A stretch of 64,000 nucleotides of DNA from Candidatus Rokuibacteriota bacterium (GTDB lineage: Bacteria; Methylomirabilota; Methylomirabilia; Rokubacteriales; CSP1-6). Where the stretch lies: assembly GCA_003221695.1 (NCBI GenBank), contig QHSX01000050.1:1-64000 (forward strand), written 5' to 3'. The stretch's first letter is position 1, and every line of letters starts with the position of its first letter. The translations under genes and the position numbers were made by a program. This document shows positions 1 through 64,000 of the stretch, piece after piece. Under the pieces are notes generated by a model. The model had not been told where the DNA came from. It made no database searches and worked only from the letters and a program-made list of their open reading frames with translations.

Positions 1-212
1 TGCGCCGCCATGCCGGGGACCGACATCACGAGATGGAGGTAGCCGCCGAGCGCGTTGATCCGCTGCATGTCGCGCGCGAGAAACGCCGCACGCTCGGCGT
101 CCGTGAGATCGAGTCCCGCGAGCGCGCCTTCGGGGTCGACGTTGAAGCGCGTCCGGAACACCCGGTCCTTCTTCAGGCGGTACAGGAGGCTGTTCACGGC
201 GTATCGACTCAT
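1..212 (-). CDS. LigA-like (protocatechuate 4,5-dioxygenase alpha-chain-like) subunit, 3' end outside the window
   Basis: Reverse-strand reading MSRYAVNSLLYRLKKDRVFRTRFNVDPEGALAGLDLTDAERAAFLARD...; ATGA overlap with downstream LigB-like gene; truncated by window edge. Confidence 0.65.
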   Translation of the reverse strand, partial: MSRYAVNSLLYRLKKDRVFRTRFNVDPEGALAGLDLTDAERAAFLARDMQRINALGGYLHLVMSVPGMAA

Positions 213-1057
213 CCGACCCTCCACTCGACCGCCGCGAGGTTGATCCGCCCGAGCTCGCCGAAGTAACGGACGTCCGCCCGCGCGGGCGTGACGGCTCCGA
301 TCAGGGCCATCCAGTTCAGAAACTCGTGCTCGCCCGCCTTGTCGAGCTCGCCGGGCGTCAGCGACCGCAGGGGCTCGTGTTCACCCTCCGTCAACCAGCG
401 AAGGAGCTTCTGATCGAAGACCACGTCGGATTCGCCGACGCGCGGGAGCAGGAGCTCCGGGAAGTGGGAGAGCCCTCCGGTGGCGATGATGCCGACGTTC
501 CAGGGGCTCCGCGCGACCACCCGGGCGAGGTGCTGGCCGAAGGCGAAGCAGCGCGCGGGCGTCGGCTGGGGCGCGACGAAGCAGTTGATCCAGATCGGGA
601 CGAGAGGAGTCACGGGCCGCGCGCCGTGCATGGTCATGACCGGGCTGAGGAAGGCGTGGTCGATTGGCGCCTCCCACGACAGCGCCAGGTCGAAGCCGGC
701 GCCGAGCCCGTCTTCGAGGATCCGGTTCGCCAGCTCCTCGTGCAGGGCGTAGCGCTCCGGCATGCCGTCGAGGACCTTGTCGAACGCCTCCGCCTCGTCC
801 TGAATCATCCGGTTGACGTCACGGCCGATCCGGACGCAGATCGCCGGCACCGCGTTGAAGGAGAACGCGTTGAGGTGGTCGTCGGCGACGACGATCAGCG
901 CATCGGGACGGTGCGCGAGCAACGTGTCGCCGAGCTTCCCGATCTCGGCCATGCACGCCTCGACCTTGCGTCGACCGCTCAGGCCGCACGCCGCCTGGTA
1001 GTAGTCGGGATCGAGCACGTGCGACATCGCGGCGGCGAACACGATCTTGCCCATCAC
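209..1057 (-). CDS. LigB-type class III extradiol ring-cleavage dioxygenase
   Basis: 282 aa; MGKIVFAAAMSHVLDPDYYQ and internal motifs (VVADDHLNAFSFNAVP, GGLSHFPE) typical of the LigB family. Confidence 0.8.
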   Translation of the reverse strand: MMGKIVFAAAMSHVLDPDYYQAACGLSGRRKVEACMAEIGKLGDTLLAHRPDALIVVADDHLNAFSFNAVPAICVRIGRDVNRMIQDEAEAFDKVLDGMPERYALHEELANRILEDGLGAGFDLALSWEAPIDHAFLSPVMTMHGARPVTPLVPIWINCFVAPQPTPARCFAFGQHLARVVARSPWNVGIIATGGLSHFPELLLPRVGESDVVFDQKLLRWLTEGEHEPLRSLTPGELDKAGEHEFLNWMALIGAVTPARADVRYFGELGRINLAAVEWRVG

Positions 1058-1099
1058 GCGTCTCCTTCCCCGGGATGTCCCTCGCCCCCGTGGCTCCCC

Positions 1100-2098
1100 T
1101 CACGGCCCGGGGTCGGCCGGTGCGGCCATCCGGCGGGGTAGCGACAGGGCAAGCAGACGCCCCAGCAACCCGCGCGGGAAGATCACGACCGAGGCGACGA
1201 ACAGCACGCCCAGCGCGAGCAGCCAATAATACCCCAGCGCCTCGGACAGGACGCTCTCCACCGAACGCACGGCGAGCGCGCCGAGGAACGCGGCGAGCAG
1301 GACCTCGCGGCCACCTAGCGCGGTCCAGATCAGCACTTCGGTCGACAGCGGCACACCGATCAGGGCGGGCGAGACGAACCCGAACTGGGTCACGAACAGA
1401 CCGCCCGCGAACCCCGCGACGCCACCGCTCAGCGCAAGGCTGAGGGTCTTGTACACCGAGACGTCGAAGCCAAAATACGAGGTGCGCTGCTCGTTGTCCC
1501 GCACCGCTCTGAGCGCCGTGCCCAGCGGCGAGCGCTCCAGCCAGAGCAAGAGGCCGTACATCGCGCCCGCCGCGCCGAGCACGACGTAGTACACCGGCAC
1601 GGGGGCGAGCAGCTCGACGCGGTTCGCGCCAACGCCATAGCGTAGGGGCGGCACGTCGAGCAGACCGTTGAACCCGCCGATCAGGCTCCAGTGGCTCGCG
1701 GCCCGCTCGGCGATGGCCGCCGCCGCCAGGGTGACGATGGCGAAGTAGGCGCCCGACAGGCTGCGTCCGCGAAACACGAGCGTCCCGGCGATCAGCGCCA
1801 CCAGGCCGGGCAGGAGCGTGGCGGCCAGCAGCCCCGTCACGGTGGAGTCGCCAACGCCCGGCAGCAGGCCCTTGGTGATCAGCGCCATGGCATAGGCCCC
1901 GACGCCGAAGAAGATCGCGTGCCCGAAGCACAAGAGGCCCGTCTGTCCCCAGAGGAACGCGAGGCTCATCGCGAAGATGCCGTAGCTGGTGATCTGCGAG
2001 AGCTGGGAGATCCGCCACTCGCTGACCGTCAAGGGACAGGCGGCGAGCAGAAGCCACACGGCCACGGTCAGCTCGAACCCGGCGGGCGCCGATTTCAT
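1100..2098 (-). CDS. livM: Branched-chain amino acid-type ABC transporter permease (LivM)
   Basis: 332 aa hydrophobic protein, LivM-like; operon with livH/F/G/K. Confidence 0.85.
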   Translation of the reverse strand: MKSAPAGFELTVAVWLLLAACPLTVSEWRISQLSQITSYGIFAMSLAFLWGQTGLLCFGHAIFFGVGAYAMALITKGLLPGVGDSTVTGLLAATLLPGLVALIAGTLVFRGRSLSGAYFAIVTLAAAAIAERAASHWSLIGGFNGLLDVPPLRYGVGANRVELLAPVPVYYVVLGAAGAMYGLLLWLERSPLGTALRAVRDNEQRTSYFGFDVSVYKTLSLALSGGVAGFAGGLFVTQFGFVSPALIGVPLSTEVLIWTALGGREVLLAAFLGALAVRSVESVLSEALGYYWLLALGVLFVASVVIFPRGLLGRLLALSLPRRMAAPADPGP

Positions 2099-2955
2099 CT
2101 CTCCTGGGACCCTCCGGTGAGACCCTGCGGGAAGAGACGGATCACCACGATGGCGAGCGCGAAGACCACGATCTGGGCGGTGATCTGGCTCCAGATGCTG
2201 GACACGACCGTGCCGGCACCCGCGATGAGCGTGGTGCCGAGGAGCGTTCCGAGCAAGGTGCCGGTTCCGCCCACCAGAATGGACAGGAAGGCCGGGATCA
2301 GGAACCCCACGCCCATCTGCGGATCCACGCTCATGAGGGGCGCCATGACCGCGCCGGCGAGTCCAGCCAGCGCCGCGCCGAAGGCGAAGGTCATGCGGTC
2401 CATGCGGCGGGTGTTGAGGCCCAGGCTACCGGCCATCGGGCGGTTGGCGATCACGGCACGCGCCACCAGACCGAGACTGGTTTGATAGAAGAGGAGGAAC
2501 GTTCCCGCGGCGGCCAGCACGGCGACCGCCATGATGAACAGACGGTAGACGGGATAGAGGGTGCCGAGGATCTCGACGGTTTGCGGTAAGGGGTTGTGCA
2601 CTTGCTGGGCGGTGGGGCCGAAGGCGATGATCACCGCCTGCTTCAGGCTGATGGAGAGGCCCCAGGTGGCCAGGATCGTGTCGATGAAGCGGTGATAGAC
2701 GTGACGGATCACCACCTCCTCGATCACGAGGCCGATCACCCCGAGCGCGAGCGGCGCGAGCGCCAGCGCCAGCCAGAAGCTGCCCCCGTACCGTTGGACC
2801 AGCACGACCGCATAGGCGCCCAGCAGGAACATCTCACCGTGGGCCATGTTGATCACGTTCATCAGCCCGAAGAGGATGACCAGTCCGAGGGTCACCAGCA
2901 GCAGGGCCAGCATGAAATTGGAGGCGTCGAGGGCGACGAGCAGAGCCTGGGCCAT
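2095..2955 (-). CDS. livH: Branched-chain amino acid-type ABC transporter permease (LivH)
   Basis: 286 aa; GLMNVINMAHGEMFLLGAY motif of LivH; overlaps livM. Confidence 0.9.
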   Translation of the reverse strand: MAQALLVALDASNFMLALLLVTLGLVILFGLMNVINMAHGEMFLLGAYAVVLVQRYGGSFWLALALAPLALGVIGLVIEEVVIRHVYHRFIDTILATWGLSISLKQAVIIAFGPTAQQVHNPLPQTVEILGTLYPVYRLFIMAVAVLAAAGTFLLFYQTSLGLVARAVIANRPMAGSLGLNTRRMDRMTFAFGAALAGLAGAVMAPLMSVDPQMGVGFLIPAFLSILVGGTGTLLGTLLGTTLIAGAGTVVSSIWSQITAQIVVFALAIVVIRLFPQGLTGGSQER

Positions 2956-2966
2956 GGGCGAACCGC

Positions 2967-3671
2967 CTAGACGGCCAGGTAGCGAGCGAGCAGCCCGCTG
3001 TCGTCGGCGAGCCGCGCGCTCGCGCTCTGGGCGACGACCCTTCCGTTCTCGATGAACAGGCAGCGCGTGGTCAGCGCCAGCACGAGGTCGAGGTTCTGCT
3101 CGACCAGCAGCACGCTCGTGCCTTCCTCCCTGGAGATGGCGGACACGGTGGCCGCGATGGCCTCCACGATGGAAGGCTGAACGCCCTCGCTGGGCTCGTC
3201 CAGCAGGAGCAGGCGTGGGCGACTGATGACGGCGCGCGCGATGGCGAGCTGCTGCTGCTCACCGCCGGACAGGGTGCCCGCGCGTTGCGCGCGGCGCTCG
3301 GCCAGGATCGGGAAGCGCCCGTAGATCGCGTCGGGGACGCGCGCCGCCATGCCCGTCTTGCCGAGCAGCCCCAGCCGCAGGTTCTCCTCCACGGTGAAGT
3401 CCTTGAAGATCTCGCGGCCCTGCGGCACGTAGGCGATCCCCGCGTTGCTGATCTCGAAGGGGGGCCGGCCGGTGAGATCCGACCCGTCGAAGGTCACCCC
3501 TCCCGCGACCGGCCGCAGCAGGCCCATGACGGCGCGCAGCAGGGTCGTCTTGCCCATGCCGTTCCTCCCCATCAGCGCGACCGACTCGCCGGCGGCGACC
3601 TGGAGGTCGATGGACTCGAGGACACGGCCTCCATCCTCGTAACCGGCGACGAGGCCTCTGATCCGCAGCAT
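2967..3671 (-). CDS. livF: ABC transporter ATP-binding protein (LivF)
   Basis: Walker A GRNGMGKTT, signature LSGGEQQQLAIARA, Walker B LLLLDEPSEG. Confidence 0.9.
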   Translation of the reverse strand: MLRIRGLVAGYEDGGRVLESIDLQVAAGESVALMGRNGMGKTTLLRAVMGLLRPVAGGVTFDGSDLTGRPPFEISNAGIAYVPQGREIFKDFTVEENLRLGLLGKTGMAARVPDAIYGRFPILAERRAQRAGTLSGGEQQQLAIARAVISRPRLLLLDEPSEGVQPSIVEAIAATVSAISREEGTSVLLVEQNLDLVLALTTRCLFIENGRVVAQSASARLADDSGLLARYLAV

Positions 3672-3678
3672 TCCGCCG

Positions 3679-4449
3679 TCAGCCTCCTGGCGTCATCCTC
3701 GCACTGTGCCCCAGATACGCCTCGCGCACCTCGGGGTGCGCCTGGACCTCGGCATAGCCGCCCTCGAACAGCACGCTCCCGCGCAGCATCACGACCACCG
3801 GGCAGGCGAGCCGGCGCACGAAGTTCATGTCGTGCTCGATCACCAGTGCCGCGATGCCGTGCTCGTGCTGGAGGTGACGGATGAGCTCGACCGTCGCCGA
3901 CGTCTCGGTGGCCGACATGCCGGCGGTGGGCTCGTCGAGCAGCAGGATCTGCGCGTCGGTTCCGATCAGCATGGCGATCTCGAGCCACTGCTTCTGTCCG
4001 TGCGGCAGCGTGCCGGCCCCGCGCACCGCCTGGAGGCTCAAGTCGAAGCGCGCCAGCAGCCCGTGCAACCGCGCGGCGACGCGTGTTCCGGCGCGCAACA
4101 GGGACCAGGGACCGGCGATGCCGCGTCGGCTCAGCAGCGCGATCTCCACGTTCTCCGCCACCGCGAGGGTGGGATAGATGCCCGGGACCTGGAACTTTCG
4201 CGCGATGCCGAGGCGACTGATCGCGTGCGGCGCGCGCCCGGTGATGTCTTCGCCGCGAAAGCGCACCGTCCCGGCGGTCGGGGAAAACGCGCCGGTGATG
4301 ATGTTGAACAGCGTGGTCTTGCCGCAGCCGTTGGGACCGATGATGCAGCGCAGCTCGCCGGCTCCGATGGACAGGTTCACGCCGCGCAGCACGTGGAGGC
4401 CGCCGAACTGCTTGGAGACCCCGCAGACCTCGAGGAGCGGTGGCGTCAC
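3679..4449 (-). CDS. livG: ABC transporter ATP-binding protein (LivG)
   Basis: Walker A GPNGCGKTT, LPHGQKQWLEIAMLIG, LLLDEPTAGM. Confidence 0.9.
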   Translation of the reverse strand: MTPPLLEVCGVSKQFGGLHVLRGVNLSIGAGELRCIIGPNGCGKTTLFNIITGAFSPTAGTVRFRGEDITGRAPHAISRLGIARKFQVPGIYPTLAVAENVEIALLSRRGIAGPWSLLRAGTRVAARLHGLLARFDLSLQAVRGAGTLPHGQKQWLEIAMLIGTDAQILLLDEPTAGMSATETSATVELIRHLQHEHGIAALVIEHDMNFVRRLACPVVVMLRGSVLFEGGYAEVQAHPEVREAYLGHSARMTPGG

Positions 4450-4468
4450 GGAACGACGCCGGACGCCA

Positions 4469-5665
4469 TCACCCCTTGCACTGGCTCTGCGCCTTGACGA
4501 AGCCCAGGTCCTTGAGCAGTACCTGCCGCTGGTTCTTCGTCTCGGCGATGACGACGTTGAGATCGGCGTGACGGTCTTCCGGACGCAACCGCACCATCCC
4601 GTTGCCGGACTGGAGCTGGAAGCCGGTCACGGAGTCGATGATCTTCTCCCTGTCCGCCGCGCCGGCCCGCTTGACGCCCTCGATGAAGAAGCGGGTCAGC
4701 ATGTAGTGGGCGTCCACCGTGTTGCTCACGATGGCGTCTTCCCCGAAGCGCTTCTTGACCTTGGCCACGAACGCCTTGGCCTCCGGCTTGTCCAGGGTGC
4801 TGATGAAGTTGGCCACGGTGACGATGGACTCGGACTCGTCCCGCGTCAGGCCGGGGATGTAGTTCTCGCTGTAGCCGAGCCACGCGAGCTTGGTTTTCGC
4901 CTTGCCGCCCGCCGCCACGAACTGCTTGACGAAGGTGATGGCGTCCGCCCCCACCACGTCGAGCACCAACACCTTGGCACCCGACTGCTCGATCTTGCGC
5001 ACCGTGCTGGTGAAGTCCTTCACGCCGAACGGGGTGTACTCCTCGCCCACGATCCTGCCGCCGGCCTGCTCGGCCGCCTTGCGCACCGCCTCGTTCATCT
5101 TGCGCGGCCACACGTAGTCGCTGCCGAACATGTAGAAGCTGTCGCCGTAGCTCTGCTTGAGGAACGGGACGAACGGGCTCACCCATTGCTCCGGCAGCCC
5201 GCTGTAGCAGACGATATAGCGGCTGCACACGCCGCCCTCGTAGTCGGTCGCGTAAAAGAGCGGGGTCTTGAAGCGCTCGACGGTGGGTCGGATGGCGTCG
5301 CGGTTGGCGCTGGTGACGGGGCCGAAGATGGCGATGACCTTGTCACGCTGGATCAGCTCGCGGGTGCGCTCGACCGCGGTCTTCGGATCGGTCTTGTCGT
5401 CGGCGATGACCAGCTCGAACCGCCGCCCGCGCACCCCGCCCGCCTCGTTGGCCTCCTCGATCGCCAGGCGTGTGCCCTGCACGCCCTGCTGGCCGAGGTT
5501 CTCGAGGCCGCCCGACAGCGGCTGCAGCACGCCGACCTTGATCGGATCGGCCGCGCGCGCGCGGGAGGGGCCGCCGAGTCCCAGCGCAGCGGCGCCGGCG
5601 GCGCTCTGCAACAGGCGGCGGCGGGACGCGGAGAAGGCTCGGTCGGCGGTCCGGTGGTTCCACAT
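4469..5665 (-). CDS. ABC transporter substrate-binding protein (LivK/AmiC/UrtA-like), Tat-type signal
   Basis: 398 aa; SRRRLLQSAAGAAALGL signal, IKVGVLQPLSGGLENLGQQGVQGTRLAIEEANEAGG periplasmic-binding fold. Confidence 0.88.
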   Translation of the reverse strand: MWNHRTADRAFSASRRRLLQSAAGAAALGLGGPSRARAADPIKVGVLQPLSGGLENLGQQGVQGTRLAIEEANEAGGVRGRRFELVIADDKTDPKTAVERTRELIQRDKVIAIFGPVTSANRDAIRPTVERFKTPLFYATDYEGGVCSRYIVCYSGLPEQWVSPFVPFLKQSYGDSFYMFGSDYVWPRKMNEAVRKAAEQAGGRIVGEEYTPFGVKDFTSTVRKIEQSGAKVLVLDVVGADAITFVKQFVAAGGKAKTKLAWLGYSENYIPGLTRDESESIVTVANFISTLDKPEAKAFVAKVKKRFGEDAIVSNTVDAHYMLTRFFIEGVKRAGAADREKIIDSVTGFQLQSGNGMVRLRPEDRHADLNVVIAETKNQRQVLLKDLGFVKAQSQCKG

Positions 5666-5679
5666 GGTCGAAATCTCCT

Positions 5680-6321
5680 TCAGGCCGCGATGCGGTTCTC
5701 GAGCGGCGCGCTGCGCAGCAGCGCTCCCGTGACCTGCTCGCTGTCGGCGACGATGCCGAAGTGGGTGCCGATATCGTACAGCGACGACTCCTGCTCGCGT
5801 GGCCCGGTGGCGGCCACGCAGTCCTCTGGCACGACCACCTGGTAGCCGAGGAAAAAGGCGTCGTGCACCGTGGAGCGCACGCAGATGTTGGTGACGACGC
5901 CGAAGATCACCAGCGTGTTCACCTGGAGGTCGCGCAGCGTGAGATCCAGGTCCGTGTTGAAGAAGGCCGAGTAGCGACGCTTGACGATGTAGAGGTCGTC
6001 GGGTCGCGGGTCCAGGTCCTCGATGACCTGGGCGCCCCAGCTCCCCTCGAGGCAGTGCGGCGTGCGCTTGAGAAATTCGCGGTCCTGGCGTACGTTCCGG
6101 CGGTGCGTGTCGACCACGAACAGGACGGGACTACCGGCGTGGCGTCCGGCGTCGATGACCTTCTTTTGGGGCGGGATCAGACGCTCGTAGCCGGGCAGTA
6201 CCATGGCACCGCCCGCCTTACAGAATTCGTTGAGCATGTCGATCACGACGATGCCGGTGGCCTTGGGGTCGATGCGGACCTGACGCTCGAGCCTCTTCGC
6301 GGAGAAGACATCGACGGTCAT
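5680..6321 (-). CDS. Isochorismatase-family cysteine hydrolase
   Basis: 213 aa; VVIDMLNEFCK, VIFGVVTNICVRSTVHDAFFLGYQVVVPEDC. Confidence 0.85.
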   Translation of the reverse strand: MTVDVFSAKRLERQVRIDPKATGIVVIDMLNEFCKAGGAMVLPGYERLIPPQKKVIDAGRHAGSPVLFVVDTHRRNVRQDREFLKRTPHCLEGSWGAQVIEDLDPRPDDLYIVKRRYSAFFNTDLDLTLRDLQVNTLVIFGVVTNICVRSTVHDAFFLGYQVVVPEDCVAATGPREQESSLYDIGTHFGIVADSEQVTGALLRSAPLENRIAA

Positions 6322-6407
6322 GGCGGCCTCCTGGGGAACCGAGCCGATTGGCCCCGATTATTGACAGCGCGCCGGATGGTGTCAAACGACCCTGAACGGC
6401 GCGCCGC

Positions 6408-6436
6408 TTGCGCCAACGCCACGACAGGCATAGAAT
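6408..6436 (+). promoter_or_regulatory. Candidate sigma70-type promoter for xoxF
   Basis: TTGCGC (6408-6413), 17-nt spacer, TAGAAT (6431-6436), about 85 nt upstream of ATG 6521. Confidence 0.4.
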
Positions 6437-6520
6437 CCGCGCCGACCTTTTCGAGAGGAGGTGGCCAACCGCTTTGCGCAGCGCCCCGTAACCTTTTCGG
6501 CATCGACAGTGGAGGCGCAC

Positions 6521-8215
6521 ATGAGAAAGGCGTATTTCGCGGTCCTCGTCCTGGCGGTAGCCCTGGCCGGCGCGCTGCTCGTTCCCCCGGCTACCAGCGC
6601 CCAGAACACCGGGTGGCACTTCTACGGAGGCGATCCGGGCAACACGCACTGGAGCGCGCTGAATCAGATCAACACCTCGAACGTCCAGAAGCTCAAGGCC
6701 AGCTGGGTCCTGCAGCTCGGCACGCTCAGGTCGCAGGAGTCCACGGCGCTCGTCGTGGGGGACACCCTGTACGTCACCTCGTCGTTCGGCCCTAAGCACG
6801 TCTTCGCGGTCGACGCCCGGACGGGCGAGCTCCGCTGGCGACACGACCGCGAGATCGCGGCCGACGTGGATCCCTACGGCTGCTGCGACGTCAACAACCG
6901 CGGCGCCGCGTACGCGAACGGCAAGCTGTTCGTCGGCCTGCTCGATGGCCGGCTGACGGCGCTCGACGCGAAGACCGGCAAGGAGCTGTGGACCACGACG
7001 GTCGTGGACTACAAGGAGGGCGCGGTCATCACCTCCCCCCCCGTGATCGCCAAGAAGAACGTCATCATCGGCTTCGGCGGGGGTGAGTACGGGGTACGGG
7101 GGGCCCTGCAGGCCTACGACCAGGACAGCGGCGCCATGGCGTGGCGGACGTATCTCGTCCCGGGGCCCGGGGAGTCGGGGAACAACACGTGGAAGGGCGA
7201 CTCGTGGAAGACGGGCGGCGGGACGGCCTGGGCGCTCGGGTCGTACGATCCTCAGCTGAACCTGGTCTTTTACGGCACGAGCAATCCGGGCCCGTGGAAT
7301 GCCGCCGTGCGCGGCCCCGACAAGAGCGATTACGGTGACTTCACGAACCTGTACACGTCGTCGTCCGTCGCCCTCGACGCCGACACGGGCAAGATCGTGT
7401 GGCACTACCAGTCCACGCCGCACGACGCCTGGGACTACGACGGGGTCAACGAGCTCCTCGTCGCCGACCTGACGCTCCAGGGCCAGAAGACGCCCGTCGT
7501 CCTCAAGGGTGATCGGAACGGCTTCTTCTACGTCATCAACCGACAGACCGGCAAGCTCATCTCGGCGAAGGCGTTCCAGCACATCACCTGGGCCAGCGGG
7601 GTCGACATGACCACCGGGCGGCCGATCGAGAACGAGTCGATGAGGCCGCGGCAGGGCTACCGGGCGAAGGGCGTCTGCCCAGCGGCGATCGGCGCGAAGA
7701 ACTGGATGCCGATGGCCCTCAACCCGAAGACGGGCATCGTCTTCCTGCCGACCTTCAATCTCTGTATGGACATGGAGTTCGTGCCCCAAGAGTACAAGCG
7801 TGGCGCGTTCTACCTCGGCGCCGACTTCGAGATCGGTACGCCCGGGCCAGGCGGGTTTTTGGGTGAGGCGATCGCCTGGGATCCGGCCACGCAGCAGGCC
7901 CTCTGGCGGAACAAAGAGGCGTTGCCCTACGTCGGCGGGATGCTGGCGACCGACGGCGGGCTCGTGTTCCACGGCAACACGGAGGGCTGGTTCAAGGCGC
8001 TCGACCAGAAGACGGGCGGCCTCTTGTGGAAGTTCTACACCGGGTCTGGGATCCACGCCGGCCCGATGACCTACTCGATCGACGGCAAGCAGTACATCGC
8101 GGTGGTGTCCGGGCGGACCCACAGCATCCCGCCGTTCTTCGGCGAGACCGGCCGCAAGATGATCGAAGCGAGCGCGGAAGGCGGTGCGCTGTTCGTGTTC
8201 TCGCTGTCGGATTGA
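6521..8215 (+). CDS. xoxF: PQQ-dependent methanol/ethanol-family dehydrogenase, XoxF-like (predicted lanthanide type)
   Basis: 564 aa with signal peptide; GCCDVNNRG vicinal Cys pair, DAWDYDGVNELL (DYD) motif, RBS ggagg before ATG 6521. Confidence 0.85.
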   Translation: MRKAYFAVLVLAVALAGALLVPPATSAQNTGWHFYGGDPGNTHWSALNQINTSNVQKLKASWVLQLGTLRSQESTALVVGDTLYVTSSFGPKHVFAVDARTGELRWRHDREIAADVDPYGCCDVNNRGAAYANGKLFVGLLDGRLTALDAKTGKELWTTTVVDYKEGAVITSPPVIAKKNVIIGFGGGEYGVRGALQAYDQDSGAMAWRTYLVPGPGESGNNTWKGDSWKTGGGTAWALGSYDPQLNLVFYGTSNPGPWNAAVRGPDKSDYGDFTNLYTSSSVALDADTGKIVWHYQSTPHDAWDYDGVNELLVADLTLQGQKTPVVLKGDRNGFFYVINRQTGKLISAKAFQHITWASGVDMTTGRPIENESMRPRQGYRAKGVCPAAIGAKNWMPMALNPKTGIVFLPTFNLCMDMEFVPQEYKRGAFYLGADFEIGTPGPGGFLGEAIAWDPATQQALWRNKEALPYVGGMLATDGGLVFHGNTEGWFKALDQKTGGLLWKFYTGSGIHAGPMTYSIDGKQYIAVVSGRTHSIPPFFGETGRKMIEASAEGGALFVFSLSD

Positions 8216-8217
8216 CG

Positions 8218-9348
8218 GTGACCCGGCGGCAGAGGCGAGCCACGCGGCTCGTCTCTGCCGCGCTCGGCCTCGCCCTCGTCGGTCCCGTCTGGAGCGCCGG
8301 GGGGCCCGCGCCGCTGCGCGTGTGCGCCGATCCCGACAACGCTCCGTTTACCAGCGCCGACTCCCGCGAGAAGGGGATGTACCTCGAGCTGGCCGAGCTC
8401 ATCGCGGATCGGATGGGGACGCGCGCCGAGCCCTTCTTCTTCCGGACGGACGTCGGGCGACGCGCCCTGCGCCCTACGCTCCTGGCGGGCCGCTGCGACA
8501 TGTTCATCGGGCTCCCCGACGCGGCCGACCGGAGGGCGGGGAAGACGATCGTCCTCACCCGCCCCTTCCTCGAGGTGGGCTACGCCCTCGTCGCGCCAGC
8601 GGCGTTCATCCTGCGCGGCCTCGACGATCTCGACGGGAAGACGGTCGGCGTGCTCTTCGCGTCCACGCCGCAGACGCTGCTGTCGGTCCGTGACCGCGTC
8701 CGGCTCACGACGTTCAAATCGACCGAGGCGGCGCTCGACGCGCTCGCCGCCGGGCAGATCGAGGTCGCATTCCTCTGGGGTCCCGAGGCAGGCTACCGGG
8801 CCGCGCAACGAGGCCTCCTCGGAGGGTTCGGGCTCACCTCGGTGGCCGGGCTCAATCTCCGGTGGCGCGCGACCATCGGGGTGCGCGCCGCAGACGTGTC
8901 CCTGCGGGATCAGCTGGATCGCGTTCTCGCCGACGTGGCGCCCGCCATCGCTCGGCTGGCCGCCAAGTATCACTTCCCCCTCGACACGCCGGTCGATCTC
9001 GACGTCCCCGACCCGACGGCGCCGCGGGCGGCCGTCGCGGCGGCGCCACCTCCGAGCAAGACCAACCCGTTCCGGGGCGATCCCTCCGCGGTCGTCGCGG
9101 GCCGGACGCTCTTCAACACGCACTGTTCGCACTGCCATTCGCCGAACGCGGCGAACCCCGAGCCACGCACGGACCTCCGTCGGCTCGCCAACCGCTATGG
9201 CGAGCGCACGGACGAGGTGTTCTACACCACCGTCACGCAGGGTCGTTCCACCAAGGGCATGCCGCCGTGGGGCCCGGCTCTGGACGAAGAGGCCATCTGG
9301 AAGATCAAGACGTTTCTCGAATCCGTCCAACGGAGCGACACCAACTAG
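8218..9348 (+). CDS. Fusion: MxaJ/XoxJ-like periplasmic binding domain plus C-terminal monoheme cytochrome c
   Basis: GTG start; LRVCADPDNAPFTSADSREKGMYLELAELIADRMG (XoxJ-like) then HCSHCHSPN (CxxCH) and GMPPWG heme-ligand region. Confidence 0.8.
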   Translation: MTRRQRRATRLVSAALGLALVGPVWSAGGPAPLRVCADPDNAPFTSADSREKGMYLELAELIADRMGTRAEPFFFRTDVGRRALRPTLLAGRCDMFIGLPDAADRRAGKTIVLTRPFLEVGYALVAPAAFILRGLDDLDGKTVGVLFASTPQTLLSVRDRVRLTTFKSTEAALDALAAGQIEVAFLWGPEAGYRAAQRGLLGGFGLTSVAGLNLRWRATIGVRAADVSLRDQLDRVLADVAPAIARLAAKYHFPLDTPVDLDVPDPTAPRAAVAAAPPPSKTNPFRGDPSAVVAGRTLFNTHCSHCHSPNAANPEPRTDLRRLANRYGERTDEVFYTTVTQGRSTKGMPPWGPALDEEAIWKIKTFLESVQRSDTN

Positions 9349-9372
9349 CAGGTGCTCCTCGGGGAGGGACCG

Positions 9373-10350
9373 ATGACGACGCGCGCCGCGGTCACGCCCG
9401 CGCTGCTCGAGGAGTACTGCACGAGGTTTCGCAACTGGGGGCGCTGGGGCCCCGAGGACGAGATCGGGACCCTCAATTTCATCACGCCCAACGTCATCAC
9501 GCGCGCCGCCCGCCTGGTGCGACAGGGCAGGGTCATCTCGTGCGCGCTCAACTTCGACACGGGCGGCCCCCAGACCGGCGCTTTCGGACGCGTGAACCCC
9601 ATCCACAGCATGGTCGCCACCGGCACGGACCACGCGACGGGCCGGCAGCGGCTGGCGGGCTTCGAGACGATGCCCTACGGCTGGGGCTTCGCCGACGACC
9701 AGGTCACCATGTTCCTGCAGTGCGGGACCCAGTGGGACGGGCTCGGCCACATCTTTCACCACGGCAAGATGTACGGCGGCCGCGACGCGAGCCTGGTCTC
9801 GGCGACCGGCGCCGCACGAAACGGCATCGAGCACTACAAGGACCGGATCGTCACCCGGGGCGTGCTCCTCGATATCGCGCGCTACAAGGGTGTGGACGCG
9901 CTCCGGCCCGGCGAGGCGATCTACCTCGAGGATCTCGACGGCTGCGCTACCGCCGAGCGCGTGACCGTCGAGCCCGGAGACATCGTGCTCGTGCGGACGG
10001 GCGACGTGGGGCGGCGGCTCCGGGAGGGGAGCTGGGGGACCTTCTCGGCCGGCGACGCGCCGGGGCTCTCCTTCCTCACCGCCCCGTGGCTCTACGCGAA
10101 ACAGATCGCGGGGCTTGCCACGGACACCTGGGGCGCGGAGGTCAGGCCCAACGAGCTCCCAGGGTCGTTCCAGCCCCTCCACCTCGTCATGGTCGTCAAC
10201 ATGGGGCTCCTCGTCGGCGAGATCTTCCACCTCGAGGCCCTGGGGGAGGACTGTGCGAGGGACGGCGTCTACGAGTTCATGTTTGTGGCGCCGCCGCTGC
10301 CGATCACCCGGGCGGTGGGTTCGCCCATCAACCCCCAGGCGATCAAGTGA
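9373..10350 (+). CDS. Cyclase family protein (kynurenine-formamidase-like, PF04199-type)
   Basis: ~325 aa; CGTQWDGLGHIFHHGKMYGG metal-binding motif, ITRGVLLDIARYKGVD. Confidence 0.85.
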   Translation: MTTRAAVTPALLEEYCTRFRNWGRWGPEDEIGTLNFITPNVITRAARLVRQGRVISCALNFDTGGPQTGAFGRVNPIHSMVATGTDHATGRQRLAGFETMPYGWGFADDQVTMFLQCGTQWDGLGHIFHHGKMYGGRDASLVSATGAARNGIEHYKDRIVTRGVLLDIARYKGVDALRPGEAIYLEDLDGCATAERVTVEPGDIVLVRTGDVGRRLREGSWGTFSAGDAPGLSFLTAPWLYAKQIAGLATDTWGAEVRPNELPGSFQPLHLVMVVNMGLLVGEIFHLEALGEDCARDGVYEFMFVAPPLPITRAVGSPINPQAIK

Positions 10351-10614
10351 GGGGAGGAGCCACGAAGGGACTAGTTGTGACGAGGCAAGAGGTTGTTCAC
10401 CCAGGCCGACCTGGGGAAAGTAGTGGCTGCCAAGTCATTACTCACCCGGATCAGGAGGCCTGGATGAACGTCCACAAGAATGCCCGATGGGGGAGCGCCT
10501 GGATGTGGGCTGGGCGATCGACGTCTTGCACCCCTTGGCCCGCTAGTGCAGTGGCGCTACCACGCCTCACCGGCCGTGACAGAGTAGCCTTCGAGGACCA
10601 ACGCGCCGCGGCGG

Positions 10615-11730
10615 TCACACCCTCTCAGCCTCGGGCGTGATTGGCAGCGCGACCGGCCGCCGCCGGCGCGCCGAGAGGTCGAGGGCCTTGGTGAGCATGA
10701 GGCGGTCGTGGGCCTCGGCGGCGGTGGCGTGCGGGGTCGGATGGCCGAGCGTCAGGCGAGAGATCCACGCGTTGGTCTCCTCGCGCATCGGGCCCCACAG
10801 CTCACCGAGGGCCACGTTCCCCGGGGGATAGCTCTCGGGGAAGTCCACGTTGCGCGTGGTCTCCGGCGTGTAACCCGCTTGCTGCGGGATCGTGGTGGCC
10901 AGCACCACGTCGCGGTGGGTGTCGTCGATGGTCAGAACGCCCTCCGTGCCGACGATGCCGATCTCGAGGCTGTAGACCGAGCCCGGCCACACGACGGGCA
11001 GCGCCCAGGAGATGTTGAGGTGGTAGAGCGCGCCGTCGTGCATCGTGATCAGACCAGCGGTGGCATCGATGCCTCCGTGGGTGGGGCCGAGCACCCGGTC
11101 GATCGAGCGCGCGTAGGCCTCGACGGGCGTCTTGCCCTCCATGAGCCACATCACCACGTCGAGCGCGTGGGTCCCCGAGATGACCATCGGGGAGATCGTC
11201 TCGGGCCGGTCGGTGCGCCGGTAGTTGTCGAGGGCGACCAGGCGATTCATGAAGGCGCGTGACGTCGCCAGGGTCACGTCGCCCAGCTGGCCGGTGCGGA
11301 TCTTCTCCTTCGCGACGAGGAAGCGGCGGCGGAAGCGCTGGGTGTAGCCGACGACGGCGTCCACTCCTGCATCCTGGATGGCCTTGAGCACGCGCGCCGA
11401 CTCGGCGAGCTCGGTGGCGAGCGGCTTCTCGATCAAGAGGCTCACGCCCCGCTCGACCGCGGCGAGGATCGGCTCCACGTGCAGGTGCTCATCGGTGGCG
11501 ATGACCGCCGCCGTCACCTCGGGGCGCCTCAAGAGCTCATGGAAGTCGGTGGAGACGAACTCCGCCCCCACCCGCGCGGCGACCTCCTTGCCCCGATCGG
11601 CGCGCGTCTCGGCGACGCCGATCCAACCCACGCTCGCGTTCTTCGCGGCAATCTCGCCGCGGATCAGGCCGATCCGTCCCGCCCCCACGATCGCGAGGCC
11701 AATCCGCTTCGGTGCTCGCCCGGGCGCCAT
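10615..11730 (-). CDS. Gfo/Idh/MocA-family oxidoreductase
   Basis: 371 aa; GLAIVGAGRIGLIRGEIAAKN Rossmann motif, EKPLATELAES. Confidence 0.9.
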   Translation of the reverse strand: MAPGRAPKRIGLAIVGAGRIGLIRGEIAAKNASVGWIGVAETRADRGKEVAARVGAEFVSTDFHELLRRPEVTAAVIATDEHLHVEPILAAVERGVSLLIEKPLATELAESARVLKAIQDAGVDAVVGYTQRFRRRFLVAKEKIRTGQLGDVTLATSRAFMNRLVALDNYRRTDRPETISPMVISGTHALDVVMWLMEGKTPVEAYARSIDRVLGPTHGGIDATAGLITMHDGALYHLNISWALPVVWPGSVYSLEIGIVGTEGVLTIDDTHRDVVLATTIPQQAGYTPETTRNVDFPESYPPGNVALGELWGPMREETNAWISRLTLGHPTPHATAAEAHDRLMLTKALDLSARRRRPVALPITPEAERV

Positions 11731-11922
11731 GGGCAGCGCCTACTCACCCGGTCCCGATGATGCCGATGCCGATCTTCCGACTCATGTGCGGGTCTCCACG
11801 CGGGTGCCGTCCAGGATGGTCGTCCCCTGAGCGGGGAATGTATCGGGCCCGGTTGCGTTTGTCCACTCCGCCCACTATGATCGGCGGGCGATTGCCCGCA
11901 TACCTCCAGGAGGGAGTCTCAG

Positions 11923-12351
11923 ATGGCGGAGCAGCGGAACGCGAGCACGTCCCCGCAGTCGAAGACCAAGACCGAAGGCGCGGTCAAGGCCGGCGCCGGG
12001 TGCTATACCTTCGACCTCGGCAAGCTCAACACGATCGACGCCGGTCCCGGCTACTCGACGGCCCACGGGCCGGTCGTCGAGGGCGAGCGGATCCAGGTCG
12101 GTCTGATGCGCGTGCCGAGAGGAACCGGCGGCCGGCCCCACAGCCACCCGAACGAGCAGTGGATCTACGTCCTGCAGGGCACCCTCGAGAGCGAGGTGGA
12201 TGGCGTGAAGGCGCGCGTGCCGGCGGGCTCGCTGATCTACATCCCGTCCAACGTCGTGCACTCGGCGTTGGCCACTCCGGAAGAGGACGTCGTCTTCTTG
12301 ACGGCCAAGGACATGAGCCACGGAATCGCCGGGACGGCCGTCCCGAAATGA
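11923..12351 (+). CDS. Cupin-domain protein
   Basis: 142 aa; RPHSHPNEQWIYVLQGTLESEVDG cupin motif; RBS aggaggg. Confidence 0.85.
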   Translation: MAEQRNASTSPQSKTKTEGAVKAGAGCYTFDLGKLNTIDAGPGYSTAHGPVVEGERIQVGLMRVPRGTGGRPHSHPNEQWIYVLQGTLESEVDGVKARVPAGSLIYIPSNVVHSALATPEEDVVFLTAKDMSHGIAGTAVPK

Positions 12352-12372
12352 TCATATGGACAGATTTTGTAG

Positions 12373-12585
12373 ACCATCCCGGCCGCCCGCTTTAAGGCCC
12401 AGTGCCTCGCGCTGCTCGATAAGGTCGATCCGGAGGGCATCGTCATCACCAAGCACGGCAAACCCGTCGCAAGGCTCGTGCCGATCGAGACCGAATCGGT
12501 GAGGCTGATTGGCATGTTCAAGGACAAGATCCGGATCAAGGGGAAGATCCTGTCAAGCGGGCTGCGCTGGGATGCTGAATCTTGA
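12373..12585 (+). pseudogene. Phd/YefM-like antitoxin reading frame lacking a recognisable start codon
   Basis: IPAARFKAQCLALLDKVDPEGIVITKHGKPVARLVPIE is antitoxin-like, but an in-frame TAG (12370-12372) immediately precedes it and no ATG/GTG/TTG occurs in the conserved N-terminus. Confidence 0.55.
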
Positions 12586-12934
12586 TACCCACATCCTGCT
12601 GCACGCCCTGACGGACAGCCTGACCCGAAGAGAATCGGCGCTTCTCTCACGCGACACCTGGTCCATCTCCGCGATCGTACTCTGGGAGATCGCCAAGCTC
12701 GCCCGGCTCGGCAGGGTTGCAGTGGACCTGGACGATCCCGAACCTGTCCGCGTGCTGATGCGTCTGCACACCTGGCCATTGAGCCTCGACGTATGCCGCG
12801 CCATCCGCGATCTGGACGTACGGGGCGACCCGGCGGACGAGATCATCGCCGCGACCAGCGTGGTCCACCGCGTGCCACTGGTGACGCGGGATCAGCGCAT
12901 CCGGAGGTCGAAGCTGGTGCCGCTGGCCGTCTGA
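12572..12934 (+). CDS. PIN-domain toxin (VapC-like)
   Basis: MLNLDTHILLHAL, WEIAKLARLG, DPADEIIAATSVVHRVPLVTRDQRI: conserved acidic PIN residues; overlaps antitoxin 3' end. Confidence 0.85.
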   Translation: MLNLDTHILLHALTDSLTRRESALLSRDTWSISAIVLWEIAKLARLGRVAVDLDDPEPVRVLMRLHTWPLSLDVCRAIRDLDVRGDPADEIIAATSVVHRVPLVTRDQRIRRSKLVPLAV

Positions 12935-13004
12935 GCTTCTTTCGCTTGACCTGGGGAAGGTGCTGACGGAACATCCGTCCCCGAACCCTTCGGGAGAGGA
13001 CAGC

Positions 13005-14240
13005 ATGGCGAACTTCGGCACCGTGGGAGTGGACTGGCAGCAGCGCGTCAACTGGGACCGCCTCCGGAAGTACCGGCTCGAGCGAGCGCGTGAGCGCATG
13101 AAGGCGCACAACCTCGGCGCCCTCCTCCTGATGTACGACGAGAACGTCCGCTACGTGACCAGCACGCTGACGCCGGGCTGGAACCGTCTCAAGCCCGGGC
13201 TCCGCTATGCGCTCCTCTGCGGCGATGGCCCGCCGGTGCTGTTCGAGCAAGGGGACATCGGCTTCCAGATCCAGCGTCACGCCCCCTGGATTCCCGAGGA
13301 GAACATCCGCTGGTCGTACGCCTGGATCAAGGGCGCGGCCGGCCCCGCGTCCAAGCAGCAGGTGAAAAAGTTCACCGATGCCGTCGTGAAGGAGATGCGC
13401 CGCTACGACGTCGCCGATCAGACGCTCGGCGTGGATTTCATCGACATCAATATGCTGAGCCAGTTCGGCGAGGCGAAGCTCAAGTGGGCCGACGGGATGA
13501 CGCCCATGATGGAGGCGCGGGCGATCAAGAACGTGGACGAGCAAGAATGCCTGCGCATCGTGGGGGCGATCGGGGACGCGGCCCACTGGGAGACGATGCG
13601 CTTCTTGAAGCCCGGCCTCACGGAGAACCAGGTGACCGCCCATATCATGGAGTTTCTCTACGCGATCCCCGGGATGGAGGACGTGGAGGACGTGATCGTG
13701 TCGTCGGGCCCGAACACGTGGCCGAACTGGCGGAACTTCTCGGATCGGATCATCAAGCCCGGCGAGATCGTGTTCATGGACCTGGCGGCGCTGACCTGGA
13801 ACGGCTACAAGTCGTGCTACTACCGGACCTACTGCGTGGGTAAGAAGCCGACGCAGGAGATGAGGGACTACTACGCGACCGCGCTCAAGTGGCTCTACGA
13901 CTCGATTCACGCGGTGCGTCCCGGCGCGACGACCCGCGACATCGCGCTCAAGTGGCCCTCGGCCCGAGAGGCGTGGGGCTACGCCGAGGAGGACCAGGCC
14001 GCCGCCAACCTCTGGGGGCACGGCCTCGGGCTCGCCCAGTACGACCAGCCGGTGATCTCGCGCATCTGGTCGCTCGACCATCCGCTGGAGATCCGACCCG
14101 GCATGGTCTTCGCCCTGGAGACCCAGCACGGCAAGCGGTACGAGTGGGGCGTGCGGATCGAGGAGATGCTGATCGTCCATCCGGACCGGACCGAGATCAT
14201 CAGTAACTTTCCGGTGGAAGAGATCACGGTCGTTGCCTGA
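13005..14240 (+). CDS. M24-family Xaa-Pro peptidase/creatinase-like protein
   Basis: NVRYVTSTLTPGWNR N-domain and RPGATTRDI...WGHGLGL..RPGMVFALE M24 fold; ATG 13005 after RBS-like gagagga. Confidence 0.85.
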   Translation: MANFGTVGVDWQQRVNWDRLRKYRLERARERMKAHNLGALLLMYDENVRYVTSTLTPGWNRLKPGLRYALLCGDGPPVLFEQGDIGFQIQRHAPWIPEENIRWSYAWIKGAAGPASKQQVKKFTDAVVKEMRRYDVADQTLGVDFIDINMLSQFGEAKLKWADGMTPMMEARAIKNVDEQECLRIVGAIGDAAHWETMRFLKPGLTENQVTAHIMEFLYAIPGMEDVEDVIVSSGPNTWPNWRNFSDRIIKPGEIVFMDLAALTWNGYKSCYYRTYCVGKKPTQEMRDYYATALKWLYDSIHAVRPGATTRDIALKWPSAREAWGYAEEDQAAANLWGHGLGLAQYDQPVISRIWSLDHPLEIRPGMVFALETQHGKRYEWGVRIEEMLIVHPDRTEIISNFPVEEITVVA

Positions 14241-14258
14241 CTGCGCGTCGGGAGCGGC

Positions 14259-15281
14259 ATGATGCGAACCGCCGTTCTCCAGGCGCCTCGCCGCTTCGAG
14301 GTGACCGAGCAACCCACGCCCCGGCCGGGCCGAGGCGAGGCCGTCGTTCGCGTCGCCGGTACCGCGGTCTGCCACACGGATCTGGCGATCTACACGGGTC
14401 GCCACCCCGGCGTGCGCTACCCTGTGATCCTCGGCCACGAGGCCGCCGGCGTCGTGGAGGCGGTCGGTCCCGACACGAGCATCGGGGTGGGCGCGCGGGT
14501 CGTGATCAACCCGATCATCGCGTGCGGCGCGTGCGACTGCTGCGTGCGGGGCGACGAGAACCTCTGCCGTCGGGCCGGGTTGCTCGGTCGAGAGCTCCCC
14601 GGCTCGCTGGCCGAGCACGTGGCCCTGCCGGAACGGTACCTGCACCCGCTGCCTTCCGAGATCGGCCTCGAGGCCGCCACGCTCATCGAGACACTGGCAA
14701 CCGTGCGCCACGCGCAGCGGCGGGTGCGCATCGATCCCGGCGACGCGGTCGTGGTGCTCGGACAGGGCGCGACGGGGCTCTTCCACACGCGGCTCGCCAA
14801 GCTCGCGGGCGCGAGTCCGACCGTCGCCGTCTCGCGGAGCGCCTGGAAGCGCGATCTGGCGCGGCGTATGCGAGCCGACGCGACCGTCGATCCGTCGGTG
14901 CACGACGTCGTCGCGGAGGTGCTGGCGGTGACGGCTGGGCGCGGGGCGGACGTGGTGATCGACACCACGGGCGATCCGAGCCTCGTGCGCCCGGCCATGG
15001 ACATGCTCCGCCCCGGCGGCACGCTCTTGCTCTACGCGATCAGTCACGAGCCCGTGCAGGACTTCACGACCTTTTCGATGTATGTGAAAGAGCTGACGCT
15101 CGTGGGCTCGCGTGCGCTCGTCCCCGCGGATTTCGAGCCTGCCATCCGGCTGGTGGCGACCGGCGCCGTGGACCTGGACGGCTTCATCACCGGCTCCTAT
15201 CCGCTCCACCAGACGGCGGCGGCCTTCGGCGAATACGAGCGCGCCCCCGATCGCGTGCTGAGGGTTCTCATTGTTCCCTGA
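14259..15281 (+). CDS. Zinc-dependent alcohol dehydrogenase (MDR family)
   Basis: GHEAAGVVEAVG, CGACDCCVRGDENLCRRAG structural-Zn motif. Confidence 0.9.
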   Translation: MMRTAVLQAPRRFEVTEQPTPRPGRGEAVVRVAGTAVCHTDLAIYTGRHPGVRYPVILGHEAAGVVEAVGPDTSIGVGARVVINPIIACGACDCCVRGDENLCRRAGLLGRELPGSLAEHVALPERYLHPLPSEIGLEAATLIETLATVRHAQRRVRIDPGDAVVVLGQGATGLFHTRLAKLAGASPTVAVSRSAWKRDLARRMRADATVDPSVHDVVAEVLAVTAGRGADVVIDTTGDPSLVRPAMDMLRPGGTLLLYAISHEPVQDFTTFSMYVKELTLVGSRALVPADFEPAIRLVATGAVDLDGFITGSYPLHQTAAAFGEYERAPDRVLRVLIVP

Positions 15282-16554
15282 CGTCGCCGTCCGACTCACC
15301 GACGCCGACGCGGCCACGGCCGAGCGGGTCGGGCCCAAGGCGGCGACCCTGGCCCGGCTCCACCGGGCCGGGTTGCCTGTGCCCGATGGCGTCTGCCTCA
15401 CCGCCGACGCCTATCGGCGGCAGGTCGCGCTCGGGGATGTCGCCGACGCCGCGCGACGGGCCGCCGGGGCCGAGGGGCTCGAGGGTCGGCGGCTGGCGCT
15501 CTCGATCAGGCTGGCTCTCACTCGCGCGGCGCTCGACCCCGCGATCGGCGCCGCGCTCGACACCGCCTGGAGACGGATGAGGAGGCGAGCCGGCGCCCAG
15601 CTCGCCGTGCGCTCGTCGGCCTCCTGCGAGGACGCAGCAGCGGCATCCTTCGCGGGTCAGTTCGAGACGTTTCTCGGCATTGCCGAGCCGGCCGATCTGA
15701 TCACAGCGGTGCGTGCTTGCTGGGCGTCGCACTGGTCGCCGCGCGCGCTCCGGTATATGCGTGCCTGCCAGGTCGACCCGGCGCAGTCGGCGATGCCGGT
15801 CCTGATCCAGGGGATGGTGGAGGCCGAGGCTGCCGGCGGCGCGTTCAGCCTGACTCCGGACGATCACATCGTGCTGACCGGTGCCTGGGGGCTCGGTCCC
15901 GCCGTCGCCCAGGCCGAGGTCGTTCCCGATCGCTACCTCGTACGGCGCGACACGTCGGTCGAGGCGGTGGAGCCGGGACGCAAGGAGCATCTCGTCGTCT
16001 CGGCGGGCGCCGGCCCGTGCTGGCGTGCCGTCGAGCCGGACCGAGTCGAGGCGCCGTGCTTGACCAACACCGAGGCGTCCACGCTCGCGCGCCTCGTGCT
16101 CGAGGCGGAATCCGTGCTCGGCTCGGCCGTCGAGCTCGAGTGGGCCAAGGACCGGCGGCGGTTCTGGATTCTCCAGTCGCGACCGCTTCACGTTGCGCCG
16201 CGTGGTACGCCGGACGACGCTTGGAGTCGCTACCCGGCGCTGACCGGTCAACCGGCGGGCATCGGCTGGGGCACGGGCCCGGCGTGTCTGGTCCTGGACG
16301 AGCGCGACCTCGAGCGTGTGATCACGGGGAGCATCGTCGTCACACAGGTCGCGGGCCCGGCGCTCGCCGCGGTGCTTCCCCGCGCGGCGGGCGTCGTGGC
16401 CGAGCTCGGCGGCAGCACCTCGCACCTGGCGGCGCTGGCGCGGGAGCGCTCCATTCCGGCGGTGCTCGGCGCCCGTGGTGCGACCCGGCGGATCCCCGAA
16501 GGGGCCACGGTCGCCGTCGACGGCATCACGGGCGTCGTCCGCTGGGTCGGTTGA
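15271..16554 (+). CDS. Compact PEP-synthase/dikinase-like protein (ATP-grasp plus swivelling His domain)
   Basis: VGPKAATLARLHRAGLPVPDGVCLT; AVRSSASCEDAAAASFAGQFETFLG; GGSTSHLAALARERSIPAVLG; TTG start overlapping ADH stop. Confidence 0.75.
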   Translation: MFPDVAVRLTDADAATAERVGPKAATLARLHRAGLPVPDGVCLTADAYRRQVALGDVADAARRAAGAEGLEGRRLALSIRLALTRAALDPAIGAALDTAWRRMRRRAGAQLAVRSSASCEDAAAASFAGQFETFLGIAEPADLITAVRACWASHWSPRALRYMRACQVDPAQSAMPVLIQGMVEAEAAGGAFSLTPDDHIVLTGAWGLGPAVAQAEVVPDRYLVRRDTSVEAVEPGRKEHLVVSAGAGPCWRAVEPDRVEAPCLTNTEASTLARLVLEAESVLGSAVELEWAKDRRRFWILQSRPLHVAPRGTPDDAWSRYPALTGQPAGIGWGTGPACLVLDERDLERVITGSIVVTQVAGPALAAVLPRAAGVVAELGGSTSHLAALARERSIPAVLGARGATRRIPEGATVAVDGITGVVRWVG

Positions 16555-16654
16555 GTTTCTTGACCAACCCAAAGGGTCTGCTAAGCTCGGCGCACCCTTC
16601 GCGCTGCAGTGAACCGGCCTGGCTGACTCGCCCGTGTGCCCAAAGGAGGTCCGT

Positions 16655-17458
16655 ATGTCATCCGAGGGGAAATACGCCCTGATTACCGGGAGCTCGCGTG
16701 GTATTGGCAGGGGGATCGCCGTGAAGTTGGCGGAGCAGGGCGTCAAGGTGGCTGTGCACTACTACCAGAATGACGGCGCGGCGAAAGACACGCTCGCACG
16801 CATCCGGCAGCACGGGTCAGACGGGTTCGTCGTCCAGGCGGACGTCTCCCGCACCGATGAGGTCCGTCGCATGTTCGGCCGGGTCAAGGGCGAGTTCGGC
16901 GCGCTGGACGTCTTCGTGAGCAACGCGCGGCCCGAGCTGCCGACGTTCTACCAGGCGCCGATGGACATCACCCTCGATAAGTGGGATATGGCCCTCGATT
17001 CCCAAGCCAAGGCCTTTCTGGTCGGAGTTCATGAGTCAGCTCGCCTGATGTCTGGTGGAGGCAGGATCCTGGCCATCACCTACGCGCCGAGCGCGCGCAC
17101 CGGCAGCTGGCAGCCCTGGGTCGCCATGGGGTCGGCCAAGGCCGCGATGGAGGCGTTGGTCCGTTACTTCGCGGTGGCGCTGGTCAAGCGGGGTATCACG
17201 GTGAACGCCCTGAGCCCTGGGCTCACCGAGGACAGCGTCTTGAACAGCCTGCCCCAACCGGTACAGGACATGAGCCGCACCTGGCACGAGGCCGGATGGA
17301 CACCGGCGGGACGGCTGACGACGCCGGCGGACATCGGCAATGCCGTGAGGCTCCTGTGCTCCGAGGAAGCTGGCTGGATCACCGGCCAGGTCATCGCCGT
17401 GGACGGTGGCGCGTCACTGATGGACACCGTCTTTCCCCTCGAGATCCAACGCGGGTAG
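16655..17458 (+). CDS. SDR-family oxidoreductase (3-oxoacyl-/enoyl-ACP reductase-like)
   Basis: ALITGSSRGIGRGIAVKLAEQG; strong RBS aaaggaggt before ATG 16655. Confidence 0.85.
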   Translation: MSSEGKYALITGSSRGIGRGIAVKLAEQGVKVAVHYYQNDGAAKDTLARIRQHGSDGFVVQADVSRTDEVRRMFGRVKGEFGALDVFVSNARPELPTFYQAPMDITLDKWDMALDSQAKAFLVGVHESARLMSGGGRILAITYAPSARTGSWQPWVAMGSAKAAMEALVRYFAVALVKRGITVNALSPGLTEDSVLNSLPQPVQDMSRTWHEAGWTPAGRLTTPADIGNAVRLLCSEEAGWITGQVIAVDGGASLMDTVFPLEIQRG

Positions 17459-17465
17459 GGCAGGC

Positions 17466-17494
17466 GGGGCGGCGGCTTCCCTGGCCGCCGCCCC
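17466..17494. terminator. GC-rich hairpin between convergent genes, likely bidirectional terminator
   Basis: GGGGCGGCGGC-ttccctg-GCCGCCGCCCC: perfect 11-bp stem, 7-nt loop; no obvious U-tract. Confidence 0.6.
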
Positions 17495-17511
17495 GGCCCC
17501 GCGGGTCGGAT

Positions 17512-18858
17512 CTACAGGGAACGGAGAAAGTTCAGGACGTCCTGCTTCTGCGACTGGCTCAGCGTGTAATACAGGTCGATCACGCCGTTGGCCTCCGACG
17601 ACCGGAACCGCAGATCCCCGAGGCTCCGGTGCGCCCAGATCGCTTCGAGCAGATCCGTCGTGCGCCCGTCGTGCAAGAAGAAGATCCGCTTGCCGAGGCC
17701 CCAGAGCGGCGCGGTCCGGAACTCGTCGCCTCCGGCCTGGCCCTGGACGATGTCGTCGGCGAGGCCCGGCCCCATCCCGTGGACCAGCAGGTCGGAGAAC
17801 AGGCGCGCCGGCTTGTCGCTCAGCGCCTCGACCGTCGACGGGCCCGTCCGGAGCACAGGCGTATGGCACAGGGTGCAGCCGACCGCCCCGAACAGAAGGC
17901 GGCCCCGGCCGATCGACGCGGCGCCGCCCGGGGTGTCGGGCGACGGCCGCGGCGGGGCGAGGAACCGCATGAAGAACGCGAACTTCTCGATGGCGCTCAG
18001 CGCGTCGGGCCCCGTCGTCCCGTCAGAGCTCGTCAGGTTGTTGGGCACGGGAGTGAACTGGCACTGGGGCGTCTCATCGCGCTCGGTCTGGAATAGCTCG
18101 TTGGTGATCCCCATCTCGACGTTGTAGGCCTCCCCCGAGAAGAGCAGGAGCGACTTGTTCTGGGCCTTCCAGCCGAACCGCGCGATCGTTCCGTCGTTGC
18201 CGTTTCGGTTCGGGCGGCCGGAGATCCCGAACGCCGCCTTCAGAGCCGCGTTCGCGGTGCGGTTAGCGAGGATCGTGCTGTCCGGAATCTGCTCGATCAG
18301 CCCGGCGCCGAAGGTCGGCGTGGGGATCCGGAAGATGACGTTATCGGCCGCGAGCTGGCCCTCGAAGTCGTCCTGCGAGATGGGGCAGCCACTGGCGTCG
18401 GCCGTCCCGTCGTTCCGTCCGCTGACGACGAACAGTGCGTGGACGCCACCATCGCGGGTGCCGTTGGGCTTGTGCTTGAATCGCGCCTCCCGCACCGGCC
18501 CGTCGAGGGTGATGAACGACGGCACGACGTTGAGAGCGCCGAAGGCGGTGGCGACCTCGACTTGTGGATTCACGGCGGGGCTCGTCCCGCCGATGGCCGG
18601 CTGGGAATGGCAACCGACACAGCTGTCGAGGTTGAAGCGCGGACCTAGCCCTTCCTCGAGCGGGTCGGATTCTTGGAATTCCTCGAGCCCTGCCGTGAAG
18701 AGGTCCGGTTGCAACCCCGTCAGGCCGTCGAGCATCCTGCCCGCGCCCGCGGGCCCTGGGCGCACCCCGGGATCCCTCGCAAAGAACTGGGCGCTGGCTC
18801 CGACGGCCACCAACAGGACAGAGACGACGATGACGACGAGCGCGTTGAGCCTCGTCAT
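17512..18858 (-). CDS. Di-heme oxidoreductase-like cytochrome (DUF1111-type)
   Basis: SCVGCHSQPAIGG and CTLCHTPVLRTGP heme motifs; FSDLLVHGMGPGLAD and FFLHDGRTTDLLEAI characteristic segments; signal peptide. Confidence 0.85.
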   Translation of the reverse strand: MTRLNALVVIVVSVLLVAVGASAQFFARDPGVRPGPAGAGRMLDGLTGLQPDLFTAGLEEFQESDPLEEGLGPRFNLDSCVGCHSQPAIGGTSPAVNPQVEVATAFGALNVVPSFITLDGPVREARFKHKPNGTRDGGVHALFVVSGRNDGTADASGCPISQDDFEGQLAADNVIFRIPTPTFGAGLIEQIPDSTILANRTANAALKAAFGISGRPNRNGNDGTIARFGWKAQNKSLLLFSGEAYNVEMGITNELFQTERDETPQCQFTPVPNNLTSSDGTTGPDALSAIEKFAFFMRFLAPPRPSPDTPGGAASIGRGRLLFGAVGCTLCHTPVLRTGPSTVEALSDKPARLFSDLLVHGMGPGLADDIVQGQAGGDEFRTAPLWGLGKRIFFLHDGRTTDLLEAIWAHRSLGDLRFRSSEANGVIDLYYTLSQSQKQDVLNFLRSL

Positions 18859-19118
18859 GAGTGCGCTCCCATAAGAGGTGAGCACGCTCCCGATGAGCGC
18901 TACGAATCACAGCCCTTGCGAGACCGAGGGAGCAACGCGTGTGCCACCGGCGCACGCGGTGCGACAACGCCGAGAATCCACGTGCTTGATTTCCGTGTGG
19001 CGGGACAACGTGGCAGCGAATCACCTGCGGCTGACATTTACGGAAATTGACCATCGGCCGAAAGTGATCAAGCGCTTTGACAGCGACGCCGGACTGGGGC
19101 ATTGTCCCGGGGGGAATC

Positions 19119-28074: not shown

Positions 28075-29619
28075 TCATTTCAGCCGGAGGTCCTCGTAGG
28101 GTGCGGAGTACGGGTAGGAGGGAATCAGGGTGAGCGCTGGCTCCTCCGCTCGCGGTCCCACGCCCCGAATGAACCCGTTCTCCCAGATCGGCGCGAACAC
28201 CACGCGCTCGTGGAGGATTCGCTGGATCTGGTGGAGAAGATCCTCACGCTTCCGTCGATCGACCTCTCTCGCCTGGCGCTGGAAAAGATCCTCGACCTCG
28301 GGAAGCACGCCGGACGCATACCTCCCGCTCCGCGTCGCGAGGCCCTCGATGCGGGTGGCGGCGTTTCCACCCGCGGCCTGCACGCCCAGCACGACGCCGC
28401 GGAGCTTCTTCTCCCCCCACGTCGACAAGAAGGCGGCGCGCTCCATCGTTCTGATCCGCGTCCGGATCCCGACGGCGCCGAGGTAACCACCGATCGCCTC
28501 CGCCATCGAGAAGTAGGGCGGGTTGGGCGTGAAGTCACCCGCGTCGAAGCCGTTCGCGTACCCGGCTTCGGCCAGAAGCTGCTTCGCGCGTTTCAAGTCA
28601 TAGGGGTGGGCGTCGATCGGGAGCGCGAACTCCATGTGCCGGGGGACGATGTTGCCAGTCACACCGGCGAAGCCGAGCTGCTCGGCCTCGTTGATCGCCT
28701 GCCGATCGACGGCAAGGCTCGCGGCGAGCCGCACGCGCCTGTCGTGCCACGGCGACCTGGGGTCCCATTGCTCGGTGAAGTCCAGGAAGAAGACCCCGTT
28801 GGTCCGCACGGCGGTGAGCGTGAGCCCGGGCGTCCGCCGCACGTCCTCGGCCACGGGGCCGTTCAGGAAATACGCGATGTCCACCTCGCCACGCTTCAGG
28901 GCGGCCGCGCGCGTCGTCTCGTCGGGGACGCTCTTGATCACCAGGCGCTTGACGCTCGGCGTCTTCCGCCAGTAGGCCTCGAAGGCCTCGAGGACGAGCT
29001 CCACCCCCGGGGTGAAGCTGACAAACCGGTAGGGCCCGGCGCCGATCGGGACCTTCTTGAAGCCGTCGTCGCCGACGCGCTCGACGTACTTCTTCGGCAC
29101 GACCCAGCCCGCGCCGGTCGCGGTCGTCCCGTAGAACGTCATGAAGTCGGGCCATGGCTCCTTGAGCTGAAACCGGACCCGGCGCGCGTCGACGACCTGC
29201 ACCTCCCTGACCTTGTCCTTGAGGAGCTTCGCCGCACCGCCGCGGTAGCGCTCGAAGGAGAACCGGATGTCCTCGGACGTGACGGGATCCCCGTTGTGAA
29301 ACCGGGCCGCCTGGCGCAGCACGAACTCGTAGCTGGTGCCGTCGGGCGACACCGACCATGACTCCGCGAGGCTCGGTGTCGTGAGGCCGGCGGGCATCGG
29401 TTTCACCAGCGCGTCGTGGATCGCGTAGAGGACCATGAACGGGGTGATCGCCGACTCCGTCTCTCCGGGATCGAGCCAGCGCGGGGCGAGGGTGATGTGG
29501 GCGGCCCACACCATCTGACCGTCCGGACCGGCCCCGGCCGCCGCCGCCCTGCCGGGGGCGGTGAGGGTCCAGGTCGCAAGCAGGAGGAGCGCCCCGAGCG
29601 ATTGGATCTGCCGGCTCAT
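28075..29619 (-). CDS. ABC transporter substrate-binding protein (SBP family 5), tandem paralogue
   Basis: 514 aa; YEFVLRQAARFHNGDPVTSEDIRFSFERYRG. Confidence 0.9.
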   Translation of the reverse strand: MSRQIQSLGALLLLATWTLTAPGRAAAAGAGPDGQMVWAAHITLAPRWLDPGETESAITPFMVLYAIHDALVKPMPAGLTTPSLAESWSVSPDGTSYEFVLRQAARFHNGDPVTSEDIRFSFERYRGGAAKLLKDKVREVQVVDARRVRFQLKEPWPDFMTFYGTTATGAGWVVPKKYVERVGDDGFKKVPIGAGPYRFVSFTPGVELVLEAFEAYWRKTPSVKRLVIKSVPDETTRAAALKRGEVDIAYFLNGPVAEDVRRTPGLTLTAVRTNGVFFLDFTEQWDPRSPWHDRRVRLAASLAVDRQAINEAEQLGFAGVTGNIVPRHMEFALPIDAHPYDLKRAKQLLAEAGYANGFDAGDFTPNPPYFSMAEAIGGYLGAVGIRTRIRTMERAAFLSTWGEKKLRGVVLGVQAAGGNAATRIEGLATRSGRYASGVLPEVEDLFQRQAREVDRRKREDLLHQIQRILHERVVFAPIWENGFIRGVGPRAEEPALTLIPSYPYSAPYEDLRLK

Positions 29620-29646
29620 CAGGTGCCTCCCCGGCGCCTCGAGCGG

Positions 29647-30699
29647 CTAGAGGCCCACGCGGCGCAGCGCCAGTTCGATGTTCTCGGGCGCAGGCTTTCG
29701 GGTCCGGGCGTCCACCTCGTGCATGACCTCGACCACCGCCTCGGACACCGGCGTGGGCACGCCGCGGGCGCGGCCCCGGGCCACCACGGAGCCGTTCATG
29801 TGGTCGATCTCCGTCGGCCGGCCCTTGGCCACATCCTGGGCCATCGACGCTCGCCAGTTCACGGGCCTCGCCGACGCCGGGGTGAGCATGCGGTCCAGGG
29901 CGTCGTAGGTCTCGGGCCGCTCGGCGCCCGCCCACTCTGCGGCCTCGGCGCCGTTGAACTTGGGCACGCGATAGCCGAGCGCCAGCCCGACGCGCGCCGA
30001 CTCTGCCGCAAGGTGGATCGTGATGGTGCGCCCGCCCTCGCTTGAGGCGATCTCGAGCGAGCCGAGCCCGGACATGGCCTGAACCGGGTTGCCCATGGCG
30101 TTCGCGCAGAGCTTCGCCCACCGCTCACCCCAGAGGTTGTCGGTGACCTGAGCGCCGTCGATCACCGAGAGCATCGCCGCCAGCGCGGTCGCGCGCGGGG
30201 TGACCCGCCCGTCGTGCTCGCCGACCCGGAAGACGTCGTGTCCCTTGCTCTGGCCCTTTTCCAGGCCGCGCTCCACCTGGCCGGGCTTCCACAGCGCCAC
30301 GCCGATCTTGGACATCACCAGCCCCACCGCCCGCGAGGCGCCGGCGATCGCCGCCACCATTGGATCCGGCCAGCAGTTCTGCGCCGCGACGACGTAGCCG
30401 TCAGATGCCAAGTGTCGGAGCGCGAGCTGGGTCGCCCACGGCGTGTCGTAGACCTTCATGGCGACGAACGCGATCTCGTAATCGTGGTCCAGGCGGGCCG
30501 CTTCGTGGAGATGGACCGCCGAGGGTCGCGCCTCGAACGGCTCGTGCGGTCCCGTCACCGAGATCCCGCGCTCGCGGATCGTCTCGACCTGGTCGGCCCA
30601 CGGATCGACGAGCGTCACGTCGTGCCCGGCACGCGACAGGAACGCCCCGAGGTAGCTGCCGATGGCGCCCGCGCCGACGAAGAGCAGCTTCTTGCCCAT
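29647..30699 (-). CDS. Ketopantoate reductase-family (ApbA/PanE-like) oxidoreductase
   Basis: LLFVGAGAIGSYLGAFLSRAGHDVTLVDPW; 350 aa. Confidence 0.85.
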   Translation of the reverse strand: MGKKLLFVGAGAIGSYLGAFLSRAGHDVTLVDPWADQVETIRERGISVTGPHEPFEARPSAVHLHEAARLDHDYEIAFVAMKVYDTPWATQLALRHLASDGYVVAAQNCWPDPMVAAIAGASRAVGLVMSKIGVALWKPGQVERGLEKGQSKGHDVFRVGEHDGRVTPRATALAAMLSVIDGAQVTDNLWGERWAKLCANAMGNPVQAMSGLGSLEIASSEGGRTITIHLAAESARVGLALGYRVPKFNGAEAAEWAGAERPETYDALDRMLTPASARPVNWRASMAQDVAKGRPTEIDHMNGSVVARGRARGVPTPVSEAVVEVMHEVDARTRKPAPENIELALRRVGL

Positions 30700-30727
30700 G
30701 GTGTCCGTTCTCCTCAGTGAGATCGTT

Positions 30728-31522
30728 TCATCCGCGCGTGATGCGAGACAGGCCCGGCAGACGGCCCAGAAAGTTGCCGCTCACGCCGCCGTCGACGACG
30801 AGATCGTGGCCGTTGACGTAGCGCGCATCGGGGCCGAGCAAGAACGCGATGACGTCGGCCACGTCGTCGGGTGTCGCCACCCGCCCGAGCGGGACGAGCG
30901 CGTCGCGCTCGGCGGCGATCCGCGGGTCGGCGTACACCTTCGCGGTCATGCCGGTGCGTACCATGCCGGGCGAGAGCGTGTTGACACGGATGCCATCGGG
31001 CCCGAGCTCCTGAGCCAGCACCTGCACCAGCATGATGAGGGCCGCCTTGCTCGGCCCGTACGCGCCGAGGTTCGCGTGCGGATTGCTCCCGGACATCGAC
31101 GCGACGGCCACGATCGCGCCGCGCGCGGCCTTGAGCGCGGGGTGGGCCGCCTTGGCCAGGAGCCAGGTCGCGCGCGTGTTCACGGCGAAGACGCGGTCCC
31201 AGTCATCGACGGAGTATTGCAGGAGCGCCCCCGGCCGGTTGATCCCGGCGTTGCTCACGAGCCCGTCGAGGCCGCCGAAGCGGCCGACCGCCTCGGCGAC
31301 GACCTGCGCCGGCGCGTCGGCGCTCCCCATGTCGGCGTGCAGGGCAAGGGCCTCGGCGTCGAGCTTCCCGAGGTCCTCGATCAGGCTGTCGAGCTCGCGC
31401 AACGGAACAAAGTCGACCGCCGCGATCTTCGCCGCCTGGCCGCGCGCTCGGGCGTCGCGGGCCAGGCGCAGACACGTCGCCCGTCCGATCCCGCTGGCCG
31501 CTCCAGTCACCAGGACGCGCAT
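30728..31522 (-). CDS. SDR-family oxidoreductase
   Basis: VLVTGAASGIGRATCLRLA; YGPSKAALIMLVQVLAQELGPDGIRVNTLSPG. Confidence 0.9.
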   Translation of the reverse strand: MRVLVTGAASGIGRATCLRLARDARARGQAAKIAAVDFVPLRELDSLIEDLGKLDAEALALHADMGSADAPAQVVAEAVGRFGGLDGLVSNAGINRPGALLQYSVDDWDRVFAVNTRATWLLAKAAHPALKAARGAIVAVASMSGSNPHANLGAYGPSKAALIMLVQVLAQELGPDGIRVNTLSPGMVRTGMTAKVYADPRIAAERDALVPLGRVATPDDVADVIAFLLGPDARYVNGHDLVVDGGVSGNFLGRLPGLSRITRG

Positions 31523-31826
31523 GCAGCCCCCATTGGGGCGCAGTGTAACCCGGCTTGAGGACGCACTGAAACACCCTCTGGCGACGCGCTCCCGGCGCCG
31601 CAGTCGACCTCAACCCAGGGGTCGGCAGCTCGGGGTGTCGTTGGGGTGTAGATTTCCGGAATTTGGGAACTTCCCCCGCCAGTTTCAGGGATCTACCCAA
31701 TCGCCGTACACCTCTACACGGGAGAGGGTCTGCCTGATTTGACTCCCACCACCCTTGACGGAGTGTTATTGGGGCTCTAACCCATAGATCCCACTGCCAC
31801 ACATGCGGGCGCGGGGAGGGACGAAC

Positions 31827-33860
31827 ATGAGGCACCGTGTCTCGATCCTTTTGGCGGCATTCCTCGCGGCGATCTTCGTCTTCTCGCTCGACGATGGGAG
31901 GGCCTCGGCGTCCCACACCTGCGCCGCCGGCCCCTCGGTCTGCGGCCAGAACAGCGGGCTCGTCCCGTTCCACAAGGACGCCATCCTCGCGTCATTGATA
32001 TGGCCTAATGCCAAGACGGGATGTCCCAAGATGGCGATCTGGATGCGACCTTCCGAATACAAGCCCAAAGACTATTTGAACCCGACGCTGGGCGGCGTGT
32101 TTTCAGGATTCAACCCGAAATACCTGGAGCTCGTCCAGGGAGGCTTTGGGCTCACCCAGCTGGATCGGAGCGGCTGGTCACGCTACGCCCCCGACCTCGA
32201 GCGCGAGAATGCCCAACTGATTGACGTGTGCGGGCTCCAAGAGTCGATCGACTCGGAAAAGTTCACGAAGGCGAGCATCGCGACGCTCACGGATGCGGAC
32301 ATCGCCCTCACGGACCCGTTCTTCCAGGACGCCGGCTACTCCAGGGGGCTTAGCTACAACCTCTTCTGCATGGGCCAAGAGGCGGGGATCGACGGTCGCC
32401 TGTACGTCTTCGGCCTGCACGACAAGGGCGGGAACAACGGAGGCAGAAAGGTCAACATCTTCGATTCCAAGACTGAACAATGGGTCTGGAGGGGTACGAC
32501 CTGTGTCAGATCCGGATGGGAGACTGATCCCACCGGTACGATCCCCCCGCACTGCGACCCTCTCGACGAGACCAACACCGATCCCCCGCTCGCATCCGAT
32601 ATGAAGTATCAGCGCTGGTATCCGACCACCGTCACGCTCCCCGACGGCCGAATCCTGATCCTCTCCGGGACGGATCAGGACACGAGCGTCGGGGACGCCT
32701 TGGCTTCCCGCACGAAGGTCCGTCAGCCTGTGCCCGAGGTTTACGATCCCAGGACGGATAAGACGGTCGCGCTGGAAAACGCACGAAAGCTCCTCCCGAT
32801 GTATCCGCGGGCCTTCGTCGTCCAGACGGGCCCGGGAAAGAACGATTGGAAAGTGGCCGTGACGGCCGAGGTCGATCCCGAGCGCCCGCTGCCCGGGCAG
32901 CCGGGAGGCCCGAACATCCGCGGCTACGATCCCTTCTTCTATATCGGGAACACCCATCTGCTCGACGTCCAGGCTGCGCTGACCGACCCGAACATCCACG
33001 TGCCCGCAAGCAACCACTGGACCCACGTGGCCAAGGCCCTGAATGCTCACGAAGGGGCGGCGAGCGCGTTGAAGGTGAGGATCTTCGCCGACGGCACGTG
33101 GTCGCAAGAAGTGTTCTCGTTCGGCGGGGACAACGGCTCGGGCTCTGACGAGGTCGGGATGGTCGAGAAGATCAATTTCTCCGACCCGATTCCCGCGTGG
33201 CAGCGGCTCAGCGATCTCGTCCTGCCGGCGACCCAGAACAACATGGTGATCCTCCCGGATGGCAAGCTGCTCGTGGTGGGTGGCCGCGGGGCGGGTGTGA
33301 ACACCCTCCACTATCAGATGTTCGACCCGGCTGACGGGAGCAGGACAGACCTCATCGAGTCTTCCGTTCCACGGCACGATCATTCGACGGCGCTTCTTCA
33401 ACCAAACGGCGGCGTGTGGGTGATGGGGGGGAACCGGGTCCAGTTGATCCCGGGGGGCAACGAAAACCTGGCGATCCCCGTCACCGAGTTCTATCAGCCC
33501 CCGTACTTCTTCAAGGGGCCGCGGCCGGTCATCGAGAAGACGCCGTACAGGCTCCACTACGGAAAGACCTTCAAGCTGCGCGTGTCGCGCGGGGAGATCG
33601 GGTCGGTCGCGATCCTCCGGACCGGGCCGGTCACACACAACTGGACGTGGGGCAACCGGTACGTCGAGCTGCCGTTCGAAGCGGGCGAACACGGGCGCCT
33701 GGACGTCATGGCGCCACCGCTACCGGGCCTGGCGATCGCCGGCGACTACCTGCTGTTCGTGGTGAACAAGGACGGCGTCCCCAGCGAAGGCAAGCATATC
33801 CGACTGAGGCCCTCCGACGAACAGCTGGAGGACGAGGACGACCACGACCACGGCGCCTAG
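31827..33860 (+). CDS. Galactose-oxidase-like kelch/DUF1929-type secreted protein
   Basis: Signal peptide MRHRVSILLAAFLAAIFVFSL; MVILPDGKLLVVGGRG, HDHSTALLQPNGGVWVMGGN, FYQPPYFFKGPRPVI. Confidence 0.8.
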   Translation: MRHRVSILLAAFLAAIFVFSLDDGRASASHTCAAGPSVCGQNSGLVPFHKDAILASLIWPNAKTGCPKMAIWMRPSEYKPKDYLNPTLGGVFSGFNPKYLELVQGGFGLTQLDRSGWSRYAPDLERENAQLIDVCGLQESIDSEKFTKASIATLTDADIALTDPFFQDAGYSRGLSYNLFCMGQEAGIDGRLYVFGLHDKGGNNGGRKVNIFDSKTEQWVWRGTTCVRSGWETDPTGTIPPHCDPLDETNTDPPLASDMKYQRWYPTTVTLPDGRILILSGTDQDTSVGDALASRTKVRQPVPEVYDPRTDKTVALENARKLLPMYPRAFVVQTGPGKNDWKVAVTAEVDPERPLPGQPGGPNIRGYDPFFYIGNTHLLDVQAALTDPNIHVPASNHWTHVAKALNAHEGAASALKVRIFADGTWSQEVFSFGGDNGSGSDEVGMVEKINFSDPIPAWQRLSDLVLPATQNNMVILPDGKLLVVGGRGAGVNTLHYQMFDPADGSRTDLIESSVPRHDHSTALLQPNGGVWVMGGNRVQLIPGGNENLAIPVTEFYQPPYFFKGPRPVIEKTPYRLHYGKTFKLRVSRGEIGSVAILRTGPVTHNWTWGNRYVELPFEAGEHGRLDVMAPPLPGLAIAGDYLLFVVNKDGVPSEGKHIRLRPSDEQLEDEDDHDHGA

Positions 33861-33924
33861 GACGCCGATCGTTCTCCTGTCGATCCTGATCTCCGCCACG
33901 GTAGGTCAAGGCGCCGAGTACAAG

Positions 33925-34854
33925 GTGACGCTGCAGTTGGGCCTCCAGGAGCACGCCGCATATATTCCGGACGACAATCCACTGACATCCGAGAAGATTG
34001 CGCTCGGCAAGCAGTTCTTCTGGGACAAGCGCTGGTCCCGAAACGGCACGGTTGCGTGCGTGAGCTGTCACGACCCCAACCATGGTTGGGCTGACCCCCG
34101 CCAGTTTTCACTCACCTTCGAAGGAAAGCGGACGGGCCGCCACGCGTCAACGCTCCTCAATAGGCTGTTCAGCGATCGTCAGCACTGGACGGGGGAGCGT
34201 ACATCGTTGGAGGACCAAGCGATGAACGCCCGCGACCAGAGCCCCGAGCTGGTGGTCGAGCACCTCGGGGCAGTCCCCGCCTATCAAAAGCAGTTTCGCA
34301 AGGTCTTCGGGACCGACCTGAACGCCGAGGGCGTCGCCAAGGCGATTGCCGCCTATGTGCGGACGATTCTTTCGGGCAACTCGCCCTACGACCGATTCCA
34401 GGCCGGGGACACGGACGCCCTCTCTCCGGCTGCCCGGCGCGGTCTACGCCACTTCGAGGGCAGGTCCCACGGAAGAGGATGTATAGGCTGCCACGCTGGC
34501 TTCAACTTCACCGACGAGGGCTACTACAACATCGGGGTTGGGATGGACCGAGAGGATCCCGACTTAGGCCGGTACACCTTCACAAGAAGGGAGGCCGACA
34601 AGGGAGCGTTCAAGGCGCCCACGCTCCGCGATGTGGCGAGGCGTCCGCCGTATATGCACGACGGGAGCATGAAGACTCTCGAGGACGTCGTCGCCTTTTA
34701 CAACAAAGGCGGCCACAGGAACCCCTGGCTCTCGCCATTGATTCAGCCCCTCAACCTGTCTGCTTCTGAGCAGGCGGATCTCGTCGCGTTTCTCGAAGCG
34801 CTCACCGGTGAGGTCGCGCCGGAGGTTACTAGCCCGCCCACGTTGCCTCAGTAA
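33925..34854 (+). CDS. Di-heme cytochrome c peroxidase/MauG-family protein (start uncertain)
   Basis: VACVSCHDPNHGWADPRQFS and GCIGCHAGFNFTDEGYYNIGVGMDREDPDLGR; FKAPTLRDVARRPPYMHDGSMKTLEDVVAFYNKGG. Confidence 0.88.
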   Translation: MTLQLGLQEHAAYIPDDNPLTSEKIALGKQFFWDKRWSRNGTVACVSCHDPNHGWADPRQFSLTFEGKRTGRHASTLLNRLFSDRQHWTGERTSLEDQAMNARDQSPELVVEHLGAVPAYQKQFRKVFGTDLNAEGVAKAIAAYVRTILSGNSPYDRFQAGDTDALSPAARRGLRHFEGRSHGRGCIGCHAGFNFTDEGYYNIGVGMDREDPDLGRYTFTRREADKGAFKAPTLRDVARRPPYMHDGSMKTLEDVVAFYNKGGHRNPWLSPLIQPLNLSASEQADLVAFLEALTGEVAPEVTSPPTLPQ

Positions 34855-34864
34855 GCGCCTTCGT

Positions 34865-36007
34865 TCAGCGGATGAAGCCGTAGAACCTGCCCGCGTTCTC
34901 GCAGACGACCTTCTGTCGGACGTCGGCCGGCAGGTGCCCGAGCTCACGCTGGATGACCTCACGGGAGTCGGGCCAGACGCCGTCGGGGTGCGGGAAGTCC
35001 GAGCCCCACATGACGTTGTCGACCCCGATCTCGTCGAGCAGCTTGATGCCGACGCGATCCGTCTGGTAGGTCGCCCGGCACTGACGGCGCCAATAATCGC
35101 TCGGCCGCGTGCGGAGGCCGAGGTCCTTGAACTGGTCCTCCCATTCCGCGTCCATGCGCTCGAGGATGTAGGGGATCCAGCCGATGCCGCTCTCGCCGAT
35201 GACAATCCGCAGTGTCGGGTACCGCTCGAGCACGCCACCAAAGATCAACGACATGAGGATCGTCGCCATGTGGATCTGGAAGCCGCTGATGTGGACGGCG
35301 TGCGCGACCCGCCCGAGGGGCGGTGGGAGCTTCGTGAAATCGGGCCGCTGGCCGCCGATCGTGTGGAAGTGAAGGGGCAGGCGCGCCTCGTTGACGACGT
35401 CCCAGAACGGAGTCCACTGCGGGTCCCAGAGCGGCGGCATGTCGGGCGAGTTGGCGACGTCGAGGCCGCGGACGCCGCCGCGCTTGAGGACCCGCGTCAC
35501 TTCGTCCACCGCTGCCTCCACCGGCTGGTTGGGGATGGACGCGAGCCCCGCGTAGCGGTCGGGATGGGTGTGACAGAAGTCGGCGAGCCACTCGTTGTAG
35601 ATGCGCATGACCTCGACGGCGGCCTCGGAGTCCTCCAGGCGCCGCGTCGTGCCGAGGATCCCGTAGAGCACCTCGGCCTGGACGCCGTCGCGGTCCTGGT
35701 CCCGGAGGCGCAGCTCGGGGTCGGTGAGGCGGCGGATGCCGCGCTTGCCGTCGTCGTAGAGCCCGGTCGCGGCCATGCGATCGGAACGGTGGATCTGGCC
35801 GGGGATGTACTCGCGCCCGGCCGACCCCATGCCGTTCACGAGCCCGAGCGTCGCCCCTCTCGTTGTCACCCACAGGGGCCCCTTCGGCCCGTCGGTGACG
35901 TAGGGCATGCGCTCGCGCAGGGCTTCCGTGGCGTTCGCCGTGAAGAGATCAGGCGGCAGCCAGCAGAGATCGATGTGGCAGTCGGCCGAGATCCTCTCGT
36001 ATCGCAT
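34865..36007 (-). CDS. Amidohydrolase-family protein (ACMSD-like)
   Basis: 380 aa; ADCHIDLCWLPPDLF, IGESGIGWIPYILERMDAEWEDQFKDL, MWGSDFPHPDGVWPDS. Confidence 0.85.
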   Translation of the reverse strand: MRYERISADCHIDLCWLPPDLFTANATEALRERMPYVTDGPKGPLWVTTRGATLGLVNGMGSAGREYIPGQIHRSDRMAATGLYDDGKRGIRRLTDPELRLRDQDRDGVQAEVLYGILGTTRRLEDSEAAVEVMRIYNEWLADFCHTHPDRYAGLASIPNQPVEAAVDEVTRVLKRGGVRGLDVANSPDMPPLWDPQWTPFWDVVNEARLPLHFHTIGGQRPDFTKLPPPLGRVAHAVHISGFQIHMATILMSLIFGGVLERYPTLRIVIGESGIGWIPYILERMDAEWEDQFKDLGLRTRPSDYWRRQCRATYQTDRVGIKLLDEIGVDNVMWGSDFPHPDGVWPDSREVIQRELGHLPADVRQKVVCENAGRFYGFIR

Positions 36008-36022
36008 CGTGCGCCTCCTCCG

Positions 36023-37087
36023 TCAGGAGCGAAACCGGGGGATGACCTCGCGGGCGAACAGCTCCATCGAGCGCCGCACACGCTCCTGGGGGAGGCCGCC
36101 GAAGTTCATCCAGCAGAGCGTCTCGCCGACGCCGAGACGGCGCAGCTCGTCGATCTTCTCGGCGACCGTGTCGGGGGCGCCGAAGGCCAGGGTTTCGGCG
36201 ACGAGCTGGTCCCAGGTGATCTTCCCCAGGCGCTCCGCCATGGCGCGGAACCCCGGCTGGAGCAGCGGGTGCACGCGCTCGATCCGCTCGGGGATCAGGA
36301 AGCGCCGCAGAGCCTCCTGATACCAGAGCTCGGCGTCCTTCGCCTCGGCCAGCGCTTCGGCGTCGGTCGGCGCGACGTAGATGTGGCGCGAGACTCCCCA
36401 GCGGCTCAACAGGCCCGCGATCTCGGCGTCGTTCCGGCCCGCCTTTCGGCACGCCCTCACGTAGGTGTCGCGTTGCTGGACAAGCTGGTCGATCGGTCCC
36501 CGCAAGAGCGAGTTGAGCATCGGCAGCCCACGGAGCGCGGTGGCCTCGATCGTGTCGGGACTCACGCACACCACGTAGAGCGGGGGATGGGGCCGCTGCA
36601 GGGGCTTGGGGATCACCCGGACCTCGGGGATCGTGTAGTGGCGGCCCTCGTAGGCGAAGCGCTCCAGGGTCCACGCGCGGATCAGGATCCCGAGGGCCTC
36701 CTCGAAGCGCTCACGGCTCTCGATCTGGGGGACGCGATAGCCCTCGAACTCGACCGGGCGGTTGCCGCGTCCCACCCCGACGTCCAGACGTCCGCCGCTC
36801 AGGATATCGACCATCGCGAGCTCTTCGGCGAGCCGGACCGGATCGTGGAAGGGGAGGATCGCGGCGGCCAGGCCGATCCGCACGCGCCGGGTCCGCATGG
36901 CGGCGGCGGCCGCCAGGACCGCCGGCGAGACCGAGAGACCGTACTCGATGAAGTGGTGCTCGGTGAGCCAGAGGCTGTCGAAGCCGAGCTCTTCCGTCCA
37001 CGCCATCTGCTCGATCTCGCGCCGGAAGACGTCGGCATGGCTGAGGGCCGGGGGCGCCTGGAGGAAGTAGTAGGTTCCGAAGCGCAT
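36023..37087 (-). CDS. LLM-class flavin-dependent oxidoreductase
   Basis: EELGFDSLWLTEHHFIEYG, GGRLDVGVGRGNRPVEFEGYRVP. Confidence 0.88.
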   Translation of the reverse strand: MRFGTYYFLQAPPALSHADVFRREIEQMAWTEELGFDSLWLTEHHFIEYGLSVSPAVLAAAAAMRTRRVRIGLAAAILPFHDPVRLAEELAMVDILSGGRLDVGVGRGNRPVEFEGYRVPQIESRERFEEALGILIRAWTLERFAYEGRHYTIPEVRVIPKPLQRPHPPLYVVCVSPDTIEATALRGLPMLNSLLRGPIDQLVQQRDTYVRACRKAGRNDAEIAGLLSRWGVSRHIYVAPTDAEALAEAKDAELWYQEALRRFLIPERIERVHPLLQPGFRAMAERLGKITWDQLVAETLAFGAPDTVAEKIDELRRLGVGETLCWMNFGGLPQERVRRSMELFAREVIPRFRS

Positions 37088-37136
37088 CTCTCTCCGGCGC
37101 AGACTCTACCTCAGGAGTAGAATCCGTGCCAACGCC

Positions 37137-38222
37137 GTGAAGAGCCTCGGATATTTCGCGATGCCGCTGCACCCGCCCGGCGCCGACCCGGCGCAAACGA
37201 TGGAGGAAGATCTCGAGCAGCTCGTCACGCTCGAGCGCGTGGGGTTCGAGGAGGCGTGGATCGGTGAGCACATCACGGCCGTGTGGGAGAACATCCCGTG
37301 TCCCGACCTGTTCATCGCCAAGGCGCTCGGCCTGACGCACCGGATGAAGCTCGGCACGGGGGTGTCCTGTCTCCCGAATCACAATCCGCTCATGCTCGCG
37401 CAGCGCATCGCCCAGCTCGACCAGATGGCGCGGGGCCGCTTCTACTGGGGCGTCGGCTCCGGCGGGTTCCCGGGCGACTTCGAGCTGTTCGGCGTCGATC
37501 CGAAGAGCGGTGAGCAGCGCGGGATCACCCGGGCGATCCTCGATCTCATCCTCGAGCTCTGGAACGACCCGAAGCCCGGCCTCTACGAGTCCAAGTACTG
37601 GCGCTTCCGCATCCCCGAGCCCCAGGCGGACATCGGGCTCCACCTCCACCTGCGACCGTACCAGCGCCCCCATCCGCCCATCGGTGTGGCCGGCGTGTCG
37701 GCGAAGTCGGAGACGCTGATCCTGGCGGGCGAGCGCGGCTACATCCCGATGAGCATCAACTTCGTCCCGCCCCGGATCCTCCGCTCCCACTGGGCGAGCG
37801 TCGAGGAAGGGGCCGCGCGCGTCGGGCGTGTCGCCGACCGAACCAGCTGGCGGATCGCCCGCGACGTCTACGTCGCCGACACGAACGCGCGCGCGCGGCG
37901 CGAGGCGCTCGAGGGACCGCTCGCGCGCGATTACCGCGACTACTTCCTGCGGCTGCTCGGCAAGATGCGGGGGCTCGAGATCCTCAAGGTGGACCCCGCG
38001 ATGCCCGACGCCGACGTGACGCTCTCGTACCTCCTCGACAACATCTGGATCGTCGGCGATCCCGACACGGTCGCCGCCAGGCTGACGGCGCTGGGCGAGG
38101 AGGTGGGAGGGTTCGGCACGCTCCTCGTGATCGCCCACGAGTGGCGCCCGCGGGCGGCGTGGGAGCGGTCGATGGTGCTGCTCCAGGAGCAGGTGCTGCC
38201 GCGGGTGACCACGGGCGCGTGA
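37137..38222 (+). CDS. LLM-class flavin-dependent oxidoreductase
   Basis: VGFEEAWIGEHITAVWENIPCPD, RGRFYWGVGSGGFPGDFELFGVD; GTG start. Confidence 0.88.
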   Translation: MKSLGYFAMPLHPPGADPAQTMEEDLEQLVTLERVGFEEAWIGEHITAVWENIPCPDLFIAKALGLTHRMKLGTGVSCLPNHNPLMLAQRIAQLDQMARGRFYWGVGSGGFPGDFELFGVDPKSGEQRGITRAILDLILELWNDPKPGLYESKYWRFRIPEPQADIGLHLHLRPYQRPHPPIGVAGVSAKSETLILAGERGYIPMSINFVPPRILRSHWASVEEGAARVGRVADRTSWRIARDVYVADTNARARREALEGPLARDYRDYFLRLLGKMRGLEILKVDPAMPDADVTLSYLLDNIWIVGDPDTVAARLTALGEEVGGFGTLLVIAHEWRPRAAWERSMVLLQEQVLPRVTTGA

Positions 38223-39373
38223 GGCCCGCCACACCCCTCGGTGAGGTCGCTCTCCTCTTCGTGAAGCTCGGCGTCATCGGCTTCGGCGGGCCGGCCGCCC
38301 ACATCGCGCTCATGCGCGAGGAGGTCGTCACACGGCGGAAGTGGGTGAGCGACGAGCGTTTCCTCGACCTCTTGGGCATGACCAACCTGATCCCCGGCCC
38401 GAACTCCACCGAGATGGCGATTCACCTCGGCTACGTCCGCGCCGGCTGGCCCGGCCTCCTCGCCGGCGGCGCCTGCTTCATCCTCCCCGCGATGGCGATC
38501 GTCTGGGCGCTTGCCTGGGCGTATGTGCGCTACGGCGGGGAGCCGCAGGTCGGCTGGCTCCTTTACGGCGTCAAGCCGGTGATCATCGCGGTCGTCGTCC
38601 AGGCGATCTGGGGGCTCGGGAGGACCGCGGTGAAGGGGACGCTGCTCGCCGCGGTCGCTCTCGCCGCGCTCGTGCTCTCGCTGGCGGGCGTGAACGAGAT
38701 CCTCTTGCTGCTCGCGGGGGGCCTCGTGGTCCCCCTCGCGCGGTCGGTCCGAGGGGCGTGGGTCGCCGTCGCCGCCGCGCCGGTGGCGACCGTGCTGGGC
38801 GGCGCGGTGCCCGTGGTCGCGCAGGGCATGGCGACGGGGGCGCCCCTCGGCCTCACCACGCTGTTCGTCACGTTCCTCAAGATCGGCTCCGTCCTCTACG
38901 GCAGCGGCTACGTGCTGCTCGCGTTCCTCCGCAACGACTTCGTCGATCGGCTCCACTGGCTCACCGACCGGCAGCTCCTCGACGCCGTGGCGATCGGCCA
39001 GTTCACGCCTGGCCCCGTGCTCACGACCGCCACGTTCGTCGGCTACCTCGTCGGGGGCGGGGCCGGGGCGGTCCTCGCGACGGTCGGCATCTTCCTGCCG
39101 TCGTTCGTGTTCGTGGCGGCGAGCCGCCCGCTCCTGCTGAAGATCCGAGGGTCGCGCTGGACGGCGGCGTTCCTCGACGGCGTGAACGTCGCCGCGCTCG
39201 GCTTGATGGCGGCGGTGGTGTGGGAGCTCGCGCAGGCGGCCGTGACCGACGGGCTGACGGCGCTCCTGGCGCTCGTCGCCGCGGTCCTGTTCATCGGATC
39301 CAAGGTCAACTCGGTCTGGCTGATCCTGGGCGGCGGCGGCATCGGCCTCGCCGCCAGGTACCTCGTCGGCTGA
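38219..39373 (+). CDS. chrA: Chromate transporter (ChrA/CHR family)
   Basis: FVKLGVIGFGGPAAHIALMREEVV, LIPGPNSTEMAIHLGYVRAGWPG; second CHR-like half FLKIGSVLYGSGYVLLAFL; GTGA overlap with preceding gene. Confidence 0.85.
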   Translation: MRPATPLGEVALLFVKLGVIGFGGPAAHIALMREEVVTRRKWVSDERFLDLLGMTNLIPGPNSTEMAIHLGYVRAGWPGLLAGGACFILPAMAIVWALAWAYVRYGGEPQVGWLLYGVKPVIIAVVVQAIWGLGRTAVKGTLLAAVALAALVLSLAGVNEILLLLAGGLVVPLARSVRGAWVAVAAAPVATVLGGAVPVVAQGMATGAPLGLTTLFVTFLKIGSVLYGSGYVLLAFLRNDFVDRLHWLTDRQLLDAVAIGQFTPGPVLTTATFVGYLVGGGAGAVLATVGIFLPSFVFVAASRPLLLKIRGSRWTAAFLDGVNVAALGLMAAVVWELAQAAVTDGLTALLALVAAVLFIGSKVNSVWLILGGGGIGLAARYLVG

Positions 39374-39428
39374 GCGTGGCCCGGATTTGCGGGGCGCGCA
39401 CGGTCACGTTACGATCAACCAAGCCCGC

Positions 39429-40013
39429 ATGAAGCGACGGTGCGCGTGGGCGAACGGCGATCGGGCGATGCTCCGCTACCACGACGAGGAGTGGGGGGTG
39501 CCGGTCCACGGCGACCGGCGGCTCTTCGAGCTCCTCATCCTCGAGGCTGCCCAGGCGGGGCTCAGCTGGGCGACGATCCTCAGGAAACGTGCGGCGTACC
39601 GCCGGGCCTTCGACGGCTTCGAGCCCGCCCGAGTCGCCCGCTTCGGGGCGCCTCGGATCCGGCGACTCCTCGGGGATGCGGGCATCGTGAGGAACCGCGC
39701 GAAGATCGAGGCGGCGGTGGGCAATGCCCGCGCGGTGCTCGCCGTGCGACGAGAGCACGGGACCTTCGACGCCTGGCTCTGGCGATCCGTCGCCGGCGCG
39801 CCGCGCCAGAGCACGTGGACATCGTGGCGCGAGGTGCCGGCCGAGACGGACCTGTCGCGCGCGCTCAGCCGGGACTTGAAGGCGCACGGGTTCACGTTCG
39901 TGGGGCCGACGATCTGCTACGCGTTCATGCAGGCGACGGGGATGGTGAACGATCACACGACGGACTGCTTTCGATGGCGGGAGGTCCGGCGGCTCGCGAG
40001 GAGCGACCGCTGA
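39429..40013 (+). CDS. tag: DNA-3-methyladenine glycosylase I
   Basis: RCAWANGDRAMLRYHDEEWGVPVHGDRRLFELLILEAAQAGLSWATILRKR. Confidence 0.92.
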   Translation: MKRRCAWANGDRAMLRYHDEEWGVPVHGDRRLFELLILEAAQAGLSWATILRKRAAYRRAFDGFEPARVARFGAPRIRRLLGDAGIVRNRAKIEAAVGNARAVLAVRREHGTFDAWLWRSVAGAPRQSTWTSWREVPAETDLSRALSRDLKAHGFTFVGPTICYAFMQATGMVNDHTTDCFRWREVRRLARSDR

Positions 40014-40996
40014 GCCGCGCGCTCGCCCTGCTCAGCGTTCTGCTCACCGCCGGAGTCGCGGAGGCCGGCGGCTCGAACTACGGGATCGCGCCGGGCGCGC
40101 GGCCGAAGGTCGAGGGGCGGATCTCGGAGTGGAAGGTCCCGACGCCCCAGTTCGCGCGCGATCCGGCGCCCGGACCCGACGGCAACATCTACATCGCGGT
40201 GATGGCCGGTAATAAGATCGCCCGGTTCGACACCCGGGCGAAGACTTTCACCGAGTGGGACCTGCCGCCCGGCACCCGGCCGCACGGCCTGCTCGTCGAT
40301 CGCACGGGCCGCGTCTGGTATACCGGCAACGGGAACGGCACGATCGGTGAGCTCGATCCGAAGACGGGCACGGTGGTGCCGCACAGGGCGCCCTCGGGCG
40401 GCGACCCGCACACGCTCGTCCTCGACGCGCAGGGCGTCATCTGGTTCACCGTGCAGTCCGGCGACCGGATCGGTCGGTTCGACACGCGCACGGGCGCCTT
40501 CACCGAGTACACGACCCGCGGCCGCCCGTACGGGATCGCGCTCGACCGTGCAGGCAACGTGTGGTTCTGCGAGATCGCCGGCGATCGCCTCGGCCGGCTC
40601 GACCCCAAGACGGGCACGATCACGGAGGTGGCGCTCGAGCGCGGCGCGCAGCCCCGCCGCATGGCGCTGGCGCCCGACGGCTCGCTCTGGGTGACGCTCT
40701 ATGGACGCGGCAAGCTCGTGCGCGTAGACCCGGCGGCGCAGAAAATCGTGAAGGAGTACACGCTGCCGGCCGGCGAGCGGGGCGGACCGTACGCCGTCAC
40801 GGTCGACGGGGCGGGGGCGGTGTGGGTCAACGAGATCCAGACGGACACCGTCGTGCGCCTCGACCCGAAGACGGACGCGCTCCGCGTCTTCACGCTCCCG
40901 TCGCGGGACGTCGGGATCCGGAAGATGATCGTGGATGCTGACGGACGCCTGTGGTACATGGGCAGCCACAACGGCCGCCTCGGGGTGATCGAGTAA
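39974..40996 (+). CDS. Virginiamycin B lyase-like/SMP-30-like beta-propeller secreted protein
   Basis: Repeated GNIYIAVMAGNKIARFD / GRVWYTGNGNGTIGELDPKTG blades; signal peptide; overlaps tag. Confidence 0.85.
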   Translation: MAGGPAAREERPLSRALALLSVLLTAGVAEAGGSNYGIAPGARPKVEGRISEWKVPTPQFARDPAPGPDGNIYIAVMAGNKIARFDTRAKTFTEWDLPPGTRPHGLLVDRTGRVWYTGNGNGTIGELDPKTGTVVPHRAPSGGDPHTLVLDAQGVIWFTVQSGDRIGRFDTRTGAFTEYTTRGRPYGIALDRAGNVWFCEIAGDRLGRLDPKTGTITEVALERGAQPRRMALAPDGSLWVTLYGRGKLVRVDPAAQKIVKEYTLPAGERGGPYAVTVDGAGAVWVNEIQTDTVVRLDPKTDALRVFTLPSRDVGIRKMIVDADGRLWYMGSHNGRLGVIE

Positions 40997-41024
40997 AGGC
41001 GACAGCCTGGAGGGAGCGGGAGTG

Positions 41025-41339
41025 ATGGGAGAGGCGCGACGGGTGAAGGTCGCCGCCGTCGGTGACGTGGCGGCAGGCGAGGGGCGGGTCGTCGAGGTCG
41101 AGGGCAAGACGCTGGCCCTCTTCAACGTGGAGGGGACCTACTACGCGATCGACAACGCCTGCGCTCATCGCGGCGGGCCGCTCGGTGAGGGCGAGCTCGA
41201 CGGGCGCGTCGTGACCTGCCCCTGGCACGCCTGGCGCTGGGACGTCGCGTCCGGCGCCAATGTCAACAACCCCGCGGTCAAGGTCGGCTGCTATCCCGTC
41301 CGCGTCGAGCGCGGCGCGGTCTTCGTGGAGCTACCCTGA
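41025..41339 (+). CDS. Rieske [2Fe-2S] ferredoxin-like protein
   Basis: CAHRGGPLGEGELDGRVVTCPWHAWRWD. Confidence 0.92.
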   Translation: MGEARRVKVAAVGDVAAGEGRVVEVEGKTLALFNVEGTYYAIDNACAHRGGPLGEGELDGRVVTCPWHAWRWDVASGANVNNPAVKVGCYPVRVERGAVFVELP

Positions 41340-41386
41340 GGGCGCTCCCGCCTTGACAGCCCGAGACCCCCTGCTAGCATGCTGTC

Positions 41387-41563
41387 GTGGACCCACCGCT
41401 GGTGGTCGGCGCGGCGCTTGCGGTCGGGCTCGGTCTCTACTGGGGCTTGCGTAATTATCAACGCTGTCCGCACTGCGGACACATCGTGCGGCGGGTCGGG
41501 CAGGGCTGGCTCCGGTGTCGCGCGTGCGGACGGCAGTACCGGAAGGGTCTTCGCGTGCGATGA
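41387..41563 (+). CDS. Small membrane-anchored zinc-ribbon protein (58 aa)
   Basis: GTG start: VDPPLVVGAALAVGLGLYWGLRNYQRCPHCGHIVRRVGQGWLRCRACGRQYRKGLRVR; ATGA overlap with next gene; absent from the supplied ORF list. Confidence 0.6.
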   Translation: MDPPLVVGAALAVGLGLYWGLRNYQRCPHCGHIVRRVGQGWLRCRACGRQYRKGLRVR

Positions 41564-42189
41564 CTCCCGTGATCGTGCCCTCCCGGCGCACGCTCGTCGC
41601 CCTCGCCGTCGGGCTCCTCCTGGTCCTCGTGGCGGGCGGCGCCGCGTGGTTCTGGCTCGCCGCCGAGCGGAGCCGCGTCATGGCGGCGTATGCCGACGTC
41701 CTCGGTCGCATCGCTCCCGCGCAGAGGCCGCAAGCGACCCCCGAGGCCCGGGCGGCGGCGACCCGCGACCTCGAGGCCATCCTGACCCGCTATCCATCGG
41801 CCGCGGCCGCGCCCCAGGCCGCCTACGACCTGGGCAACCTCCGCTACGACGCCACCCAGTACCCGGCGGCGCGCGCCGCCTATGAGGTCGCGCTCGCGCG
41901 GGGCGCCACCGGAACGCTGCGGACCCTGGCGCAAGCCGGGGTGGGCTATGCCCGAGAGGCCGAGGGCGACTTCCTGAAGGCGATCGACGCCTACCGTCTT
42001 GCCCTTGCCGGGGTGGGGCCGGGGGACTTCTACTACGAGGCGCTCCTCGCGGACCTTGGTCGCGCCCAGGAACTCGCAGAGCAAAAGGCCGATGCGATCG
42101 CCACTTATCAGCGCATCCTTAAGGAACTTCCACAGGCCCGCCGCGCCGAGGAGATCCGGGCGCGTCTCCGGGGCCTGGGCGGTAGCTAG
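41560..42189 (+). CDS. Membrane-anchored TPR-repeat protein
   Basis: N-terminal TM, then APQAAYDLGNLRYDATQYPAARAAYEVAL tetratricopeptide-like repeats. Confidence 0.75.
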   Translation: MTPVIVPSRRTLVALAVGLLLVLVAGGAAWFWLAAERSRVMAAYADVLGRIAPAQRPQATPEARAAATRDLEAILTRYPSAAAAPQAAYDLGNLRYDATQYPAARAAYEVALARGATGTLRTLAQAGVGYAREAEGDFLKAIDAYRLALAGVGPGDFYYEALLADLGRAQELAEQKADAIATYQRILKELPQARRAEEIRARLRGLGGS

Positions 42190-42201
42190 AGGCCCAGCCT
42201 T

Positions 42202-42229
42202 ACTTCCGATAACGAGTATTATGTCAACT
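42202..42229 (+). other. dif: dif-like XerC/XerD recombination site
   Basis: ACTTCCGATAA-CGAGTA-TTATGTCAACT: 11+6+11 architecture; close to B. subtilis dif as recalled (ACTTCCTAGAA TATATA TTATGTAAACT); intergenic between convergent genes. Confidence 0.8.
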
Positions 42230-42294
42230 CCACCTCAGTCTTCCGGCTGTCGCATACCCACCGCCGTGTCTGAGTCAGCGCGCCCCGCCTCCCG

Positions 42295-43116
42295 TCAGCC
42301 AGGGATGTGGGCTTCTTCCGGGAGGTCGGCCCACTTCGGCGTCCACTCGGGGACGGTCAGGCCGAAGGCGTCGCAGAGGGCGCGAACCTCACGGGCGAAC
42401 GCCTGGCGGACCTCGTCGTTGTCGCGGAGCTTGAGCCGGTACTTCCGGTAGAGCTGGTTCTTGGGCGAGCCCGGGCGCCCGAAGATGTTCATCGTCCGGA
42501 CGTACCACTTGTTGAAGGTCGCCTGCGCGTCGCCGTGGGTCGTCGGGTCCGAGGCGAGCTTCTTCACCCAGGACTCGCCGTGGCGGATGTGGAATTTCTC
42601 CTCCTTGAAGATCCCCTCGATCGCGCGCACCCAGGGACCGTAGGAGCCGCCGCGGACATCCTCGAGCTGGTGCCCGGCGCCTCGGTCCATGCAGAAGTTG
42701 AAGAAGACGAAATCCGCCCACGTCTCGATCGGGTAGTAGAAGATGTTCACCCGCTTGTCGCTCGTGATGCGCGCGGTCCCGATATCCGCGTCCGACGAGA
42801 TGCGCATGGTGAAGACCGCGTCGTGGCGGCGGACGTGGCTCGCGACGTCGAAGCCGAGGTCGGCGAGCAGACCGTACATGACCGCGGCGTGGCGCAGCTC
42901 GTCCTTCACGATCTGGGCGACGACGTGCTTCTCCTCGACCGTCGGCGCCTTGGTGATCCACGGCACGTAGCCGTAGCCCCCCGCGAGCTCCGAGTCGGCC
43001 TGCATTGTCAGCAGATGGATGAGGTTCTCGCGGTACTCGTCGGTCATCTCCTGGACGGACTCGATGCGGACGCCGCTCTCGACCTTCGCCATCAGCTCCC
43101 GGGCCTGATCGTTCAT
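42295..43116 (-). CDS. PaaA-like ferritin-fold (phenylacetyl-CoA epoxidase-family) protein
   Basis: 273 aa; VKDELRHAAVMYGLLADLGFD and EEKFHIRHGESWVKKLA di-iron EX2H-type motifs. Confidence 0.7.
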   Translation of the reverse strand: MNDQARELMAKVESGVRIESVQEMTDEYRENLIHLLTMQADSELAGGYGYVPWITKAPTVEEKHVVAQIVKDELRHAAVMYGLLADLGFDVASHVRRHDAVFTMRISSDADIGTARITSDKRVNIFYYPIETWADFVFFNFCMDRGAGHQLEDVRGGSYGPWVRAIEGIFKEEKFHIRHGESWVKKLASDPTTHGDAQATFNKWYVRTMNIFGRPGSPKNQLYRKYRLKLRDNDEVRQAFAREVRALCDAFGLTVPEWTPKWADLPEEAHIPG

Positions 43117-43144
43117 GGGCGCTGCCTCCGAGGCCTAGGATACC

Positions 43145-44440
43145 CTATCGCCGCTCGATGACACGCACCGCCTTGCCCTCGGAGCGCGGGATCGACTGCG
43201 GGGCGACGATCGTGAGCTGGACGGAGAGGCCGAGCGCCTTCCGGAGACGCTCCGCGACCCGCTGGCGAAGGCCGACGATCACGGGGTGGGCGGCGTCGAA
43301 GCCGCCGCAGCGCTCCACGAGTGCGGGCGCCGGCTCGACGTGCACCTCGAGCGTCGCGAGCGTCGGCCGCCGGTCCACGACGAGCTGGTAGTGCGGCACG
43401 AGCTCCTCGATGGCGAGGAGCGTCCCCTCCACCTCGGAGGGATAGAGGTTCACGCCCTTGATCACCAGCATGTCGTCCGAGCGCCCGCGGACCCGCGCCA
43501 TCCGCATCGAGGTCCGGCCACAGGGACAGGGTGCGTCGGTGAGCGTCGTGATGTCGCCCGTACGGTAGCGGACGAGCGGCAGGGCGCGCTTGGTCAAGGT
43601 CGTGAGCACGAGCTCCCCTTCCCTCCCCGGTCCCACAACCTGCTCGGTGGCGGGGTCGATGACCTCCGGTAGAAAGTGGTCGTCCTGGACGTGGAGCCCG
43701 TCGCGGACCTCGCACTCGCCCGCGACGCCCGGGCCGATGATCTCCGAGAGGCCGTAGATGTCGTACGCGGGGCAGCCGAGGGTGCGCTCGAGCGAGGCGC
43801 GCATGCCCTCCGTCCACGGCTCGGCGCCGAACATCCCGTAGCGGAGCCCGAGCGCGCGCGCATTCCCGCCCTCCGCGGCCAGGCTCTCGGCGATGTGGAG
43901 CACGAACGACGGCGTGCCACAGATGCCGGCGGGCGCCAGGTCTTGTAGCAGGAGCCGATGGCGCGCGGTATTGCCCGACGAGACCGGCACGACCGTCATC
44001 CCGATGCGCTCGGCGCCGTCGTGGAAGCCGAGGCCGCCGGTGAAGAGCCCGTAGCCGAAGGCGATCTGCAGGAGGTCGCCGCGGCGCGCGCCGGCCGCAG
44101 TCATCACGCGCGCCATGACCTCACGCCAGGTCTCGAGGTCGCCCGCCGTGTACCCGACGATGGTGGGCTTGCCCTTGGTGCCGGAGGAGGCGTGCAGGCG
44201 TGCGACCTCGCCGAGCTCCACGGCGAAGAGGCCGACCGGGTAGTGGTCGCGCAAATCGGTCTTCCGGACGAACGGCAGGCGCGCCAGGTCGTCGAGCCGC
44301 CGAACCTCGACGCCGCCGAGCCGCTCACGGTGGAAGGCGACGCGCTCGACCGCCCAGCCGATCGTCTCGCGGAGCCGTTCGAGCTGGAGCCGGGCGCGCG
44401 CGGCGCGCGAGAGCGTCTCGGCCTCGGCGTTCCAGATCAC
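43145..44440 (-). CDS. paaK: Phenylacetate-CoA ligase
   Basis: LHASSGTKGKPTIVGYTAGDLETW, AYDIYGLSEIIGPGVAGEC, VRYRTGDIT. Confidence 0.9.
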   Translation of the reverse strand: MIWNAEAETLSRAARARLQLERLRETIGWAVERVAFHRERLGGVEVRRLDDLARLPFVRKTDLRDHYPVGLFAVELGEVARLHASSGTKGKPTIVGYTAGDLETWREVMARVMTAAGARRGDLLQIAFGYGLFTGGLGFHDGAERIGMTVVPVSSGNTARHRLLLQDLAPAGICGTPSFVLHIAESLAAEGGNARALGLRYGMFGAEPWTEGMRASLERTLGCPAYDIYGLSEIIGPGVAGECEVRDGLHVQDDHFLPEVIDPATEQVVGPGREGELVLTTLTKRALPLVRYRTGDITTLTDAPCPCGRTSMRMARVRGRSDDMLVIKGVNLYPSEVEGTLLAIEELVPHYQLVVDRRPTLATLEVHVEPAPALVERCGGFDAAHPVIVGLRQRVAERLRKALGLSVQLTIVAPQSIPRSEGKAVRVIERR

Positions 44441-44456
44441 GTGGCCAGGGTGAGGC

Positions 44457-44717
44457 TCATTCCACGACGACCGACTTGACGAGCCAGTGCTGGCGCTCCA
44501 GGAAGCGCGCGACCGCGTCCAGCGTGCGGCCGTCCGCGCTGGCCTCCAGGCTGATGCGATCCGGCAAGATGTGGCGCACGGCCGGATAGCTCACGAGCAC
44601 CTTCCGGAGCGTCCGCAGTCGTGGGTCGGGACCGAGGAGCCCCTTGCCGCCCGGCGCGTTCCACTCCCCCCGGAACACGAGACGGATGGCTCGGGGCGCA
44701 CCCGCCGATGCGGTCAT
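44457..44717 (-). CDS. Small hypothetical protein (86 aa)
   Basis: MTASAGAPRAIRLVFRGEWNAPGGKGLLGPDPRLRTLRK...; ATGA-type overlap with upstream glycosyltransferase gene. Confidence 0.5.
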   Translation of the reverse strand: MTASAGAPRAIRLVFRGEWNAPGGKGLLGPDPRLRTLRKVLVSYPAVRHILPDRISLEASADGRTLDAVARFLERQHWLVKSVVVE

Positions 44718-45874
44718 CGGACCGCGCGCCCAGCGCGCGCGGTCGCGGCCGCGTATACGGCCAGCGTTCGGTCGATCATCAGCCGGACGTCGAACAGGCA
44801 CTCGGCGATCTGGCGCGCGCGGCGGCTCATCGCGGCCCGCCGCTCGGGATCCAGCAGCAGGCCGATCACGGCGTCGGCCAGGGCCATCGAGTCGCCCTTC
44901 GTGAGCACGCCGGTCTCCCCGTCCCGCACGACCTCCTCGCACCCGGGCGCTCGGACGGCCACCGCGGGCAGGCCGCACGCCGCGGCCTCGGCGAGGACGA
45001 GGCCCTGCGTTTCCGTCTCCGAGGCAAAGAGGAACACGTCTGCCGCCTGGTAGCACTGCGCGAGTTCGGCGTGCGCGCGCGCGCCCAGAAAGCGCACCCG
45101 GTCACACGCCGCGAGGGTCCCCGCGAGGCGTTGGAGCCGGTCCGCCGCCGTGCCGTGCCCCACCAGCAGGAGGTGGGCCGCCGGGACCGTCGAGGCGACG
45201 CGCTCGAACGCCGGCAGGATCCGGTCGACGCTCTTCTCGGGATCGAGGCGCCCGACATAGAGGACGAGCGGCGCCTCGGCGGGCACGGGGAGGCCCGCGC
45301 GCGCCGCCCGACGGTCCGCCGGGCGGAACCGGTCGAGGTCGAGGCCCGTCGGGATGACGGCGATCGGGCCGGTCACGCCTCGCGCGGCGAGCTCGTCGCG
45401 CGTCACCGCCGACGGCGCGATGACGGCGTCGGCGCGTGCGGCGAAGCGTGTGCTCAGCCGGACCGCGAGCGTCTCGACGACCGGTCGGCCGAGCGGAACG
45501 TAGTGCGCGTACTTCTCGTACCGCGTGTGATACGTGAAGACGAGCGGCCGGCCGTGACGTCGCGCGAGCCGGCGCGCGGCCGGCCCCAGGAGGAACGGGT
45601 GGTGGGCGTGGAAGACGTCGACGTCGAGCGCCGCCACGAGGCCGGCGACGCGTCGCGAATACGGGACGGCGAGCGCGAACTCGGGATAGGTCGCCGCCGG
45701 GATCGAGGGGTAGCGGACGACCCGCGGCCCCGCCGTCTCGCCCCGCGCGAAGCGAGGCCCGAAGACCCACGCCTCGTGACCGGCGGCCTCGAGGCCGGTG
45801 CGCAACGTCTCGACCGAGGTCGCGACGCCCCCGCAGAACGGCAGATAGTTGTTCGTGAAGAGCGCGACCCGCAC
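44714..45874 (-). CDS. Glycosyltransferase family 4
   Basis: VRVALFTNNYLPFCGGVATSVETLRTGLEAAGHE; VLYVGRLDPEKSVDRILPAF; FASETETQGLVLAEAAACGLPAVA. Confidence 0.9.
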   Translation of the reverse strand: MRVALFTNNYLPFCGGVATSVETLRTGLEAAGHEAWVFGPRFARGETAGPRVVRYPSIPAATYPEFALAVPYSRRVAGLVAALDVDVFHAHHPFLLGPAARRLARRHGRPLVFTYHTRYEKYAHYVPLGRPVVETLAVRLSTRFAARADAVIAPSAVTRDELAARGVTGPIAVIPTGLDLDRFRPADRRAARAGLPVPAEAPLVLYVGRLDPEKSVDRILPAFERVASTVPAAHLLLVGHGTAADRLQRLAGTLAACDRVRFLGARAHAELAQCYQAADVFLFASETETQGLVLAEAAACGLPAVAVRAPGCEEVVRDGETGVLTKGDSMALADAVIGLLLDPERRAAMSRRARQIAECLFDVRLMIDRTLAVYAAATARAGRAVR

Positions 45875-45887
45875 CGCCCCTGCCCGC

Positions 45888-46418
45888 TCAGGCCTTGTTG
45901 AACTTCTCGAAGTCCTCCGGCTTGATGTTCTGCAGCCACTCTCGGAGCTCGGCCGGATCGACGGGCGTGGCGGTTTCGGTGCCACGCTCGGTCTTCGCGG
46001 GCTCGGCCTCCTTCGACACCTCGAGGCTCTTCGCCTTGCGGACCACCTCTTCGTCGACGTAGATCGGCGCGCCGACGCGCAGCGCCAACGCGATCGCGTC
46101 CGAGGGCCGCGAGTCCACCGTGTACTCCGCGGCACCGAGCTGGAGGTGCAGGACGGCGAAGAAGGTGTTGTCCTTGAGGTCGGTCACGACCACCTTGACC
46201 ACCCGGGCGTCGACGGCCTCGAGGATGTTCTTGATCAGGTCGTGCGTCATCGGGCGCGGCGGGGGCACCTTCTCCAGCTCGAGGGCGATCGCGTTCGCCT
46301 CGAAGATGCCTACCCAGATCTGCAGCGAGCGCCGGTCCTCGTCGTCGCGCAAGATGATGATCGGCATGTTCGACACGGCGTCGAGCGCCAGCCCACGAAC
46401 CTTCATCTCGACAAACAT
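45888..46418 (-). CDS. Bifunctional nuclease-family (DUF151) protein
   Basis: MPIIILRDDEDRRSLQIWVGIFEANAIALELE; RPSDAIALALRVGAPIYVDEEV. Confidence 0.9.
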   Translation of the reverse strand: MFVEMKVRGLALDAVSNMPIIILRDDEDRRSLQIWVGIFEANAIALELEKVPPPRPMTHDLIKNILEAVDARVVKVVVTDLKDNTFFAVLHLQLGAAEYTVDSRPSDAIALALRVGAPIYVDEEVVRKAKSLEVSKEAEPAKTERGTETATPVDPAELREWLQNIKPEDFEKFNKA

Positions 46419-47746
46419 GGAGCCTCCTCCGCGTGCGCCGCGAGCGTCCCTCGCAGGCTGTGCGGGAGCACCTCGCTGACCCGGACGCGCGTTACGTCGC
46501 CGACGGACACGCGTCCCTGCCCGTCAAAGTTGACGACACGGTTACAGCGGGTTCGGCCGGAGAGCTCGCCCGCGTTCTTCTTCGACGCCCCGTCGACGAG
46601 CACGTCGAGCGTCTGGCCGAGGAGCCGGCGGCTCCGGTCGGCCGCCACCCGCCCGGCCACCTCGAGCAGCCGCGCGTTGCGGCGCGCCTTGACCTCGTCG
46701 CCGACCTGGTCCTCCATCTCCGCCGCCGGCGTGCCGGGCCGGCGCGAGTAGCGGAAGACGAAGACGTTGTCGTACCCGATCCCTTCCACCATCTCGAGCG
46801 TCTGCTCGAAGTCCGCCTCGGTCTCCCCCGGGAAGCCCACGATCAGGTCGGTCGAGAACGCCATCGCGGGCTCCGCGTCACGGATCTCATCGACCAGCTC
46901 GAGGTAGCGCTCGCGCGTGTACCCGCGGTTCATCCGCGCGAGCACCCGGTTCGAGCCCGACTGGAGCGGCAGATGAAAGTATTCGCACACCTTCGGCACC
47001 TCCCGCAGAGCACGGATCAACCGGGGCGTGAGGTTGTACGGGTTGGAGGTGGTGAAGCGGATCCGCTCGATCCCGGCGACCTCGTTGACCCGCTCGAGCA
47101 GCGTGGCCAGGTCGGTCGGCGGCGTCAGGTCGCGCCCGTAGGCGTTGACCGTCTGGCCGAGCAGCGTCACCTCGCGGCACCCCTCGGCGGCGAGCCGTCG
47201 CACCTCCGCCAGGACCGTCTCGGGCGGGTGACTCCGCTCCCGTCCCCGGGTGCGCGGAACGACACAGAACGTGCAGTGCTTCTCACAGCCCTCCATCACG
47301 GTGACGAACGCCCGAAGGCGAGAGGCCGACGGCGGGCGGGCCGTGATCTTCACGAGCGGCCCCTCGCCGGTCTCGAGGACGGGCCGGCGGTCTCGGCGCA
47401 CCCGCTCGACCAGCTCCGCCACACGCGCGATCGCCGGAGAGCCGAAGACGAGGTCGACCGCAGGCGCGCGGCGCTGAATCGCTCCCTGCTGGAGCTGCGC
47501 CATGCACCCCATGACGCCGATGATCAGGTCGGGCTTGCGCGTCTTGAGCTTCCGGAGCTCGCCGAGCTTCGAGAAGACCTTGTCCTCGGCCTTCTCGCGG
47601 ATCGCGCACGTGTTGACGAGGATCAGGTCAGCTTCGTCTTCGTCCTGGGTGAGCTCGTAGCGCTCGGCGCCGAGCAGGCCGGCGACGCGCTCCGAGTCGT
47701 ACTCGTTCATCTGACATCCATAGGTGATGAGGTGAAGCTTTGCCAT
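46403..47746 (-). CDS. miaB: tRNA (N6-isopentenyl adenosine(37)-C2)-methylthiotransferase
   Basis: ITYGCQMNEYDSERV; radical SAM CEKHCTFCVVPRTRGRERS; VGFPGETEADFEQTL. Confidence 0.95.
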   Translation of the reverse strand: MAKLHLITYGCQMNEYDSERVAGLLGAERYELTQDEDEADLILVNTCAIREKAEDKVFSKLGELRKLKTRKPDLIIGVMGCMAQLQQGAIQRRAPAVDLVFGSPAIARVAELVERVRRDRRPVLETGEGPLVKITARPPSASRLRAFVTVMEGCEKHCTFCVVPRTRGRERSHPPETVLAEVRRLAAEGCREVTLLGQTVNAYGRDLTPPTDLATLLERVNEVAGIERIRFTTSNPYNLTPRLIRALREVPKVCEYFHLPLQSGSNRVLARMNRGYTRERYLELVDEIRDAEPAMAFSTDLIVGFPGETEADFEQTLEMVEGIGYDNVFVFRYSRRPGTPAAEMEDQVGDEVKARRNARLLEVAGRVAADRSRRLLGQTLDVLVDGASKKNAGELSGRTRCNRVVNFDGQGRVSVGDVTRVRVSEVLPHSLRGTLAAHAEEAPCLSR

Positions 47747-47782
47747 GAGTTATCCGAAAAATCCGGCAGTTGCGTTGACCTG

Positions 47783-47811
47783 ACCGTAGCATCCGCGATA
47801 CGGGAAGTCAA
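47783..47811 (-). promoter_or_regulatory. Candidate promoter upstream of miaB
   Basis: Minus strand TTGACT-N17-TACGGT. Confidence 0.3.
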
Positions 47812-47860
47812 TTTGGCTCCCAAAAGCCTCGGAGGCCGCCGCGGGTGGCCGGTGGGGGGT

Positions 47861-47891
47861 GTCGGGGGGAACGGCGCTCGCTCCCCCCGAC
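47861..47891 (-). terminator. Strong hairpin just downstream of the FBPA/P stop
   Basis: GTCGGGGGGA-11-nt loop-TCCCCCCGAC perfect 10-bp stem, 5 nt after stop; no clear U-tract. Confidence 0.6.
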
Positions 47892-47896
47892 GCGGA

Positions 47897-49399
47897 TCAA
47901 TCGATCTCGTCCGGACGGCCTCCCTTGCGCGCGGCGGCGGGCTTCCCTTCCCGCCCGCCGTTGCCGCCCTGGCCGTTGCCGCCGAAGGTGAGCGGCGGCT
48001 TGACCTCGAACTGGCGCTCGAGGCGGGCCCGCCGCTCCTTCCAACCCTCTTGATACTCGAGCTCCTCCTCGTGGAGCGTCGCCGGCTGTTTGATGCCGTG
48101 CGCCAGACGAAACTGGATCGCCAGGTCGGACGCCTGGCGGCGCACCGAGTCCCAAGGCGTGCCGAGTGCGAACTGGTCGGAGATGGCCCCGATGCGCCCC
48201 GTGTGGATGTTGACGGAGAGGGTGATCGCGGACAGGATCGGTCCGGACCAGAACGACGTCTGCGAGTTGATCGGCACCGGCAGGATGTGGAGGTTGTGGC
48301 TCCCCCGGCAGTCGCCGGCGACCATCGGACACGCCGCCCAGGGCGAGGTGATCTCGCCGGGCGCCGGCCAGTCGCCCTGCGCGAAGGCGAGGAGCACGGG
48401 GTCGTCCTTGCCGCCGTAGGTGAACCCCTTCTTCGTCTTGATGTTGTGCAGCCGCTCGGCCGAGCAGATGTAGCCGAGCTGGTCGCGCTCGCCCTGGTCG
48501 TTGCGGCTCCAGATCCGCGCGATGACGAAGCGCGACGCACGCGTGAGCCCCTCGATGTCGTAGAGGTCCTCGGGCGCTCTCAGCGTGAGCACTTTCTCTT
48601 GAAGTCCCTTCGCGAGCTCCTCCATCTTGCCGTCGAGGGCCTTCTGGTCGCGCGGGTGCGCGCCCGCCTCGATCGCCTGTGCCTTGGTGTCGAGGTCGAC
48701 GATCTCCATGATGTACCCGCGTTTCATCTTCGACGACGCGATCACCAGGCCGGTGTTGAACCGCGGGAGAAGGTACGCGCCCGTGGCGTAGTAGTTGAAC
48801 GCCATGGGCTCGGTCTTGTCGGCGAAGGAGACGAGGACCGTCTGCGAGGGGTTGTCCTTGCGCACCGGCAGCGGCAGCGCGACCGTCGCCGGCCCGGCGC
48901 CGCGGAGGTTGCCCGTGAAGGCGTCGGCGACCAGGTCCTGGCCCGGGCCGTAGAGGCCGAGCTCGGCGGCCTTGTGCGCGCCCTCCTGGAGGGCGTCCCA
49001 CATGAGCTCGTCCACGACCGACATATCCACCGACGCCGGCATGATCCCGGTGACGGCGATGTCGTCACCGGTGTGGGTGACGACGAGCGACGTGAAGATG
49101 GGCTCGCCGTGGAAGGCGTTGTTCTCGAGGACGAACTTGGCGATGATCGACTTCACCTCTTCGGCCGCGACCACGTGCCCCCCGACGCCGCCGACGTCGG
49201 CCTTCGTCGCCTTGATCAGGCGCGGGACCAGCGCTGGGTTCTTGGCGAAGACGTACGCCTTGTGGGAGAAGATGTTCGGCGTGTTGGTGACCGGGATCTT
49301 CTCCGCCGACGTGACCGGCAGCCCCGCGAGCTCGTTCCGGGACTCGTGGTACTCCGTCAGCTGGATCGGGTTCGTCGAACCGTAACGCCTGGCGCCCAT
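47897..49399 (-). CDS. Archaeal-type fructose-1,6-bisphosphate aldolase/phosphatase (FBPA/P)
   Basis: LYGPGQDLVADAFTGNLRGAGP, ADKTEPMAFNYYATGAY, YIMEIVDL, GGKDDPVLLAFAQGDWPAPGEI, MVAGDCRGSHNLHILPV. Confidence 0.85.
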   Translation of the reverse strand: MGARRYGSTNPIQLTEYHESRNELAGLPVTSAEKIPVTNTPNIFSHKAYVFAKNPALVPRLIKATKADVGGVGGHVVAAEEVKSIIAKFVLENNAFHGEPIFTSLVVTHTGDDIAVTGIMPASVDMSVVDELMWDALQEGAHKAAELGLYGPGQDLVADAFTGNLRGAGPATVALPLPVRKDNPSQTVLVSFADKTEPMAFNYYATGAYLLPRFNTGLVIASSKMKRGYIMEIVDLDTKAQAIEAGAHPRDQKALDGKMEELAKGLQEKVLTLRAPEDLYDIEGLTRASRFVIARIWSRNDQGERDQLGYICSAERLHNIKTKKGFTYGGKDDPVLLAFAQGDWPAPGEITSPWAACPMVAGDCRGSHNLHILPVPINSQTSFWSGPILSAITLSVNIHTGRIGAISDQFALGTPWDSVRRQASDLAIQFRLAHGIKQPATLHEEELEYQEGWKERRARLERQFEVKPPLTFGGNGQGGNGGREGKPAAARKGGRPDEID

Positions 49400-49463
49400 G
49401 CGCGCCTCCTCCGGGGATCGAGGTGGATGATGGTGACTTGACCGAGGATAACGGGGTACACTG

Positions 49464-50486
49464 GTGGCGTCAAGCAAGAACTTCAAGCTCATGAAATTAA
49501 TTTCTCAGGCTCCCCGGGAGCTCCGGCTGATGGTCCGGTGCCTCGAGCTCTACTACCGCCAGGCGCGGCCGCAGAAGGAGATCGCCCGGGCGCTCGGCGT
49601 CTCCGCGGCGACGGTGTCGCGGCTCCTCAAACGCGCCTACGATGAGGGCTTCGTCCGGGTCGAGCTCGACCTGCCACGCGCCGAGGAGCTCGAGGCGGCG
49701 CTCACCGAGCGGTTCGGCCTGCGCGAGGCGGTGGTCGTGGCGGCGGGGGGCCGCGCCGACCTGAAGGAGGAGCTCGGCGCCGCGGCGGCGGCCTACTTCG
49801 AGAAGATCGCGTCGAACGGGATCCGCGTGGGGCTCTCGTGCGGGTTTACCCTCTACGAGACGATCCGTCAGCTCCGGGAGCGGCGGTTTCGCGACCTCGC
49901 CCTCTACCCCCTCTCCGGCGAGAGCACGCTCAAGATGGTGGACCTCTCCCCGAACACGCTCGTCGGGATGATGGCCGCGAAGTACCGGCCGCACGTGAGC
50001 GCGTACGCCCTGCCCGTGCAGCACCTCCTGTCGCTCCGCGAGATCGAGCGGGAGCGACGCCGGCTCCTCCGCGACCCCGAGATCCGGTCGATCTACGAGG
50101 CCGCGCAGGCGGTGGACATCGCGCTCGTGGGGATCGGCATGATCGGCGAGCAGACCCCGGGGTTCTGCGCTCTCGCGGAGTCCTACGGCGTCAGCGTCAA
50201 GCGGTTGCGTCAGCTCGGGGTCGTGGGCGAGATCAACTACCAGCCCTTCGATGCGGCGGGCCACACGGTGGACCGCCCGGAGCTGCGCGTCCTCATGCAC
50301 CGGATCCTCTCGGTCGAGGTCGGCCGGCTCCAGACGCTTTCGCGCCGCCCCGACCGCCATGTCGTGGCGATCGCCGGCGGCCGGGCGAAGCTCGACGCCG
50401 TGCGCGGGGCCCTCGCCGGCCGCTTCATGAACGTGTTGGTGACCGACGAGGACCTCGCCGCGGCGCTGGTGCGGCGGGCCGCCTGA
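49464..50486 (+). CDS. SorC/DeoR-type sugar-binding transcriptional regulator
   Basis: LELYYRQARPQKEIARALGVSAATVSRLLKRAYDEGFVRVEL HTH; C-terminal sugar-binding domain; divergent from FBPA/P; start could be ATG 49491. Confidence 0.85.
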   Translation: MASSKNFKLMKLISQAPRELRLMVRCLELYYRQARPQKEIARALGVSAATVSRLLKRAYDEGFVRVELDLPRAEELEAALTERFGLREAVVVAAGGRADLKEELGAAAAAYFEKIASNGIRVGLSCGFTLYETIRQLRERRFRDLALYPLSGESTLKMVDLSPNTLVGMMAAKYRPHVSAYALPVQHLLSLREIERERRRLLRDPEIRSIYEAAQAVDIALVGIGMIGEQTPGFCALAESYGVSVKRLRQLGVVGEINYQPFDAAGHTVDRPELRVLMHRILSVEVGRLQTLSRRPDRHVVAIAGGRAKLDAVRGALAGRFMNVLVTDEDLAAALVRRAA

Positions 50487-50496
50487 GGGCGGCCCC

Positions 50497-51468
50497 TCAG
50501 GCGCCGCCGCGCTCTACCGCGGTCTCCTCGAACGCGCCGAGCCGCCTGAACTTCTCGTAGCGCTCCGCGACGAGGGCTTCCGACGACTTCGGCGTGAGGT
50601 CCGCCAGCTGATCGCGGAGCGCGGCCCGCACGGCGGCCGCCGACGCGTCCCAGTCGCGGTGGGCGCCGCCGAGCGGCTCGGGGACGATCGCGTCGATGAC
50701 GCCGAGGCGCAGGAGATCGGGCGCCGTGATCCGCATCGCCGCCGCCGCCTCCGGAGCCTTCGCGGCGTCGCCCCAGAGGATCGCCGCGCAACCCTCCGGC
50801 GAGATCACCGAGTAGATCGCGTACTCGAGCATGAGGACGCGGTTGCCCATGCCGATCGCGAGCGCGCCGCCGCTGCCGCCCTCCCCCGTGACGATCGCGA
50901 CGATCGGCGTGCGCAGCGCGGCCATCGCGCGAAGGTTCCGCGCGATCGCCTCCGCCTGGCCCCGCTCCTCGGCGCCGATGCCGGGGTACGCGCCCGGCGT
51001 GTCGATGAGGGCGAGGATCGGCTTGCCGAACTTCTCGGCGAGCTGCATGAGACGGAGCGCCTTCCGGTAGCCCTCGGGGTGCGGCATGCCGAAGTTGCGC
51101 GCGATCTTCTCGCGCGTGTCGCGCCCCTTCTGGTGGCCGATGACGACGATGCCCTGGCCCTCGAAACGCGCGAGGCCGCCGACGATCGCCGCGTCGTCTC
51201 CGTAGAGTCGGTCGCCGTGGAGCTCGACGAAGTCCTCGAAGAGGAGCCGGAGGAAGTCGCGGGTGTGGGGACGCTTGGGGTGGCGGGCGAGCTGCGTCCG
51301 CTGCCAGGCCGTCAGGCTTGCGTAGGTCTTCTGGCGTTGCCGGTGGAGCCGCTCCTCGAGCTTCGCGATCTCCTCGCGGACGCGGGGCGAATCGTCCTCG
51401 GCCTGGAGCGCCGCGATTCGGTTCTCCAGCTCGAGCAGCGGTTCCTCGAAGTCAAGCGCGTCCGGCAT
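50497..51468 (-). CDS. accA: Acetyl-CoA carboxylase carboxyltransferase subunit alpha
   Basis: [58 protein letters not shown]. Confidence 0.95.
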
Positions 51469-54400
51469 ACTCCACCGTGACCGTGTCGACGCCCAGGAGC
51501 GACTCGACCCTCGCGCAGAGCTCCGGGCTCGCGTCGACGGTGACGCCGCGGCAGCGGACCACGACCTCCTGCGACCCGAGCAGGAGGTGGAGGAACAGCG
51601 GGACGCGCCCCGGGTGCGCGGCGCAGACCTGACGGAGCGCGCCGAGCGCGTCGCCCGGCTCCCTGGAGGCCGTCACGCGGATCCGGCACGCGCTCGGCTC
51701 GCCGGTGGCGACGCGGTGGCGGGCGCCGTTCGCGGCGAGCGCCGCCTCGAGGGGACGGATGTCCTCGGCGAGCACGACCCGCCCCTTCTCGCCGTCGTCC
51801 ACCCTGCCCCGTACCAGGAGCGGTTCGCGCGAGTGCAGGCAGGCGGCGGCGGCCCGGTAGGGCTCCGGGAACACCGTGACCTCGACCGTCCCGTCCATGT
51901 CCTCGAGCGTGAAGAACGCCATGCGGTTACCGCTCTTGGTGGACGTCTCCTTGAGCCCGGCCGCGTGACCGAAGAGGAGCACGCGGGCGGCGTGCCCCTT
52001 GGCCGCCAGCTCGGCCGTCGTCGTGAGGCCGAGCGACTCGACGACGGACCGGAAACGGGCGAGCGGATGGCCGGAGACATAGAACCCGAGGACCTCCTTC
52101 TCGAAGGCGAGGCGCTGGTCCGGCTCCCACTCCGGCGTCGTCTCGGTCGCCGCCGCGCTCGGCGCGGGCGCTCCGGCCGGCAGGAGGTCGAAGAACGACG
52201 CCTGGCCCTCCGCACGGTCGCGCTGCTTGCGCTGGCCGCCCTCGAGCGCGGCATCCGCGGTCGCGAGCAGATGGGCCCGCGACAGCCCGAGCGAGTCGAA
52301 GGCGCCCGCCTTGATCAGCGACTCGAGCACGCGGCGGTTCACGAGACGGAGATCGACACGGGCGCAGAAGTCCTCGAGCGACGTGAAGGGCCCCGCCTCG
52401 GCGCGCGCGCGGAGGATGGACTCCATCGCCGCCTCGCCCACGTTCCGGATCGCGGCCAGGCCGAATCGAACCGTATCGCCGGCGACGCTGAACCGCACCG
52501 CGGAGACGTTCACGTCGGGCGGCTCGACGCGGATCTCCATCGCGCGGCATTCCTCGATGTACTTCACGATCTTGTCCGTGTCGCCCATTTCCGAGGTGAG
52601 CAGCGCGGCCATGAACTCCACGGGGTAGTTCGCCTTGAAGTACGCGGTCTGGTACGCGACGAGCGCGTACGCCGCTGCATGGCTCTTGTTAAAGCCATAC
52701 CCCGCGAACTTCTCCATCAGCTCCCAGACGCGGTCGGCCTTCGCCTGGCCGATCCCCCGCTCGGCGCACCCGGCGACGAACTTTGCGCGTTGCTTCGCCA
52801 TGAGGTCGCGGTCTTTCTTGCCCATGGCGCGACGGAGCGTGTCCGCCTCGCCCATGGTGAAGCCCGCCATCTCGGAGGCGATCTGCATGATCTGCTCCTG
52901 GTAGACCATGATCCCGCACGTTTCGCGCGTGAACTTTTCCATCGCCGGATGCTCGTAGGTGATCTTCGCGCGGCCGTGCCGGCGCTCGATGAAGTCGGGG
53001 ATGAGCTCCATCGGCCCCGGCCGGTAGAGCGAGACCATCGCGATCACGTCCGCGAGCCGCTCGGGCCGGAGTCCGCGGAGTGCCTCGCGCATGCCCGACG
53101 ACTCCAGCTGGAAGACGCCGAAGGTCTTCGCCTCGCTCAGGAGCGCGTACGTCTTCGCGTCGTCAAGCGGCAGCGTGTCGAGGTCGATCTCGATCCCCCG
53201 CGCCTCCCTGATGAGGGCCACGGTGTTCGCCAGCACGGTCAGCGTCCGGAGGCCGAGGAAGTCCATCTTGAGGAGGCCGAGCTTCTCGATCGGCCCCATC
53301 GCGTAGCCGGTGATCAGCTCCGGCCGCTTGGGGTCCTTGTAGAGCGGGACGTGCTCGTCGAGCGGCTCGTCGGAGATGACGACGGCCGAGGCGTGGACGG
53401 AGGCGTGGCGGGTACAGCCCTCCAGCGTGCGCGCGATTTCCCAGAGCTCTCGAACGTGCGGTTGGCTCTTCACCATCTCGGCCAGCGGGAGCGCCTTCTG
53501 GTACGCGTCGTCGAGCGTGATGTTGAGGGGGAAGTTCGGGACGAGCTTGGCGATCCGGTCCACGTCGGTGTAGGCCAGGCCGAGCACGCGCCCCACGTCG
53601 CGGATCGCGGCCTTCGCGCCGAGCGTTCCGAAGGTGATGATGTGGGCGACCCGGTCGCGCCCGTATTTCTCCGCGACATACCGGATGACCTCGTCGCGTC
53701 GGTCGTCGGCGAAATCGATGTCCATGTCGGGCATCGAGATCCGCTCGGGGTTCAGGAAGCGTTCAAAGAGCAGGCCGTACCGGATCGGATCGATGTTCGT
53801 GATCCCGAGGCAGTACGCGGTGAGCGAGCCGGCCGAGGAGCCGCGGCCCGGCCCCACGGCGATCCCCTGCTGGCGCGCGTAGTGGATGAAGTCCCACACG
53901 ACGAGGAAGTACCCCGCGAACCCCATCTTCTCGATGACCGCGAGCTCGTGGGCGAAGCGCGCCTCGATCGCCTCGCCTGGGGCCCCGCCGTAGCGGCGCC
54001 GCAGCCCCGCGGTCGCGAGCTCCCGCAGGTAGCTGTCCAGCGTGTGTCCGTCTGGGACGAGGTAACGCGGCAGGTGGAAGGTCCCGAAGTCGAGGGTGAG
54101 GTTACAGCGCTCGGCGACGGCCAGCGTGTTGCGGCACGCCTCGGGCAACTCGGCGAAGACGCGGGCCATCTCCTCCGCCGACTTGACGTAGAACTCTTCG
54201 GTCGAGAACCGGAAGCGGTTCGGGTCGCCGAGATTCGTGCCCGTCTGAATGCAAAGGAGCGCCTCGTGGGCGCGCGCGTGCCCCCCCTCGAGGTAGTGCG
54301 AGTCGTTGGTGCCGACGATCGGCGCGCCGATGGCCTTGGCGATCGCGCGGGTGTCGGCGGTGACCCGCGCCTGCTGCTCGAGCCCGTGGGACTGGACCTC

Positions 54401-54931
54401 CATGAAGTAGTAGTCTCGGCCGACGACCTCCTGGTACCAGCCCGCGATCTCCTTCGCCTTCTGCGTCTCGCCCTGGCCGAGAAGGCGCGAGACTTCCGAG
54501 TTGAGGCACCCCGAGAGGACGACGAGCCCGTCGGCGTGCTGGGCGAGGAGCTCCCGGTCCACCCGGGGCTTGTAGTAGAAGCCTTCGAGGTAGGCCTTCG
54601 AGACCAGCTTGACGAGGTTTTGGTAGCCGACGCGGTTCCGCACCAGGACCGTCAGGTGGTTCGCGCCCTCGTAGCCGCCGTCCTGCGAGCCGCGCTCGCG
54701 CCGGCTCCCGGGGGCGACGTAGAGCTCGCACCCGAGGATCGGCTTGATCCCGGCCTTCTGGGCCGCAAGGTAGAAGTCGATCGCGCCGAAGAGGTTGCCG
54801 TGGTCCGTCAGCGCGATCGCGGGGAAGCGGAGCTCCTTCGCCTTCTGAACGAGCTTCTCGAGCTGCGCCGCTCCGTCGAGGAGGCTGTACTCGGAATGGA
54901 CGTGGAGGTGGACGAACTCGCTATGCTGCAC
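51452..54931 (-). CDS. dnaE: DNA polymerase III subunit alpha
   Basis: [22 protein letters not shown] (PHP), [42 protein letters not shown] start 54931 inferred. Confidence 0.95.
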
Positions 54932-54942
54932 CGGGGACCCGC

Positions 54943-56493
54943 TCACTCCCACTCGATGGTGGACGGGGGCTTCGACGAAATATCGAAGACCACCCGATTG
55001 ACGCCCTTCACCTCGTTGATGATGCGGTTCGAGATGCGCCCGAGCAGGTCGTAGGGGAGCCGCGCCCAGTCGGCCGTCATCGCGTCCTGGCTCATGACCG
55101 CGCGGAGCGCGATCACGTGCGCGTAGGTGCGGAAGTCGCCCATCACGCCGACCGTCCGGATCGGCAGGAGCACGGCGAAGGCCTGCCACACCTCGCGCTC
55201 GAAGCCGGCCGCGCGCACCTCGTCCTGGACGATCGCGTCGGCCTCGCGCAGGATCGTGAGCCGCTCGGGGGTGACCTCGCCGAGGACCCGGATCGCCAGA
55301 CCCGGCCCCGGGAACGGCTGGCGCCAGACGATCTCCGGCGGCAGCCCAAGGATCTCGCCGAGCCGCCGGACTTCGTCCTTGAACAGCTCCCGCAGGGGCT
55401 CGACCAGCTCGAACTGCATCTTGAGGGGCAGGCCGCCGACGTTATGGTGGGTCTTGATCGTCGCCGACGGCCCCCGGAAAGAGACCGACTCGATCACGTC
55501 GGGATAGAGGGTGCCCTGGGCGAGCCAGGCGATCTCACCGAGCTTGCGGGCCTCCTCCTCGAAGACGGCGATGAACTCGGCGCCGATTCGCTTGCGTTTG
55601 ATCTCGGGATCGGTCACGCCGCGAAGAACGTCCAGAAACCGGTGAGATGCGTCGACCTGGATCAGGTTGATCTTGAAGGCGTCACGGAAGGTGTGGCTGA
55701 CCGATTGCGCCTCGCCCTTTCGCAAGAGCCCGTTGTCGACGAAGACGCACGTGAGCTGATCGCCGATGGCACGGTGGACCAGAACCGCGACCACCGATGA
55801 GTCCACGCCGCCCGACAGCGCGCAGAGAACGCGCTCACGGCCGACCTTCTGCCGGATCTCCTCGACCGTCGTGTCGATGAACCCCGCCATGGACCACGTG
55901 CGGCGCGCCCCGCAGATGTCGAGGAAGTTGTCGAAGATCTTTCGCCCCTGCGGCGTGTGCACGACCTCAGGGTGGAACTGGACCGCGTAGAGCTTGCGCT
56001 GCTCGTCGGCCATCGCGGCGACGGGGCAGTTCGGGGTCGCGCCCAGGGCCGTGAAGCCCTTCGGCGGTCGGAGGACGGTGTCGCCGTGGCTCATCCAGAC
56101 GGCCAGGCGGCCGTCCGCCTCGAGCTCGACACCCTGGAGGAGCCGGCTCGAGCTCAGCAGATCGACTTCAGCTTTGCCGTACTCACGGCGCTCGGCGGGC
56201 ACGACGTGGCCGCCGAGGAGATACCCCATCGCTTGCATGCCGTAGCAGATGCCGAGGATGGGGATGCCCGAGTCGAAGAGCGCTTTTGGCGGAAGCGGCG
56301 CGGCGTCCTCGTAGACGCTCGCCGGCCCGCCGGAGAGGATGATGCCCTTGTACCCCCCCGCGAGGATCGGCTCGATCGGCCGAGTACAGGAGAAGACCTC
56401 GGAGAAAACGCTCATCTCGCGGACCCGCCGGGCGATCAGCTGGGTGTACTGACCGCCGAAGTCCAGGACCGCGATCTTGTCGGCGGCGACCAT
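54943..56493 (-). CDS. guaA: GMP synthase (glutamine-hydrolysing)
   Basis: [32 protein letters not shown]-terminal [12 protein letters not shown]. Confidence 0.97.
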
Positions 56494-56506
56494 CGCGGGC
56501 GCCCCG

Positions 56507-57667
56507 CTACCGCGGGCGCCCCAGCTTCTGAGCCTGTTGGAAGACTTTGCCTTCGGTCTTGATCGTCGGAGCGATGATCAACTCCGTCTGCTGAAGCTCG
56601 CGGATCGTGCGCGCACCGATCGAGCCCATGCAGGTCCGGATCGCGCCGACCAGGTTGAGCGTGCCGTCCTCGGTGAACGCGGGACCGAACAGGATCTGCT
56701 CGAGCGAGCCGGCCACGCCGACCCGGATCCGAGTCCCGCGTGGCAGGTTGGCATGTGGCGTCGCCATGCCCCAGTGGTAGCCCCGGCCCGGCGCCTCGGT
56801 GGCGCGGGCGAACGCCGAGCCGATCATGACGGCGTCGGCGCCTGCCGCGAGCGCCTTGCACACGTCGCCGCCCGTCGTCATGCCGCCGTCGGTGACGATC
56901 GGGACGTAGCGCCCCCGCTGCTTGTAGTGGTAGTCGCGTGCCGCCGCGGCGTCGGCCGTCGCGGTGACCTGCGGCACACCGAGCCCGAGCACCTCGCGGC
57001 TCGTGCACGCGGCGCCCGGCCCGACGCCGATCAAGAGCGCGTCGGCGCCGCAGTCCATGAGCTCCAGGCACGCCTCGTAGGTGACGACGTTGCCGATGAT
57101 GAGCGGGATCGCAAGCTGCTTCTTCAGCTTGCGGAAGTCGACGGGGGTGTACTCGGTGGCGATGTGACGGGCGGTCGTGACGGTGGACTGGACCACGAAG
57201 ATGTCCGCACCCGCTTCCTGCGCGATCTGGGCGAAGCGCTCGGCGCGCTGGGGAATCGACGACACGACGGCGGGCCCCCCACCCTTTTTGATCTCGCGGA
57301 TCCGACGGTGGATCAACTCTTCCTTGATCGGCTCCCCGTAGATCGACTGGATGATCTTGGTCGCCTCGTCCTGACTCGCCGACACGATGCGATCCAGGAC
57401 GTCCTCGGGGTTTGCGTACCGTGCGAAGATCCCCTCCAGGTTCAGGACGGCGAGCCCGCCCAGGCGGCCCATCTCGATCGCCAGCCTGGGGCCGACGACC
57501 CCGTCCATGGCGGCGGCGATGATCGGCAGCTCGAACCGATGGCCCTCGAGCTCCCAGGCGATGTCGACTTCGTTCGGGTTGATCGTCACCGTGCCTGGAA
57601 CGAGCGCGATGTCATCGAACCCGTACGCGACCCTCGCCTTTCGCCCTCGCCCGACCCACATTCCCAT
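56507..57667 (-). CDS. GuaB3-type IMP dehydrogenase-family protein
   Basis: [72 protein letters not shown]. Confidence 0.88.
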
Positions 57668-57738
57668 CAGCTCTCCTCCCCTCAGCCCGCCGCCAGTTCC
57701 CTGCCCGATCGCTGTATATAGGGATCGGCCCCGTGCCG

Positions 57739-57758
57739 TCACACTATATTTCGTGTGA
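57739..57758. promoter_or_regulatory. Palindromic operator candidate TCACAC-tatatttc-GTGTGA
   Basis: 6-bp perfect inverted repeat centred on the predicted transcription start of the minus-strand promoter. Confidence 0.5.
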
Positions 57759-57787
57759 GTATACCCGCCGGGCGCGGCGCGTGTCAA
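57758..57787 (-). promoter_or_regulatory. Near-consensus sigma70 promoter for guaB3-guaA
   Basis: Minus strand TTGACA (57787-57782), 18-nt spacer, TATACT (57763-57758). Confidence 0.7.

Positions 57788-64000: not shown

Follow-up and report, generated by a model that had tools for sequence, protein, structure and literature searches.

A predicted single chromosomal dif site near bfn and miaB in a Rokubacteriales bacterium of the phylum Methylomirabilota

The best comparisons for the site described here come from Bacillus subtilis and Escherichia coli. The B. subtilis dif site, published as ACTTCCTAGAATATATATTATGTAAACT (PMC3025954), is served by CodV and RipX and consists of 28 bp arranged as two 11-bp arms around a 6-bp centre, and the E. 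coli site has the same architecture and is worked by the recombinases XerC and XerD together with FtsK and the polar KOPS word GGGNAGGG. The XerS-type site, in contrast, is 31 bp long (PMC5357621). A survey of dif in 641 organisms from 16 phyla leaves Methylomirabilota unmentioned (PMC3025954), and our literature search, which was incomplete in coverage, found no paper on dif in Rokubacteria or Methylomirabilis. We describe here a site in a draft Rokubacteriales genome of 4.6 Mb in 109 contigs, lying in a window that comprises the first 64 kb of a 96.5-kb contig (C91). We put the probability that this site, at positions 42202-42229, is the single chromosomal dif of the bacterium and is worked by XerC, XerD and FtsK at about 0.97.

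The 28-mer ACTTCCGATAA-CGAGTA-TTATGTCAACT is present on the plus strand, letter for letter as quoted in the original prediction, and has two 11-bp arms with partial dyad symmetry on either side of a 6-bp centre. The left arm, ACTTCCGATAA (42202-42212), presumably the XerC side, matches B. subtilis dif at 9 of 11 positions, and the right arm, TTATGTCAACT (42219-42229), presumably the XerD side, matches it at 10 of 11. The arms thus share 19 of 22 bases with the published B. subtilis sequence, whereas the centres (CGAGTA at 42213-42218 here, TATATA in B. subtilis) share two of six. Both the predicted 11-6-11 architecture and the claim of few differences outside the spacer hold up. Identity with the arms of E. 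coli dif is lower (15 of 22 bases), with the differences located mainly in the left arm. The site was also said to occupy a short gap between convergent genes, and it does: a plus-strand TPR/YbgF-like gene (41515-42189) ends to its left and a minus-strand PaaA/PaaC-like gene (PF05138; 42295-43116) converges on it from the right.

A short convergent intergenic gap is also where a transcription terminator is expected, and the 28-mer could in principle be a chance resemblance to dif or an unrelated AT-rich conserved element, such as part of a terminator or promoter. However, a dif pattern allowing up to three mismatches found no match when the window was shuffled 100 times with its dinucleotide composition preserved. 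The same pattern gives one match in the draft genome, a count that covers the assembled sequence and leaves assembly gaps that may hold a second dif, and the reversed pattern used as a control gives none. The uniqueness expected of a chromosomal dif is therefore seen in this genome, and it extends to its relatives. A strict search recovered dif in 39 of 80 related genomes, and a degenerate motif search, with almost no control matches, recovered it in 63 of the 80 and in 48 of the 51 of high quality, nearly always as one copy. The invariant positions among the 42 family sites are C5, ATAA, the final A of the centre and the TTATGT of the right arm, and the remaining centre bases vary; this pattern of conserved arms about a variable centre in 42 genomes, together with the single copy across the phylum, argues strongly against an unrelated element. 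In alignments with close relatives the arms are conserved amid diverged and poorly aligning intergenic DNA, and near-identical arms are present in many phyla.

One relative (G008) has two dif copies, both at contig ends (L364, G008:C43:18-45; L365, G008:C22:295-322). Each is preceded by a gene that by eye is MazF-like, with one of these two gene copies partly deleted, and the two sites share a common left flank that is diverged and partly deleted. These are probably strain variants or the product of an assembly split.

The genome encodes candidates for all three of the proteins that a site of the E. coli type would employ. A XerD gene (TIGR02225, 346.1 bits; cut-off 329.6) is located 41 kb from dif on the same contig, at approximately 83270-84154, and a XerC gene is found on another contig (C72), preceded by a reading frame that by eye resembles the end of topA. 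The product of the latter scores 329.7 bits with TIGR02224, about 5 bits below the equivalog cut-off of 335.15, although XerC is its best family. XerD and XerC were picked out by best family among the tyrosine recombinases of the genome, and there is one FtsK gamma domain (FtsK_gamma, 90.1 bits). The slightly low score of the XerC candidate, which also exceeds the cut-off of the archaeal-type XerA model, would fit a dif served by a single XerS-, XerH- or XerA-like recombinase instead of a XerC/XerD pair. We regard this as very improbable: there are two full-length Xer proteins whose best families are XerD and XerC, both fall far below the cut-off of the XerS model, and at 28 bp, arranged 11-6-11, the site differs from the 31-bp XerS form (PMC5357621).

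The orientation of KOPS sequences around the site supports a dif worked by XerC, XerD and FtsK. The word used, GGGNAGGG, was adopted from the E. coli system and not found de novo. To the left of dif the nearest copy (GGGCAGGG, 41498-41505, plus strand) and those at 9361, 9525, 17453, 21817, 26546, 27038 and 31813 point toward the site, and one at 20150 points away (8:1). To the right, the nearest pair (43616-43628, minus strand) and the copies at 45878, 46515, 47945, 50008, 50879, 51802, 57699 and 63199 point toward it, with one pointing away at 59794 (10:1). Over the whole contig the ratios of toward to away are 8:1 on the left and 13:4 on the right (p = 0.003), and 17 relatives give 56:21 and 76:14 (p = 3e-14); the pooled counts are not fully independent because the dif neighbourhood is syntenic across relatives. 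When 18 genomes are pooled, the polarity switches in the interval from -704 to +329 bp relative to dif. The pooled ratios close to the site, counted out to 2.5 kb, are 17:1 (left) and 16:1 (right).

Many words are polar in this region for other reasons. By polarity GGGNAGGG ranks 15 of 7194 words, and the polar 8-mers found de novo are mostly other, probably coding-related words; KOPS counts were therefore split by gene strand, using a rough gene caller. Within the family the bias is present on both classes of strand, with densities per 100 kb of 17.2 toward dif versus 4.9 away for coding strands and 21.9 versus 5.0 for template strands, and gene orientation thus does not explain it. In a relative of the same class (G057) the ratios are 70:25 and 60:41 (p = 3e-6), and the bias on template strands alone is not significant. 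The B. subtilis word GAGAAGGG shows a weak bias, and the polar word near this site is more of the E. coli type than of the B. subtilis type. These findings suggest a working role for the E. coli word in Methylomirabilota as well. The switch of KOPS polarity at the 28-mer, taken with its conservation and position, refutes the reading as an unrelated AT-rich element, to which we attach a negligible likelihood.

On the proposal that a cumulative GC-skew extremum should coincide with the site, a closed relative agrees and the skew of the contig itself says little either way. Around dif the skew is weak (+0.012 on the left and +0.001 on the right), the cumulative maximum of the contig lies at 76.7 kb, and the window shows no turn at dif with a signal too weak to place the terminus or to test the site. 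The relative G057 is a single-contig closed chromosome of 2,752,854 bp and the only closed one of the class; it has dnaA at base 11, identified by visual inspection of the translated frame, and dif at 1,169,464. In 60 sampled stretches of this chromosome the cumulative-skew maximum adjoins the interval that holds dif, and a finer reading places it at 1,167,945, 1.5 kb from the site.

The neighbourhood of the site shows a second level of conservation. The TPR/YbgF-like gene is its left neighbour in most of the family. To the right, the window has the PaaA/PaaC-like gene, a phenylacetate-CoA ligase-like (paaK-like) gene (43145-44440), a glycosyltransferase-type gene, bfn, encoding a bifunctional nuclease domain protein (PF02577; 45888-46418), and miaB (46403-47746; TIGR01574, 513.7 bits, cut-off 355.3), with paaA-like, paaK-like, bfn and miaB all on the minus strand, and this order is broadly conserved in the family. 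In most other Methylomirabilota families sampled bfn adjoins dif directly, with the BFN domain 130-480 bp away. Where dif and bfn share a contig (43 genomes), bfn always lies on the XerD side, and in 42 of them it is within 7 kb. In the genome G031 (G031:C8:194135-229167) bfn lies 34.7 kb from dif, compared with 3-7 kb, through some 30 kb of inserted or rearranged DNA on the XerD side, and that stretch contains no second dif. Most Methylomirabilota genomes also carry a second, weaker BFN-domain gene away from dif, which here lies outside the window (G000:C28:37500-37832).

The order and orientation of dif, bfn and miaB are common to Methylomirabilota and one acidobacterial class (L022, L286, L298, L308-L332). 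Of the 28 bfn loci in that class, represented by G080, a dif-like site accompanies 19 within 1.5 kb, and miaB accompanies 27. The dif-like matches in the class share one orientation with respect to bfn. The acidobacterial sites (L286, L308-L332) resemble the one described here in their near-identical arms, their bfn-miaB neighbours and their orientation, and differ in that the Rokubacteriales have approximately 3-7 kb between dif and bfn, occupied in the window by the paaA-, paaK- and glycosyltransferase-type genes. No dif-like site was found at sampled bfn loci of Nitrospirota (0 of 29), Gemmatimonadota (0 of 26) or the phylum of G082 (0 of 28). The placement of bfn and miaB is most simply explained by inheritance of the gene order around the terminus. 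It seems to us unlikely that dif and bfn, placed in both phyla so that bfn faces the XerD arm, stay together for a functional reason beyond inherited order; if they did, the predicted nuclease would act on terminus or septum DNA. No paper linking the BFN domain to Xer was found in the literature search, which had incomplete coverage.

These neighbours also bear on the question of whether the site is a pdif or IMEX scar, that is, a Xer site derived from a plasmid, phage or dif module and not one for resolution of chromosomal dimers. Attachment sites of this kind have the same Xer-site architecture as the 28-mer, and a plasmid, pZKME1 of Macrococcus epidermidis, carries a sequence that fits the dif pattern exactly (L119, 2282-2309) and is possibly a pdif. 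The site described here differs from them in being present in a single copy in the genome, in having fixed chromosomal neighbours, including miaB, across the phylum, and in the absence of a module. No second site was seen in the flanks of 18 genomes, nor were there dispersed copies beside mobile modules, the finding that the original prediction had set against a chromosomal dif, and the corresponding site in G057 is on a closed chromosome at the skew turning point. The single copy, the chromosomal neighbours and the lack of a module largely refute a pdif or IMEX origin, and we consider it most unlikely. Genomes of Sinobaca (L057/L081), Marinococcus (L055/L130) and Planomicrobium (L127/L151) each match the dif pattern at two separate locations, and these paired matches are possibly IMEX or plasmid sites.

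The identification as a chromosomal dif, proposed from the letters of the site and its surroundings, is thus supported by its sequence, its uniqueness and conservation, the genes for the two recombinases and the FtsK gamma domain, the convergence of KOPS on the site from both sides, and the skew turn in a closed relative. With E. coli it shares the common architecture, two recombinases, an FtsK gamma domain and convergent GGGNAGGG, and the mechanism we propose is drawn from the established systems (PMC5357621): arm binding, the sequence of strand exchanges, the activating role of FtsK and the resolution of dimers are all modelled on E. coli and B. subtilis. In this scheme, FtsK at the closing septum would load on KOPS, the polarity of which would steer it toward 42.2 kb from both sides, and where sister chromosomes had been fused by a crossover the two dif copies would be brought together at the septum. 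XerC would bind the left 11-bp arm and XerD the right, and XerD, activated by the FtsK gamma domain, would carry out the first exchange of strands within the 6-bp centre. XerC would then perform the second strand exchange, yielding two monomers.

A dif site is an ordinary and expected component of a chromosome, and we found no earlier description of one for the phylum Methylomirabilota. Its recognition has several consequences for this group. First, it provides a replication-terminus anchor for an uncultured phylum whose known genomes are mostly fragmentary. Second, the dif motif allows contigs from the terminus to be positioned and oriented in draft assemblies from Methylomirabilota. Third, a dif neighbourhood with bfn and miaB that Methylomirabilota share with one acidobacterial class is unexpected for a terminus region.
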